Source: Candidatus Brocadia sp. (GTDB lineage: Bacteria > Planctomycetota > Brocadiia > Brocadiales > Brocadiaceae). Taken from it: a DNA stretch of 40,491 bases. Position numbers and translations under genes: made by a program. The notes below the pieces were generated by a model that saw nothing but the letters and a program-made list of their open reading frames with translations, made no database searches and was not told the DNA's origin. Shown here in pieces: positions 1 to 40,491 of this stretch (positions are counted from its first letter, which is position 1; each line of letters begins with the position of its first letter). The DNA lies in assembly GCA_011525665.1 (NCBI GenBank), contig WYAU01000070.1, forward strand, positions 1 through 40,491, read 5' to 3'.

Positions 1-2
1 CA

Positions 3-128
3 ATTCCGCTATTAGAAAAGGAAGAAAATTTCCAAGAAATATTCAACCACATAAAAAAATCTTCGCCTTCCCTTATAAACCAATTTCTTAACTTAATGAC
101 ATTGAGTTGCAAACTTGAACCCGCTTAG
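3..128 (+). CDS. 3' end of an unknown gene, cut by the window edge
   Basis: An open frame enters from the left edge and ends at TAG (126-128). Its 41 residues have a normal coding composition, with a charged stretch (LLEKEENFQEIF) followed by an amphipathic helix-like segment (INQFLNLMTLSCKL). The other two plus frames are less protein-like. Nothing identifies the family. It would be the only plus-strand gene before the minus-strand cassette that follows. It is called on composition alone and could be chance. Confidence 0.4.
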   Translation: MPLLEKEENFQEIFNHIKKSSPSLINQFLNLMTLSCKLEPA

Positions 129-143
129 GAGTATTGTAGCATT

Positions 144-226
144 GTAGGTTGGGTTGAGGAATGAAACCCAACTTTTCTGCAAATGCTATAATTGGTGTTG
201 GGTTTCGCTTACGCTCTACTTAACCT
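144..226. repeat. Imperfect inverted repeat, MITE/REP-like
   Basis: The left arm begins GTAGGTTGGGTTGAGGAA and reaches GAAACCCAAC. The right arm runs GTTGGGTTTCGC to CTACTTAACCT, the near reverse complement. The inner 10 bases (GAAACCCAAC / GTTGGGTTTC) match perfectly and the outer parts are diverged. No gene lies inside. It looks like one of the dispersed non-autonomous palindromic elements that recur in this window. Confidence 0.6.
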
Positions 227-281
227 CACGCACTCTGAAGATGGTTGATATCGGGTCGCGCTCATCCTTTACCCAACATGG

Positions 282-1070
282 CTATCGTAATAACTCAATG
301 ATTTCAACAATATCTTGCATATCTACTTTCCATAACTCCATTAATTCATAAAGTGTAGCACCCGTTCCTTGTACTTTTATTTTGCCAGGTTTAATATCGG
401 CCAGACTCAGCAGAGCCACACCTGATGCATTTAACATACCTTGCAGGTACAAATCATAAATCTCTTGAAGTAAAGCAACCTTAGCAGTACCGACATTTCC
501 ATTGCTTCGATAGTCCTCTTGCCTGAGGTTAGAAGTATCGAATCGCGTAAATAATGCCAACAAACACATTTGACGATATGAAATTCGCTCCCCAAGTCTA
601 ATTAATAGATTTGCCTCTGCCCTGTCAATCTCAGGGTGAAAAGCTATATTTGCCACAAGGTTTCCGTAAAACAACAGTTTTTTTTCTTGGTGTTCCCTTT
701 GTGCAACAAGCAACACACCTTCTAAAATCTCTTCAGCCGCCGCACGTTCATTATGCTGCCCTTGGAAAAAGTTGTCTTGTCGAACTTGCAAGCCATTTGC
801 TATATTTTCCTGGATTTTTTTAGCTGCAAATGCAATGGTAGCTCCGATCCTTACTTCTTCTCGTTTTCCTAGTAGCCGATATTTGATTTCATTAGCCAAG
901 CGGCGAAATGTAAAAGATAATAAAGGACCTGTCATCCCACCAAGAACCGCCCCTACAGAACCTGCAGTGAAGAATCCGATAGCTCCCCCTGCCGCTCCTC
1001 CTGCAATGTCTGATCCAATGGCAATAAGCTCTTCCAGGTCTTCTTTTTTATCATTTTCACTATTAGGCAT
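282..1070 (-). CDS. Hypothetical protein with glycine-zipper-like hydrophobic segment
   Basis: The protein has 262 residues and I do not recognise the family. After an acidic N terminus (about residues 1-20), residues 22-52 are rich in Gly and Ala with small-residue spacing (AGGAAGGAIGFF, GAVLGGMTG). This is typical of glycine-zipper membrane or pore-forming segments. The rest is soluble and mostly helical, with charged stretches such as REHQEKKLLFYGNL and a closing helix near DMQDIVEIIELLR. There is no signal peptide. It is the last gene of a three-gene minus-strand run, 24 bases after the HEPN-like gene and downstream of the restriction-methylase gene, so it is probably co-transcribed. From that context it could be a membrane-acting partner in a defence cassette, but no catalytic motif supports a function. 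Confidence 0.65.
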   Translation of the reverse strand: MPNSENDKKEDLEELIAIGSDIAGGAAGGAIGFFTAGSVGAVLGGMTGPLLSFTFRRLANEIKYRLLGKREEVRIGATIAFAAKKIQENIANGLQVRQDNFFQGQHNERAAAEEILEGVLLVAQREHQEKKLLFYGNLVANIAFHPEIDRAEANLLIRLGERISYRQMCLLALFTRFDTSNLRQEDYRSNGNVGTAKVALLQEIYDLYLQGMLNASGVALLSLADIKPGKIKVQGTGATLYELMELWKVDMQDIVEIIELLR

Positions 1071-1094
1071 GTGTGATTGTATATAAATTTTATG

Positions 1095-2168
1095 CTAGAC
1101 GGTATTGTCATACAACTGACGTAACCAATTGATGCACTTTTGAACAGCTGCAAGCATCGTTTCACCTTGTAAATCAGCGATTGTTCTAAGGATGCCGTTG
1201 TAAATAAATTGTGCTTTTCCTCCGTGTGCGACTCTTCCTCGGGCATCCCAAAGTTTTCGAATCTCGGCAAATTCGACGGGAAACTCTTGTTCAAATGATC
1301 TTCCCAAAAATCGGTTCAAATCTCGACTGAGATGAGTTGGAAGGTCATAACCTGTCATTACACGTCCTCGTTTAAACTCTTGCCCTTTGTTCCGTGCTTC
1401 CCATAACCGTGCGAACGCTGTCTCGGTAGCCTGCTCACATCCCATTGCTGCATGAATAACCATACTTCGCAAATCAGATGTAGCAAGGTAATAATAAGCA
1501 TCGAGAACCGACATTTCGTATGGAAACGTTTCAACCTCTTCCCCGACGTCTTGCACTGATCTCATCCAAAGGGTATCGTCTATTGGTTTTTCGAAGCCAA
1601 ATGGTATTCGAGCATGCACGATTCCATGTCCAATATCCATTGGTGCACCGTTACGTATTATGCTAAAACGGCTGCGTTCGTATCCAAGCAAGGCATCAAT
1701 AGAGCGAAGAATCCACCATTGCCTACTTCGAACTCGAAGACGCTCAAGCAGTTTGTGAAGTACAGCTGGTAAGGTAAAATCACCTTGTGGTGAGTTAACT
1801 AGGTCAATCCGCAAACTGTCCATGGGAAAGATATTAAGCTTTTTGCCCCATTGATCTGACCAAAGTGCAATAGTACCAGGACCTCCGTCAGGTTGAAATA
1901 TTGGCAGTGTCACCACATGAATCAATGGTAATGAATTGCTTGGTCTTGCCTCGGATAAGAACGGAATAGCTTCGGGTTTGACCCTTGGCATCGGCATAAA
2001 GTTCGCTGAAGCACTCCTAAAAGGAGGATAGAATCGTATAAGAGTTCCACCTTTCAAGAAATCACCTGCAAGCAAAGGAGTACGAGTATCGACGTAAAGC
2101 CAGAATGGAAAAGTGTATAAACCAGCCTCACCTGTGTTTAATCCGTTTTTTTCAATCTGTTTATTCAT
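1095..2168 (-). CDS. Hypothetical protein with a C-terminal HEPN-like motif
   Basis: The protein has 357 residues and no signal peptide or membrane segment. The N-terminal 200 residues look like a mixed alpha/beta domain of unknown family (LPLIHVVTLPIF, IALWSDQWGKK). Residues 215-357 are helical. They contain SDLRSMVIHAAMGCEQATE followed at 310-315 by RGRVAH, an R-x4-H arrangement typical of HEPN ribonuclease or Apea-like HEPN domains. HEPN proteins often act as RNases in defence or toxin systems. Here the assignment rests on one short motif and the predicted helices. The gene starts 56 bases after the stop of the type IIG-like gene on the same strand, which suggests one operon. The RBS is weak. 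An alternative reading is a non-catalytic HEPN-like recognition protein. Confidence 0.65.
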   Translation of the reverse strand: MNKQIEKNGLNTGEAGLYTFPFWLYVDTRTPLLAGDFLKGGTLIRFYPPFRSASANFMPMPRVKPEAIPFLSEARPSNSLPLIHVVTLPIFQPDGGPGTIALWSDQWGKKLNIFPMDSLRIDLVNSPQGDFTLPAVLHKLLERLRVRSRQWWILRSIDALLGYERSRFSIIRNGAPMDIGHGIVHARIPFGFEKPIDDTLWMRSVQDVGEEVETFPYEMSVLDAYYYLATSDLRSMVIHAAMGCEQATETAFARLWEARNKGQEFKRGRVMTGYDLPTHLSRDLNRFLGRSFEQEFPVEFAEIRKLWDARGRVAHGGKAQFIYNGILRTIADLQGETMLAAVQKCINWLRQLYDNTV

Positions 2169-2224
2169 AACTTATCTATAGCAACAGGGATTACTCCTTT
2201 GATAGATTTTTGGTTTCGTAGGTT

Positions 2225-5200
2225 TTATGATAAACTGCTCTCCACTATTTTGATTTCATCTTCTGTCAATCCATACAATTCATATACCAACTGATCAATC
2301 TGAAGATCGGTTGCATCGATCTGTCGCTGGATGGTGGTCTTGTCATGATCCGTCTTTGCTGATGCTATTTGTTTGTGCAGTTCGAGCATCTGATCGACAA
2401 GTTCTACCATCCGGTCGTGGCTGGCTTTTTCCACCGAGTGAGAAATGTCAATGGTGGGAAAGGGTAAGCTATATAGCTTTGCAGCTTTTATCTGTGGGAT
2501 AACTCGCTGTTCTCCTTGCGAGTAAATTTGATACAGGAACTGGAAGCAAGCTGAGTGAAGAACACCTAGCACAAAGCGTTCTTTAATGGAAAAGCCCGTC
2601 TTAATTCTAAACAAATACAGAGCGTCAGTAGCGTAATAACCTACTTCTTCGTCCAAAGCAATACAAATCATCCTTGTTGTTGTAAGACCGATAAACTTTG
2701 GAGGATCAAAGATTGCTGGATTTCGGGGACGGTGCAAGGCAAACCAAGGGTGTTTACCTTCTGCTACCTCTTTACAGGTAATTTTGTCGCGATATCTGTT
2801 TAGATGCCCTCTTGTGTTAGGATATTTCTCAATGTCATCGCCGCGTGTTAGATAAATTATGAAAGTGGAAGAGTCAATGACACCATATCTGGATATATGC
2901 TTCCCAAGTACAACAGGACGCAACACGTCATTTTCAATCTTTTCTTGCTTTATTATTTCTTTCTCAACAATAAAGGCTTCGGCATAGTCTGGGCTTATAC
3001 CACGCTGTATTTCTCCATCGATGATATCCGAAAATTTTGGGAATGTTTGAGTAAGTTTCTGAAAGAGCGCAACTGCATTAAGATTGAGCGTGAAATAGGT
3101 ACATAAGGGATCAGAGAGAACAACCTTACGCCACTGATTACAATTTATAGGCTTTAGTTCTTTTAGTCGATGCGATTTTTCGTCTGGTATACTGTGCCTA
3201 AAATCATTTACTGTGATAAGTCCTCTTGTGGTTGGTGTACTGCGTGCAGTAAATACTAAAATAGTTGAAGTGTTAAGAACCTTAGAACCAAATACTTTTT
3301 CCCCTAAGTTTATCACAGTCTGTAAGTTAAAGTTCTCGATTATAAATCGACGTAACAATTGGGCATCTGACTGAGTAAGGAACGTGCTGGGAATAATCAT
3401 GCCAAATATACCATCACGAGTTAACAGTTTTGCGGAGAGGTGAATGAAGTACATATAAGAATCAATCATTCTTACAATAATATTTCGGTGTTTTCTGCGG
3501 AGATAATCCAACTCACTGTTCGAAAAGTCAGCGCCCCATGGCGGATTTCCGATTACTACATTAAATCCGTCTGCCTTTATGATCTCAGGAAACTCGGCCT
3601 CCCAATCGAAGACATTGATCCGATATCGTTCCTCTTCATCAAACAGGCTCATCTGGCGACCTTCGTAAAAGTCTGGGCCAATGAGTGAGTTGCCGCATTT
3701 GATGTTATTGCCGAGATCTGGCAGGGCACGTTCGTGGAACAGTCTGAGTTGTTTTACAATGGTCTGCTCGGACTCGCCTTCCAGCACCTTCAAAAGGAGC
3801 GATAGCTTGGTTACCTCCACAGCCTGTGGGTCGATGTCTACACCATAGATGTTATTGAGCAGGATACGCTTGCGCTCGGCGGTGGTTAGACGCCAGTCAC
3901 CACCCATTCCCTGGTATAATGTCGGTGAGCGGCCTGTTGACCATTTCTCAGGGCCATCGGCCACATACCAGTCACGGTGCCAGTCAAGCAGGTATTTGTA
4001 TGCACCCAGGAGAAAAGAACCGGAGCCGCAGGCAGGGTCGAGGATGCGAATTTTAGCAACAGCCTTCGGAGTAACGTTCCTGATTTTAGATTTCGGATTT
4101 TGGATTTCGGAATTCACAACCCCCTTGCCCCCTTTGCTAAGGGGGATTTTCGCACGTTCACCATTCTGTAATTCACATTCAAGAAGTTTACCTACCGTGT
4201 TCTTTACGATATAGTCAACGATATAGGTCGGTGTATAGTAAACCCCGCCTGCCTTCTTGACCTCCGGCTTGTCCTCCACCACTGCACGATGGCCAGCCGT
4301 AAGACGGATTACCTTGCCCAAAAATTGCTCGTAGACCTGACCCAGGATGTCAGCGGAGAGGACGGAGAATTCGTACGGACTGTCGGGATAGTAGAGGTTT
4401 TTGATGATATCCTTGAGTACGCTGTCGTCAATGGTTAAACTCAGGGTGAGGGTATCTGGCGATTCAGAACGACCCTTTTCTTTTTGAAAGTGAAACAAGC
4501 CGGAGTTGTAGCGTTCATCGGCGCGATGAAATATTTCGCAGAGACGTGCGTACACACGGTCGCCATTCTGCAAGGCCATGAGACGACCATACCTTTCGAT
4601 ACCACGATCCTCGCATATACGCAGGAAGATAATGCGGTCGATGGTGCGCTGGATGGCAAAGTTCAGGTCGTGCTGGGTTAAATCCGGATTGCGTAGCGCC
4701 ATGTTGCGGGCAAGCATGTCTCGCCAGGATTCAATTTCTTTTAGAAATGCGGTATCAACCTCGGCGGTGCCTTTTTTGGCCTTGCTCGATTCGGCATATT
4801 TATCAAAGGTGCCCTTGAGGACTGCATCGCGTGAGAAGGTGGAGGCGATCTCATCCCATCGCTGTGAATACTCGGTGTAGTTGAGGTAAAGGATTCGGGC
4901 GATAGAAGGTTTGTCGGTCTTGTCCGGTTTAACCCTGCAGTCGTAAACGACAAACTCCTCAAAATCAGTAAGGATACTGAGCGGGAGCCTGGCAGACCAT
5001 GCGTAGCGGCGCAGTTGAAATGCGGGGTCGACATCGTCTTTGAGATTGACCGCGGGCTTCTTCGTCTCCACAAAAAACTTGCGGACACCACCGATGCGGA
5101 AGCAGTAGTCCGGGGCCTTGGTCATACCGCCAACCTTGATGGAGTCCTCGTGAATCACGTCTTTGTAAGCCTCGGCATAGCCCTTCTCATTATCCACGTC

Positions 5201-5335
5201 CCAGCCCAATATCTTGAAAAACGGATCAATAAACTCACGCCGAAGCTGGGTTTCGTTGTATGTACCGGAACGATATGCCTCGCGATTACAGTCGAATCGT
5301 CCTGTCAATTCAAGAATTTCACGAGGAACGGTCAT
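2225..5335 (-). CDS. Type IIG-like restriction enzyme and adenine-N6 DNA methyltransferase
   Basis: The 1036-residue single chain would both cut and methylate DNA. The N-terminal region (about 1-170) resembles a PD-(D/E)xK nuclease: D76 in APDYCF and E90-x-K92 in FVETKKP. A helical linker follows. The methyltransferase core has the lead-in GVYYTPTYIVDYIV (364-377), SAM-binding motif I DPACGSGSF (433-441) and catalytic motif IV NPPW (597-600), the signature of N6-adenine methylases of the Eco57I/TaqI-C type. Residues from about 750 should hold the target-recognition domain, and the end is a coiled-coil-like helix. The length fits family members. Residues about 397-420 are a translated repeat (see 4076-4149). 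It leads a minus-strand cassette with two unknown genes. A BREX PglX-like methylase is an alternative, but the N-terminal nuclease favours type IIG. The recognition sequence cannot be read from the sequence. Confidence 0.88.
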   Translation of the reverse strand: MTVPREILELTGRFDCNREAYRSGTYNETQLRREFIDPFFKILGWDVDNEKGYAEAYKDVIHEDSIKVGGMTKAPDYCFRIGGVRKFFVETKKPAVNLKDDVDPAFQLRRYAWSARLPLSILTDFEEFVVYDCRVKPDKTDKPSIARILYLNYTEYSQRWDEIASTFSRDAVLKGTFDKYAESSKAKKGTAEVDTAFLKEIESWRDMLARNMALRNPDLTQHDLNFAIQRTIDRIIFLRICEDRGIERYGRLMALQNGDRVYARLCEIFHRADERYNSGLFHFQKEKGRSESPDTLTLSLTIDDSVLKDIIKNLYYPDSPYEFSVLSADILGQVYEQFLGKVIRLTAGHRAVVEDKPEVKKAGGVYYTPTYIVDYIVKNTVGKLLECELQNGERAKIPLSKGGKGVVNSEIQNPKSKIRNVTPKAVAKIRILDPACGSGSFLLGAYKYLLDWHRDWYVADGPEKWSTGRSPTLYQGMGGDWRLTTAERKRILLNNIYGVDIDPQAVEVTKLSLLLKVLEGESEQTIVKQLRLFHERALPDLGNNIKCGNSLIGPDFYEGRQMSLFDEEERYRINVFDWEAEFPEIIKADGFNVVIGNPPWGADFSNSELDYLRRKHRNIIVRMIDSYMYFIHLSAKLLTRDGIFGMIIPSTFLTQSDAQLLRRFIIENFNLQTVINLGEKVFGSKVLNTSTILVFTARSTPTTRGLITVNDFRHSIPDEKSHRLKELKPINCNQWRKVVLSDPLCTYFTLNLNAVALFQKLTQTFPKFSDIIDGEIQRGISPDYAEAFIVEKEIIKQEKIENDVLRPVVLGKHISRYGVIDSSTFIIYLTRGDDIEKYPNTRGHLNRYRDKITCKEVAEGKHPWFALHRPRNPAIFDPPKFIGLTTTRMICIALDEEVGYYATDALYLFRIKTGFSIKERFVLGVLHSACFQFLYQIYSQGEQRVIPQIKAAKLYSLPFPTIDISHSVEKASHDRMVELVDQMLELHKQIASAKTDHDKTTIQRQIDATDLQIDQLVYELYGLTEDEIKIVESSLS
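4076..4149 (-). repeat. Dispersed repeat translated in frame inside the methylase gene
   Basis: Positions 4116-4149, read on the minus strand, match 37725-37759 in the intergenic region before the pentaheme cytochrome. Both have the pattern AATCCCCCTTA...AAAGGGGGCAA.GGGGGTTGT. A tract of near-repeats of the type CCGAAATC/CCAAAATC follows. The insertion adds about 24 residues (IPLSKGGKG onwards) between the YYTP lead-in and motif I of the methylase without a frameshift or stop. Confidence 0.75.
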
Positions 5336-5524
5336 CTTTTTTCTTGTAATTTTTGCATCATGCCATTCGAAAGATTTAGTGATAAATGAAGTGCTGAAAC
5401 TTTTATAGTCATACTGTTTATTTATCTTGAAAGCCGAATTTAAAGGATTATAATATTTTTTTGCTTTTTATACCAGCAATTCATTATAAATATCACCTGC
5501 AATTTTTAAAGGGATACATAACAG

Positions 5525-7240
5525 ATGAAATGGTCGCAGACACTGATTCCCACACTGAAAGAAAACCCGTCAGAGGCAGAAATCGAGAGCCATAAACTTA
5601 TGATCCGCGCCGGGCTTATTCGAAGGATCACAGCAGGCGCTTATGCATATTTGCCTTTAGGCACGCTGGTCCTGAATAAGGTTATTGATATTGTGAGGGA
5701 AGAGATGAACCGGGGGGGGGCCATTGAGGTATTCCTCCCCGCGCTTCAGCCTTTAAATCTCCTGGAAGAGAGTGGACGGTTAAACGTATTTGGGGATGAT
5801 TTAATTACCTTTGAGGACCGGCATGGCAAAACTACTGCATTGGGCCCCACCCATGAAGAAATTATTACGGATATTGTCAGGAATGAGATAAATTCCTACC
5901 GGCAACTCCCTATCACACTCTACCAGATTCAAACCAAATTCCGGGATGAAACAAGGCCACGGTTCGGTGTCCTGCGCAGTAAGGAATTTATCATGAAGGA
6001 TGCCTATAGCTTTGACGTGGATTATGAAGGACTCAACAGGCGCTATAAGGCCATGTATGACGCTTACTGCCGTATATTTGACCGGTGCGGTCTCGACTAC
6101 ATTGTCTGTGAGGCAGATTCAGGGGCTATGGGTGGTGATGTTTCCCATGAGTTTATGGTTCCCAGCCACGTGGGTGAAGATCTTCTCATCCGATGCATGG
6201 AGTGCGGTTACAGCGCCAATCGTGAACGGGCAGAAGCTGCGCCCATCTCGTCGAAAAACAATGCAACCCTGCAGGAGATTAAGGAAATTTCAACTCCCCA
6301 CACACACACCATCCAGGAAGTCAGCAACTTTCTGAAGGTAAAACCAGACACGCTGGTTAAAACAATGATTTACATCTCGGATGGCCAGCCGGTTGCCGTT
6401 CTCCTGCGGGGAGACCATGAGGTAAACGAGACCAAGCTGACCAAGCTGCTTGGACAGGAAGCCGTTGCACTTGCAGACCATAACACCATTGAACACGTCA
6501 CCGGCGCACGTGTGGGGTTTGCCGGCCCCGTTGGACTACAGATAAAAATCATCGCCGACCAGGCCGTCTCCGTGCTTCGCAATTTTGTTACGGGCGCCAA
6601 CAAACCGGACGCCCATCTGTTAAACGTAAATCCGGAAAGGGATTTTAAAATCGACCGTATCGCCGATATCCGCTATGTGACCAAGGGTGACAGGTGTCCG
6701 AAGTGCAATCATGAGATTGACATCTCACAGGGCATTGAAATCGGACACGTATTCAAACTCGGCACGAAATACAGCGATGCCCTGAAGGCGAAGTTCCTGG
6801 ATAGCAACGGCAGGGAAAAATCCATGATTATGGGCTGTTACGGAATCGGGGTTAACCGTATTATTGCCGCGCTGATCGAAAGGTCACATGATGAAAATGG
6901 CATCATATGGCCGCTTTCACTGGCTCCATACAAGGTCATTATCATTCCCGTCAACGTTAATGATGCCGCAGGCATGAAGATGGCAAATCAAATCTATGAT
7001 GAGATTGTCAATGTTGCAGGAGTTGAAGTATTGCTGGACGACAGGGACCAGAGACCGGGTGTTAAATTCAAAGACGCCGACCTGATTGGCATACCAATAA
7101 AAATTGTCATCGGTAAGAAATTTACCGAAACGAAAGAACTTGAAATAAAATTGAGAAAAAGCGGAGAAACGTTCCTGACACCTCCCGGCGAAGTTCACAT
7201 GAAGATCCGGGAACTATGTGAAAGGCTCTCGAAACCGTGA
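5525..7240 (+). CDS. proS: Prolyl-tRNA synthetase, bacterial type
   Basis: The 571-residue cytosolic enzyme charges tRNA-Pro with proline. It has the long bacterial architecture. The class II catalytic core has motif 1 near residues 40-70 and motif 2 at FRDETRPRFGVLRSKEF. A YbaK-like editing (INS) domain covers about residues 230-390 and would clear Ala-tRNA-Pro. Motif 3 is GCYGIGVNRIIAALIE, and a C-terminal anticodon-binding domain carries VLLDDRDQRPGVKFKDADL. The ATG start gives the canonical N terminus MKWSQTLIPTLKE and is preceded by a modest AAAGGGA about 10 bases upstream. It is transcribed divergently from the restriction-methylase cassette. The following gene is 280 bases away across three repeats, so it is probably not tightly coupled. 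Confidence 0.98.
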   Translation: MKWSQTLIPTLKENPSEAEIESHKLMIRAGLIRRITAGAYAYLPLGTLVLNKVIDIVREEMNRGGAIEVFLPALQPLNLLEESGRLNVFGDDLITFEDRHGKTTALGPTHEEIITDIVRNEINSYRQLPITLYQIQTKFRDETRPRFGVLRSKEFIMKDAYSFDVDYEGLNRRYKAMYDAYCRIFDRCGLDYIVCEADSGAMGGDVSHEFMVPSHVGEDLLIRCMECGYSANRERAEAAPISSKNNATLQEIKEISTPHTHTIQEVSNFLKVKPDTLVKTMIYISDGQPVAVLLRGDHEVNETKLTKLLGQEAVALADHNTIEHVTGARVGFAGPVGLQIKIIADQAVSVLRNFVTGANKPDAHLLNVNPERDFKIDRIADIRYVTKGDRCPKCNHEIDISQGIEIGHVFKLGTKYSDALKAKFLDSNGREKSMIMGCYGIGVNRIIAALIERSHDENGIIWPLSLAPYKVIIIPVNVNDAAGMKMANQIYDEIVNVAGVEVLLDDRDQRPGVKFKDADLIGIPIKIVIGKKFTETKELEIKLRKSGETFLTPPGEVHMKIRELCERLSKP

Positions 7241-7242
7241 AG

Positions 7243-7297
7243 AATAAACCACAAATACACAAATTATGTACTCAAAAGGTTCACAATTTGTGGTTTA
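7243..7297. repeat. Inverted repeat with 13-bp perfect arms
   Basis: ATAAACCACAAAT (7243-7255) is the exact reverse complement of ATTTGTGGTTTAT (7285-7297), with a 29-base loop. It lies directly after the proS stop. There is no U-run after the second arm, so a terminator role is unsupported. The core AAACCACA...TGTGGTTT recurs at 28182-28284, which suggests a small repeat family. Confidence 0.7.
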
Positions 7298-7333
7298 TCA
7301 AATTTATACACGGCAACCATTCCAGAAGGGTGG

Positions 7334-7358
7334 CACGGACAACCCCTGCTTGTCCGTG
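7334..7358. repeat. Short palindromic repeat
   Basis: CACGGACAA (7334-7342) pairs perfectly with TTGTCCGTG (7350-7358) around a 7-base loop. It is part of the repeat cluster between proS and the DUF4416 gene and is followed by no poly-T. Confidence 0.6.
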
Positions 7359-7380
7359 GTTCCGCAGTTTACAACTGTCC

Positions 7381-7449
7381 GTCATTCCGGCTTGACCCGG
7401 AATCCCATATTCTTCTGTTTTTCCGGATTCCCGCTTCTGCGGGAATGAC
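7381..7449. repeat. GTCATTCC...GGAATGAC palindromic element
   Basis: The element opens GTCATTCCGGCTTGACCCGG and closes with CCCGCTTCTGCGGGAATGAC. The 8-base ends are perfect inverted repeats, and each half contains a smaller internal palindrome (CCGGcttgaCCCGG; CCCGCttctGCGGG). This composition matches the widespread REP/MITE-like elements of many bacterial genomes. Confidence 0.7.
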
Positions 7450-7522
7450 ATATTCATGTTTGATTAATGACGCTGTGTATAGCATTGGTTTTCATTAAAA
7501 TTAGCAAATTACAACATTTTTC

Positions 7523-8065
7523 GTGGGTTACATTTCCAGACCAAAACAAGCAAATTTAATTATTGGTGTATTGACTGGTATTCCCGAACTTCTGAGTCAG
7601 ACAGACAAAATCCTGGAAGAGCATTTTGGTCCCGTCGATCTTCGAAGTAACGTCCTGCCCTTCAATTTTACCGATTATTATAACGAGGAAATGGGCAAAG
7701 GGATTCTGCGGCAGTTTTACAGTTTTGAAAGACTTATCTCGCCCGACGAGATTGCTGCCATTAAGGTACAGACCAATGCCATAGAAGAATCCGTTGCCTC
7801 TTCACAAAAGTACCCCGTAAAACGTCCCGTCAATATTGACCCCGGCTACATGAATGAAAGCAGACTTATCCTGGCCTCCACCAAGGATTTCTCCCATCGT
7901 ATATACTTACGAGACGGTGTCTATGCCGAAGTAACCCTTAATTACCGCAGGGGGAAATTCGAGTCCTTCCCATGGACGTTTCCCGACTACCAGAGTTCTG
8001 ACTATCAAAATTTTTTCTTACTGGTAAGGGAACTTTATGTCAAAAAACTCAAAAGAAAGGAATAA
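7523..8065 (+). CDS. DUF4416 family protein
   Basis: The 180-residue soluble protein starts at GTG and has no obvious ribosome-binding site. It has the conserved DUF4416 pattern: an N-terminal strand (NLIIGVLTG), then FGPVDLRSNVLPFNFTDYY and EMGKGILRQFYSFERLI, then IKVQTNAIEE, then a central NIDPGYMNESRLILASTKDF and a C-terminal FPWTFPDY. The biochemical role of the family is unknown. The gene ends 5 bases before ndk, so the two are almost certainly co-transcribed and may be translationally coupled. The match is across the whole length, so the family call is firm even though function is open. Confidence 0.88.
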   Translation: MGYISRPKQANLIIGVLTGIPELLSQTDKILEEHFGPVDLRSNVLPFNFTDYYNEEMGKGILRQFYSFERLISPDEIAAIKVQTNAIEESVASSQKYPVKRPVNIDPGYMNESRLILASTKDFSHRIYLRDGVYAEVTLNYRRGKFESFPWTFPDYQSSDYQNFFLLVRELYVKKLKRKE

Positions 8066-8070
8066 CACCT

Positions 8071-8541
8071 ATGGAAAAGACCTTAATTATATTAAAACCA
8101 GATGCCGTTCAGCGTCGTTTAGTGGGAAAAATCATATCCCGGTTTGAAGAAAAGGGATTTCAGATCATCGGGCTTAAAATGATCCGGATCTCAGAGGAAA
8201 TGGCAAAAAAGCATTATGCCGCACATGAAGGGAAAGATTTTTTTGAACCGTTGGTCAGATATACGTCTTCTGCACCCGTTATCATTATGGCGCTGAAGGG
8301 AAAGAACGCCATAGAAATTGTGAGAAAAATGATGGGAGCCACCTTTGGCTCAAAGGCGGAGCCCGGAACCATTCGCGGTGATTACGCCCTCAGCAACCGC
8401 TTTAACCTGATTCACGGCTCGGATTCCCCTGCCTCTGCCGAAAATGAAATCGGTATTTTTTTTGATAAAAGAGAAATCCTTGAGTATGACCCTGCCGGCA
8501 TCCAATGGATCTACGATATGTCTGCGGGAGACATTATTTAA
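8071..8541 (+). CDS. ndk: Nucleoside diphosphate kinase
   Basis: The 156-residue cytosolic enzyme transfers the gamma phosphate between nucleoside triphosphates and diphosphates through a phosphohistidine. It begins with the typical METLIILKPDAV-like N terminus (here MEKTLIILKPDAVQRRLVG). The family motif NLIHGSDS, about residues 112-119, contains the catalytic His. RGDYALSNRFN precedes it and supplies the nucleotide-binding Arg and Asn. The length is normal with a short C-terminal extension. The ATG has AAAGGAA 8-9 bases upstream, inside the end of the DUF4416 gene. It converges with tatC, with 146 unremarkable bases between them. Confidence 0.98.
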   Translation: MEKTLIILKPDAVQRRLVGKIISRFEEKGFQIIGLKMIRISEEMAKKHYAAHEGKDFFEPLVRYTSSAPVIIMALKGKNAIEIVRKMMGATFGSKAEPGTIRGDYALSNRFNLIHGSDSPASAENEIGIFFDKREILEYDPAGIQWIYDMSAGDII

Positions 8542-8687
8542 ACCCGATCGCAGGTAACTCTGCGGCAAAAATCCCCTCCCGGTGCTTACCGTCGGACAAT
8601 TTTTCCCCGGCGAAAAGAAGCCGAGACGTCTTGTTCGCGTGCATAACGCCAAAAGCGCACGCCCCTCAACGTCCGTAACGGTAATTT

Positions 8688-10064
8688 TTACCACATTTCA
8701 GGTTTGGCCAGGACACCCTCGGACCAGTTGATGATAGAGCCGACGTCTACTGGTTCTCCGCCAATGGCCATCTTATGCTGCCGTCCCTCCAGCAGTTTTT
8801 TCTCTTCCCCCTCCACTATCAAGGAGGCCTCGCCTTTTATTGCGGTTACAACAGTAGCAAAATCCCTTGCCTGGATATTCACAGAGCCCTTATTCATTCT
8901 GATCCGTCCATTCGGAGTATCAATTTCCAGTGGCACTTCCAACTCCTTCACGGAAACGATAATCTGCCCGGATTTCAGCTGTATCTTCAACGGGTCGACA
9001 CAGTGCACTTCGGTATTTGAGTCCATAACCAGATCGACTCCTTTCCTCATGGACACGGCAGTTCTTCCTTCACTGCCGGTTTTCAGAGTCGTGCCATTCC
9101 GGAAACTGGTACGATTTGACACTTCCATCCAGTCCTTTCCTTCCGGGGATAAAAAGTGAATTTCTCCGCGGGTATTCAGCAAATTGATTTCTCCGCCCCT
9201 GTGGGTCAAATAGAAATATACCGCTGCCAATACGAGCGTTCCGCATCCAACTATAGCGCCTAAGAAGATAAATCCCCTTCGCGTGGGTTTTGCAATGAGT
9301 ATTCCCAACTCATAAAGAACGATCATGGGCGCCGCGGTCAAACTCTGGGTAAAAGGATCGGGCGGTGTAACGACTGCGGCAATAATAAAAATTACCAGGA
9401 TGGCGTACTTTCTCCATGCTATAAACTTATCCGGGGTAATAAATCCTATCTTTGAGAGGAGTAACATGATGAGCGGCAGCTGGAATACCAATCCCAGGGC
9501 CACCGTCAGCATGAAGACAAATGAAACATAATCCTTCATCGTGATGATGGGCTGTATGCCGGGGCCGAGGATACCGATCAGGAATTGCAGGCCAAAGGGG
9601 ATGAGTAAAAAATACCCGAAGAGCCCCCCTACCACAAATGCCATATATGAGACAGGGAGAAATATGAGCACATATCTCTGCTCCTTTTTATAGAGACCCG
9701 CGCTCACAAATTTCCATATCTGGTAAATAACGAACGGATAGGACAGAAAAACCGCCGTGATAAAGCACAGCTTCATATAAGCATAGAAACCCTCCTGGTA
9801 ACTCAGCACCTGCAGCTCTGTTGATAAACCAACCTTTTCCATGGCAAATTTATGGGGTCTTTTCGCCATATCCAGGATCTGCACCTTAAAAAGCCAGCAC
9901 AATATGAAACAGAAAACAACGGCGACCATGGAATAGATAATCCTCCGCCGCAACTCTTCCAGATGTGCGCCTAATGACATCCGGATATTTCCAATTTCAT
10001 CAATTATTTCGTCTTTATCGGTCTTTTCCACACCGCGCCCTCGCTGAATTTTACAAAGTCCCAT
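8688..10064 (-). CDS. tatC: TatC translocase fused to a seventh helix and a FecR-like domain
   Basis: Residues about 29-258 are TatC, the substrate-receptor component of the twin-arginine pathway that exports folded proteins. They include HLEELRRR (34-41) before helix 1, six membrane helices, and VVTPPDPFTQ before the last helix. Normal TatC ends here at about 250 residues. This protein continues with another helix (263-287, GFIFLGAIVGCGTLVLAAVYF) and about 170 residues resembling FecR: TTLKTGSEGRTAVSMRKG, VDLVMDSNTEVH, then repeated beta-strand patterns to the end. TatC is N-in/C-in, so helix 7 would place the FecR-like part outside the cytoplasm. The start is uncertain: the ATG at 10064 has a weak RBS, and M29 would give a typical TatC N terminus. 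No tatA or tatB is nearby. Confidence 0.93.
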   Translation of the reverse strand: MGLCKIQRGRGVEKTDKDEIIDEIGNIRMSLGAHLEELRRRIIYSMVAVVFCFILCWLFKVQILDMAKRPHKFAMEKVGLSTELQVLSYQEGFYAYMKLCFITAVFLSYPFVIYQIWKFVSAGLYKKEQRYVLIFLPVSYMAFVVGGLFGYFLLIPFGLQFLIGILGPGIQPIITMKDYVSFVFMLTVALGLVFQLPLIMLLLSKIGFITPDKFIAWRKYAILVIFIIAAVVTPPDPFTQSLTAAPMIVLYELGILIAKPTRRGFIFLGAIVGCGTLVLAAVYFYLTHRGGEINLLNTRGEIHFLSPEGKDWMEVSNRTSFRNGTTLKTGSEGRTAVSMRKGVDLVMDSNTEVHCVDPLKIQLKSGQIIVSVKELEVPLEIDTPNGRIRMNKGSVNIQARDFATVVTAIKGEASLIVEGEEKKLLEGRQHKMAIGGEPVDVGSIINWSEGVLAKPEMW

Positions 10065-10378
10065 CTACTCTCTGTGTAGCCGTGACACAAACCAAAGAAT
10101 TTATGATACAACCCTCCCTTTGAAATTACAAGAAACAATTCATCGGGCTTTTTCAGATATTCTGATAAGTTTTTCTTTTCATAACAATTCAGCTTATCAG
10201 CTTAGCTTTTTGAATAATAAAAATTATGGGTCTTAACCTTGATATGGATACATGAATATGATATTTTATCTGCATGACATTATCCTGCAACAGATACCAT
10301 GACAAACATTTCGTATGCAATAAAGCAGTATACATTTTAGGAAACTACCCGTACGCACTGTTTTAAAGTAAATTTTCT
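10065..10378. other. 314-base divergent intergenic region
   Basis: This AT-rich stretch lies between tatC (minus) and the SDR gene (plus). It must hold both promoters. TTGATA...TATGAT-like sequences near 10240-10262 could serve the plus-strand gene, but no box is clear enough to assign. I see no ORF, structured RNA or repeat in it. Confidence 0.4.
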
Positions 10379-11347
10379 ATGAATACTCTAGAAATTACAC
10401 TGGACGACAGGGTGTTAGTTGTCGGGTCTACTGGTTTTATCGGTGGCAGACTGGTCTCTGAACTCCTTGGCAGGGGAACAAAACTCAGGCTTCTCGCCCG
10501 TAATCCGTCAAAACTTTCTCCCTCCCTCGTGAAAAACAAACTCGTGGAAGTTGTACGCGGGGATCTTCTGAAAAATGAAGGACTTCATGAGGCATTCCGC
10601 GCCATTCACTCCGCATATTACCTGGTTCACTCCATGGGAGGGAAGAGCATCTTTTCAAACCGGGAATTTACAAAGGCGGATAAACTTGCAGCAAAGAATT
10701 TTGTTACGGCAGCAGACGCTGCAAATCTCCGGCGGGTAATTTATCTTGGCGGACTGGGTGAAAGAGGAAAAAATCTCTCCGAACACCTGAGAAGCCGGGC
10801 GGAAGTTGCGGACATCCTCTCATCGGGCAAAGCGAGAACAACGATTCTCCGTGCGGCAATCATCATTGGAGCAGGCGGCGCTTCCTATGAAATGTTGCGG
10901 CATCTTGTCGAACGCCTTCCCGTGATGGTGTGCCCCAAATGGATTGACACCAAAATCCAGCCGATTGCGGTTCAGGACGTCCTTGCATATCTTGTGGGTT
11001 GCCTCTTTAATCCTGATACTGCCGGCAAGGTGTTTGATATTGGCGGCCCGGATATTATGACCTACAGAGAGATGATGCAGCAGTATGCAAGGGCGAAGGG
11101 ACTTTGCCCGAGACTTATTATCCGCGTTCCCGTGCTGACACCTCACTTAGCAGCATACTGGGTTGATCTGGTAACCCCCGTGCCGTCAGGCATTGCGCAT
11201 CCCCTCATTGAGGGCCTGAAAAATGAGGTTGTTTGCCATGAAAACATCATTGATCTTTACGTCCCCATCAGGAAAACGCCCTTTTTTGAAGCGGCGAAAA
11301 TTGCGATCGCAGAAGGAAGAGACAGGAAAGAGACCCACGGTTCCTGA
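10379..11347 (+). CDS. Atypical SDR / NmrA-like NAD(P)-binding protein
   Basis: The 322-residue protein has an N-terminal Rossmann fold with the glycine-rich motif GSTGFIGGRLV (about 17-27). ARNPSKL follows at the end of strand 2 and suggests an NADP preference. The 'VRGDLLKNEGL' and 'YYLVHSMGG' segments are typical of the extended or atypical SDR group that includes NmrA, NDUFA9-like proteins and predicted nucleoside-sugar epimerases. The usual YxxxK catalytic pair is not evident, so a redox sensor, chaperone-like or quinone-related reductase role is possible. There is no signal peptide. It stands alone, converging with the minus-strand multicopper-oxidase/octaheme gene. The substrate is unknown. 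Confidence 0.8.
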   Translation: MNTLEITLDDRVLVVGSTGFIGGRLVSELLGRGTKLRLLARNPSKLSPSLVKNKLVEVVRGDLLKNEGLHEAFRAIHSAYYLVHSMGGKSIFSNREFTKADKLAAKNFVTAADAANLRRVIYLGGLGERGKNLSEHLRSRAEVADILSSGKARTTILRAAIIIGAGGASYEMLRHLVERLPVMVCPKWIDTKIQPIAVQDVLAYLVGCLFNPDTAGKVFDIGGPDIMTYREMMQQYARAKGLCPRLIIRVPVLTPHLAAYWVDLVTPVPSGIAHPLIEGLKNEVVCHENIIDLYVPIRKTPFFEAAKIAIAEGRDRKETHGS

Positions 11348-11570
11348 AACCGCTCACGAAAAAATTCCATTGTTCGCTGTTTCCCCGCGTCATCCGACAC
11401 ACCATTCTGAAACGCTCTGAAAACTGCCACCATGAATATAATGGACAACATCGATGTGGATTATCTCTCCTGGCTGATCGGGGTGTTTCGCTGAATGAGA
11501 AGGAGTGTTTCAGGGAATCTCCGTCGGGCGCAATTTGCATAACCACCCTTATTCCCGATAACAACACGGT

Positions 11571-14195
11571 TTATTTTTTTACCGCGTCTTCGAGGTCCTT
11601 CAGACGTTTTAACTTTACCGCTTCATCCTGAATACGCGTAAGATTCCCGATTGTTTGTGAAGTGCCCCACCACCAGCTGATGTCCTGTTGGGCATGGGCG
11701 GTACCTTTGTAACCCTGCAAATGGTTCCAGAACCACATCTCCACATATTCCCGTTCTGTTCCACTGGGATTCCCGTCGTTCCGGGTGAATATGGCATAGG
11801 CTCCAAGGACGGGACCAATAACCGGTAAGTGGCCGCCGGTCTTCTTAAAAAGGCTGTAAATCTCCGGCCCCAGCGTGTCGGTGCCAAGTACTTTGATTAT
11901 TAAGTCGCTTAAGGGAAAAGGCGGTCTTTCTTCGGGGGATGGTTTAACGAGGTCTTTGGCGAAGAGTTCTTCCAAAATAAGCTGTGCTTCATCGATTCGT
12001 TTCCACGATTCAAACATATACCGATCCAGGGAGTCCAGCCACATGCTTGAAAACCTGCTGCTGTGGCATTGTGCGCAAAGCTCCAGCCATTGACGGCGTT
12101 TCAGCTTGCTTTCCGCAGAATAGATTTCAAGCTTTTTGTCCATAGGGGGTATTTTTATCCCATACGGGAAGTCCTTCAGCCCTGATTGAAATTCTACTTC
12201 TTTGGGAGGAATAACGCCCATACGCCATATACCCTTCGTCTCCACATTCATCTCCCAGCGGCCATCACCTACATACATGTGGCAGTATTGGCAGGTAGGC
12301 GCAAGATAGTCCTTCCCCGGAATAATCTCAAAAAGCCTCTTCTCCCAATTCCACGTCTCCCCGGTAGTATGGTAAATTACCCCCCATTTGGAGTGTTCGT
12401 AACTCTCCCAGTCAGGGTGGTCCGGCCCCATATGGCAGCTTGAGCAGGCTTCTGGTTTGCGCGCTTCAGCGGCTGAAAAGCGATGCCGGCTGTGGCAGTC
12501 ATCGCACGATGACATGTTCTGGTGGCACTGATCACACCCCACCAGGGAGTATCCTTCACCACGCCTATACAGTTCGGCATACCACGGGACAGATACGCTT
12601 CCTTCCCAACTCTGCACATGGTTCGGCTTTCCATGATCTCTTCCCCGGGCAAACTCTTCTGCTTGTTTCGGGTGACACGCCCCGCACGAATTATCCACAG
12701 TGGGCATGAAAAGGTTTTTGTGATCGTCTCCGTGACAGTAAGAACAATAGACGCCATCCGTTGTCCCCGGCCTCCAGTTATTCAGTTCTTTACCAATGAG
12801 TTCCTCAATTTCGTGTGTTTCTGCGGCAACCTCCGGATTCTTCCGGGGACTGGCATGGTTCGACATCTTCCACTCGTTGACAATGCCGGGTGAGACCTCT
12901 TCGTGACACTCAACGCATTGGCCGGGTCTGTATTTCTCCAGAAGTTTTGTATAATTCACGCTGTCCGGCGGAATATAGTGGCGGGCTGGATTAAAATAGG
13001 TGTACAAAGGGATCGGTTGATAAAACTCTCCCCAGATGCCATCACCCCGGCTTAGTCCGGCAAACTCTTCATACAGACTCTTCAGTGATGGTTCCGGATA
13101 TGTCAAAGACCGCGGTAAAGTATCAAGGGTTGGCGGAATACCTTCAGAAGAAGCTGCCTGCGATGCGATCCCCCCCTGAGCCTCAACCGGACGCGCAGGG
13201 AACTCGGGAAGCTGTCGTGCTTGTAAGGTTTTCTTCACCCCTTCCGCCGGGGGCGACGTTCCCTTCACCACTGCTTTTACATCCCCCTTTTCTACCACGA
13301 AAATCCCAAACATGCCGTTCATCATGTGCTCATGGAAGTGGCAATGAAACGCCCAGTTGCCGGGACCGACATCCTCGCCGGCAACGAAATCCAGAACGGA
13401 GGAGGTAAAAGGCGCCAGGCCGACGTTATCGGTAAGCTGACCAGTGGCCCTATCAACCCAGCGGTGACCGTGGGTGTGAAAGGTATGCATCTCCTCTGAG
13501 GAATTTATGAGATGGAACCGTATCTTTTCTCCCGCTTTTGCTTTCCAGACCAGACCGGGGAAGGCGGAACTGTCCCCTCTCATAAACTCCATATCCCCTG
13601 ATTTATCATTAAAGGTTTCGTATTCCTGCCCGTTGACATGAAACGTATGCATAAAGACGACAAACTCTTTGTCGGGCAGGACGGGGTCGCCCCCTTTCGG
13701 TTCCACGATAAGCGCGCCCCACAATCCCCGGTATAATCCTTCTTCGCCGCCCTTCTCGAACGCATGGGTGTGATAAAACCACGTCCCTGGCGTCCCGGAG
13801 GTATCCCACTCAAAAATCCTTGTATCCCCCGGCTCCACGATACTCGCGGGATTTCCGGCGATATGGGCGCCATCATCGGCTGCGGTATATTTTACCCCGT
13901 GGGGATGCACAGAGGCAGGAACGGCCAGTTTGTTGGTAAAACGAATCTTGATCTTTACCCCTTCTCTTACCTTTATCGTAGGGCCGGGGACCGAGGGATC
14001 CTCGCCTTTCAGACAGTATCCCCACGCATCAAAGAATACCCCCGGCCTGAGTTCTATAGCCACAGGCCTGGCCTCCATTTCCAGAACAACACTGCCATCC
14101 TTTCCCGCAAGGAAGGGGATTCCGGCGTATCCCTGACAAGGACGGAAAAAAAGAAATACGCACGCCACAGCAATGGAATATACCAGGTATTTCAC
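11571..14195 (-). CDS. Exported two-domain multicopper oxidase fused to an octaheme HAO-type cytochrome
   Basis: The 874-residue protein uses a GTG start at 14195, chosen because it gives a clean signal peptide (MKYLVYSIAVACVFLFF...GYA) after AGAAGAAG. A longer frame opens at TTG 14324 without one. Residues 35-310 are two cupredoxin domains. Copper motifs are HPH (97-99), HTH (142-144), HTFHTHGH (237-244) and HCHFHEHMMNGM (284-295). These give a full trinuclear-cluster ligand set and a type 1 site in domain 2. After a Pro/Gln-rich linker, residues about 420-865 carry eight CxxCH sites (427, 484, 504, 554, 564, 584, 635, 707) in hydroxylamine-oxidoreductase order, including CSSCHMGPDHPDW and the C-terminal YKGTAHAQQDISWWWG. 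It lies 318 bases downstream of the cytochrome-encapsulin gene and is its likely cargo. Nitrite, NO or hydroxylamine chemistry is inferred. The HAO cross-linking Tyr cannot be assigned without alignment; Y829 is a candidate. Confidence 0.93.
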   Translation of the reverse strand: MKYLVYSIAVACVFLFFRPCQGYAGIPFLAGKDGSVVLEMEARPVAIELRPGVFFDAWGYCLKGEDPSVPGPTIKVREGVKIKIRFTNKLAVPASVHPHGVKYTAADDGAHIAGNPASIVEPGDTRIFEWDTSGTPGTWFYHTHAFEKGGEEGLYRGLWGALIVEPKGGDPVLPDKEFVVFMHTFHVNGQEYETFNDKSGDMEFMRGDSSAFPGLVWKAKAGEKIRFHLINSSEEMHTFHTHGHRWVDRATGQLTDNVGLAPFTSSVLDFVAGEDVGPGNWAFHCHFHEHMMNGMFGIFVVEKGDVKAVVKGTSPPAEGVKKTLQARQLPEFPARPVEAQGGIASQAASSEGIPPTLDTLPRSLTYPEPSLKSLYEEFAGLSRGDGIWGEFYQPIPLYTYFNPARHYIPPDSVNYTKLLEKYRPGQCVECHEEVSPGIVNEWKMSNHASPRKNPEVAAETHEIEELIGKELNNWRPGTTDGVYCSYCHGDDHKNLFMPTVDNSCGACHPKQAEEFARGRDHGKPNHVQSWEGSVSVPWYAELYRRGEGYSLVGCDQCHQNMSSCDDCHSRHRFSAAEARKPEACSSCHMGPDHPDWESYEHSKWGVIYHTTGETWNWEKRLFEIIPGKDYLAPTCQYCHMYVGDGRWEMNVETKGIWRMGVIPPKEVEFQSGLKDFPYGIKIPPMDKKLEIYSAESKLKRRQWLELCAQCHSSRFSSMWLDSLDRYMFESWKRIDEAQLILEELFAKDLVKPSPEERPPFPLSDLIIKVLGTDTLGPEIYSLFKKTGGHLPVIGPVLGAYAIFTRNDGNPSGTEREYVEMWFWNHLQGYKGTAHAQQDISWWWGTSQTIGNLTRIQDEAVKLKRLKDLEDAVKK

Positions 14196-14513
14196 TTGTC
14201 TTCTTCTCAGCAAGACAAGAGGAGAAGAAACAACGCGCGTTGACGCACCTTCATCCCGCGCGGAATATCTCCTGAAGGCATTTCCTGTCAGGGGCAAAAG
14301 AAGTGAAAGGACGGAACATCTCAATCTTGAATCTCCGTTTAATTAGGCCTTCGGCGACTTTTTTCGTAACGCTAAGGCAGGCACCCCCCTCCTGACAGCG
14401 ATTGGCAATGCACAACGTCCCCTGCACCTCGTCGCCATCGGGAGGTGTCTCCTACCATAAAACTTTGACATTCTTTATCACACGCGATGCGTGTCCGTTT
14501 CACCCTGCGCAAC
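14196..14513. other. Gap between encapsulin and cargo genes, with repeat relic
   Basis: The gap spans 318 bases. Positions about 14432-14457 contain GTCGCCATCGGGAGGTGTC followed by TCCTACC. Read on the minus strand this resembles the GTAGGAG... element at 37494. CACGC-GAT-GCGTG (14483-14495) could form a weak hairpin just after the encapsulin stop but has no U-run. A 31-codon minus frame after GGAGACACC is Arg-rich and unconvincing. Confidence 0.4.
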
Positions 14514-15644
14514 TTACTCCAGGGTGCAGATGGACTGGGGACATTTAATCCTCAGCACGGAACTCCCTACTACCCTGAACCGATGGTTCAAATCCTGCGC
14601 CCCCCAGTACTCTACCTTATAATTTGCGCCCACTGCGAGGTCGAGATTTTGCCTGCCCGCCGCTATGACGAGCGCGACGTCTTTTTTAAACACCGGACTC
14701 GTATACACACCACCCCGCACTAATTCCCGCACCCCTTCTATTTCCAATTTTCCCGTCCTCTCGTAGACCTTATGAAGGAGGGCGTAGAGCCTTGGGCTTA
14801 CCACAAGGACATAAGGGGGAGAAAAACCTGCGCTTCTCAATTTCTCCAATGCCGATACGACGTCCTGAAAACCGTTCCCTATCACCGACCAGTCGCTGAG
14901 TTTCAGGATATTCCTTCCCGCGACATTCAAAAGACCCGCCATACCCATTTCCGCAAGACCATTGAATATCAGATCGTCCTCCCTGGCGGCAGCCGCCACA
15001 GCAGCCCCAACCGCGGCGCTTACGTCCAGCGGGGTCTCGCACTTTTTGCTGGCCTCCAGATCCCTCCAGAAGAGCCAGAAATCTTTGTAAATAAGGGGTA
15101 TATGAGCGATATCCCTTTTTAAAGAGTGAATGGCATCATTGCCCTCTCCCAGCATATCAACACTGGCCCAAGAGGGGATGGCATAGGTATCAAGCGGCAC
15201 ACACTGGACTCCCGTGCCCAGGGGTCCGTAAACCTCTATAAATTTCCTTCCGACGAGATGCCGTTCAATGGTTTCATGCACCACACGTTGCAGCTTCCCC
15301 CATTCCTCGCGCCCAATATGAATTTCAGAAGAAATTTCCGCAGACCCTTGTCCTTTCATTCCCGGAGAAGGATCCCCCTGTTTACACGCACAGGATGTTC
15401 CTGACTCCTTTGCTCCATCAGGGGAAGACGCCGGCGCGTTATGGCACGCAAGGCAACCCTGATTCAGATAGGGAACGTTTTTATGGACCCTTCTTAATTC
15501 CTCCGTGCTGTGACACGAAAGACAATCATCCTGCTTAACACACGCAAGAACCCGTGAATCCGTCTGAGGAATACAAAACATCACAAGCACGGCAACAACC
15601 CCTGCCAGACCATGAAATGTTTTACATTTATTCAGCATACCCAT
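14514..15644 (-). CDS. Encapsulin shell protein with N-terminal signal peptide and diheme cytochrome c domain
   Basis: The 376-residue protein starts at 15644, the ATG correctly spaced from GGGAGGAAAG. An upstream in-frame ATG at 15659 would put that RBS inside the gene. Residues 1-34 look like a Sec signal peptide. Residues 41-45 (CLSCH) and 64-68 (CLACH) are c-type heme sites, and C85 and C87 are extra cysteines. From about residue 105 it is an HK97-fold encapsulin: REEWGKLQRVV, LVGRKFIEVYGPLGTG, AREDDLIFNGLAEMG, and the closing pattern RFRVVGSSVLRIKCPQSIC. Shell N termini of this family face the lumen, so the hemes would line the inside and could pass electrons to the cargo. The multicopper-oxidase/octaheme gene is next downstream. 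Such cytochrome-encapsulin fusions have been predicted in anammox genomes. No canonical cargo-loading peptide is obvious in the neighbour. Confidence 0.93.
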   Translation of the reverse strand: MGMLNKCKTFHGLAGVVAVLVMFCIPQTDSRVLACVKQDDCLSCHSTEELRRVHKNVPYLNQGCLACHNAPASSPDGAKESGTSCACKQGDPSPGMKGQGSAEISSEIHIGREEWGKLQRVVHETIERHLVGRKFIEVYGPLGTGVQCVPLDTYAIPSWASVDMLGEGNDAIHSLKRDIAHIPLIYKDFWLFWRDLEASKKCETPLDVSAAVGAAVAAAAREDDLIFNGLAEMGMAGLLNVAGRNILKLSDWSVIGNGFQDVVSALEKLRSAGFSPPYVLVVSPRLYALLHKVYERTGKLEIEGVRELVRGGVYTSPVFKKDVALVIAAGRQNLDLAVGANYKVEYWGAQDLNHRFRVVGSSVLRIKCPQSICTLE

Positions 15645-16050
15645 AATCTTTCCTCCCATTCTTTTAAATCTTTTTTAGAATTTTTGTACAAGATATTAGA
15701 CGGCCGTTAGCTTCCAGGTCGACCTTCATTTTATGAAAATTGTTAATTTTATACTCTTGAACACGTACAACCCAATGATTGGCCTATAATTGCAGCAATC
15801 CATCCATTAACGGCCTGCGTTCGGGTTACACATAATTACAGACCCTCAATTACTGCTAAAATGACAAGGAGCAATAAAGATGCCAGCGGAAAGATACGGG
15901 GTACCGATACGAAAAATGAATTTGCGTTTTTTTCGAGTGAATGAAAAAATTTTTTTGGATTTTTTCATCCATTATTATACTCTAAAATTAAAAAATTACC
16001 ATTACTTAATAATCAAATTTCTTCCCGATTCGGGCGTGTTGAATAATCCT
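15645..16050. other. 406-base region upstream of the encapsulin gene
   Basis: It contains the encapsulin RBS (about 15651-15656) and presumably its promoter, although no convincing -35/-10 pair is seen. GAATGAAAAAAT (15939-15950) and ATTTTTTCATCC (15959-15970) form an almost perfect 12-bp hairpin about 80 bases after the TlpA-like stop. It could help end that transcript, but no U-run follows on the minus strand. I find no ORF. Confidence 0.45.
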
Positions 16051-16572
16051 TTATTTTGACGGTGAAGTTCTCTCTTTCTGGGGAGGGGTGACACCTTCCA
16101 GGCAACTGCGCAGGTCCTCTTCGATATGCTCAAGATCGGTATAGCCTTCTTCTATATGTTCGAGTTCCCCATCTTTATAATAGTAGATGATGGGAATTTT
16201 CCTGATGTTGTAAACATAACTCATTTCTTCTTTATCCTTAGCCCGGAAAATAGGAAAGGTAATCCCTTTTTTTTCAACAAAGTCTTTAACTCCTTTCACT
16301 TTATCATCCAGAGATACCCCAAGTATTTCTACCTTCTTCTCTTTATATTTTTCATAAAGGGTATTGAGTTCAGGGAGATGCTCTTTACAGACCTCGCACC
16401 ACGTTGCCCAGAATGTCACTGCCACTATTTTATCTTTATTTGACCGAATGACCTCTTTCAAATCCGTAGAAGTAATGTCTTTAACATCCTTCGCATAGGA
16501 GACATCTGATAAAGATATAATCGCAAATAAACCTAAAAATAATACCTTTCTGAAATGACAAACGATAGACAT
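16051..16572 (-). CDS. TlpA/ResA-like exported thioredoxin
   Basis: The 173-residue protein has a signal peptide or membrane anchor (about 1-27, VLFLGLFAIISLSDVSYA) followed by one thioredoxin fold of the TlpA/ResA class. The active site is WATWCEVCKEH, with Cys59 and Cys62, and the cis-Pro loop is KIPIIYYY (Pro127). Such proteins reduce or exchange thiols outside the cytoplasm, often to prepare apocytochromes for heme attachment. That fits its place just upstream of two heme-binding exported proteins. The ATG has a strong AAAGGAGGAG 6-7 bases upstream. It lies 167 bases after the FMN/ApbE gene on the same strand, with a repeat between. Substrate specificity is inferred from context only. Confidence 0.9.
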   Translation of the reverse strand: MSIVCHFRKVLFLGLFAIISLSDVSYAKDVKDITSTDLKEVIRSNKDKIVAVTFWATWCEVCKEHLPELNTLYEKYKEKKVEILGVSLDDKVKGVKDFVEKKGITFPIFRAKDKEEMSYVYNIRKIPIIYYYKDGELEHIEEGYTDLEHIEEDLRSCLEGVTPPQKERTSPSK

Positions 16573-16595
16573 GATTCTCCTCCTTTTATTGAAAA

Positions 16596-16627
16596 AATCC
16601 CCTCTCGGGCGGGGATAAGGGGTGGGT
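16596..16627. repeat. CCCCTC...GGGGTGGGT repeat
   Basis: AATCCCCTCTCGGGCGGGGAT followed by AAGGGGTGGGT lies between the TlpA-like and FMN/ApbE genes. The CCCC(t/g)...GGGG halves can pair imperfectly. A related, decayed sequence (GAGGGGAAAGGGGTGG) occurs at about 35846-35861. Confidence 0.5.
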
Positions 16628-16739
16628 AATAATAAATAAGACTATCTTAATCTTTTAAGTGCATCTTTTGATAAATTTTTATGCACTGTGGCAGTTCGTT
16701 GAAGAACGAAGGTCTAACACGAGGATCTGCTTCCCACCT

Positions 16740-18380
16740 TCACGGACTAAAGGGGCAACCGGAACCCTTACCATACTTAAAAATCTTTTCTTCTCCCTTA
16801 ACGAACTTTTCCCTTATACCTGAAGACGCATGAAATTCTATACTGCTCTGAGGCTTTTCATAAAGAAGCAGCCACTCCGCGTTGGAAAAAATGGCTGAGA
16901 GTTTTTCCCCACCTTCCGGCCCTTTAATAAACAGGACCGTTGCCAGAACTCCCGCCTCTTCTGCTGTGGCAGCAATAGCCGTAGCCGCAAGAATTTCATT
17001 CTTAACCGGTCTTCCCTCTTCGGGATCAATCAGATGGGTATAAAACTTATCCTGTACGGCAGGATACAGAGAATAATCGGCAACGAAGGCAACTCCCTGA
17101 TTAACCAGTTGCAGGGAACCTATTACCGTGTCGCCTTTTACCGGGTGGGGGATTCCCACCTTCCAGGAATTTTTTCCGGAAGGAGGCCCTAGCATGCGCG
17201 TGACACTGCCATAGTTTATACAAACTCCCGTTATCCCTGATTGCTTAAAAAGCTCCAACGCCCTATCTACCGCATACCCTTTTACGACCGGACCAAGGTC
17301 TACTTTTGTTTTTTTATGAGCAAAAGAGATTAATGTATCATTATCCTGTATCTTTATATTTTTATAAGAGACTGCCTGGAGAAGTGTTCTCAGCTTATCT
17401 TCCTTTACCTTCTTTCGCTTGCCTTTATAAATCCCCCAGTGATCCAATAACGGAGATACCGTTACATCAAAAGCACCTGCCGTAAGTACTCCGTATCGAT
17501 AGCATCGCTTTATCACCTCCAATACCTCTGTGTTGCAGGAAAAAACAGTTTTTCCAGCCTCCCTGTTCAAAGCCTGTAATTCTTTCGTGAAAAGTTTTTC
17601 AATACGCTCCATCTCATTAAACGCTTTCGTTGCCATGGAAAAGAAATGCCTCTCATTGTCCGCCTCCGCGGCCACTATTGCTTTTACCCCCTCAATAACC
17701 CTTGCAGTGGTAAAAAGTTGTTTACGGGATGACTGCAGGGCACTGACTTCTTCAGGAGTTAAGCGATGAGCCAGAGTCGCAGAGACAGGATTTTTCCTGA
17801 TATAAAATTCATTGATAAAGGCGAGCATTTTTTTGACGCCCCGGCAAACGGCTTGTACAGATACCGTAGCCCCCGTAATCCTGATAATATCTTTATTGGT
17901 CGAGAGGGGGTCGTTTAAGGACTTACCTTCGAATTGCTCAAGGAACCTCTTCCTGCTGACCTCATGTCCACGGCTCTCCCGATAGATCATTACTGCGATA
18001 TCAAGAATCTTTCCCTCCACATTTGTACTGAGTATCCATGTGATCGGGTGAAAGCAACCCATCTCTTCCGTGATAATAGCATACCGGTCTGTCACGTTTC
18101 CCTTTTTCCCAATATAGACCTGAAAGGTTGTTTCAAGATCCGGCCTCTTCAGTAATCCCTTGAAGTATTCGTATCCTTCAGGTGTAAGGGTTATAAACTC
18201 AGATTCTACCCTATCACATCCCGCAAAAACTTTTGATAAGGCATCCTCTTCTTCCAGGAAGACCTGAAACTGGTAGTTTTCCGGGGGCTCTTCCCCTTCA
18301 AGCAGGGATTGTCCCGAAGATAAATTGGGAAAAAGAATAAAACTCCACAACGAAAGCAGTAAAAAGAAATATCTTTTCAT
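16740..18380 (-). CDS. Exported FMN-binding domain fused to an ApbE-like flavin transferase
   Basis: The 546-residue protein has a signal peptide (about 1-23). Residues about 75-195 resemble the NqrC/RnfG-type FMN-binding domain. RITGATVSVQAV (167-178) holds the Thr (T172) that would take FMN through a phosphoester. Residues about 205-520 resemble ApbE, which attaches that FMN from FAD: LTAGAFDVTVSPLLDHWGI (299-317), KVDLGPVVKGYAVD (359-372), INYGSVTRMLGPPSG (388-402) and THLIDPEEGRP (448-458). The usual A-D-A-L-[AS]-T motif reads A-G-V-L-A-T (476-481), so the Mg-binding Asp is a Gly. The transferase half may therefore be weak or use another ligand. One chain holding substrate and modifying enzyme suggests an autonomous extracytoplasmic electron carrier. 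It sits 31 bases after a small membrane-protein ORF. Confidence 0.9.
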   Translation of the reverse strand: MKRYFFLLLSLWSFILFPNLSSGQSLLEGEEPPENYQFQVFLEEEDALSKVFAGCDRVESEFITLTPEGYEYFKGLLKRPDLETTFQVYIGKKGNVTDRYAIITEEMGCFHPITWILSTNVEGKILDIAVMIYRESRGHEVSRKRFLEQFEGKSLNDPLSTNKDIIRITGATVSVQAVCRGVKKMLAFINEFYIRKNPVSATLAHRLTPEEVSALQSSRKQLFTTARVIEGVKAIVAAEADNERHFFSMATKAFNEMERIEKLFTKELQALNREAGKTVFSCNTEVLEVIKRCYRYGVLTAGAFDVTVSPLLDHWGIYKGKRKKVKEDKLRTLLQAVSYKNIKIQDNDTLISFAHKKTKVDLGPVVKGYAVDRALELFKQSGITGVCINYGSVTRMLGPPSGKNSWKVGIPHPVKGDTVIGSLQLVNQGVAFVADYSLYPAVQDKFYTHLIDPEEGRPVKNEILAATAIAATAEEAGVLATVLFIKGPEGGEKLSAIFSNAEWLLLYEKPQSSIEFHASSGIREKFVKGEEKIFKYGKGSGCPFSP

Positions 18381-18411
18381 AACCGCGGTTTTTTATAAAC
18401 TCCCCATATCT

Positions 18412-18543
18412 TTATAAGGGATAGAATGTCGTTAGGCCGAGAGAGGACTCTTGCATGAAATCCACTATGACCTTCAGGAAAAATACAAGATAGGCTATAA
18501 GGAAAGCGATAACACATCCCATAGAAATATAATAAAGTTTCAT
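18412..18543 (-). CDS. Small single-helix membrane protein, 43 residues
   Basis: The ATG at 18543 follows AAGGAGAG at ideal spacing and the frame ends at TAA (18412-18414). The product begins MKLYYISMGCVIAFLIAY, continues LVFFLKVIVDF and ends in a short polar tail (MQESSLGLTTFYPL). This is one transmembrane helix with no other domain. It lies 31 bases before the FMN/ApbE gene on the same strand, so it is probably its operon partner, perhaps an anchor or assembly subunit. I do not recognise a family. The antisense frame (18451-18636) is its shadow. Confidence 0.65.
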   Translation of the reverse strand: MKLYYISMGCVIAFLIAYLVFFLKVIVDFMQESSLGLTTFYPL

Positions 18544-18901
18544 CTTTATCTCTCCTTAAACTTTATTAATTCTCTTTCCGCCTGTTTTTTTATCCATCTG
18601 TTATATTGTTGTGAGGCAATAAGGTTTTGCCATTAAAAACGGAGGAAAGTCCTTTCACGGCCTCTTTAATACTGCTTTTCCACACCGAGGCAAAGATTTA
18701 ACGTCTGCTATGTCCGGTAATTTTTCCTGAATGCCCGGAATGCAACGGGAATTGCCGATACCGGAACTTCCCCTGAAAGATGTACTCCCTGCTCATGGGT
18801 TATGCATTCCCTGTGCAAAAACCAGCGCGCCTATTGTTCCGGACTTCTCAGTAATTTTTCCTCCCCCGCCGGAGACTGATCTTTTTGTAATCACACATCC
18901 G
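18544..18901. other. 358-base gap between ATPase and FMN/ApbE operons
   Basis: It holds the RBS of the small ORF (about 18550-18557). Just upstream, a minus frame (18546-18632) reads like a protein tail (WIKKQAERELIKFKER) but has no start codon and a stop immediately before it. It may be a gene remnant. No clear promoter, terminator or RNA gene is seen. Confidence 0.4.
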
Positions 18902-21001
18902 TCACCGCATTTCACAGCATTTTTCCCGGTAAGGCGAGATACGATAGGACTTCAGTGAATTTGCGGATACAAGAATCGTTGTGGCATTATGCATAAAGGC
19001 TGACGTTACCGGGGAAATCATCCCCAGGATACCGAGAGCTATCAAGGTACTGTTAATTCCGATTATATATCTGAAATTCTTTTTAATGCGGGACATGGCA
19101 TCCTGTGCAATCTTCCTTGCCTCGATAATTCCTTCAAGCCCTCCCGCCAAGAGTAAGACATCACAAGCCTCTTTCGCGATATCTGCACCGTTTTTCAGGG
19201 ATATGCCAACATCTGCATAAGAAATAGCAGGGGAGTCATTTATGCCGTCTCCAACCATAGCAACCACATAACCCCTGTTTTTTAAATTTTTGATTATTTC
19301 TGACTTTGTTTCCGGAAGAGCCTGAGCGTAATATTCCTCTATCCCAAGTCTTTTTGCCACATTCCGCGCAGCAGCATCGTTGTCACCGGTAAGCATGATG
19401 ATTCGCTCCACACCCGAATCCTTAAGCATCTTGAGAAATTTTTCAGAATCTTCTCTTACCTGGTCTTCAATGGCTATAATACCTGCAAGCTTATTTTCCA
19501 CAGCTATATAAAGTACTGAGTATCCCCTGTCCATAAAATCTTTTATGACAGGTTCTCCGCATTCCGCGGGAATCCCGTTGTCTTCACATATGAAGTGTTT
19601 ACTCCCTACCAGTATCCTTTTGCCCTCAATCCTGGATGCTATGCCATGGGCAAGGACGTATTCGACCTCCGCATGGTTCTCCTCATGGACAAGCCCCTCC
19701 TCTTCCGCCCTTTTCACCACGGCAGTTGCTACGGGATGTGGAAAATGCTCTTCCACACATGCCGCGTTTTTTAACAGGTATTCCCGGTTAAAACCGTTGA
19801 AGGAGAGAATATCAAAAACCTTTGGCTTTGCCGCTGTAAGGGTCCCTGTCTTGTCAAAAACAAAGATGTTTGCCTCAGCCAGTCTTTCTATAAATTTACC
19901 ACCCTTTATGAGAACATCCCGCCGGGCTGTAGCTATCATCGCTGACATGATCATTAATGGGGTTGATAATTTAATGGCACATGAATAATCTACCAGCAAT
20001 ACGGAGATAGCCTTTAGCGGATTGTTTGTAGAGAGATATATTAGTCCACTCAGGATAAAACTATAAGGAGCAATTCTGTTTGCGAGCCTTTCTGCATAGT
20101 TTTGCACATCCGCCTTCAAACCTTCCGACTCTTCAATCACCTTGATTATTTTAGAGACCCTTGTTTCATTACCTACTTTTATTGATTTTATGGCCAGAAG
20201 GCCTTCTTCCAGGACAGTACCCGCATAAACCATTAACCCTTCCCTTTTCGGCACGGGAAATGGCTCACCGGTGATTGCAGACTGATTGACCAATGCCGCG
20301 CCCTCCGCTACAATACCGTCCACCGGGATACTGCTACCCGTCCTTACAACCACAAGATCGCCCTCAGCTATGTCCTTTATATTGACCCTCATTTCCCAAC
20401 CGTTCCTCTTTATCCATGCCCACCCCTCCTGACCCTGGAACATTTTTGTAAGGCTTTCCCTAGATTTTTGACGTATCCGCCCCTCAAGGTAATCGCCTAC
20501 CTTCAGAAAGAATGTAATCAGACTTGCCGTGAGGTAATCCCCCCTCAGTAACGAAATGCCTATTGCCGCGGAGTCAAGGGTATCAACGTTCAGACGTCCG
20601 TTCAGGGCTGCCCTGAAACCTTTCCTGAAGATAGGTATGGCGCCATACAGGGCAAATAATGGCACGAAGACGAATGGTATAATTGGTCTCGCTATCAGGA
20701 GTGCCCCCGCTAACACCGCAGTCTTTTTTTTCTGTTCCAGCTTATCTCGTTTAAAATTTTCTTTTTTTACAAAAGTCAAGGGCGTCTCTTTTATTGCCTT
20801 CAACAAGGCATCTCGAACATTACGATCGCCACTGTATTTAATCAGGAGGCTCCTGGTCCGGCAATTGAAGGACACCTTCTGAACCCCCTCAACGACCGAA
20901 ACCAATCTCTCAAACCGGGTACTTTCCGGCGTATGCCTTCTGGGTATTCTGAGGCTAATCCTGATCCTCTGGGGGAGGCTATGAACAATTCTGTACTTCA
21001 T
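18902..21001 (-). CDS. P1B-type metal ATPase with SCA in place of CPC
   Basis: The 699-residue membrane pump has these parts. An HMA-like N-terminal domain (about 1-75) lacks CxxC. Membrane helices follow. The actuator has SAITGEPFPVPK (TGE at 244-246). Phosphorylation is at D383 in FDKTGTLT. The nucleotide domain ends with LTGDNDAAARNVAKRLG, and the hinge is VGDGINDSPAIS. The membrane metal site that is CPC, SPC or CPH in other P1B pumps is DYSCAIKLSTP (S340-C341-A342), with no Pro in the core motif. Metal specificity is therefore uncertain. It is the last gene of a four-gene operon. Its ATG overlaps the previous stop (ATGA, 20998-21001), indicating coupled translation. A dyad resembling a Fur-type box lies at the operon promoter, so iron or another metal is likely involved. 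Confidence 0.93.
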   Translation of the reverse strand: MKYRIVHSLPQRIRISLRIPRRHTPESTRFERLVSVVEGVQKVSFNCRTRSLLIKYSGDRNVRDALLKAIKETPLTFVKKENFKRDKLEQKKKTAVLAGALLIARPIIPFVFVPLFALYGAIPIFRKGFRAALNGRLNVDTLDSAAIGISLLRGDYLTASLITFFLKVGDYLEGRIRQKSRESLTKMFQGQEGWAWIKRNGWEMRVNIKDIAEGDLVVVRTGSSIPVDGIVAEGAALVNQSAITGEPFPVPKREGLMVYAGTVLEEGLLAIKSIKVGNETRVSKIIKVIEESEGLKADVQNYAERLANRIAPYSFILSGLIYLSTNNPLKAISVLLVDYSCAIKLSTPLMIMSAMIATARRDVLIKGGKFIERLAEANIFVFDKTGTLTAAKPKVFDILSFNGFNREYLLKNAACVEEHFPHPVATAVVKRAEEEGLVHEENHAEVEYVLAHGIASRIEGKRILVGSKHFICEDNGIPAECGEPVIKDFMDRGYSVLYIAVENKLAGIIAIEDQVREDSEKFLKMLKDSGVERIIMLTGDNDAAARNVAKRLGIEEYYAQALPETKSEIIKNLKNRGYVVAMVGDGINDSPAISYADVGISLKNGADIAKEACDVLLLAGGLEGIIEARKIAQDAMSRIKKNFRYIIGINSTLIALGILGMISPVTSAFMHNATTILVSANSLKSYRISPYREKCCEMR

Positions 21002-21186
21002 TCCTTCATTTCCCGCTCTTCGATGAGTTTCTGCAGTATTTGTTCTATTCTCTCCATCCGGGTTTCCTTCTCTTGCTTTTCTTTGATTCTCGAAAATATA
21101 TATGCCCCAACCAGGACTGCACCGGCACCTCCGGCAATGCTTACAAGTGAACCGAGATACGTTCTTGTCTTATTGATAATGCTCAT
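20998..21186 (-). CDS. Small membrane protein with C-terminal coiled coil
   Basis: The 62-residue protein has one Gly/Ala-rich transmembrane helix (about 11-33, LGSLVSIAGGAGAVLVGAYIF) followed by a highly charged helix (EKQEKETRMERIEQILQKLI) that should form a coiled coil. The ATG has AAGGAGG 6-7 bases upstream. Its stop overlaps the ATPase start by four bases and it begins 2 bases after the preceding gene, so it is surely an operon member. It is probably an accessory or assembly subunit of the pump. The family was not recognised. Confidence 0.82.
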   Translation of the reverse strand: MSIINKTRTYLGSLVSIAGGAGAVLVGAYIFSRIKEKQEKETRMERIEQILQKLIEEREMKE

Positions 21187-21188
21187 CG

Positions 21189-21590
21189 CTATTCCTCCTT
21201 CTTTTCGGGCCTACGTTTTAAAATCTCTTCTACCATCTGTTCCACCGTCCTGAGCATATCTTTTTCCTTTTTTGCTGATTCTGCCGTCGCCTCAAGGTCT
21301 TTCTGATGTGCATGTTTTGCTTCCGCCACGATATCTTCTATATCCTCTTTCCCCTTTTCATAATTTGCAACCAGCCATTCCTTAAACGCAAGTCCTTCCT
21401 TTGTAACACCGACCGCTGCCGGCCGTATCTTATTTGACAGCTTACTGATTCCAATTGCAGCAACGGCACCCAGTGCACCGCCAGCCATAAACCAGAGACT
21501 GCGATTGCTTATAAAAAAGCCACCCATATGCACCCCTCCCGCATTTTTCGTGTTTTTATCTTCTGTTTTCTCGAGGACATTCTCTTCCAT
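21189..21590 (-). CDS. Membrane-anchored accessory protein of the metal-ATPase operon
   Basis: The ATG at 21590 is preferred over the in-frame TTG three bases upstream, because AAGGAGAT sits 6-7 bases before it. The 133-residue product has a polar N terminus, one hydrophobic Gly/Ala-rich helix (about 31-50, LWFMAGGALGAVAAIGISKL), and a long charged helical tail (AEAKHAHQKDLEATAESAKK). It resembles the small DUF5132-type proteins found with HMA-domain ATPases, but I hold that assignment loosely. A role as a scaffold or metal-handling partner is inferred from position alone. Confidence 0.78.
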   Translation of the reverse strand: MEENVLEKTEDKNTKNAGGVHMGGFFISNRSLWFMAGGALGAVAAIGISKLSNKIRPAAVGVTKEGLAFKEWLVANYEKGKEDIEDIVAEAKHAHQKDLEATAESAKKEKDMLRTVEQMVEEILKRRPEKKEE

Positions 21591-21638
21591 CAAAATCTCC
21601 TTTTGTTATCGAAATTAATCACACACCTCAGGCACGTA

Positions 21639-22037
21639 TTACCTTCCCATTGCCACTTTCATTGCTATAGGTATCAGGGCATTTAACGGCTTCGGCAATA
21701 TCGCATTGACAACCATACCCGCCAAAGCCTGTAAGGCATGCTTTGTAACGGGTGGTATTGAATCCTTTTCCCCTACCGAAAACCACCACCCGTCCGCCGC
21801 CTTCTCCTCGCCTTCTTTCATGATATGATTGATGTGCTGTGTTATGGTGTGTCTGTCAATCTGGTGCTCATCAAACCTGACCAGGATCCTCCCCGTTTTG
21901 TGATTTACCGTTACCTCCGTTAATCCTTTTAAATAATCCATGATGCGTTCCTGTAAATACCTGCAAATATGCGGTTTTCCTACAAGATATTGGCTTTCAA
22001 ATCTTACCCTTCCCGGCAGAATACTCAATGGAGCCAT
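21639..22037 (-). CDS. HMA-like domain protein, first gene of the metal-ATPase operon
   Basis: The 132-residue protein has an N-terminal HMA-type ferredoxin-like fold: LPGRVRFESQYLVG, then helix CRYLQERIMDYLKGL, then VTVNHKTGRILVRFD. It resembles the N-terminal part of the ATPase in the same operon (PQRIRISLRIP, RTRSLLIKYS). Neither copy has CxxC, so classical copper binding is unlikely. The C terminus has a hydrophobic helix (about 105-130). The ATG has GGGAGGGG 8 bases upstream. The operon promoter and a palindromic operator lie about 90-135 bases upstream. It may regulate, dock with or deliver metal to the pump. Confidence 0.82.
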   Translation of the reverse strand: MAPLSILPGRVRFESQYLVGKPHICRYLQERIMDYLKGLTEVTVNHKTGRILVRFDEHQIDRHTITQHINHIMKEGEEKAADGWWFSVGEKDSIPPVTKHALQALAGMVVNAILPKPLNALIPIAMKVAMGR

Positions 22038-22100
22038 GTTTATTCCCCTCCCGTAAAAACATTTTAATTAAGAAACTACAGAGATAGCCCGTACCGTGAG

Positions 22101-22118
22101 ATATCTTTCAAAAGATAT
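22101..22118. promoter_or_regulatory. Perfect inverted repeat in the ATPase-operon leader
   Basis: ATATCTTT and AAAGATAT flank a CA centre. It lies between the Fur-type dyad and the first ATG (22037). It could be a second operator or a short leader hairpin; it is too AT-rich to be a stable terminator. Confidence 0.4.
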
Positions 22119-22127
22119 AACTGAAAT

Positions 22128-22142
22128 TGAGACTAAGTCTCA
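22128..22142 (-). promoter_or_regulatory. Fur-type 15-bp dyad operator (copy A)
   Basis: TGAGACTAAGTCTCA is a perfect 7-1-7 inverted repeat located two bases downstream of the -10 box, where a bound repressor would block initiation. Near-identical dyads occur at 27415-27429 and 33142-33156. The layout resembles Fur-family boxes. The regulator is not in this window. Confidence 0.65.
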
Positions 22143-22144
22143 TT

Positions 22145-22172
22145 AATATAATAAAAAAATGTCAAATGTCAA
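22145..22172 (-). promoter_or_regulatory. Sigma-70-type promoter of the metal-ATPase operon
   Basis: On the minus strand, TTGACA (22172-22167) and TATATT (22150-22145) are separated by 16 bases. A second TTGACA overlaps at 22165-22160, but its spacing to a -10 box is poor. The operator dyad follows directly. Confidence 0.65.
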
Positions 22173-22280
22173 TATAATTTTTAAAAGTTGACAATTTGAT
22201 TTCCGATAAACTACCCAAAGAGGCGGAGCGTGCGACTCCCGGGTAATATTTAAGTGAGATATAATTCAGAAAACAGGTTT

Positions 22281-23876
22281 TTAATGTAACGCCTGTTCAG
22301 GGACGAGCGGGTTTTTCAGCGATGACAATTCGTAGTCGGTCAGGAGGTCGTAAAATATATCCGGATTCTTTTCTTTCAATTCAATGGTATAATCCAGAAA
22401 TTTGACAACGCCATCGCTCAGGATTTTTTTCACCTTTTTCATCAGCAGGCGCTGTTTTTGCGCCTCGTAAATGAAAAGCTTATCGGGATTCGTTTGCTTG
22501 AACAATTTAACATCCTCAATGAAATGCAGGATATAGAGCATATTTTCAAAACTTGAATTCATGTCGTGAACTATTGACCTCTCCATAAATTCGTAAAAAA
22601 CATGATAGGCAGAGACATACTCCATGATTACCGATTCCATTGCTTCCAGTGATTTGTATTCCAGGTGATTGGCCTCGCTGCGCATTTGCCGTAATTCTTC
22701 CAGACTCGCATTCTTAATCCTGGATACGGTTATTACGGGAAATTTCAGCGCATGAAAATGGGTGAGAAAGAGGCCCCGCATCTTTGAGCGAAACAGGTAA
22801 CTTTTCACATACATCAGCTTTCGTAATTTCTCTGCCTTTTCTTTCTTTTCCAATACCTTTTCAATTAATAAAGCACCCAGTAAAATTTCAAGGGGTATGG
22901 CCGCAAGATGCAGAGCAAATTCGTAATGAGTACGATGATTAACGAACAAAAAGAGCGCCGAACCGGATAACAGAGAAACATAGAGCCAGACTTTTTTGGT
23001 AAATGCTCCTAAAAACCTCGCAAGAGTCCATGATGAACCTTCCAGATACCGTGATTGTTCAATAGCGGTCTTCTTGTACATTTCCAGGAGATTCGTTTGT
23101 GTCGCTATGAGGGATCTCAGCCTTTCCGCCTCAGTAATCTCGCTTTTATCGATTACAAAGATTTTTTCGGACACAAAGGACAATACCGCCATCCTTGCAT
23201 TCAATGCAATATTTTTGAACATATCCGCAATAGCAAGGGGAATCTTTGTCTTAGAAAACATGATCACAGCGAATAAATTTCCCGTCGGCAACATACCCCC
23301 AAAACCCAATGCGGACTTAATGCCGAAAGGAATTACAAATTCATTCTGAGCCGGAATGTACGGGCTTCCAAGGGCATCCGGGACGTAATACACGTTGAAA
23401 ATCTTATTCTCCAGTTCAATCGCCAGATGCGGATCGGGATTCAGCACCGCAGAGATATCTATCCCCAGCTGATAAATGAATTGATAAACCATCAGGTTTT
23501 TTTTCAGCATGTCTTCATTGAGCAGGGGGAGAACCCTGTGGCCCTTTGAAAGCTTTGTCGAATTCCACTCTGCTTTCATTCCCGCGGTTGCCAGGAGAAT
23601 CAGGCATTTCATTTCCTGCGGCGCTGGCTGCCCATTTAGCATTCCGTCGGCCAGCTGGCGTAACTCCTCGTCGATACTTGAATAAGGATACGTTATGAAA
23701 AAACGGACCAAGGCACAGGATTTCTCTCCTGTTTTTTTATCCATAAAGTGATCGTAAAAATAACGAACCATCATATCGGCCAGTTCTTCAATGTTTTTTG
23801 CCTTCACCCCGAATTGCTGTACTGCGTCCCCGCATCGTGTCATGTCTTGTAAGGTAAATTTTGTTACATCATACAT
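22281..23876 (-). CDS. Sensor-like membrane protein with GAF-like N-terminal region
   Basis: The protein has 531 residues and an unknown family. The N-terminal 250 residues are soluble. Residues about 165-235 (NKIFNVYYVPD, GFGGMLPTGNLFAVIMFSK) resemble a GAF-type sensing domain. A coiled coil follows (ITEAERLRSLIATQTNLLEM). Two membrane helices lie at about 300-345 (WLYVSLLSGSALFLFV and LAAIPLEILLGALLI). The C-terminal 180 residues are helical, with a His-rich FLTHFHALKFPV and no kinase ATP-binding motifs. It may sense a ligand and signal through partners. A weak AGGA precedes the ATG. It ends about 240 bases before the ATPase operon, with the operon promoter between, so it is probably a separate unit. 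Confidence 0.72.
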   Translation of the reverse strand: MYDVTKFTLQDMTRCGDAVQQFGVKAKNIEELADMMVRYFYDHFMDKKTGEKSCALVRFFITYPYSSIDEELRQLADGMLNGQPAPQEMKCLILLATAGMKAEWNSTKLSKGHRVLPLLNEDMLKKNLMVYQFIYQLGIDISAVLNPDPHLAIELENKIFNVYYVPDALGSPYIPAQNEFVIPFGIKSALGFGGMLPTGNLFAVIMFSKTKIPLAIADMFKNIALNARMAVLSFVSEKIFVIDKSEITEAERLRSLIATQTNLLEMYKKTAIEQSRYLEGSSWTLARFLGAFTKKVWLYVSLLSGSALFLFVNHRTHYEFALHLAAIPLEILLGALLIEKVLEKKEKAEKLRKLMYVKSYLFRSKMRGLFLTHFHALKFPVITVSRIKNASLEELRQMRSEANHLEYKSLEAMESVIMEYVSAYHVFYEFMERSIVHDMNSSFENMLYILHFIEDVKLFKQTNPDKLFIYEAQKQRLLMKKVKKILSDGVVKFLDYTIELKEKNPDIFYDLLTDYELSSLKNPLVPEQALH

Positions 23877-24598
23877 CGCTTTATTATCCTGTAGTGATCA
23901 ATGTCGAGAAATTCATTTTATCCTATCCTTTTAATAATATCTTAATATTTCTTTTTTTTCATCTATAAATATTCCTGTCATTAAATTCGGCCTTATTCAG
24001 GAGGGTCGGGCGTGGGGATCGTTGCGGCATGCGCACCCGGCTTGTCAAAAAGCAGCGGGGAAGGTTTCTTTTCGCGAATCGTTTTTGGCTGTTGTCAGAT
24101 TTGAATCCTCAGGCCTGATCAGGAGTTTTCGGCTTGCCGGATGCCGGTGCAGCAGTCACTTGATCAGAAAGTCCGCACTCCGGCCGCGCGTGAACAGATA
24201 CGAATGCGCCGCTGTCCGCTGCGCCTGAACCAGTCGCCGGTATCATCGGCATAATACACGTATCCGTTGCGTGGGCGTGCTGACTTTGCACTAATGGCCA
24301 ATAATTGCCCTCTCGCCTTTTTTTACGGACGTTAGTCCTGCAGGGAAGAACGGACGTTCTTCCCTGCATTTTTTTGTCGATATTTTTTCCGCTCAAACTT
24401 CCCGTGCAGCGGAATGATTTTCCCTTTGTCGCTGGGTATTTAATGAAGCCGTATTAGGGGCAAAGCGATTGCAGTCCAAGAGGGGCTCTCACCCCCCCAC
24501 CCATCCTCCATCTTTGCCTGCGTTACGACATGGAAAGCATCAATCCATCCCTGTTTCAGAGCGTATTTGCCGGTTTTGTTATGAATGGTTATTAATTC
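23877..24598. other. 722-base gap without a convincing gene
   Basis: The first 120 bases are AT-rich and probably carry the promoter for the sensor-like gene. From about 24000 to 24330 the stretch is GC-rich. Its ORFs on both strands (24022-24228 plus; 24109-24396 minus) are Arg/Cys/Pro-rich and have no RBS. The one clear element is the plus-strand terminator at 24339-24375, which has no upstream plus-strand gene. A small RNA or a decayed gene could explain it. Confidence 0.45.
24339..24375 (+). terminator. Strong rho-independent terminator
   Basis: TGCAGGGAAGAAC (24339-24351) pairs perfectly with GTTCTTCCCTGCA (24356-24368) around a GGAC loop, followed by seven T residues (24369-24375). It is oriented for plus-strand transcripts. 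The minus side lacks a U-run. The sequence ACGGACGTT occurs both in this loop region and just upstream (24325-24333). Confidence 0.75.
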
Positions 24599-24868
24599 TC
24601 ACTTTTTCACCGCGGCAATGCGTTCCTCCGTCAAAACAGGGATACTCCGGAGCCGCGCTTCATTTACTATCCGGTTAAGATAGGGTAAATAATGGGCATC
24701 TTTCCCCAGTATTACAAAATCAACAAACGGCACAAGCGCAATTACAGATATGTCCACCTCTCCGTTGTTCTTTGCATAACAAAGGTGGATATTTGTCACC
24801 CCATAGCCTTCCAGTTTTCGCGCCATGCCAATAAACCTGTCAAGGCTGCTGATTATCATTGCAGACAT
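24599..24868 (-). CDS. Small alpha/beta hypothetical protein
   Basis: The ATG at 24868 is chosen because AAAGGAG lies about 7 bases upstream. The longer frame from 24919 would place this RBS inside coding sequence. The 89-residue product has no signal peptide. It alternates strands and helices (AMIISSLDRFIGMARKLEGYG, then TNIHLCYAKNNG, then FVDFVILGKDAHYLPYLNRI, then SIPVLTEERIAAVKK), like a small receiver- or Rossmann-type fold. It follows the diheme cytochrome gene by 56 bases on the same strand. The family is not recognised. Confidence 0.68.
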   Translation of the reverse strand: MSAMIISSLDRFIGMARKLEGYGVTNIHLCYAKNNGEVDISVIALVPFVDFVILGKDAHYLPYLNRIVNEARLRSIPVLTEERIAAVKK

Positions 24869-24924
24869 AGCTTGTCTCCTTTCGACTCTTTTTCTTTCCG
24901 GGACGTGATTGCCAAACAATCTTG

Positions 24925-25908
24925 TTACGAGCCGCCATTACCACTGCCGCTACCGCTGCCGGAACCGCTGCCGCTTCCCCCAAGGCATTCACCCGCGTCA
25001 CTGATATCGGCCTCTTCGGGGTCTTCTCCATTAGGACCTTTCGCACCATTTGCTATCCAACGTTCGATCTTCTGAATCTCGTACTCCGTAAAATACGGCC
25101 CGCCAAAGGGCATGCGATGATCGTCTTCTGGCGCTTCCCCGGTTTTCTGACCACGCAGACGTTTTAAGATCAGGCTGTTAGCAGGTGTTTCCAGATCGAT
25201 GATTGCCTCGTGTATGATTCCCTCTGCACCGGAGATTATGCCTTCCCAGCTGGACAGATCAAGACATGTCTGTGATTCTGAACGCTCTTTGGAGGTCGCG
25301 CCGTTGTTATTATAGTGGCAAAGACTGCATGGAATACTGCCATTGACTGATTTTGTTAACAGAGGGAGCACATCACGGTTAAAATCAGGAGCGGGGGTAT
25401 CGTCCTTTGCCCCCTCTTCAATCCACCTTCGAATGATGGCAATTTCCTTTTTTGAAAAGAAAGGGCCTCCGTATGGCATGCGGGATTCATCTCCTTCTCC
25501 TTCGAGCACAATAAGGAGCTCGCTTTCATCGGGATTTTCTATATCAACAACCTGCACCAGCCCGCCATCGGCGCCTGCCATGATGTCTCTGTACGAGCCC
25601 ATGCCAAGTTGGTGCCACGCATTTTCCGGTATGCCGTCATTTTCCAGAGAAAGACTTGAAAAATGACACTGGATGCAAGGAATGGATTCCAATTTACCCT
25701 TCTTTTTCGGCTTTACAAATAATGGTAAAACGTCATTCGTAAAACTGACGGATTTCTTCTTTTTTTGACCTGATTTCACGTCCGTATTTTTCTCTTCACT
25801 GGCAAATTGATTATTTGCATCGCCCGACCGGAGGTGAATTACCGTGGAAAAAATGGGCGCAATGATCCCGAGAGAGACCAGAAAATATTTCATTCTCCTT
25901 TTCTTCAT
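24925..25908 (-). CDS. Exported diheme cytochrome with duplicated planctomycete cytochrome domains and Gly-Ser tail
   Basis: The 327-residue protein has an N-terminal signal or anchor (about 7-25). Two tandem copies of a PSCyt1-like domain follow: FTNDVLPLF...CIQCH (78-82)...ESRMPYGGPFF, and FNRDVLPLL...CSLCH (194-198)...DHRMPFGGPYF. The Met of each MPxGG is a plausible sixth heme ligand. Each copy ends with an IIRRWIEEGAK-like helix. The two copies clearly arose by internal duplication. Residues 310-327 are almost only Gly and Ser. An ATG with AAAGGG about 11 bases upstream is used. It lies 32 bases after the carboxypeptidase-regulatory-like protein gene, as part of an exported-protein cluster. 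It probably carries electrons outside the cytoplasm. Confidence 0.88.
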   Translation of the reverse strand: MKKRRMKYFLVSLGIIAPIFSTVIHLRSGDANNQFASEEKNTDVKSGQKKKKSVSFTNDVLPLFVKPKKKGKLESIPCIQCHFSSLSLENDGIPENAWHQLGMGSYRDIMAGADGGLVQVVDIENPDESELLIVLEGEGDESRMPYGGPFFSKKEIAIIRRWIEEGAKDDTPAPDFNRDVLPLLTKSVNGSIPCSLCHYNNNGATSKERSESQTCLDLSSWEGIISGAEGIIHEAIIDLETPANSLILKRLRGQKTGEAPEDDHRMPFGGPYFTEYEIQKIERWIANGAKGPNGEDPEEADISDAGECLGGSGSGSGSGSGSGNGGS

Positions 25909-25940
25909 CTGTACATACCCTTTCTATAAGAACTTTACGT

Positions 25941-27389
25941 TTAAAGCAATTCACTTTCATAACGAGCGAGAATAGTTGATACCGTTTGGCTGGCGACGTC
26001 TGCATTTGCTTTATTAACCTCGTCACTGGCATCCCTCAAATCATCCAGGGCGTCTGCTATCTCTTCGCTGTCACCGGCACCGAGCCGTAATTCCAAATCC
26101 TCCAAAAATACCCCTGAATAGAGGAGAGCCTCTTCAGCAGTTACCATGGCATCGCTACGCTCATTTTCAGTAAGAGCAGATGCATTAGACTCCAATTCGC
26201 CCCTGACCCTGCCAATAAACCCTTTGCTCAGTTCACTCACCATAATATCAGCATTCACATCCGCCAGATCTCCGGTAAGCTGAGATTTTATGATTTCGTT
26301 ACCTTCAGGGTTGTCACGAGAAACGAATTCCTCAATGATCCTGTAATAAACTTCACCCTCTTTTTGAAACACAAGGGCTTTCTCCGGGTCACTGTCCCTG
26401 GTATTTAAGATGCCTTCTACTTCTCTCAGTACCGCTATATAGAAGGCCCGGACGAGGGAGAGTCTGATAACCTGCCGCTGTACGCCAATGGTAATCCCAT
26501 CTTCCTCATGGTCCTTTCTGTCCAGGGCTTTTTGTCCCCGTAGAAAGGCAACCGTTATTTGGTCTTCCAGGTTGGGGTTACCCCCTGTTTTGATAGAGGT
26601 GCGGTCTTCGGTAAGCACCTTGTTTTCCCTGTCTGCAGTGCCTATGATGGCCTGATACGCTGCATATGCCTCATCCCATAAGAATCTAAGATCTTTCTTT
26701 TCCCCATCATGAAAATCGTCGCGAACGTCGGTAATACGTCCGAGGATAGCTAAATAAAAAACCCGTTGTAGTGTTTTATCGATTACCTGTGCTGCCAAAT
26801 CGGGCTGATTATTGTTTTTAATATCCTCAATAGCACCTGAAATATCGCTATCAAGAGTTACATTGTTTTCTGCATCTACTGCTTTTGTTAAATCCTGCAA
26901 TTCTCCCTCGTAGGCAGATGCTATGGCATCCGCGTCAATGGGAACCTGTCTTCTCAGCACCCCGATTTCATTGAAGGAAGCGACCGCTGCGTCCATTGTC
27001 TGGGTGTTGTTGGTCTTTGTGTAGGCTGAAAATGTTAGGGTAACATCCTTTTGTACTTCTTCGTTGTTATTACTTATCTTCAGCGTATCGGTTGCCTTTT
27101 CATAACCGACAGATTTGATACTGAGTTTATAATTCCCCTTTTTCAGATTATCTATTTCATATGCACCTTCGGAATCTGTTACAGTCTTTTTCGATTTCTT
27201 TCCACTCGTATTCTTTTTTGATTTGACCTTTATAACGACATCTTTTATAGGATCACCGTTTTCATCTGAAATTATGCCGGTAATTGAAGCCGCATGCAAA
27301 ACGGAGCCATTCATATTAAGCAAACATGTCCCGCTTAGCATACCGACAAAAATTCCTAACGACATAAACAGCTTGTTTCGTAAAAACAT
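25941..27389 (-). CDS. Exported protein with carboxypeptidase-regulatory-like domain and duplicated helical region
   Basis: The ATG at 27389 is preferred over the adjacent GTG (27392). The 482-residue product has a signal peptide (to about residue 34, VLHAAS). A beta-sandwich of the CarboxypepD_reg type comes next (about 35-120: ITGIISDENGDPIKDVVIKV, GAYEIDNLKKGNYKLSI). A long helical part contains two related units: RVFYLAILGRITDVRDDF with a following EAYAAYQAI, and RAFYIAVLREVEGILNTRD with a following EVYYRIIEE. The E-rich YYRIIEE/REVEGIL pattern loosely recalls iron-permease motifs, which would suit the Fur-type box at 27415-27429, but this is speculative. The downstream diheme cytochrome is 32 bases away. 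No family is assigned to the helical region. Confidence 0.8.
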   Translation of the reverse strand: MFLRNKLFMSLGIFVGMLSGTCLLNMNGSVLHAASITGIISDENGDPIKDVVIKVKSKKNTSGKKSKKTVTDSEGAYEIDNLKKGNYKLSIKSVGYEKATDTLKISNNNEEVQKDVTLTFSAYTKTNNTQTMDAAVASFNEIGVLRRQVPIDADAIASAYEGELQDLTKAVDAENNVTLDSDISGAIEDIKNNNQPDLAAQVIDKTLQRVFYLAILGRITDVRDDFHDGEKKDLRFLWDEAYAAYQAIIGTADRENKVLTEDRTSIKTGGNPNLEDQITVAFLRGQKALDRKDHEEDGITIGVQRQVIRLSLVRAFYIAVLREVEGILNTRDSDPEKALVFQKEGEVYYRIIEEFVSRDNPEGNEIIKSQLTGDLADVNADIMVSELSKGFIGRVRGELESNASALTENERSDAMVTAEEALLYSGVFLEDLELRLGAGDSEEIADALDDLRDASDEVNKANADVASQTVSTILARYESELL

Positions 27390-27414
27390 CACCTTAACAC
27401 CCCTTTCGCTTAAT

Positions 27415-27429
27415 TAAGACTCAATCTCA
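27415..27429 (-). promoter_or_regulatory. Fur-type 15-bp dyad operator (copy B)
   Basis: On the minus strand it reads TGAGATTGAGTCTTA, matching copies A and C at 12 and 14 of 15 positions. It ends about 25 bases before the ATG at 27389, so it overlaps the expected transcription start region. Confidence 0.6.
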
Positions 27430-27440
27430 TAGATAAAACA

Positions 27441-27480
27441 AAAAAAATTCAACGGACAGCTACGGATCTTACCTGTCCGT
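27441..27480 (-). terminator. Rho-independent terminator after the Gly-Ser-tail gene
   Basis: Read on the minus strand, ACGGACAG (27480-27473) pairs with CTGTCCGT (27459-27452) around a 13-base loop, and TGAATTTTTTT follows (27451-27441). It lies about 200 bases after the stop of the 27678-28145 gene and just before the promoter of the next unit. Confidence 0.55.
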
Positions 27481-27677
27481 AAATGATACAATTAGCAGTA
27501 ATTTTCTTTATAATCACAGGGCTTACTATTTTTATGACAAAAAAATACCATGTAGTGGCAAGACATTCCTTGCCACTACATGATTGTTTTAAAATTCTGA
27601 ATAGGAAAAGACAAAATCCTTTCACCGGCAATTGCCTATTCATTGATATATATGGCATGCGGGTTATTTTTCCCGGC

Positions 27678-28145
27678 TCATGCGCCACTTCCGCTTCCGG
27701 AACCACTACCACTTCCACCGCCACTTCCAGAACCGCTTCCACTGCCCGAACCACTCCCACTACCCGAGCCACTGCCACTACCCGAACCGCTGCCGCCACC
27801 CGAACCTTTCGTCTTTAATCGAATATCGATCACCTTATCTTCCCCTTGTCCGAGTTTAACCTGTTTTTTCTTTTTTTTGAAGTCAGACTTTTTTACTTTC
27901 AAAATATATTTACCGGCATTTAAATCCGAAAATTCATATTCTCCATTCGTTCCCGTCTTCCCGCTGTCTTTGAATTGCAGTTTCTTGCTTTTTAACGTTA
28001 CATCTGCGCTAGCGACCGGGCCTCCCGATTCATCCGTTACCACACCGGATATACTCCCGGTAGTTTGTGCATCCGCGCAGGTATACAAAGAGAAAGAACC
28101 AATGGTCACGACAAGACATAACGACAAAACCGTGTTTTTAAACAT
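27678..28145 (-). CDS. Exported carboxypeptidase-regulatory-like protein with 42-residue Gly-Ser tail
   Basis: The 155-residue protein has a strong RBS (AGGAGGTC, 4-5 bases before ATG) and a signal peptide (1-26, ending CADA). One CarboxypepD_reg-like beta-sandwich follows (about 28-110: GSISGVVTDESGGPVASADV, GEYEFSDLNAGKYILKV). A basic stretch FKKKKKQ lies within it. Residues 114-155 are Gly and Ser only, except for the final Ala. The tail codons vary (GGT, GGC, GGA; AGT, AGC, TCG), so it is kept as protein sequence and not as a simple DNA repeat. The related domain at 25941-27389 and the shorter tail at 24928-24981 suggest these proteins work together outside the cytoplasm. Function is unknown. 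Confidence 0.82.
   Translation of the reverse strand: MFKNTVLSLCLVVTIGSFSLYTCADAQTTGSISGVVTDESGGPVASADVTLKSKKLQFKDSGKTGTNGEYEFSDLNAGKYILKVKKSDFKKKKKQVKLGQGEDKVIDIRLKTKGSGGGSGSGSGSGSGSGSGSGSGSGSGSGGGSGSGSGSGSGA
27681..27806 (-). repeat. Tandem 18-bp-like units coding for the Gly-Ser tail
   Basis: On the minus strand the tail is built from diverged 18-bp units of the form GGYTCGGGYAGTGGVAGY. At least four units are clear at the 5' side and become irregular near the stop. The spread of synonymous codons argues for old duplication followed by selection on the peptide. Confidence 0.6.
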
Positions 28146-28181
28146 TTTGACCTCCTGAAAAAAGTTTGCATGTTACTAAAA

Positions 28182-28284
28182 AAACCACAGATCTCACGGG
28201 AAAAAAAGAGAAAATCTTCCTGTTCAATTTTGGAAGGTCAAGATGGACATTCACCCTTCCACAAATTCTTCTTCTCTGTGGTTT
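28182..28284. repeat. Inverted repeat, AAACCACAGA / TCTGTGGTTT
   Basis: Perfect 10-bp arms lie at 28182-28191 and 28275-28284, separated by 83 bases. The arm core matches the repeat after proS (7243-7297). It fills the gap between the glycosyltransferase gene and the Gly-Ser-tail gene. Confidence 0.5.
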
Positions 28285-28303
28285 ACCTTTCTGCCGTATA
28301 AAA

Positions 28304-29890
28304 TCACCTCCATTCAAAACGATACAATGCCAGCCAGTTGTAGTCGGCCACACCATACCGATCCCTCTTGAACTCCGCCAGCTTTTTCAGTCTGTCTTTG
28401 TATTTGTCCCGTTCAAAGAGTTTCGAGGAGATAAGGACATTCTCCGGTTTCTTCTTTAAACGCCCCAGATCCTTGAGCACACCGCTCATCCGTGAGACAA
28501 AATACACGTGGCTGTTCTTCCTGTCACACCACTCGGGAGCATAATATTGAAATAAACGCCAGTCGTTTAAACAATAAAATTTTGTATCATTTTGATCAAA
28601 ATTCTTTGTTATATAGTTAATCGTAGAGACGGAGGGCGGTTCTTCATCCCTGTTTATTGAAACGATCCGCAATGAATCAATAGCCTGGGAAACGACAAAA
28701 GCAAGCACGATTGCAAGAAACAGGGGCACCCCGTATTTCTTGCCCTGAAAGCGGGAAGCAAACAGATGGCATAAACCCGCGCTCACCACGATAACCAAAA
28801 ACGGCACAAGCACCATGACCTGCCGGATGGCATCTTGTACAAAAGCAATCCATAGAAAATAGGGAATAAAAAAAGCCGCCAGAAACTTATTCCGGAAATT
28901 CCACTTTTCATGGAATATAAAATACACCAGCGAAACCACGATAAGAATCGTCGGAATAACCCTGATAAGGGAAGTATCCGTCCACCAGGCGCCTAAACTA
29001 TGCGCGCCGAGATTGTAAAAAATGTCGAAAAAACGCTCCCCGTAATCGTCTGTGGTAATAATGGAGTTTCCTTCCCGGTAGAAATGATAATCGGAGTGGC
29101 TGAGGAATTTCGCGTAAAACCTGTACGGAGTGAAACGGATCACAAGGTAACCCAGCCATGCCATTACGCCGATGGCCAGGCCGGACAATCCCCAGGCGAT
29201 TATCTTTTTCCGGCAAACCCTCCGGCTCATTATATATGCGGTATACGCCATGGTGGGCACTAATGCAAGATACGTAACCCTGACGCCAAGTCCCAAACCC
29301 AATAAAATACCGCCCATTCCGAGATACTTCAGGGATACACGAGGTTCTGCAGGAGCGAACGGCCGTTCGCTCCTCCTTCCGTATATATCCTGAGTGCATT
29401 CTATTGCCATATAAAAGAACAGGACAGACGTGATGACAAAAAACAGTCCGAAGGCATCCGACAGCGGCTTCTCCGCCTGCAACCACAACTGCGGATTGAC
29501 AATGTATAAGGCAGCAGTCAGGATGGCCGCCTCTTGTGAAAACATGCGCCGTGTGAGTTCGTACAAGGGAAGCACGGCAAGGCTGCTGAACAGGATCCCC
29601 GAAAAGATCAGCGACTGTATATCCGCCCCGGATATCTTATACCAGATCCAGCTGACGAACATGTACACCGGGTAGCCAGGAAAGTGCGGCTGATCGTGCA
29701 GGATATCATATCCCTTTGACAGGCCAAAGGCGAAATTCACACTATCCCACTCGTCAATGTATCTCCCGAAGTATAACAATCGGGCGAGCAGGCAGATACC
29801 CGCTGCTGCCAGGGGAATTAGGTAACCTTGCCAGGAGACCGTTTTTGTCTGACACGCCATATCCATTTTATAATTGATAGTTGCCTGCAT
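28304..29890 (-). CDS. GT-C type membrane glycosyltransferase (GT39/PMT-like)
   Basis: The ATG at 29890 has CGAAGG about 12 bases upstream. An in-frame GTG at 29917 is possible. The product of about 528 residues has roughly ten hydrophobic helices. The first luminal loop carries IDEWDSVNFAFGLSKGYD, and the acidic pair after helix 1 is the expected catalytic and metal site of GT-C enzymes. HPQ-like DQPHFPGYPVYMF follows, as in ArnT/PMT-like transferases that use polyprenyl-phosphate sugars. The C-terminal 130 residues are a soluble domain (RDEEPPSVSTINYITKNF). A palindromic repeat at 29352-29373 is translated in frame. The upstream neighbour is a UDP-galactopyranose-mutase-like flavoprotein, so both may act in surface glycan or lipid synthesis. 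The acceptor is unknown. Confidence 0.83.
   Translation of the reverse strand: MQATINYKMDMACQTKTVSWQGYLIPLAAAGICLLARLLYFGRYIDEWDSVNFAFGLSKGYDILHDQPHFPGYPVYMFVSWIWYKISGADIQSLIFSGILFSSLAVLPLYELTRRMFSQEAAILTAALYIVNPQLWLQAEKPLSDAFGLFFVITSVLFFYMAIECTQDIYGRRSERPFAPAEPRVSLKYLGMGGILLGLGLGVRVTYLALVPTMAYTAYIMSRRVCRKKIIAWGLSGLAIGVMAWLGYLVIRFTPYRFYAKFLSHSDYHFYREGNSIITTDDYGERFFDIFYNLGAHSLGAWWTDTSLIRVIPTILIVVSLVYFIFHEKWNFRNKFLAAFFIPYFLWIAFVQDAIRQVMVLVPFLVIVVSAGLCHLFASRFQGKKYGVPLFLAIVLAFVVSQAIDSLRIVSINRDEEPPSVSTINYITKNFDQNDTKFYCLNDWRLFQYYAPEWCDRKNSHVYFVSRMSGVLKDLGRLKKKPENVLISSKLFERDKYKDRLKKLAEFKRDRYGVADYNWLALYRFEWR
29352..29373. repeat. Perfect 22-bp palindrome inside the glycosyltransferase gene
   Basis: The sequence GGAGCGAACGG and its exact reverse complement meet at the centre. 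It is translated as part of a short polar insert (RRSERPFAPAEPRV) in a cytoplasmic loop between hydrophobic helices. It resembles the palindromes in the gap just upstream. Confidence 0.65.
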
Positions 29891-29920
29891 TAAAGTAAAC
29901 CTTCGGAGACTTTTCACTGC

Positions 29921-29943
29921 AGAGCGAAGAGACTCTTCGCTCT
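29921..29943. repeat. 23-bp palindrome before the glycosyltransferase gene
   Basis: AGAGCGAAGAG pairs perfectly with CTCTTCGCTCT around a single A. It lies 31 bases upstream of the chosen start codon, so it may fold in the leader. The arm core GAGCGAA is shared with the palindrome inside the gene. Confidence 0.55.
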
Positions 29944-30025
29944 AAAAACCGCTAAAATGAAAAAAATCCTGACCCGGATGAATCGCAACATGTAGCACGG
30001 CATTTATGCCGGCGTCCTGCAGCCG

Positions 30026-30052
30026 GGAGGGGCGGGGTTACCCCGCCCCTCC
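30026..30052. repeat. GC-rich palindrome between flavoprotein and glycosyltransferase genes
   Basis: GGAGGGGCGGGG pairs perfectly with CCCCGCCCCTCC around TTA. A smaller CGGCAT-TT-ATGCCG palindrome precedes it (about 29999-30012). The 260-base gap is thus mostly repeat sequence. No U-run follows, so terminator function for the flavoprotein gene is unsupported. Confidence 0.6.
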
Positions 30053-30177
30053 ACAAGTGGCAGTGCAAAATTGTTTTTGCCGAAAATGTAAAAATATTTT
30101 TGTTAAGCGCCTATAGTGTTGAATCTTTTCCCTTTTCCGTGATATCCCGTGTCTTTCGGTGGTTCACCCTTGCCTTT

Positions 30178-31605
30178 TTAGGCAGTTACCGAAGTTACTT
30201 CAATCAGTTCCTTTTCAGAACGCATCAATTGCACGTCGGCCTTTTTCCACAGATTATCCAGCATCAGATTCTGCGCGGCCGTTATCCCCATCTCCATGGC
30301 CGTGTCCATAAAAATGTAGCGGAATGTACCCTGCCTGCCGCAGGTGATCAAATTTTCGTACTGATCCAGAAAATCGAAGAGCTTTTGCCGGTGCGCAGCA
30401 TAATCAAGGCTGTAGACAGGGTAGCCATGGGTTACGCTTGTTGTAAAACAATCAATGACCTTGTCCTGAATATCAATCCCCAGTTCCTTTAAATCCCCAA
30501 GACAACGCTTCAGCAGTTGCTCCTTCGGGCAATTCCAGATTTCATCGTTTTCGTTGCAGGGGATTTCCAGCATCACAGAGGTCTTTCCTTCCGGTGCGCT
30601 AAAAGGGCTCCGCCGTTTTGGCTCCTGGATGCGGGTCATGATATATTTCCCTTCCGAGACATACATCCACGTATTATCACTGATATCGGGAAGGTCAACC
30701 AGAATATTCAGAAATCTTACGGAACGGAACGTCAGCGGTGCAGTATGACCGATAATATTCGCCGTAAGATATTCCGGAAAAGCCTTTATGAGATCGGGCA
30801 GGGGAATTGTGGAAATGACTGCATCGCACTCAATGCTTTTAGCAACGCCCCGCTGCAAGTAACATACACCTTCCACGCCGCCATTGCCCGCCTTTATACG
30901 GGAAACAGTTGCATTCAGGATGATTTTTCCGCCCATTCTCGAGATTTCTTCGCTCATGATATCAAACATCTGGCCTATGCCTTTTTTCGGGTAATAATAC
31001 CCCTTGGCATAAGTACGGGGGGTACCTCTCTTCAGTTTAAAGAGACGGAAAAGGACGTCCTTCAGATTCAGCAAAGAAATCCTCTGGGATGCCCAATCTG
31101 TTGAAATACGCTTAGGGGATATACCCCAGAGTTTCTCGGTATAAGGGCCAAAGAACAAATTATAGAGCGCCCGGCCGAAGCGATTAACGATCCAATCTTC
31201 AAAAGAAACGTCTTTTTTCCGGAAAACGACCCGGGAGATGGCTGCAATTACATACGACGTAAATGCCTTCAGGTTCGTCCAGAGATCCATCTTCAGAAAG
31301 ATGTCTTTTGCAGACAGAGGGTAGTCAAAGGTCTTTCCCTGCAACAAAATAACGCTCTTTCTATTCGACGTCAGGAGTTCATCACCCATCATTTTACAAA
31401 CATTCTCAACGAGTTCCTTGTTTTTTGAGATAAAACGGTGCCCGCCGAGGTCAAACCGATACCCCTTATATTCGTTTGTGATACATAAGCCACCCGCCTT
31501 TGATTCTTTTTCAACGACGGTCACATCGTGTCCGTACCGGGATAACTCCCAGGCGGCAGAAAGACCGCACGGTCCCCCGCCAAGCACAAGTATCTTTTTC
31601 TTCAC
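30178..31605 (-). CDS. FAD-dependent oxidoreductase, UDP-galactopyranose-mutase-like
   Basis: The GTG at 31605 is chosen because AGGAG (31618-31614) is 8 bases upstream. The alternative GTG at 31614 overlaps that RBS. The 475-residue product begins with an FAD-binding Rossmann motif (ILVLGGGPCGLSAAWELSRYG), then VVEKESKAGGLC and YRFDLGGHRF. The central FGPYTEKLWGISPKRIS matches the F-x-x-YT-K-x-WG pattern of UDP-galactopyranose mutases and related protoporphyrinogen-oxidase-like flavoproteins. The C terminus has the second FAD contact (FRYIFMDTAMEMGITAA). It lies 24 bases after the porin stop and is likely in its operon. It may make or modify an activated sugar or isoprenoid used by the glycosyltransferase downstream. 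The substrate is unproven. Confidence 0.85.
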   Translation of the reverse strand: MKKKILVLGGGPCGLSAAWELSRYGHDVTVVEKESKAGGLCITNEYKGYRFDLGGHRFISKNKELVENVCKMMGDELLTSNRKSVILLQGKTFDYPLSAKDIFLKMDLWTNLKAFTSYVIAAISRVVFRKKDVSFEDWIVNRFGRALYNLFFGPYTEKLWGISPKRISTDWASQRISLLNLKDVLFRLFKLKRGTPRTYAKGYYYPKKGIGQMFDIMSEEISRMGGKIILNATVSRIKAGNGGVEGVCYLQRGVAKSIECDAVISTIPLPDLIKAFPEYLTANIIGHTAPLTFRSVRFLNILVDLPDISDNTWMYVSEGKYIMTRIQEPKRRSPFSAPEGKTSVMLEIPCNENDEIWNCPKEQLLKRCLGDLKELGIDIQDKVIDCFTTSVTHGYPVYSLDYAAHRQKLFDFLDQYENLITCGRQGTFRYIFMDTAMEMGITAAQNLMLDNLWKKADVQLMRSEKELIEVTSVTA

Positions 31606-31629
31606 TTTTGACACTCCTATAAAACAAAA

Positions 31630-33114
31630 TTAAAAATAGGTTGCAACAGAAAACAAAAAGGCGTTGTTGGCCAGATCAGGCATATCCTTCTCTTCCATAT
31701 TTATCTGATAGTCCAGCTTGAAGACCGTGTCTTCTGTGTAGCGATAGTTCAGGCCGGGCGTGAGCCGGTTCCTCAACCAGTGAACCCTTTCAAAATTGTC
31801 ATCCCTGCCTGCCGTTTGAACCTGATCCCACCGCAGAACGCCGGTAAACGTCGAATTCTCGGTAAAAATACGGGAATTCCAATCTTTCAGGATGGAAGGC
31901 ATAAAGTGATATCTGGCCTCCAGATAATAGCCCCACATATCATCGGTAATACCGGCAGCCTCCGCAAGACTATCTGTTTCTATAAAGGCATAAGCCCCTT
32001 CGCCGACAAACTCAAAGGGCCCTTTTTGATAGATAAAATCCAGGGCAGGAATGGTTAACTGATTATCATTCCCTTCGTCATATCGGGCTGTGTAAGCGGA
32101 GCCCCCGAACTCAAGACCTATGAACGGGCTAAAAGCAACACGGCCCACAACGCCGGGACTCTTGTTGTAGTTATCGTTAAAATAAGCACCACCCGACCCC
32201 TTTGCGCTCCTCAGCCCGTTTACCTCGCCAATACGGCCGGTGCCGTCAGCATCCAGACCGTTAAAGATTCCATTCGTGACATAAATTTCATAGTCCAGCT
32301 TGCTCAGCTCGGACGGATAAAGGGTGCCAAAGAACCCCATTCCCAGGTCTGTAAGGGTGGTCGGAATAATCAACTGGTTAACCAGGGGACGGTCGGTAAG
32401 GTCCAGCAAAGGCGAATCGTGCACTAAATTCAGTTTCCCCAGTGGCGTAAGGATATACCCCCCCCTCCAGTTAAGCCAATCGTTTATCAGGAAATCCATC
32501 GTAGCAAATTCCAGAATGACCTCTCCATCTCTGCCGCCCCCCACGCCGCCAAACTCAAATTCTATTTCTGCCGCAAGTTTTACGCGGTCCGAAATATCCG
32601 AATAGATAAAGGGGATAAATCGCTTCTGGGTAAAACCATGCGGATCCGCCTCATTTTCCGGCGCCCTGAATTCAAAGTCCATATATCCGCCCAGATAGGT
32701 GTTTCTCCCGAATCTCCTCAGAAACGGTTTTGTATAGACTCCCCCAAAGGAGGGAGCAAGCTTTTTCTCGGATAATTCTGCGGATTTCCTGGCCAGGTAA
32801 GATTCCTCGGCGATGTGGCGATACTCTTCCTCATCCACAACATGCTCCCGTGCGGAAGGGGGAGGCGCTTCTGTCACAACCCTTGCCTCCTTTTTCTGCA
32901 CCTCCTCTTTCAGGGACGCTATTTCCTTCTCTTTTTGAGCGTCCCTTTCAATTTGTTGTTTGAGCAGGTTTTTGATTTCTCTCAATTCTGTTTCGAGCAT
33001 GTCAACTTTGCTCTTCAAGGCCTCCGTTTCGGAAGACTGCCCGAAGACCTCGGCGGTGAAAAAAGTTACGGCTAAAGGCACGACGACAAGAACAAGAAAA
33101 CGCAGGAATCGCAT
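31630..33114 (-). CDS. Outer-membrane porin with N-terminal coiled coil
   Basis: The 494-residue protein has a signal peptide (1-25, ending VFGQ). A coiled coil follows (about 28-80: LKSKVDMLETELREIKNLLKQ, KEIASLKEEVQKKEA), then a linker, then a beta-barrel from about residue 125 with alternating aromatic strands (YLGGYMDFEFRA, VKLAAEIEFEF). The last residue is Phe in FSVATYF, the usual BAM recognition end. It resembles phosphate-selective-porin-like proteins. The coiled coil may tie the barrel to the cell wall or S-layer. GAGGTG precedes the ATG by 9 bases. A good sigma-70 promoter and a Fur-type dyad lie upstream. Substrate is unknown; control by a metal regulator would suggest metal-related uptake. 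Confidence 0.88.
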   Translation of the reverse strand: MRFLRFLVLVVVPLAVTFFTAEVFGQSSETEALKSKVDMLETELREIKNLLKQQIERDAQKEKEIASLKEEVQKKEARVVTEAPPPSAREHVVDEEEYRHIAEESYLARKSAELSEKKLAPSFGGVYTKPFLRRFGRNTYLGGYMDFEFRAPENEADPHGFTQKRFIPFIYSDISDRVKLAAEIEFEFGGVGGGRDGEVILEFATMDFLINDWLNWRGGYILTPLGKLNLVHDSPLLDLTDRPLVNQLIIPTTLTDLGMGFFGTLYPSELSKLDYEIYVTNGIFNGLDADGTGRIGEVNGLRSAKGSGGAYFNDNYNKSPGVVGRVAFSPFIGLEFGGSAYTARYDEGNDNQLTIPALDFIYQKGPFEFVGEGAYAFIETDSLAEAAGITDDMWGYYLEARYHFMPSILKDWNSRIFTENSTFTGVLRWDQVQTAGRDDNFERVHWLRNRLTPGLNYRYTEDTVFKLDYQINMEEKDMPDLANNAFLFSVATYF

Positions 33115-33141
33115 AATCCGGGCACCTCGATAAAGGTTAAC

Positions 33142-33156
33142 TAAGACTCATTCTCA
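33142..33156 (-). promoter_or_regulatory. Fur-type 15-bp dyad operator (copy C)
   Basis: On the minus strand it reads TGAGAATGAGTCTTA, a 7-1-7 dyad with two mismatched pairs, located between the -10 box and the porin start. It is close to classical Fur boxes of the TGAGAATnATTCTCA type. Confidence 0.65.
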
Positions 33157-33169
33157 ATACGTGAAAATG

Positions 33170-33197
33170 ATTATATAAACTAGCAGGGAATTGTCAA
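33170..33197 (-). promoter_or_regulatory. Sigma-70-type promoter of the porin operon
   Basis: On the minus strand, TTGACA (33197-33192) and TATAAT (33175-33170) are both consensus, separated by 16 bases. The spacing equals that of the ATPase-operon promoter. The operator begins 13 bases downstream. Confidence 0.75.
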
Positions 33198-33368
33198 GGA
33201 CATTTTCAAAAAAAAACGCAACAGGCAAAAAAACAAGATTGCGTCATGTTTCGGTGTAATTACGCGGTTTAAAAACATTTGCATAATACGGAACTGTCTG
33301 CTATTATTTGGGGTAATGTAAAATATATTTTTCATAAAATTCAATGATATTTTTGAGGTGCGGATATA

Positions 33369-34610
33369 ATGGCAAAAAAGGCCATGGAAGGCAAAAAAAG
33401 CTGTTCTTTTTGCGGAAGAAGCTATGGCGCGGTAAGCCGGTTGATTCAGGGAGATGCGGAAGTTTTCATCTGCAATGAATGCGTGGAGGCCTGCCATCTG
33501 CTTCTGAAAAAGGATCAAAAGCATGTCTCTGCGAAACCCATCGGAAAGATACCGACTCCGGCGCAGATCAAAGGCCAGTTGGATGAATATATCATCGGTC
33601 AGGAAAAGGCAAAGAAAACCCTTGCCGTTGCGGTTTACAATCATTATAAACGCTTGATTACCAGGTCCAGCAATGATGGGGTCGAGATAGAAAAAAGCAA
33701 CATATTGCTGATAGGGCCTACCGGTTCCGGGAAGACACTCCTGGCGCGCACCCTTGCCAGAATCCTCGATGTCCCCTTTACCATTGCGGACGCAACTACC
33801 CTCACCGAGGCGGGCTATGTGGGTGAAGATGTGGAGAATGTGCTGCTGGGGTTGTTAAGAAACGCGGATTTTAACCTCCAGAAGGCCCAGCAGGGAATTA
33901 TCTACATTGACGAAATTGACAAGATCGCAAGGAAAAGCCCCAATCCGTCCATCACAAGGGACGTTTCCGGCGAAGGCGTCCAGCAGGCATTGCTGAAGAT
34001 GCTGGAAGGCACGATCTCAAATATTCCGCCACAGGGCGGCAGGAAGCATCCGGAACAACAATATATTCAAATGGACACAAAGGATATTCTTTTCATTTGC
34101 GGAGGCACTTTTACGGGCATAGAGGAAATTATCCGGAGGAGAATCGGGAAAACCACCATCGGATTCGATATACAAAAAGAAGACAAACCCGATGAATCTT
34201 TCGGTGAAATCCTGAGTAAAACAGAGGTTGAAGATGTTATCGATTTTGGAATGATTGTGGAATTTGTGGGACGCCTCCCCATACTTGCCCCCTTAATGCC
34301 GTTAACGCAGGAAGACCTGATCAAGGTCATGACGGAACCAAAGAATGCGCTGGTCAAGCAATATCAAAAATTCTTCGAGATGGAAGAGACCCGGCTGGAA
34401 TTTTCCCCCGAAGCATTATCGGCGATCAGCAAAAAGGCCTATGAAAGGAAAACGGGGGCAAGGGCGTTGCGGTCTATTTTTGAGAGCTTTATGTTGGATG
34501 CCATGTATCATTTGCCCTCCAACAAAGGAGACTCAACGTTTCTCGTCACACCTGCGGTGGTCAGCGGAGAAATGCCCTTGTTAGCCCAGAAATACAGGAA
34601 AACCGCATAA
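33369..34610 (+). CDS. clpX: ATP-dependent unfoldase ClpX
   Basis: The 413-residue AAA+ protein unfolds substrates and feeds them to the ClpP peptidase. The N-terminal zinc-binding domain has CSFC (12-15) and CNEC (35-38). Walker A is GPTGSGKT (116-123), the pore loop is [10 protein letters not shown], and Walker B is [11 protein letters not shown]. The C-terminal small domain has [25 protein letters not shown]. Length and motif order are normal. The ATG follows GAGGTG by 9-10 bases. It is transcribed divergently from the porin. Neither clpP nor tig is adjacent here, unlike in many genomes. Confidence 0.98.
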
Positions 34611-34716
34611 CGCGCAATCAACGGCACAACTCTCCATATCACGGGGATTCTGAAAACCCTGCAAAACGGGAGGGAAATTGCAAGAAGGAAAAAGACGGAC
34701 GGCTGAAATGTGGATA

Positions 34717-35823
34717 TTAACACATCAGAAAAGGCAATTCAATCGTTTCATGGCATCCAGCTTCTCCACTGTTTCTCACCTTCGATTGTTTGAGGGCATT
34801 TCTTAATAATTCAATGGATCGATCGTAAACCTCTCTGTCAACGGGATACGGATGCCCGTCCTTACCCCCCTGCGCAAAACTGTACCGTACCGGGTCGTTG
34901 AAACTCGGCACCTTGCCATAGACAACTTCCGAAATCAGAGCAAGGGCGCGGATGGTCTTCGGCCCTACCCCTTCTATTCCCAGCAGGGATTCAAAATCTT
35001 CCGGGACAGCCTCATAGGTTTTTGTGAATATTTTATAGAGCCGGTCGGGATGGATATCGTGGATATCAACGTAATGGCGGGAGGGTAGATGCAGGTTCTG
35101 GATCTTTTTGATCTCACTCACCAGGGTATCCGGTTTTACCTGTGAAAGAACGACCGTCATCTTTCTTGCCTCTTCGCTTTCTCCGGCCACCATATTCACG
35201 GTATCCCCTTTGGAATCACAGCAAATGGCCTCATGGGGTTCTACTACGAAATTTGTGACCTTACTGCCCAGCCAGTGATACCGGCGGGCATATTTATTGG
35301 CATCATTCATCCCCTGCTGGACAACCGCCCAATCCCCGGACTTTGTGAAGATAAACGAATGGTGATAGAGCTGATAGCCGTCCTGAACAGCGCTACTGTC
35401 CACCTTGGCGCTCATACGGCTGGCGTAGATGAGTTTTACCGGGTCACAAGACAACTGCTCACCCACGCTCACAATCTCCGTGGGCGTTTTACGGGAAGTC
35501 CCTCCTTTGCCTCCGACAATGAAAAGTCCCAATTCCTTCTCAAGCCACTTGATGCCTTCCTTCAGAGCCCCGCAGGTAGTCGTGGTTACACCGCTGGAAT
35601 GCCAGTCAAATCCTAATACACAGCCTAACGCCTGAAACCAGAATGGATCAGAAAGTCTCCTGGGCAATTCCTGAGGGCCATACTCGCCCACAATAGCAAC
35701 GGTAATTTCCCTGGCCAGACGTTTCATCCGCTGAAACAGCCAGGACGGCGCCTTGCCTCCGTGAAGCGGAAGATGTGCAATGCCGGTCTTCATAGCACTT
35801 TCATTGAAAGAGATTGAAAACAT
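34717..35823 (-). CDS. DUF763 family protein
   Basis: The 368-residue soluble protein matches DUF763 from TGIAHLPLHGGKAPSWLFQR near the N terminus. It continues through YGPQELPRRLSDPFWFQALG, HSSGVTTTTCGALKEG, the His-rich central part (DGYQLYHHSFIFTKSGDWAV) and a helix-hairpin-helix-like FESLLGIEGVGPKTIRALAL. The last of these suggests DNA binding. The family is found in archaea and bacteria and its role is unknown; a DNA-repair or nuclease link is plausible. Two starts are possible: 35823 with GGGAAGAAG upstream, or the ATG at 35793, which gives the usual family N terminus (MKTGIAHLPLH). It converges with clpX. Confidence 0.88.
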   Translation of the reverse strand: MFSISFNESAMKTGIAHLPLHGGKAPSWLFQRMKRLAREITVAIVGEYGPQELPRRLSDPFWFQALGCVLGFDWHSSGVTTTTCGALKEGIKWLEKELGLFIVGGKGGTSRKTPTEIVSVGEQLSCDPVKLIYASRMSAKVDSSAVQDGYQLYHHSFIFTKSGDWAVVQQGMNDANKYARRYHWLGSKVTNFVVEPHEAICCDSKGDTVNMVAGESEEARKMTVVLSQVKPDTLVSEIKKIQNLHLPSRHYVDIHDIHPDRLYKIFTKTYEAVPEDFESLLGIEGVGPKTIRALALISEVVYGKVPSFNDPVRYSFAQGGKDGHPYPVDREVYDRSIELLRNALKQSKVRNSGEAGCHETIELPFLMC

Positions 35824-35895
35824 ACTTCTTCCCTAACTTGTGAAGGAGGGGAAAGGGGTGGTTATAAATTTAAGGGTTCTTTCCTAATTTTTATC

Positions 35896-36837
35896 TTACG
35901 ATTTAGTTTTATGGAAATATATAAATAAAGAAGTCACTATACCTAGCCAGATTTGGACACCCACAATATAATAGATGAAACCCTTAAGAAGCTTCCCTAT
36001 ATACATTTTTTCCAATTTTTCCATAATCCGGGTGAAAGAATTTTTAAACAAGACCGAACCCGTTTCCCGGGGTGGTTTTAAAAGATTCCGGGATTCAGGA
36101 TTGACCTGAACTGTCTTTACGTCCGAAGGCTTGTTTTCTGTATCGGTCTTTACGGCGGGTTCCGTTACGGAAGGTTGTCCGGATGGTTCTCCGGGGTTTT
36201 TTTCAATTGACCGGGTCTCTGAAAGAGACGGTCTTGGCGCATTAACTGACAGCCTTACGGGCTCTTCCTGCCGGGGAATTACCGGTTTTACTACAAAAGG
36301 CTTTTCTGCTTTGGGTTCTGTTTTTAAAGGTCTGGATTCTGCAACCTTTGTCTCCGGTGGTTTTGATTCTGCCACCCCGGATTTTTCCTGTTGTGAGGGT
36401 GGGGTGGTGGGTTTTACTACTTGCGGTGTTTCCCCGGCCATGGACTGAGTGCGTTCTAAAATTATTTTTCTGTAATTTTGAAGCGCCTCATCGGCTTTAT
36501 CGTTCATGCCCAGTTTTTTATATGCCAGCCAAAGCCGTTCATACGCCTGAGCGTATTCAGGTTTAATCCGGGCAACTCTGGAAAATTCTCTGACTGCATC
36601 ATCAAGCATGTTTTGTCTGAAATAAATACTCCCCATACCAAAGTGTGCCTCTGCATGATCAGGATCAATCTCTATTACCTTTTTTAGTAATTCCATGGAT
36701 TGATCCAGCTTGCCCATCCTATACAGATTGTAAGCATCCAGATAGTACATATTTGCCTCGTCATATCTATCAGCAAACAGAACTTTACAGAAGTATAAGA
36801 ATACTAAAATTGGAATTGGTATAAAATGCTTCTTCAT
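35896..36837 (-). CDS. Exported TPR protein with C-terminal membrane anchor
   Basis: The 313-residue protein has a signal or anchor sequence (about 5-22). Three to four tetratricopeptide repeats cover about residues 25-130 (ANMYYLDAYNLYRMGKLDQS, AEAHFGMGSIYFRQNMLDDA, AQAYERLWLAYKKLGMNDKA). A long Pro/Glu/Lys-rich disordered linker spans about 135-265. A C-terminal transmembrane helix (about 287-307, FIYYIVGVQIWLGIVTSLFIY) comes last. It likely scaffolds a protein assembly at the membrane, with TPRs outside the cytoplasm. It is alone, 58 bases before the DUF763 start region on the same strand. RBS is weak. Specific partners are unknown. Confidence 0.82.
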   Translation of the reverse strand: MKKHFIPIPILVFLYFCKVLFADRYDEANMYYLDAYNLYRMGKLDQSMELLKKVIEIDPDHAEAHFGMGSIYFRQNMLDDAVREFSRVARIKPEYAQAYERLWLAYKKLGMNDKADEALQNYRKIILERTQSMAGETPQVVKPTTPPSQQEKSGVAESKPPETKVAESRPLKTEPKAEKPFVVKPVIPRQEEPVRLSVNAPRPSLSETRSIEKNPGEPSGQPSVTEPAVKTDTENKPSDVKTVQVNPESRNLLKPPRETGSVLFKNSFTRIMEKLEKMYIGKLLKGFIYYIVGVQIWLGIVTSLFIYFHKTKS

Positions 36838-37493
36838 GACTAATTATCAACAACTTTCGTATATGTTATACAATCCTGTAACCGTGAACGAATTTTATAT
36901 TATCGATGTGTGCATCGGGGATAATGAGAGGCTTCCTAGCAGTGAATACGTAATCACTAATTCCCATATCAGTTTTAAAGCATAAATTAACATGTTCATG
37001 CTTTTTCGGATTTCCCGTGTGGGGAATACGACAACCAGAAAATGACGCGCAGCCGGCAAAGCCACGTAAGCCAGGACGGCTATGGCATATCAAGAACCAA
37101 TAAATCTGGTTTTAACATCTTGCGAGCTATAACCAGGACGGGCACATCCAGGACCGCAATTAACTCATGCGTTACTAACCACGATGGCAGATATCTCAGT
37201 TAAGTCTGCAGAGTGGGGCGAGCTAATTTCCTGCGTATCGCCCTCAGCTTAGACGAAATTGTAATGCAATTTACGCATTAGCCATTTGTAGCAGGCATAT
37301 TAACACCTCTGATAATATATATGTTCCCAAAATTATGAAATATTTTAAACGCAATGGGTTTATATCAGGCGATGCAGCGGTATCACTCAGACTTTTCCAC
37401 ATCACTTTTTTGATGCCTTTTGTCTGGCAGGAAAAAATTACAAGAACGACCACCGATACTTTATTTAACGTACGGAAATTTTAATGTTTGGTA

Positions 37494-37575
37494 GGAGCCA
37501 ACTCCAGTTGGCGGCTGTGGCTCTTGCTCACCGTTGGGAATTGTCAGCCGCCGTCAGGGACGGCGACTACCTGTA
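37494..37575. repeat. GTAGGAG-type element with nested palindromes
   Basis: It starts GGTAGGAGCCAACTCCAGTT. CCAAC/GTTGG form one short palindrome. Further on, CCGTC-AGG-GACGG forms a second, and the right end reads GGCGACTACC, complementary in part to the left end. A diverged relative of the left end is found near 14432-14457. Confidence 0.5.
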
Positions 37576-37691
37576 TATTTCAAGTAACCGAAGACCTGAT
37601 TTAATGATAGGAATTTCAAAAGATGGAACATAGCGGGGACAACCCCCTGAATCGTTCGGCTGAGCTCACGACGAAGTCTAAGGGGGGGCTG

Positions 37692-37720
37692 GTAGAGACG
37701 ATCCGCCGGGTCGTCTCTAC
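37692..37720. repeat. Perfect 10-bp inverted repeat GTAGAGACGA / TCGTCTCTAC
   Basis: The arms are separated by a 9-base GC-rich loop (TCCGCCGGG). It abuts the repeat at 37725, which suggests nested or repeated insertion of small elements at one place. Confidence 0.65.
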
Positions 37721-37724
37721 TAAT

Positions 37725-37759
37725 AAATCCCCCTTAATAAAGGGGGCAAAGGGGGTTGT
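37725..37759. repeat. Intergenic copy of the repeat found inside the methylase gene
   Basis: AAATCCCCCTTAATAAAGGG continues as GGCAAAGGGGGTTGT. It matches the reverse complement of 4116-4149 with about three differences and one length change. CCCCCTT/AAGGGGG-type halves can pair. Confidence 0.75.
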
Positions 37760-37916
37760 TTTTAACCGGCATTTGCCGTGTATCTAAAAAGTCGCTGCCA
37801 ACCCAACCAGGAATTTACTGGCAGTTCGCACCATTTCTACTGTCTTCAGATTTGTTTGTAATGTCAAAAGGGATCTCTGCAAGTTTTTTTCCAAAGCACT
37901 TTTAACTCAGACTTAT

Positions 37917-40223
37917 TTACGGTTCCAGAGTTACTTCGACTTTGTGGGATTCATAGTCATTTTCTTCCAGGGAAATCTCATACCCATTTTTTGCTGCAAA
38001 TTCCAGGGTACCCTTTGGGAGGAAACGATAGATAAGCCTGGCTGTTATGGTGATTTTGCCGGCATCGATTGTTTGAAACTCATAATGTGTCGTGTCCGTC
38101 TGGTTTGCCTTGATTCGCGAATCATACAACTCTTCTACGGCGTAGGCATACAAAACATCATAGAAGAAAGGACTGAGTTCTTCATTATCCACCACCATTC
38201 TATTGTGTTTCATGAATATTTTTCCCGGTTTTCCTGCATAATCTCCTTTGCCTTCATAGTACCCATCGGGAAAATTTCCACCCGGCGTATCCACGGTCTG
38301 ATCGTTGCTTTGAGTAAGAACAGTTCCTGATTGGGTGGCCTCCACGAGAAGGATAACGTTTCTCTGGGTCACCCCGGAAGGATAGGTGTGGCCTGTATGG
38401 GAATTTGTGACATTGACATCAAAACTCAAAATACCATCCTTTACCTGAACGTTGGTAACGGTAAGGTCTACCGCCCAATCCAGATACCTCTTTCTCTTCC
38501 CGGGTGATAAATTCTGGTTAGTGCCTTCAAAACGGTGGGGATAGACCGTCCTGGGGTCCCGTTTGGCAGCTGACTTTCTTTTCTCTTCCGAAACCATATA
38601 ATAGGGATCGGTAACTTCCGTATAATCCGCAATCGATTTGCCTGTTGTTGGGTCCGGTGGCGGGTCTTTCATGTGGCAATCCTGACATTGCAGCACCTTT
38701 CCTGCATAATTGTTTACCGGATAATCAGCTTCCAGTCCGCTGTATCCGCTAAAACGCCACTCACGGTAAGTGTCCTCGCTCCAGATGATGCGTTCAATTG
38801 TTTCTCCCTGAGGCTGATTGTTTTTATCCAGGGGCTGGAGATAGAGCTTCCTTGCATCCTGGTGACAGGGCGAACATATTTCACTTTTCATAAACTGGGG
38901 GACAAAGGACGCCTGCATGCTCTTATAGGTGACATCGTCAAACGGGCCGAACATAACCTTCCCTTCCTGGGTTGATTCAAGCAGAGGATCGGGGCGCAAG
39001 AGATTTACCTTATAATTTATCCCCGGTTCCGTCCAATACTCTTCTTCATCGCGAACCTCATGAATTTTATGGCATAAATCGCAGTGAACGCCCTGTTTAT
39101 CGATAAAGGAAAGCTTGTCAGCGTCAGTCAGCACACCCGCCCTCATATCCCATAAGGGCGTAACACCGTCATCCTGTAACTTCGAAGCGTAGGACGGAGA
39201 ATGACAGTCCGCACAATCGTGGATATGCCCCGCATCGCCGAGAATCTTATATCGCCCTGTGGAATCTTCGAATATCTTTCCCTTGTCTCCCACAAAGGAA
39301 GGGTTCGGGTCATTAAAGATGGAAGGATCCGTAAAATTGGCGCGGTCACCGGTAGCATACCATGCCGTATAGAGGAGAAAGACAAGCTGATTAACGGGAT
39401 TCACCGCCGCATTTGCCATATCACTATCCTGCCAGTCGTTATAAATAGCGTTGTGGCATTTTTTGCATGAAACGGCGGAGCGGTAGTCGTACGAAGAGTG
39501 ATCTTTGACAGGAACAGGGGTAAGGGTAATCTCCGTATTCTGATCTTCCCCCACCGCTGTTTTTCCGCCTGCATTTTTGTACCCTTCCTTGCCCGCCGTA
39601 ATTACCAGCGCCTCACCGGAAATGCCTTCGTATTCAATGGAAAAATTTCCATTTTCATCTGAAAAGGCAAATTTGTCCGCTTTTTTTGGGTAATAACTTC
39701 CATCATCCGCATCGATATCGGCAACGCCCTGAATACGCACGCGCGCATGGGCGAGGGGACTCCTGCCCTTATCCGAGGTTTTTTCGTAAATGGCTCCCCT
39801 TAATGTCCACCTTCCGGCGCTGCCCATGACAAAGCGGTCTTTCCTCTTGATTTCGTCCTTCGTTTTTTTCCCCCGCAACGTTATCTTAATGGTTATCTTG
39901 TCGCCAATCGGATAATGTTCAAGAGGAGCAATCCCGGTAAAGGCAGCAAGGTCGGCGTTCCAAATCAACGGATGCCTGTCTTTCTTGTTCTTCTTGTGGG
40001 ATTTTAAGGTAAAGAACGCTTTTGTAATTTCCTTGTAATCGAGAATATTTTGCGTTACATGGACGTAGAGGGTATCGGCGGAGAGAAAGGCGCGGTCGTC
40101 CGTTGAATAATCTGCGTTCCTGCTGAGAATGTGGGATACGCCTGCAAAAGAGATTCTGCATAATAACAGGGATATGGCGACTACAGAAAAAATAATAATA
40201 TGTGTTTTTTTGCGGTACTTCAT
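37917..40223 (-). CDS. Exported pentaheme cytochrome c with carboxypeptidase-regulatory-like domain
   Basis: The ATG at 40223 gives a typical signal peptide (MKYRKKTHIIIFSVVAISLL, ending SFAG). The frame could extend to 40274. The 768-residue product has an unknown N-terminal beta domain and a CarboxypepD_reg-like sandwich (about 140-235, GNFSIEYEGISGEALVITAG). Five CxxCH sites follow: CKKCH 253, CADCH 337, CDLCH 381, CSPCH 450 and CQDCH 513, in a cytochrome c554-like arrangement. A C-terminal beta domain has NSHTGHTYPSG, the GHxxPSG motif common in such cytochromes. An AGGAGG lies 13 bases upstream, with a 3-codon ORF in between. Related carboxypeptidase-regulatory-like domains occur in the 25941 and 27678 genes. 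It probably moves electrons outside the cytoplasm. Its redox partner is unknown. Confidence 0.9.
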   Translation of the reverse strand: MKYRKKTHIIIFSVVAISLLLCRISFAGVSHILSRNADYSTDDRAFLSADTLYVHVTQNILDYKEITKAFFTLKSHKKNKKDRHPLIWNADLAAFTGIAPLEHYPIGDKITIKITLRGKKTKDEIKRKDRFVMGSAGRWTLRGAIYEKTSDKGRSPLAHARVRIQGVADIDADDGSYYPKKADKFAFSDENGNFSIEYEGISGEALVITAGKEGYKNAGGKTAVGEDQNTEITLTPVPVKDHSSYDYRSAVSCKKCHNAIYNDWQDSDMANAAVNPVNQLVFLLYTAWYATGDRANFTDPSIFNDPNPSFVGDKGKIFEDSTGRYKILGDAGHIHDCADCHSPSYASKLQDDGVTPLWDMRAGVLTDADKLSFIDKQGVHCDLCHKIHEVRDEEEYWTEPGINYKVNLLRPDPLLESTQEGKVMFGPFDDVTYKSMQASFVPQFMKSEICSPCHQDARKLYLQPLDKNNQPQGETIERIIWSEDTYREWRFSGYSGLEADYPVNNYAGKVLQCQDCHMKDPPPDPTTGKSIADYTEVTDPYYMVSEEKRKSAAKRDPRTVYPHRFEGTNQNLSPGKRKRYLDWAVDLTVTNVQVKDGILSFDVNVTNSHTGHTYPSGVTQRNVILLVEATQSGTVLTQSNDQTVDTPGGNFPDGYYEGKGDYAGKPGKIFMKHNRMVVDNEELSPFFYDVLYAYAVEELYDSRIKANQTDTTHYEFQTIDAGKITITARLIYRFLPKGTLEFAAKNGYEISLEENDYESHKVEVTLEP

Positions 40224-40336
40224 GGCTTCATGAAATCCTCCTAAAAAGATTGGCCGGAGAGTCAAAAGGCGCAAAGCAAATAGATCTCAATTTCCCGGGG
40301 CCCGGCACTGTGCGGCAGAGAAGAGTTGCCAGAGTA

Positions 40337-40491
40337 TTAGCGTAAGAGGACTTGCAATCCTTTGTTTCGCAATTCCTGCTGACACTCCTTCATTTTTTGA
40401 TAAATAGACGACCACGACCTTTTCGCATAAACGACAGGAATCCTTCTCTTCTCGGCAAAGCCCTTGATCTTGTGAGCAAGGTTATGATTCA
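40337..40491 (-). CDS. 3' end of a DUF2325-like gene, cut by the window edge
   Basis: An open minus-strand frame enters from the right edge and stops at TAA (40337-40339). The 50 visible residues include NHNLAHKIKGFAEKRRIPVV, then YAKRSWSSIYQKM and a helical end (KECQQELRNKGLQVLLR). The pattern of His-containing start, K..A...IPVVY and an S-rich turn fits the C-terminal part of DUF2325 proteins, small domains of unknown function. The 5' end lies outside the window. It ends about 115 bases before the cytochrome gene on the same strand. Confidence 0.55.
   Translation of the reverse strand, partial: NHNLAHKIKGFAEKRRIPVVYAKRSWSSIYQKMKECQQELRNKGLQVLLR

Follow-up and report, generated by a model that had tools for sequence, protein, structure and literature searches.

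Which function is served by a protein shell that carries its own heme domain and is encoded next to a fusion of a multicopper oxidase (MCO) with an octaheme protein related to hydroxylamine oxidoreductase (HAO)? This question is raised by a locus in the window, that is, the whole stretch of 40,491 nucleotides that was analysed, which an earlier note on the same DNA had read as a likely redox nanocompartment of a kind predicted in anammox genomes. The gene identities and the reading as a putative redox nanocompartment are right and agree with published work. Specifically, the system is of an already known type and not new, since the anammox cytochrome-encapsulin system was published by Giessen and Silver in 2017, as cited in PMC6934571, and is described also in PMC8346489, which reports T=3 shells and a Sec-like signal. 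Beyond the papers cited here, no more published work on the system was found in the open-access literature. The additions of the present analysis to the accessible published work are the laccase-type character of the MCO together with its ligand loss, the optional diheme domain and its kinship with a hexaheme cytochrome, the placement of the HAO half, and the existence of genomes without the system.

The shell protein and its neighbourhood

The shell protein, cEnc, is a family 1 encapsulin by curated cut-offs. In particular, its encapsulin domain scores 206.7 bits against Pfam Linocin_M18 (cut-off 24.3) and 237.9 bits against NCBIfam encap_f1 (cut-off 100), and it matches the EncA shell of the Myxococcus xanthus type from end to end (E 3e-75). 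As this shell protein is preceded by a diheme c domain with predicted heme sites at CLSCH (residues 41-45) and CLACH (residues 64-68), cEnc is a cytochrome-encapsulin by definition, and the two heme-c sites that the earlier note placed ahead of an HK97-type fold are borne out by motifs and profile scores alike. The N terminus shows, by simple hydropathy and with no dedicated predictor, two positive charges, the hydrophobic core AGVVAVLVMFCI and VLA before Cys35; a signal-like segment is found in every encapsulin orthologue with a complete N terminus, cytochrome-less ones included. Family 1 encapsulins self-assemble into icosahedral shells whose N termini lie inside, and cEnc would presumably do likewise. 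The predicted structure of cEnc (AlphaFold, 18-row alignment) is poor, with a mean pLDDT of 39, and that of MCO-HAO, also from an 18-row alignment, reaches pLDDT 45, the MCO half alone being usable.

Features of the locus, all on the reverse strand
Feature	Position	Strand	Remarks
cEnc, diheme-cytochrome/family 1 encapsulin fusion, exported	14514..15644	-	376 aa; ATG 15644
cEnc residues 1-33, N-terminal signal-peptide-like segment	15546..15644	-	simple hydropathy
cEnc residues 34-76, diheme module	15417..15545	-	CLSCH 15524-15510, CLACH 15455-15441; extra His54 conserved
cEnc residues 109-376, HK97-type encapsulin domain	14517..15320	-	profile and structure-database matches
MCO-HAO ('NIR-HAO'), putative cargo	11571..14195	-	874 aa from probable GTG start
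Two-domain multicopper oxidase half of MCO-HAO	13281..14108	-	all 12 ligands of T1 and trinuclear site
Octaheme HAO-like half of MCO-HAO	11574..13082	-	8 CxxCH; Asp592-His593 conserved; Trp843 at crosslink-Tyr position
Dispersed repeat inside cEnc/MCO-HAO gap	14338..14476	-	about 15 further partial copies genome-wide
TlpA/ResA-like thioredoxin, exported; conserved upstream neighbour	16051..16572	-	
ApbE flavin transferase with a fused FMN-binding domain; subtype specific to this locus	16740..18380	-	

A Shine-Dalgarno-like GGGAGGA (15657-15651) lies ahead of the cEnc ATG at 15644, and the stop is at 14514. The open frame of MCO-HAO (14324-11571) reaches back to TTG 14324; alignments with relatives, however, begin only at about residue 44-50, which makes a GTG start at 14195, with a signal peptide, the probable one. 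The two genes are separated by 318 bp, compared with about 10-110 bp in most relatives, and this wide gap is due to the inserted dispersed repeat. No encapsulin remnant occurs upstream of cEnc in the window, unlike in G021, and an Rfam scan of the window returned no RNA family.

The cargo of family 1 encapsulins usually, though not always, ends in a targeting peptide of the GSL type at its C terminus. None was seen in the tails of any MCO-HAO orthologue, and its absence has been reported for this encapsulin subtype. Encapsulation of the enzyme is putative.

Upstream, the FMN-ApbE gene is often conserved, yet decayed in several relatives. As an obligatory electron donor it was rejected, its subtype being absent from two genomes (G027, G028) and broken or partial in five others (G017, G019, G021, G026, G035). 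The gene neighbourhood also bears on iron or heme storage, in which the shell would be chiefly a metal store and the enzyme an oxidase. Such a role has been proposed in the literature for iron-rich anammoxosome particles, and EncA shells of the M. xanthus type, which store iron, are the nearest solved relatives of the shell; the neighbourhood, however, holds no ferritin-like or IMEF cargo gene, and storage is considered very unlikely to be the main function.

Copper and heme halves of the putative cargo

That the next gene encodes a copper/eight-heme enzyme akin to HAO, as had been claimed, is upheld by homology and by the full inventory of 12 copper ligands and eight CxxCH motifs. For the MCO half, the match is to two-domain laccases (E 4e-36), all four of whose motifs are present, namely HxH, HxH, HxxHxH and HCHxxxHxxxxM, with H97, H99, H142, H144, H237, H240, H242, H284, C285, H286, H290 and M295 as ligands. 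Its fold matches the Streptomyces small laccase SLAC (3cg8; Z 24.8, 242 residues, rmsd 3.0), and small laccases are its nearest solved relatives by both sequence and fold. It is, in other words, a two-domain MCO of the small-laccase type, with T1 in domain 2. Two-domain laccases are also marked by O2-reducing activity and a trimeric form, which this half may share. An identity as NirK, whose T1 copper lies in domain 1 and whose T2 is mononuclear, was rejected, as TIGR02376 gives 60.7 bits against a cut-off of 296.3 and domain 1 contains HPH and HTH without a T1 Cys, the full T3 set being present. That the MCO half is a small laccase argues that the published 'NIR' label is misleading. Moreover, its laccase-like nature requires that O2 join the candidate substrates; nitrite, NO and hydroxylamine, put forward earlier, stay on that list.

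All 12 ligands are found in the window copy and in 12 relatives. Ligands are lost in five relatives (G029, G031, G035, G032, G044), in about three events, with no apparent correlation between copper loss and shell-heme loss across relatives. A possibility is that heme electrons reduce O2 to water at an intact laccase-type trinuclear centre, thereby shielding the anammoxosome. The complete ligand sets and the kinship with small laccases are consistent with such scavenging, the MCO is the only half in common with the MCO-only system of G060, and a laccase role has likewise been raised by Tracey et al. Against this stand the five eroded sites; one of them belongs to the 'aerotolerans' MAG (G032), and this disfavours a general link of the copper site to O2 tolerance. 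Oxygen scavenging is judged unlikely as the principal role.

The HAO half, with eight CxxCH motifs and a match to PDB 6h5l at E 1e-164, belongs to the HAO-like octaheme proteins, and all eight of its heme sites are kept while the copper site erodes about three times. Oxidative enzymes of this class (HAO, HOX, HDH) are recognised by a crosslinking tyrosine at heme 4, which the HAO half lacks: in a gapped alignment, Trp843 occupies the position of Tyr467, and W or L is found there in every MCO-HAO fusion that reaches it. The HAOr-type sequence at this position, HAQQDVSWWWG, is likewise without Tyr. In the HAO tree, the MCO-HAO clade is the supported sister (98/94) of a group comprising R/b-HAO and HAOr, and HAOr makes NO from nitrite (PMC12485887).

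These data weigh on hydroxylamine detoxification, according to which leaked hydroxylamine would be oxidised at the HAO half, the electrons going to the T1/trinuclear copper centre or to the diheme shell as an electron sink. The HAO fold with Asp592-His593 is retained, the intact MCO of this species would offer an electron acceptor site, and the title of a Sci. Total Environ. 2020 article, cited in PMC8229669, claims resistance to hydroxylamine stress; this title could point to oxidation and thus count against a reductive direction. The tyrosine of oxidative HAOs is nonetheless absent from every checkable fusion, and five relatives keep the HAO half though their copper sites are lost, so that detoxification appears doubtful.

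Distribution and origin of the system

Comparison was extended to 62 genomes of the order, 20 of which encode an encapsulin of this kind. Conserved linkage of the two genes had been set beforehand as the refuting test, and the pairing withstood it: MCO-HAO adjoins the encapsulin in 19 of the 20, and MCO alone does so in the remaining one (G060). As 18 other genomes have an orthologue of MCO-HAO, 68-85% identical, directly beside their encapsulin gene, the pairing is not due to chance, and among the matches listed no MCO-HAO fusion occurs in encapsulin-less genomes. No encapsulin is encoded in G016, G020 or G033, the last being a single-contig genome, 99% complete, with two copies of HZS-alpha, and this supports an accessory role; the system is missing from half of the high-quality genomes, and some complete genomes that bear hydrazine synthase lack all of it. 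This distribution speaks against a core anammox nitrite reductase feeding NO to hydrazine synthase, as the system is lacking in many HZS-bearing genomes, a finished one included, and two recent studies on nitrite-reducing proteins of K. stuttgartiensis make no mention of encapsulin or fusion. Such a core function is highly improbable even though the HAO half is closely related to HAOr and Kuste4574, proteins with a demonstrated or proposed ability to reduce nitrite.

The earlier note also envisaged many hemes in each shell. This may apply to the window, where cEnc carries the heme-site domain, but does not hold in general, as encapsulins of six genomes have no cytochrome domain and one genome encodes a tandem of one cytochrome-less and one cytochrome-bearing copy. 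With some shells devoid of cytochrome and half of the high-quality genomes devoid of the system, cytochrome-to-cargo electron transfer cannot be general. No separate diheme gene that could serve cytochrome-less shells was found in the sequence available up to 6-8 kb away, and none that was convincing genome-wide in G029, G010 and G044. Overall, comparison of the predicted proteins shows the eight-heme enzyme and the export signals to be the kept parts, and the copper site and shell hemes to be expendable.

Where the shell diheme domain came from can be approached by profile searches. The best non-self match in three genomes is a hexaheme gene beside HAO; profile-profile comparison of the two gives a probability of 96%, and among 167 diheme modules the first pairs of hexaheme proteins rank directly below the encapsulins. 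The match is short and partly driven by CxxCH (E 6e-4 to 8e-3). The closest genomic relative is the first pair of the hexaheme subunit adjoining HAO in the Rieske/cytochrome b-3 operon, and the shell domain probably derives from the hexaheme partner of a Kuste4574-type HAO. A Kustc0457-like source was rejected, as the diheme gene adjoining the HAOr orthologue (L100 6232-7059) does not match the shell domain. We tentatively envisage, at somewhat less than even likelihood, the capture of a respiratory module: an HAO, together with the leading diheme segment of its hexaheme partner, would have been taken from a Rieske/cytochrome b-type operon, the HAO being joined to a small laccase and the diheme segment to an encapsulin. 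Under such a capture the shell itself would therefore be the electron-transfer partner of the cargo, and possibly its docking surface, with a heme lining absent in several lineages and made optional in one by shell-gene duplication.

Proposed role and comparison with known systems

We lean, by a modest degree, towards an exported nanocompartment with an accessory function, which would serve reductive nitrogen-oxide chemistry and possibly, in this species, O2 reduction as well. Architecture, linkage, ligands, phylogeny and distribution are shown by sequence, while encapsulation, compartment, direction and substrate are what we infer. Because both proteins carry export signals, heme fitting and shell assembly would take place outside the cytoplasm, in the anammoxosome lumen or the periplasm. 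The shell would enclose the MCO-HAO enzyme, whose HAO half would be the conserved catalyst, most likely a reductase of nitrite, NO or hydroxylamine, with electrons arriving through the shell diheme domain; in this species, the laccase-type centre of the intact MCO half could reduce O2 with heme electrons. The system would act as a safety or buffering accessory and not as an obligatory step of anammox. The comparative results argue for placing the conserved chemistry of heme-lined anammox encapsulins in the HAO half, which sharpens the question of what they do. Natural variants lend themselves to direct tests: copper sites occur in intact and in eroded form, shells either have the heme domain or lack it, and some anammox bacteria are devoid of the compartment.

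The window system resembles the published cEnc/NIR-HAO systems in its N-terminal diheme, family 1 shell, NIR-HAO directly downstream, anammox host and lack of a standard targeting peptide; nothing essential differs, the pair being only split by the repeat-bearing 318-bp gap. In Scalindua rubra and RIFCSPHIGHO2 the encapsulin also adjoins MCO or MCO-HAO, but their shells are without cytochrome domain and the S. rubra MCO is without HAO (PMC6934571). With small laccases such as SLAC the MCO half shares two cupredoxin domains, T1 in domain 2 and all T1/T2/T3 motifs, whereas it is fused to HAO, has lost ligands in some relatives and presumably takes electrons from heme, not phenols. HAOr (kustc0458) and Kuste4574 of Rieske/cytochrome b-3 are octaheme proteins of a related clade, HAOr also lacking the Tyr; the cargo HAO, in contrast, is fused to MCO, encapsulin-linked and set in a separate sister clade. 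Finally, the Kuste4573-type hexaheme cytochrome is a full-length protein with six hemes and no shell, yet it is encoded beside HAO and its first diheme pair resembles the shell diheme.

Gene pair and its conservation in the order

In the window, a gene for a diheme-cytochrome/family 1 encapsulin fusion (cEnc) lies beside one for its putative cargo, a multicopper oxidase/octaheme HAO-like protein (MCO-HAO, 'NIR-HAO'), and domain architecture and sequence bear out the coordinates and description of both genes in the earlier note. Specifically, cEnc is composed of a signal-like segment, a 43-residue diheme module (CLSCH, CLACH), a linker of ~30 residues and a complete family 1 encapsulin domain; MCO-HAO connects a two-domain multicopper oxidase to an octaheme HAO-like domain through a ~65-residue linker. 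The open frame of the latter opens at TTG 14324, but alignment with relatives begins only at residue 44-50, and since the GTG found there is the beginning of a signal-like segment, it likely represents the start. The repeat in the intergenic gap has a 26-base core at about 15 places of the genome and a 128-bp copy, with 74% identity, on contig 84.

Features of the window with their positions on the contig
Feature	Position	Strand	Remarks
cEnc	ATG 15644 to stop 14514	minus	GGGAGGA directly 5' of start
MCO-HAO (likely gene)	11571-14195	minus	GTG start 14195; 874 aa; 3' of cEnc
Dispersed repeat	14338-14476		cEnc/MCO-HAO gap
FMN_bind domain fused to ApbE	16740-18380		locus-specific subtype
P1B-type metal ATPase with HMA_2 domain, and separate HMA_2 protein	18902-22037
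TatC	8688-10064		FecR-like domain fused C-terminally
Eco57I-like restriction-modification protein	2225-5335		HSDR_N and TaqI_C-like domains

The linkage of the two genes, on which the earlier note's proposal of a redox nanocompartment depended, is conserved. In particular, 20 of 62 genomes of the order Brocadiales carry an encapsulin of the cEnc type, and in 19 of them an MCO-HAO gene adjoins it, upstream of the shell gene in one case (G044) and with one of the two genes cut by a contig end in three (G022, G023, G040); in the other genome, G060, an MCO without HAO takes this place. No MCO-HAO fusion was found in encapsulin-less genomes among the matches listed in this survey. In the class beyond the order, only two ordinary encapsulins were found (277-279 aa, 30-34% identity). 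Encapsulin is absent from genomes that possess hydrazine synthase alpha, including the 99%-complete, single-contig G033 as well as G016 and G020, and the compartment is therefore dispensable for anammox as such. As for the window's genome, a 99.9%-complete draft, it gave no hydrazine synthase alpha match; finished genomes of the genus have two copies, and the gap probably reflects loss of near-identical duplicates during assembly or binning.

TlpA-like thioredoxin and FMN-binding/ApbE genes are located upstream of the locus in many relatives. Complete or fragmented, the locus ApbE subtype (identity of at least 58%) is present in 10 of the 20 encapsulin genomes and one other; in several relatives it is broken or partial and is decaying. 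The FMN_bind-ApbE protein is possibly a self-flavinylating exported redox protein, and the subtype is suggestive of an electron delivery or cofactor role, albeit not a required one. P1B-type ATPase/HMA_2 genes are also found near the locus in Jettenia-type genomes, Candidatus Brocadia pituitae and G040.

Heme domain of the shell

The heme lining of the shell is optional. Six encapsulins have no CxxCH (G003, G010, G044, G060, Candidatus Kuenenia hertensis G029 and Candidatus Loosdrechtia aerotolerans G032), and those with a complete N terminus retain the signal-like segment. In G022 the second heme motif reads CLSFH, so that one heme is probably gone. The encapsulin tree, although weakly resolved, requires the diheme domain to have been gained or lost about four times. 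In G040, a cytochrome-less and a cytochrome-bearing encapsulin gene, the latter split over two contigs, stand in tandem (L085 1-1767 and L034), with MCO-HAO after the second; the two copies are sisters (99/92), and mosaic shells are a possible prediction from this arrangement. An N-terminally truncated extra copy lies between TlpA and cEnc in G021 (L077 11649-12149). The encapsulin of B. carolinensis (G014), of the same genus as B. pituitae (G015) and the window genome, has been described as lacking the cytochrome (PMC6934571). Both heme motifs are encoded there in frame with the shell, and one surplus A in a poly-A tract close to the start codon (L083 11440-11480, minus strand) puts the ATG out of frame. 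This A may be a sequencing error, and the published reading an annotation or sequencing artefact.

In searches with a profile of the diheme module, the best match after the encapsulins was the same gene type in four genomes (E 0.005 in the window's genome, 6e-4 in G031, 0.008 in G028, 0.01 in G029), namely a hexaheme cytochrome of ~364 aa whose gene directly precedes that of an HAO. Upstream of the hexaheme gene are two frames of ~250-275 aa and one of ~590-600 aa, a layout shared with kuste4569-4574, in which kuste4573 is the hexaheme. Profile-profile comparison gave 96% probability over 34 columns, and among 167 diheme modules from fetched loci, a set enriched in HAO neighbourhoods, ten hexaheme first pairs ranked directly below the encapsulins. 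As the match is short and has CxxCH in common, a common origin is probable, short of proof. The match suggests, for the shell cytochrome as for the cargo's HAO, an ancestry in proteins between which electrons already passed.

Chemistry of the putative cargo

In the HAO half, Trp843 (Leu in Jettenia) aligns to Tyr467 of Nitrosomonas HAO, and Asp267-His268 of that enzyme are retained. Unfused family f3 HAOs beside Rieske/b-type hexaheme genes (L095 6263, L096 8596, L097 8830) have SWWYG, versus SWWWG in the fusions; this Tyr may or may not be the crosslink residue. A missing crosslink tyrosine has been tied to reductive function (PMC12758564). In the HAO tree, all fusions fall into a single clade, whose sister group (98/94) comprises the hexaheme-neighbour HAOs and the HAOr-type protein; HAOr makes NO from nitrite, and Kuste4574, in Rieske/cytochrome b-3, is its close homologue (PMC12485887).

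The MCO half matches two-domain laccases in sequence (E 4e-36) and, as the only confident part of the MCO-HAO model, in predicted fold (Z about 25); a NirK model scores 60.7 against a cut-off of 296.3. In the laccases concerned, the type 1 (T1) copper resides in domain 2, and by sequence and model the MCO half is a small laccase of this type. All twelve copper ligands are kept in the window and twelve relatives and lost in part in five: G029 (H144, H284 and H286 replaced by L, Y and Q), G031 and G035 (H144, H286), G032 (H286 and T1 His290) and G044 (T1 Cys and several others). On the MCO tree the losses amount to three changes, at least two forced by well-supported branches. All eight CxxCH of the HAO half, meanwhile, persist in every complete fusion. 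Retention of the hemes while copper ligands erode would make HAO chemistry the maintained function and copper chemistry lineage-specific.

Alongside the architecture, linkage, ligands, phylogeny and distribution of the system, all read directly from sequence, a mechanism can be proposed. Both proteins would be exported to the anammoxosome, MCO-HAO would be encapsulated without a standard targeting peptide, and electrons would pass from the diheme wall to the HAO hemes, sustaining reductive nitrogen-oxide chemistry at the HAO half; in species whose ligands are intact, the copper centre would reduce O2. HAOs, like small laccases, generally form trimers, and a trimeric fusion would be in keeping with this. 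Oxidation of hydroxylamine by the compartment stays a serious rival to the reductive reading because of a published study that, by its title, reportedly concerns resistance to hydroxylamine stress.

Relation to described encapsulin systems

The system is already known from published work. Nine cytochrome-fusion encapsulins have been counted, all anammox and all with NIR-HAO, with T=3 shells, a Sec-like signal and a function given as unknown (PMC8346489). Exactly the same double-fusion arrangement in four freshwater anammox species is attributed to Giessen & Silver 2017 in PMC6934571. The same paper already raised the possibility that the cargo of K. stuttgartiensis is laccase-like; to this reading, the copper ligands and their losses are an addition.
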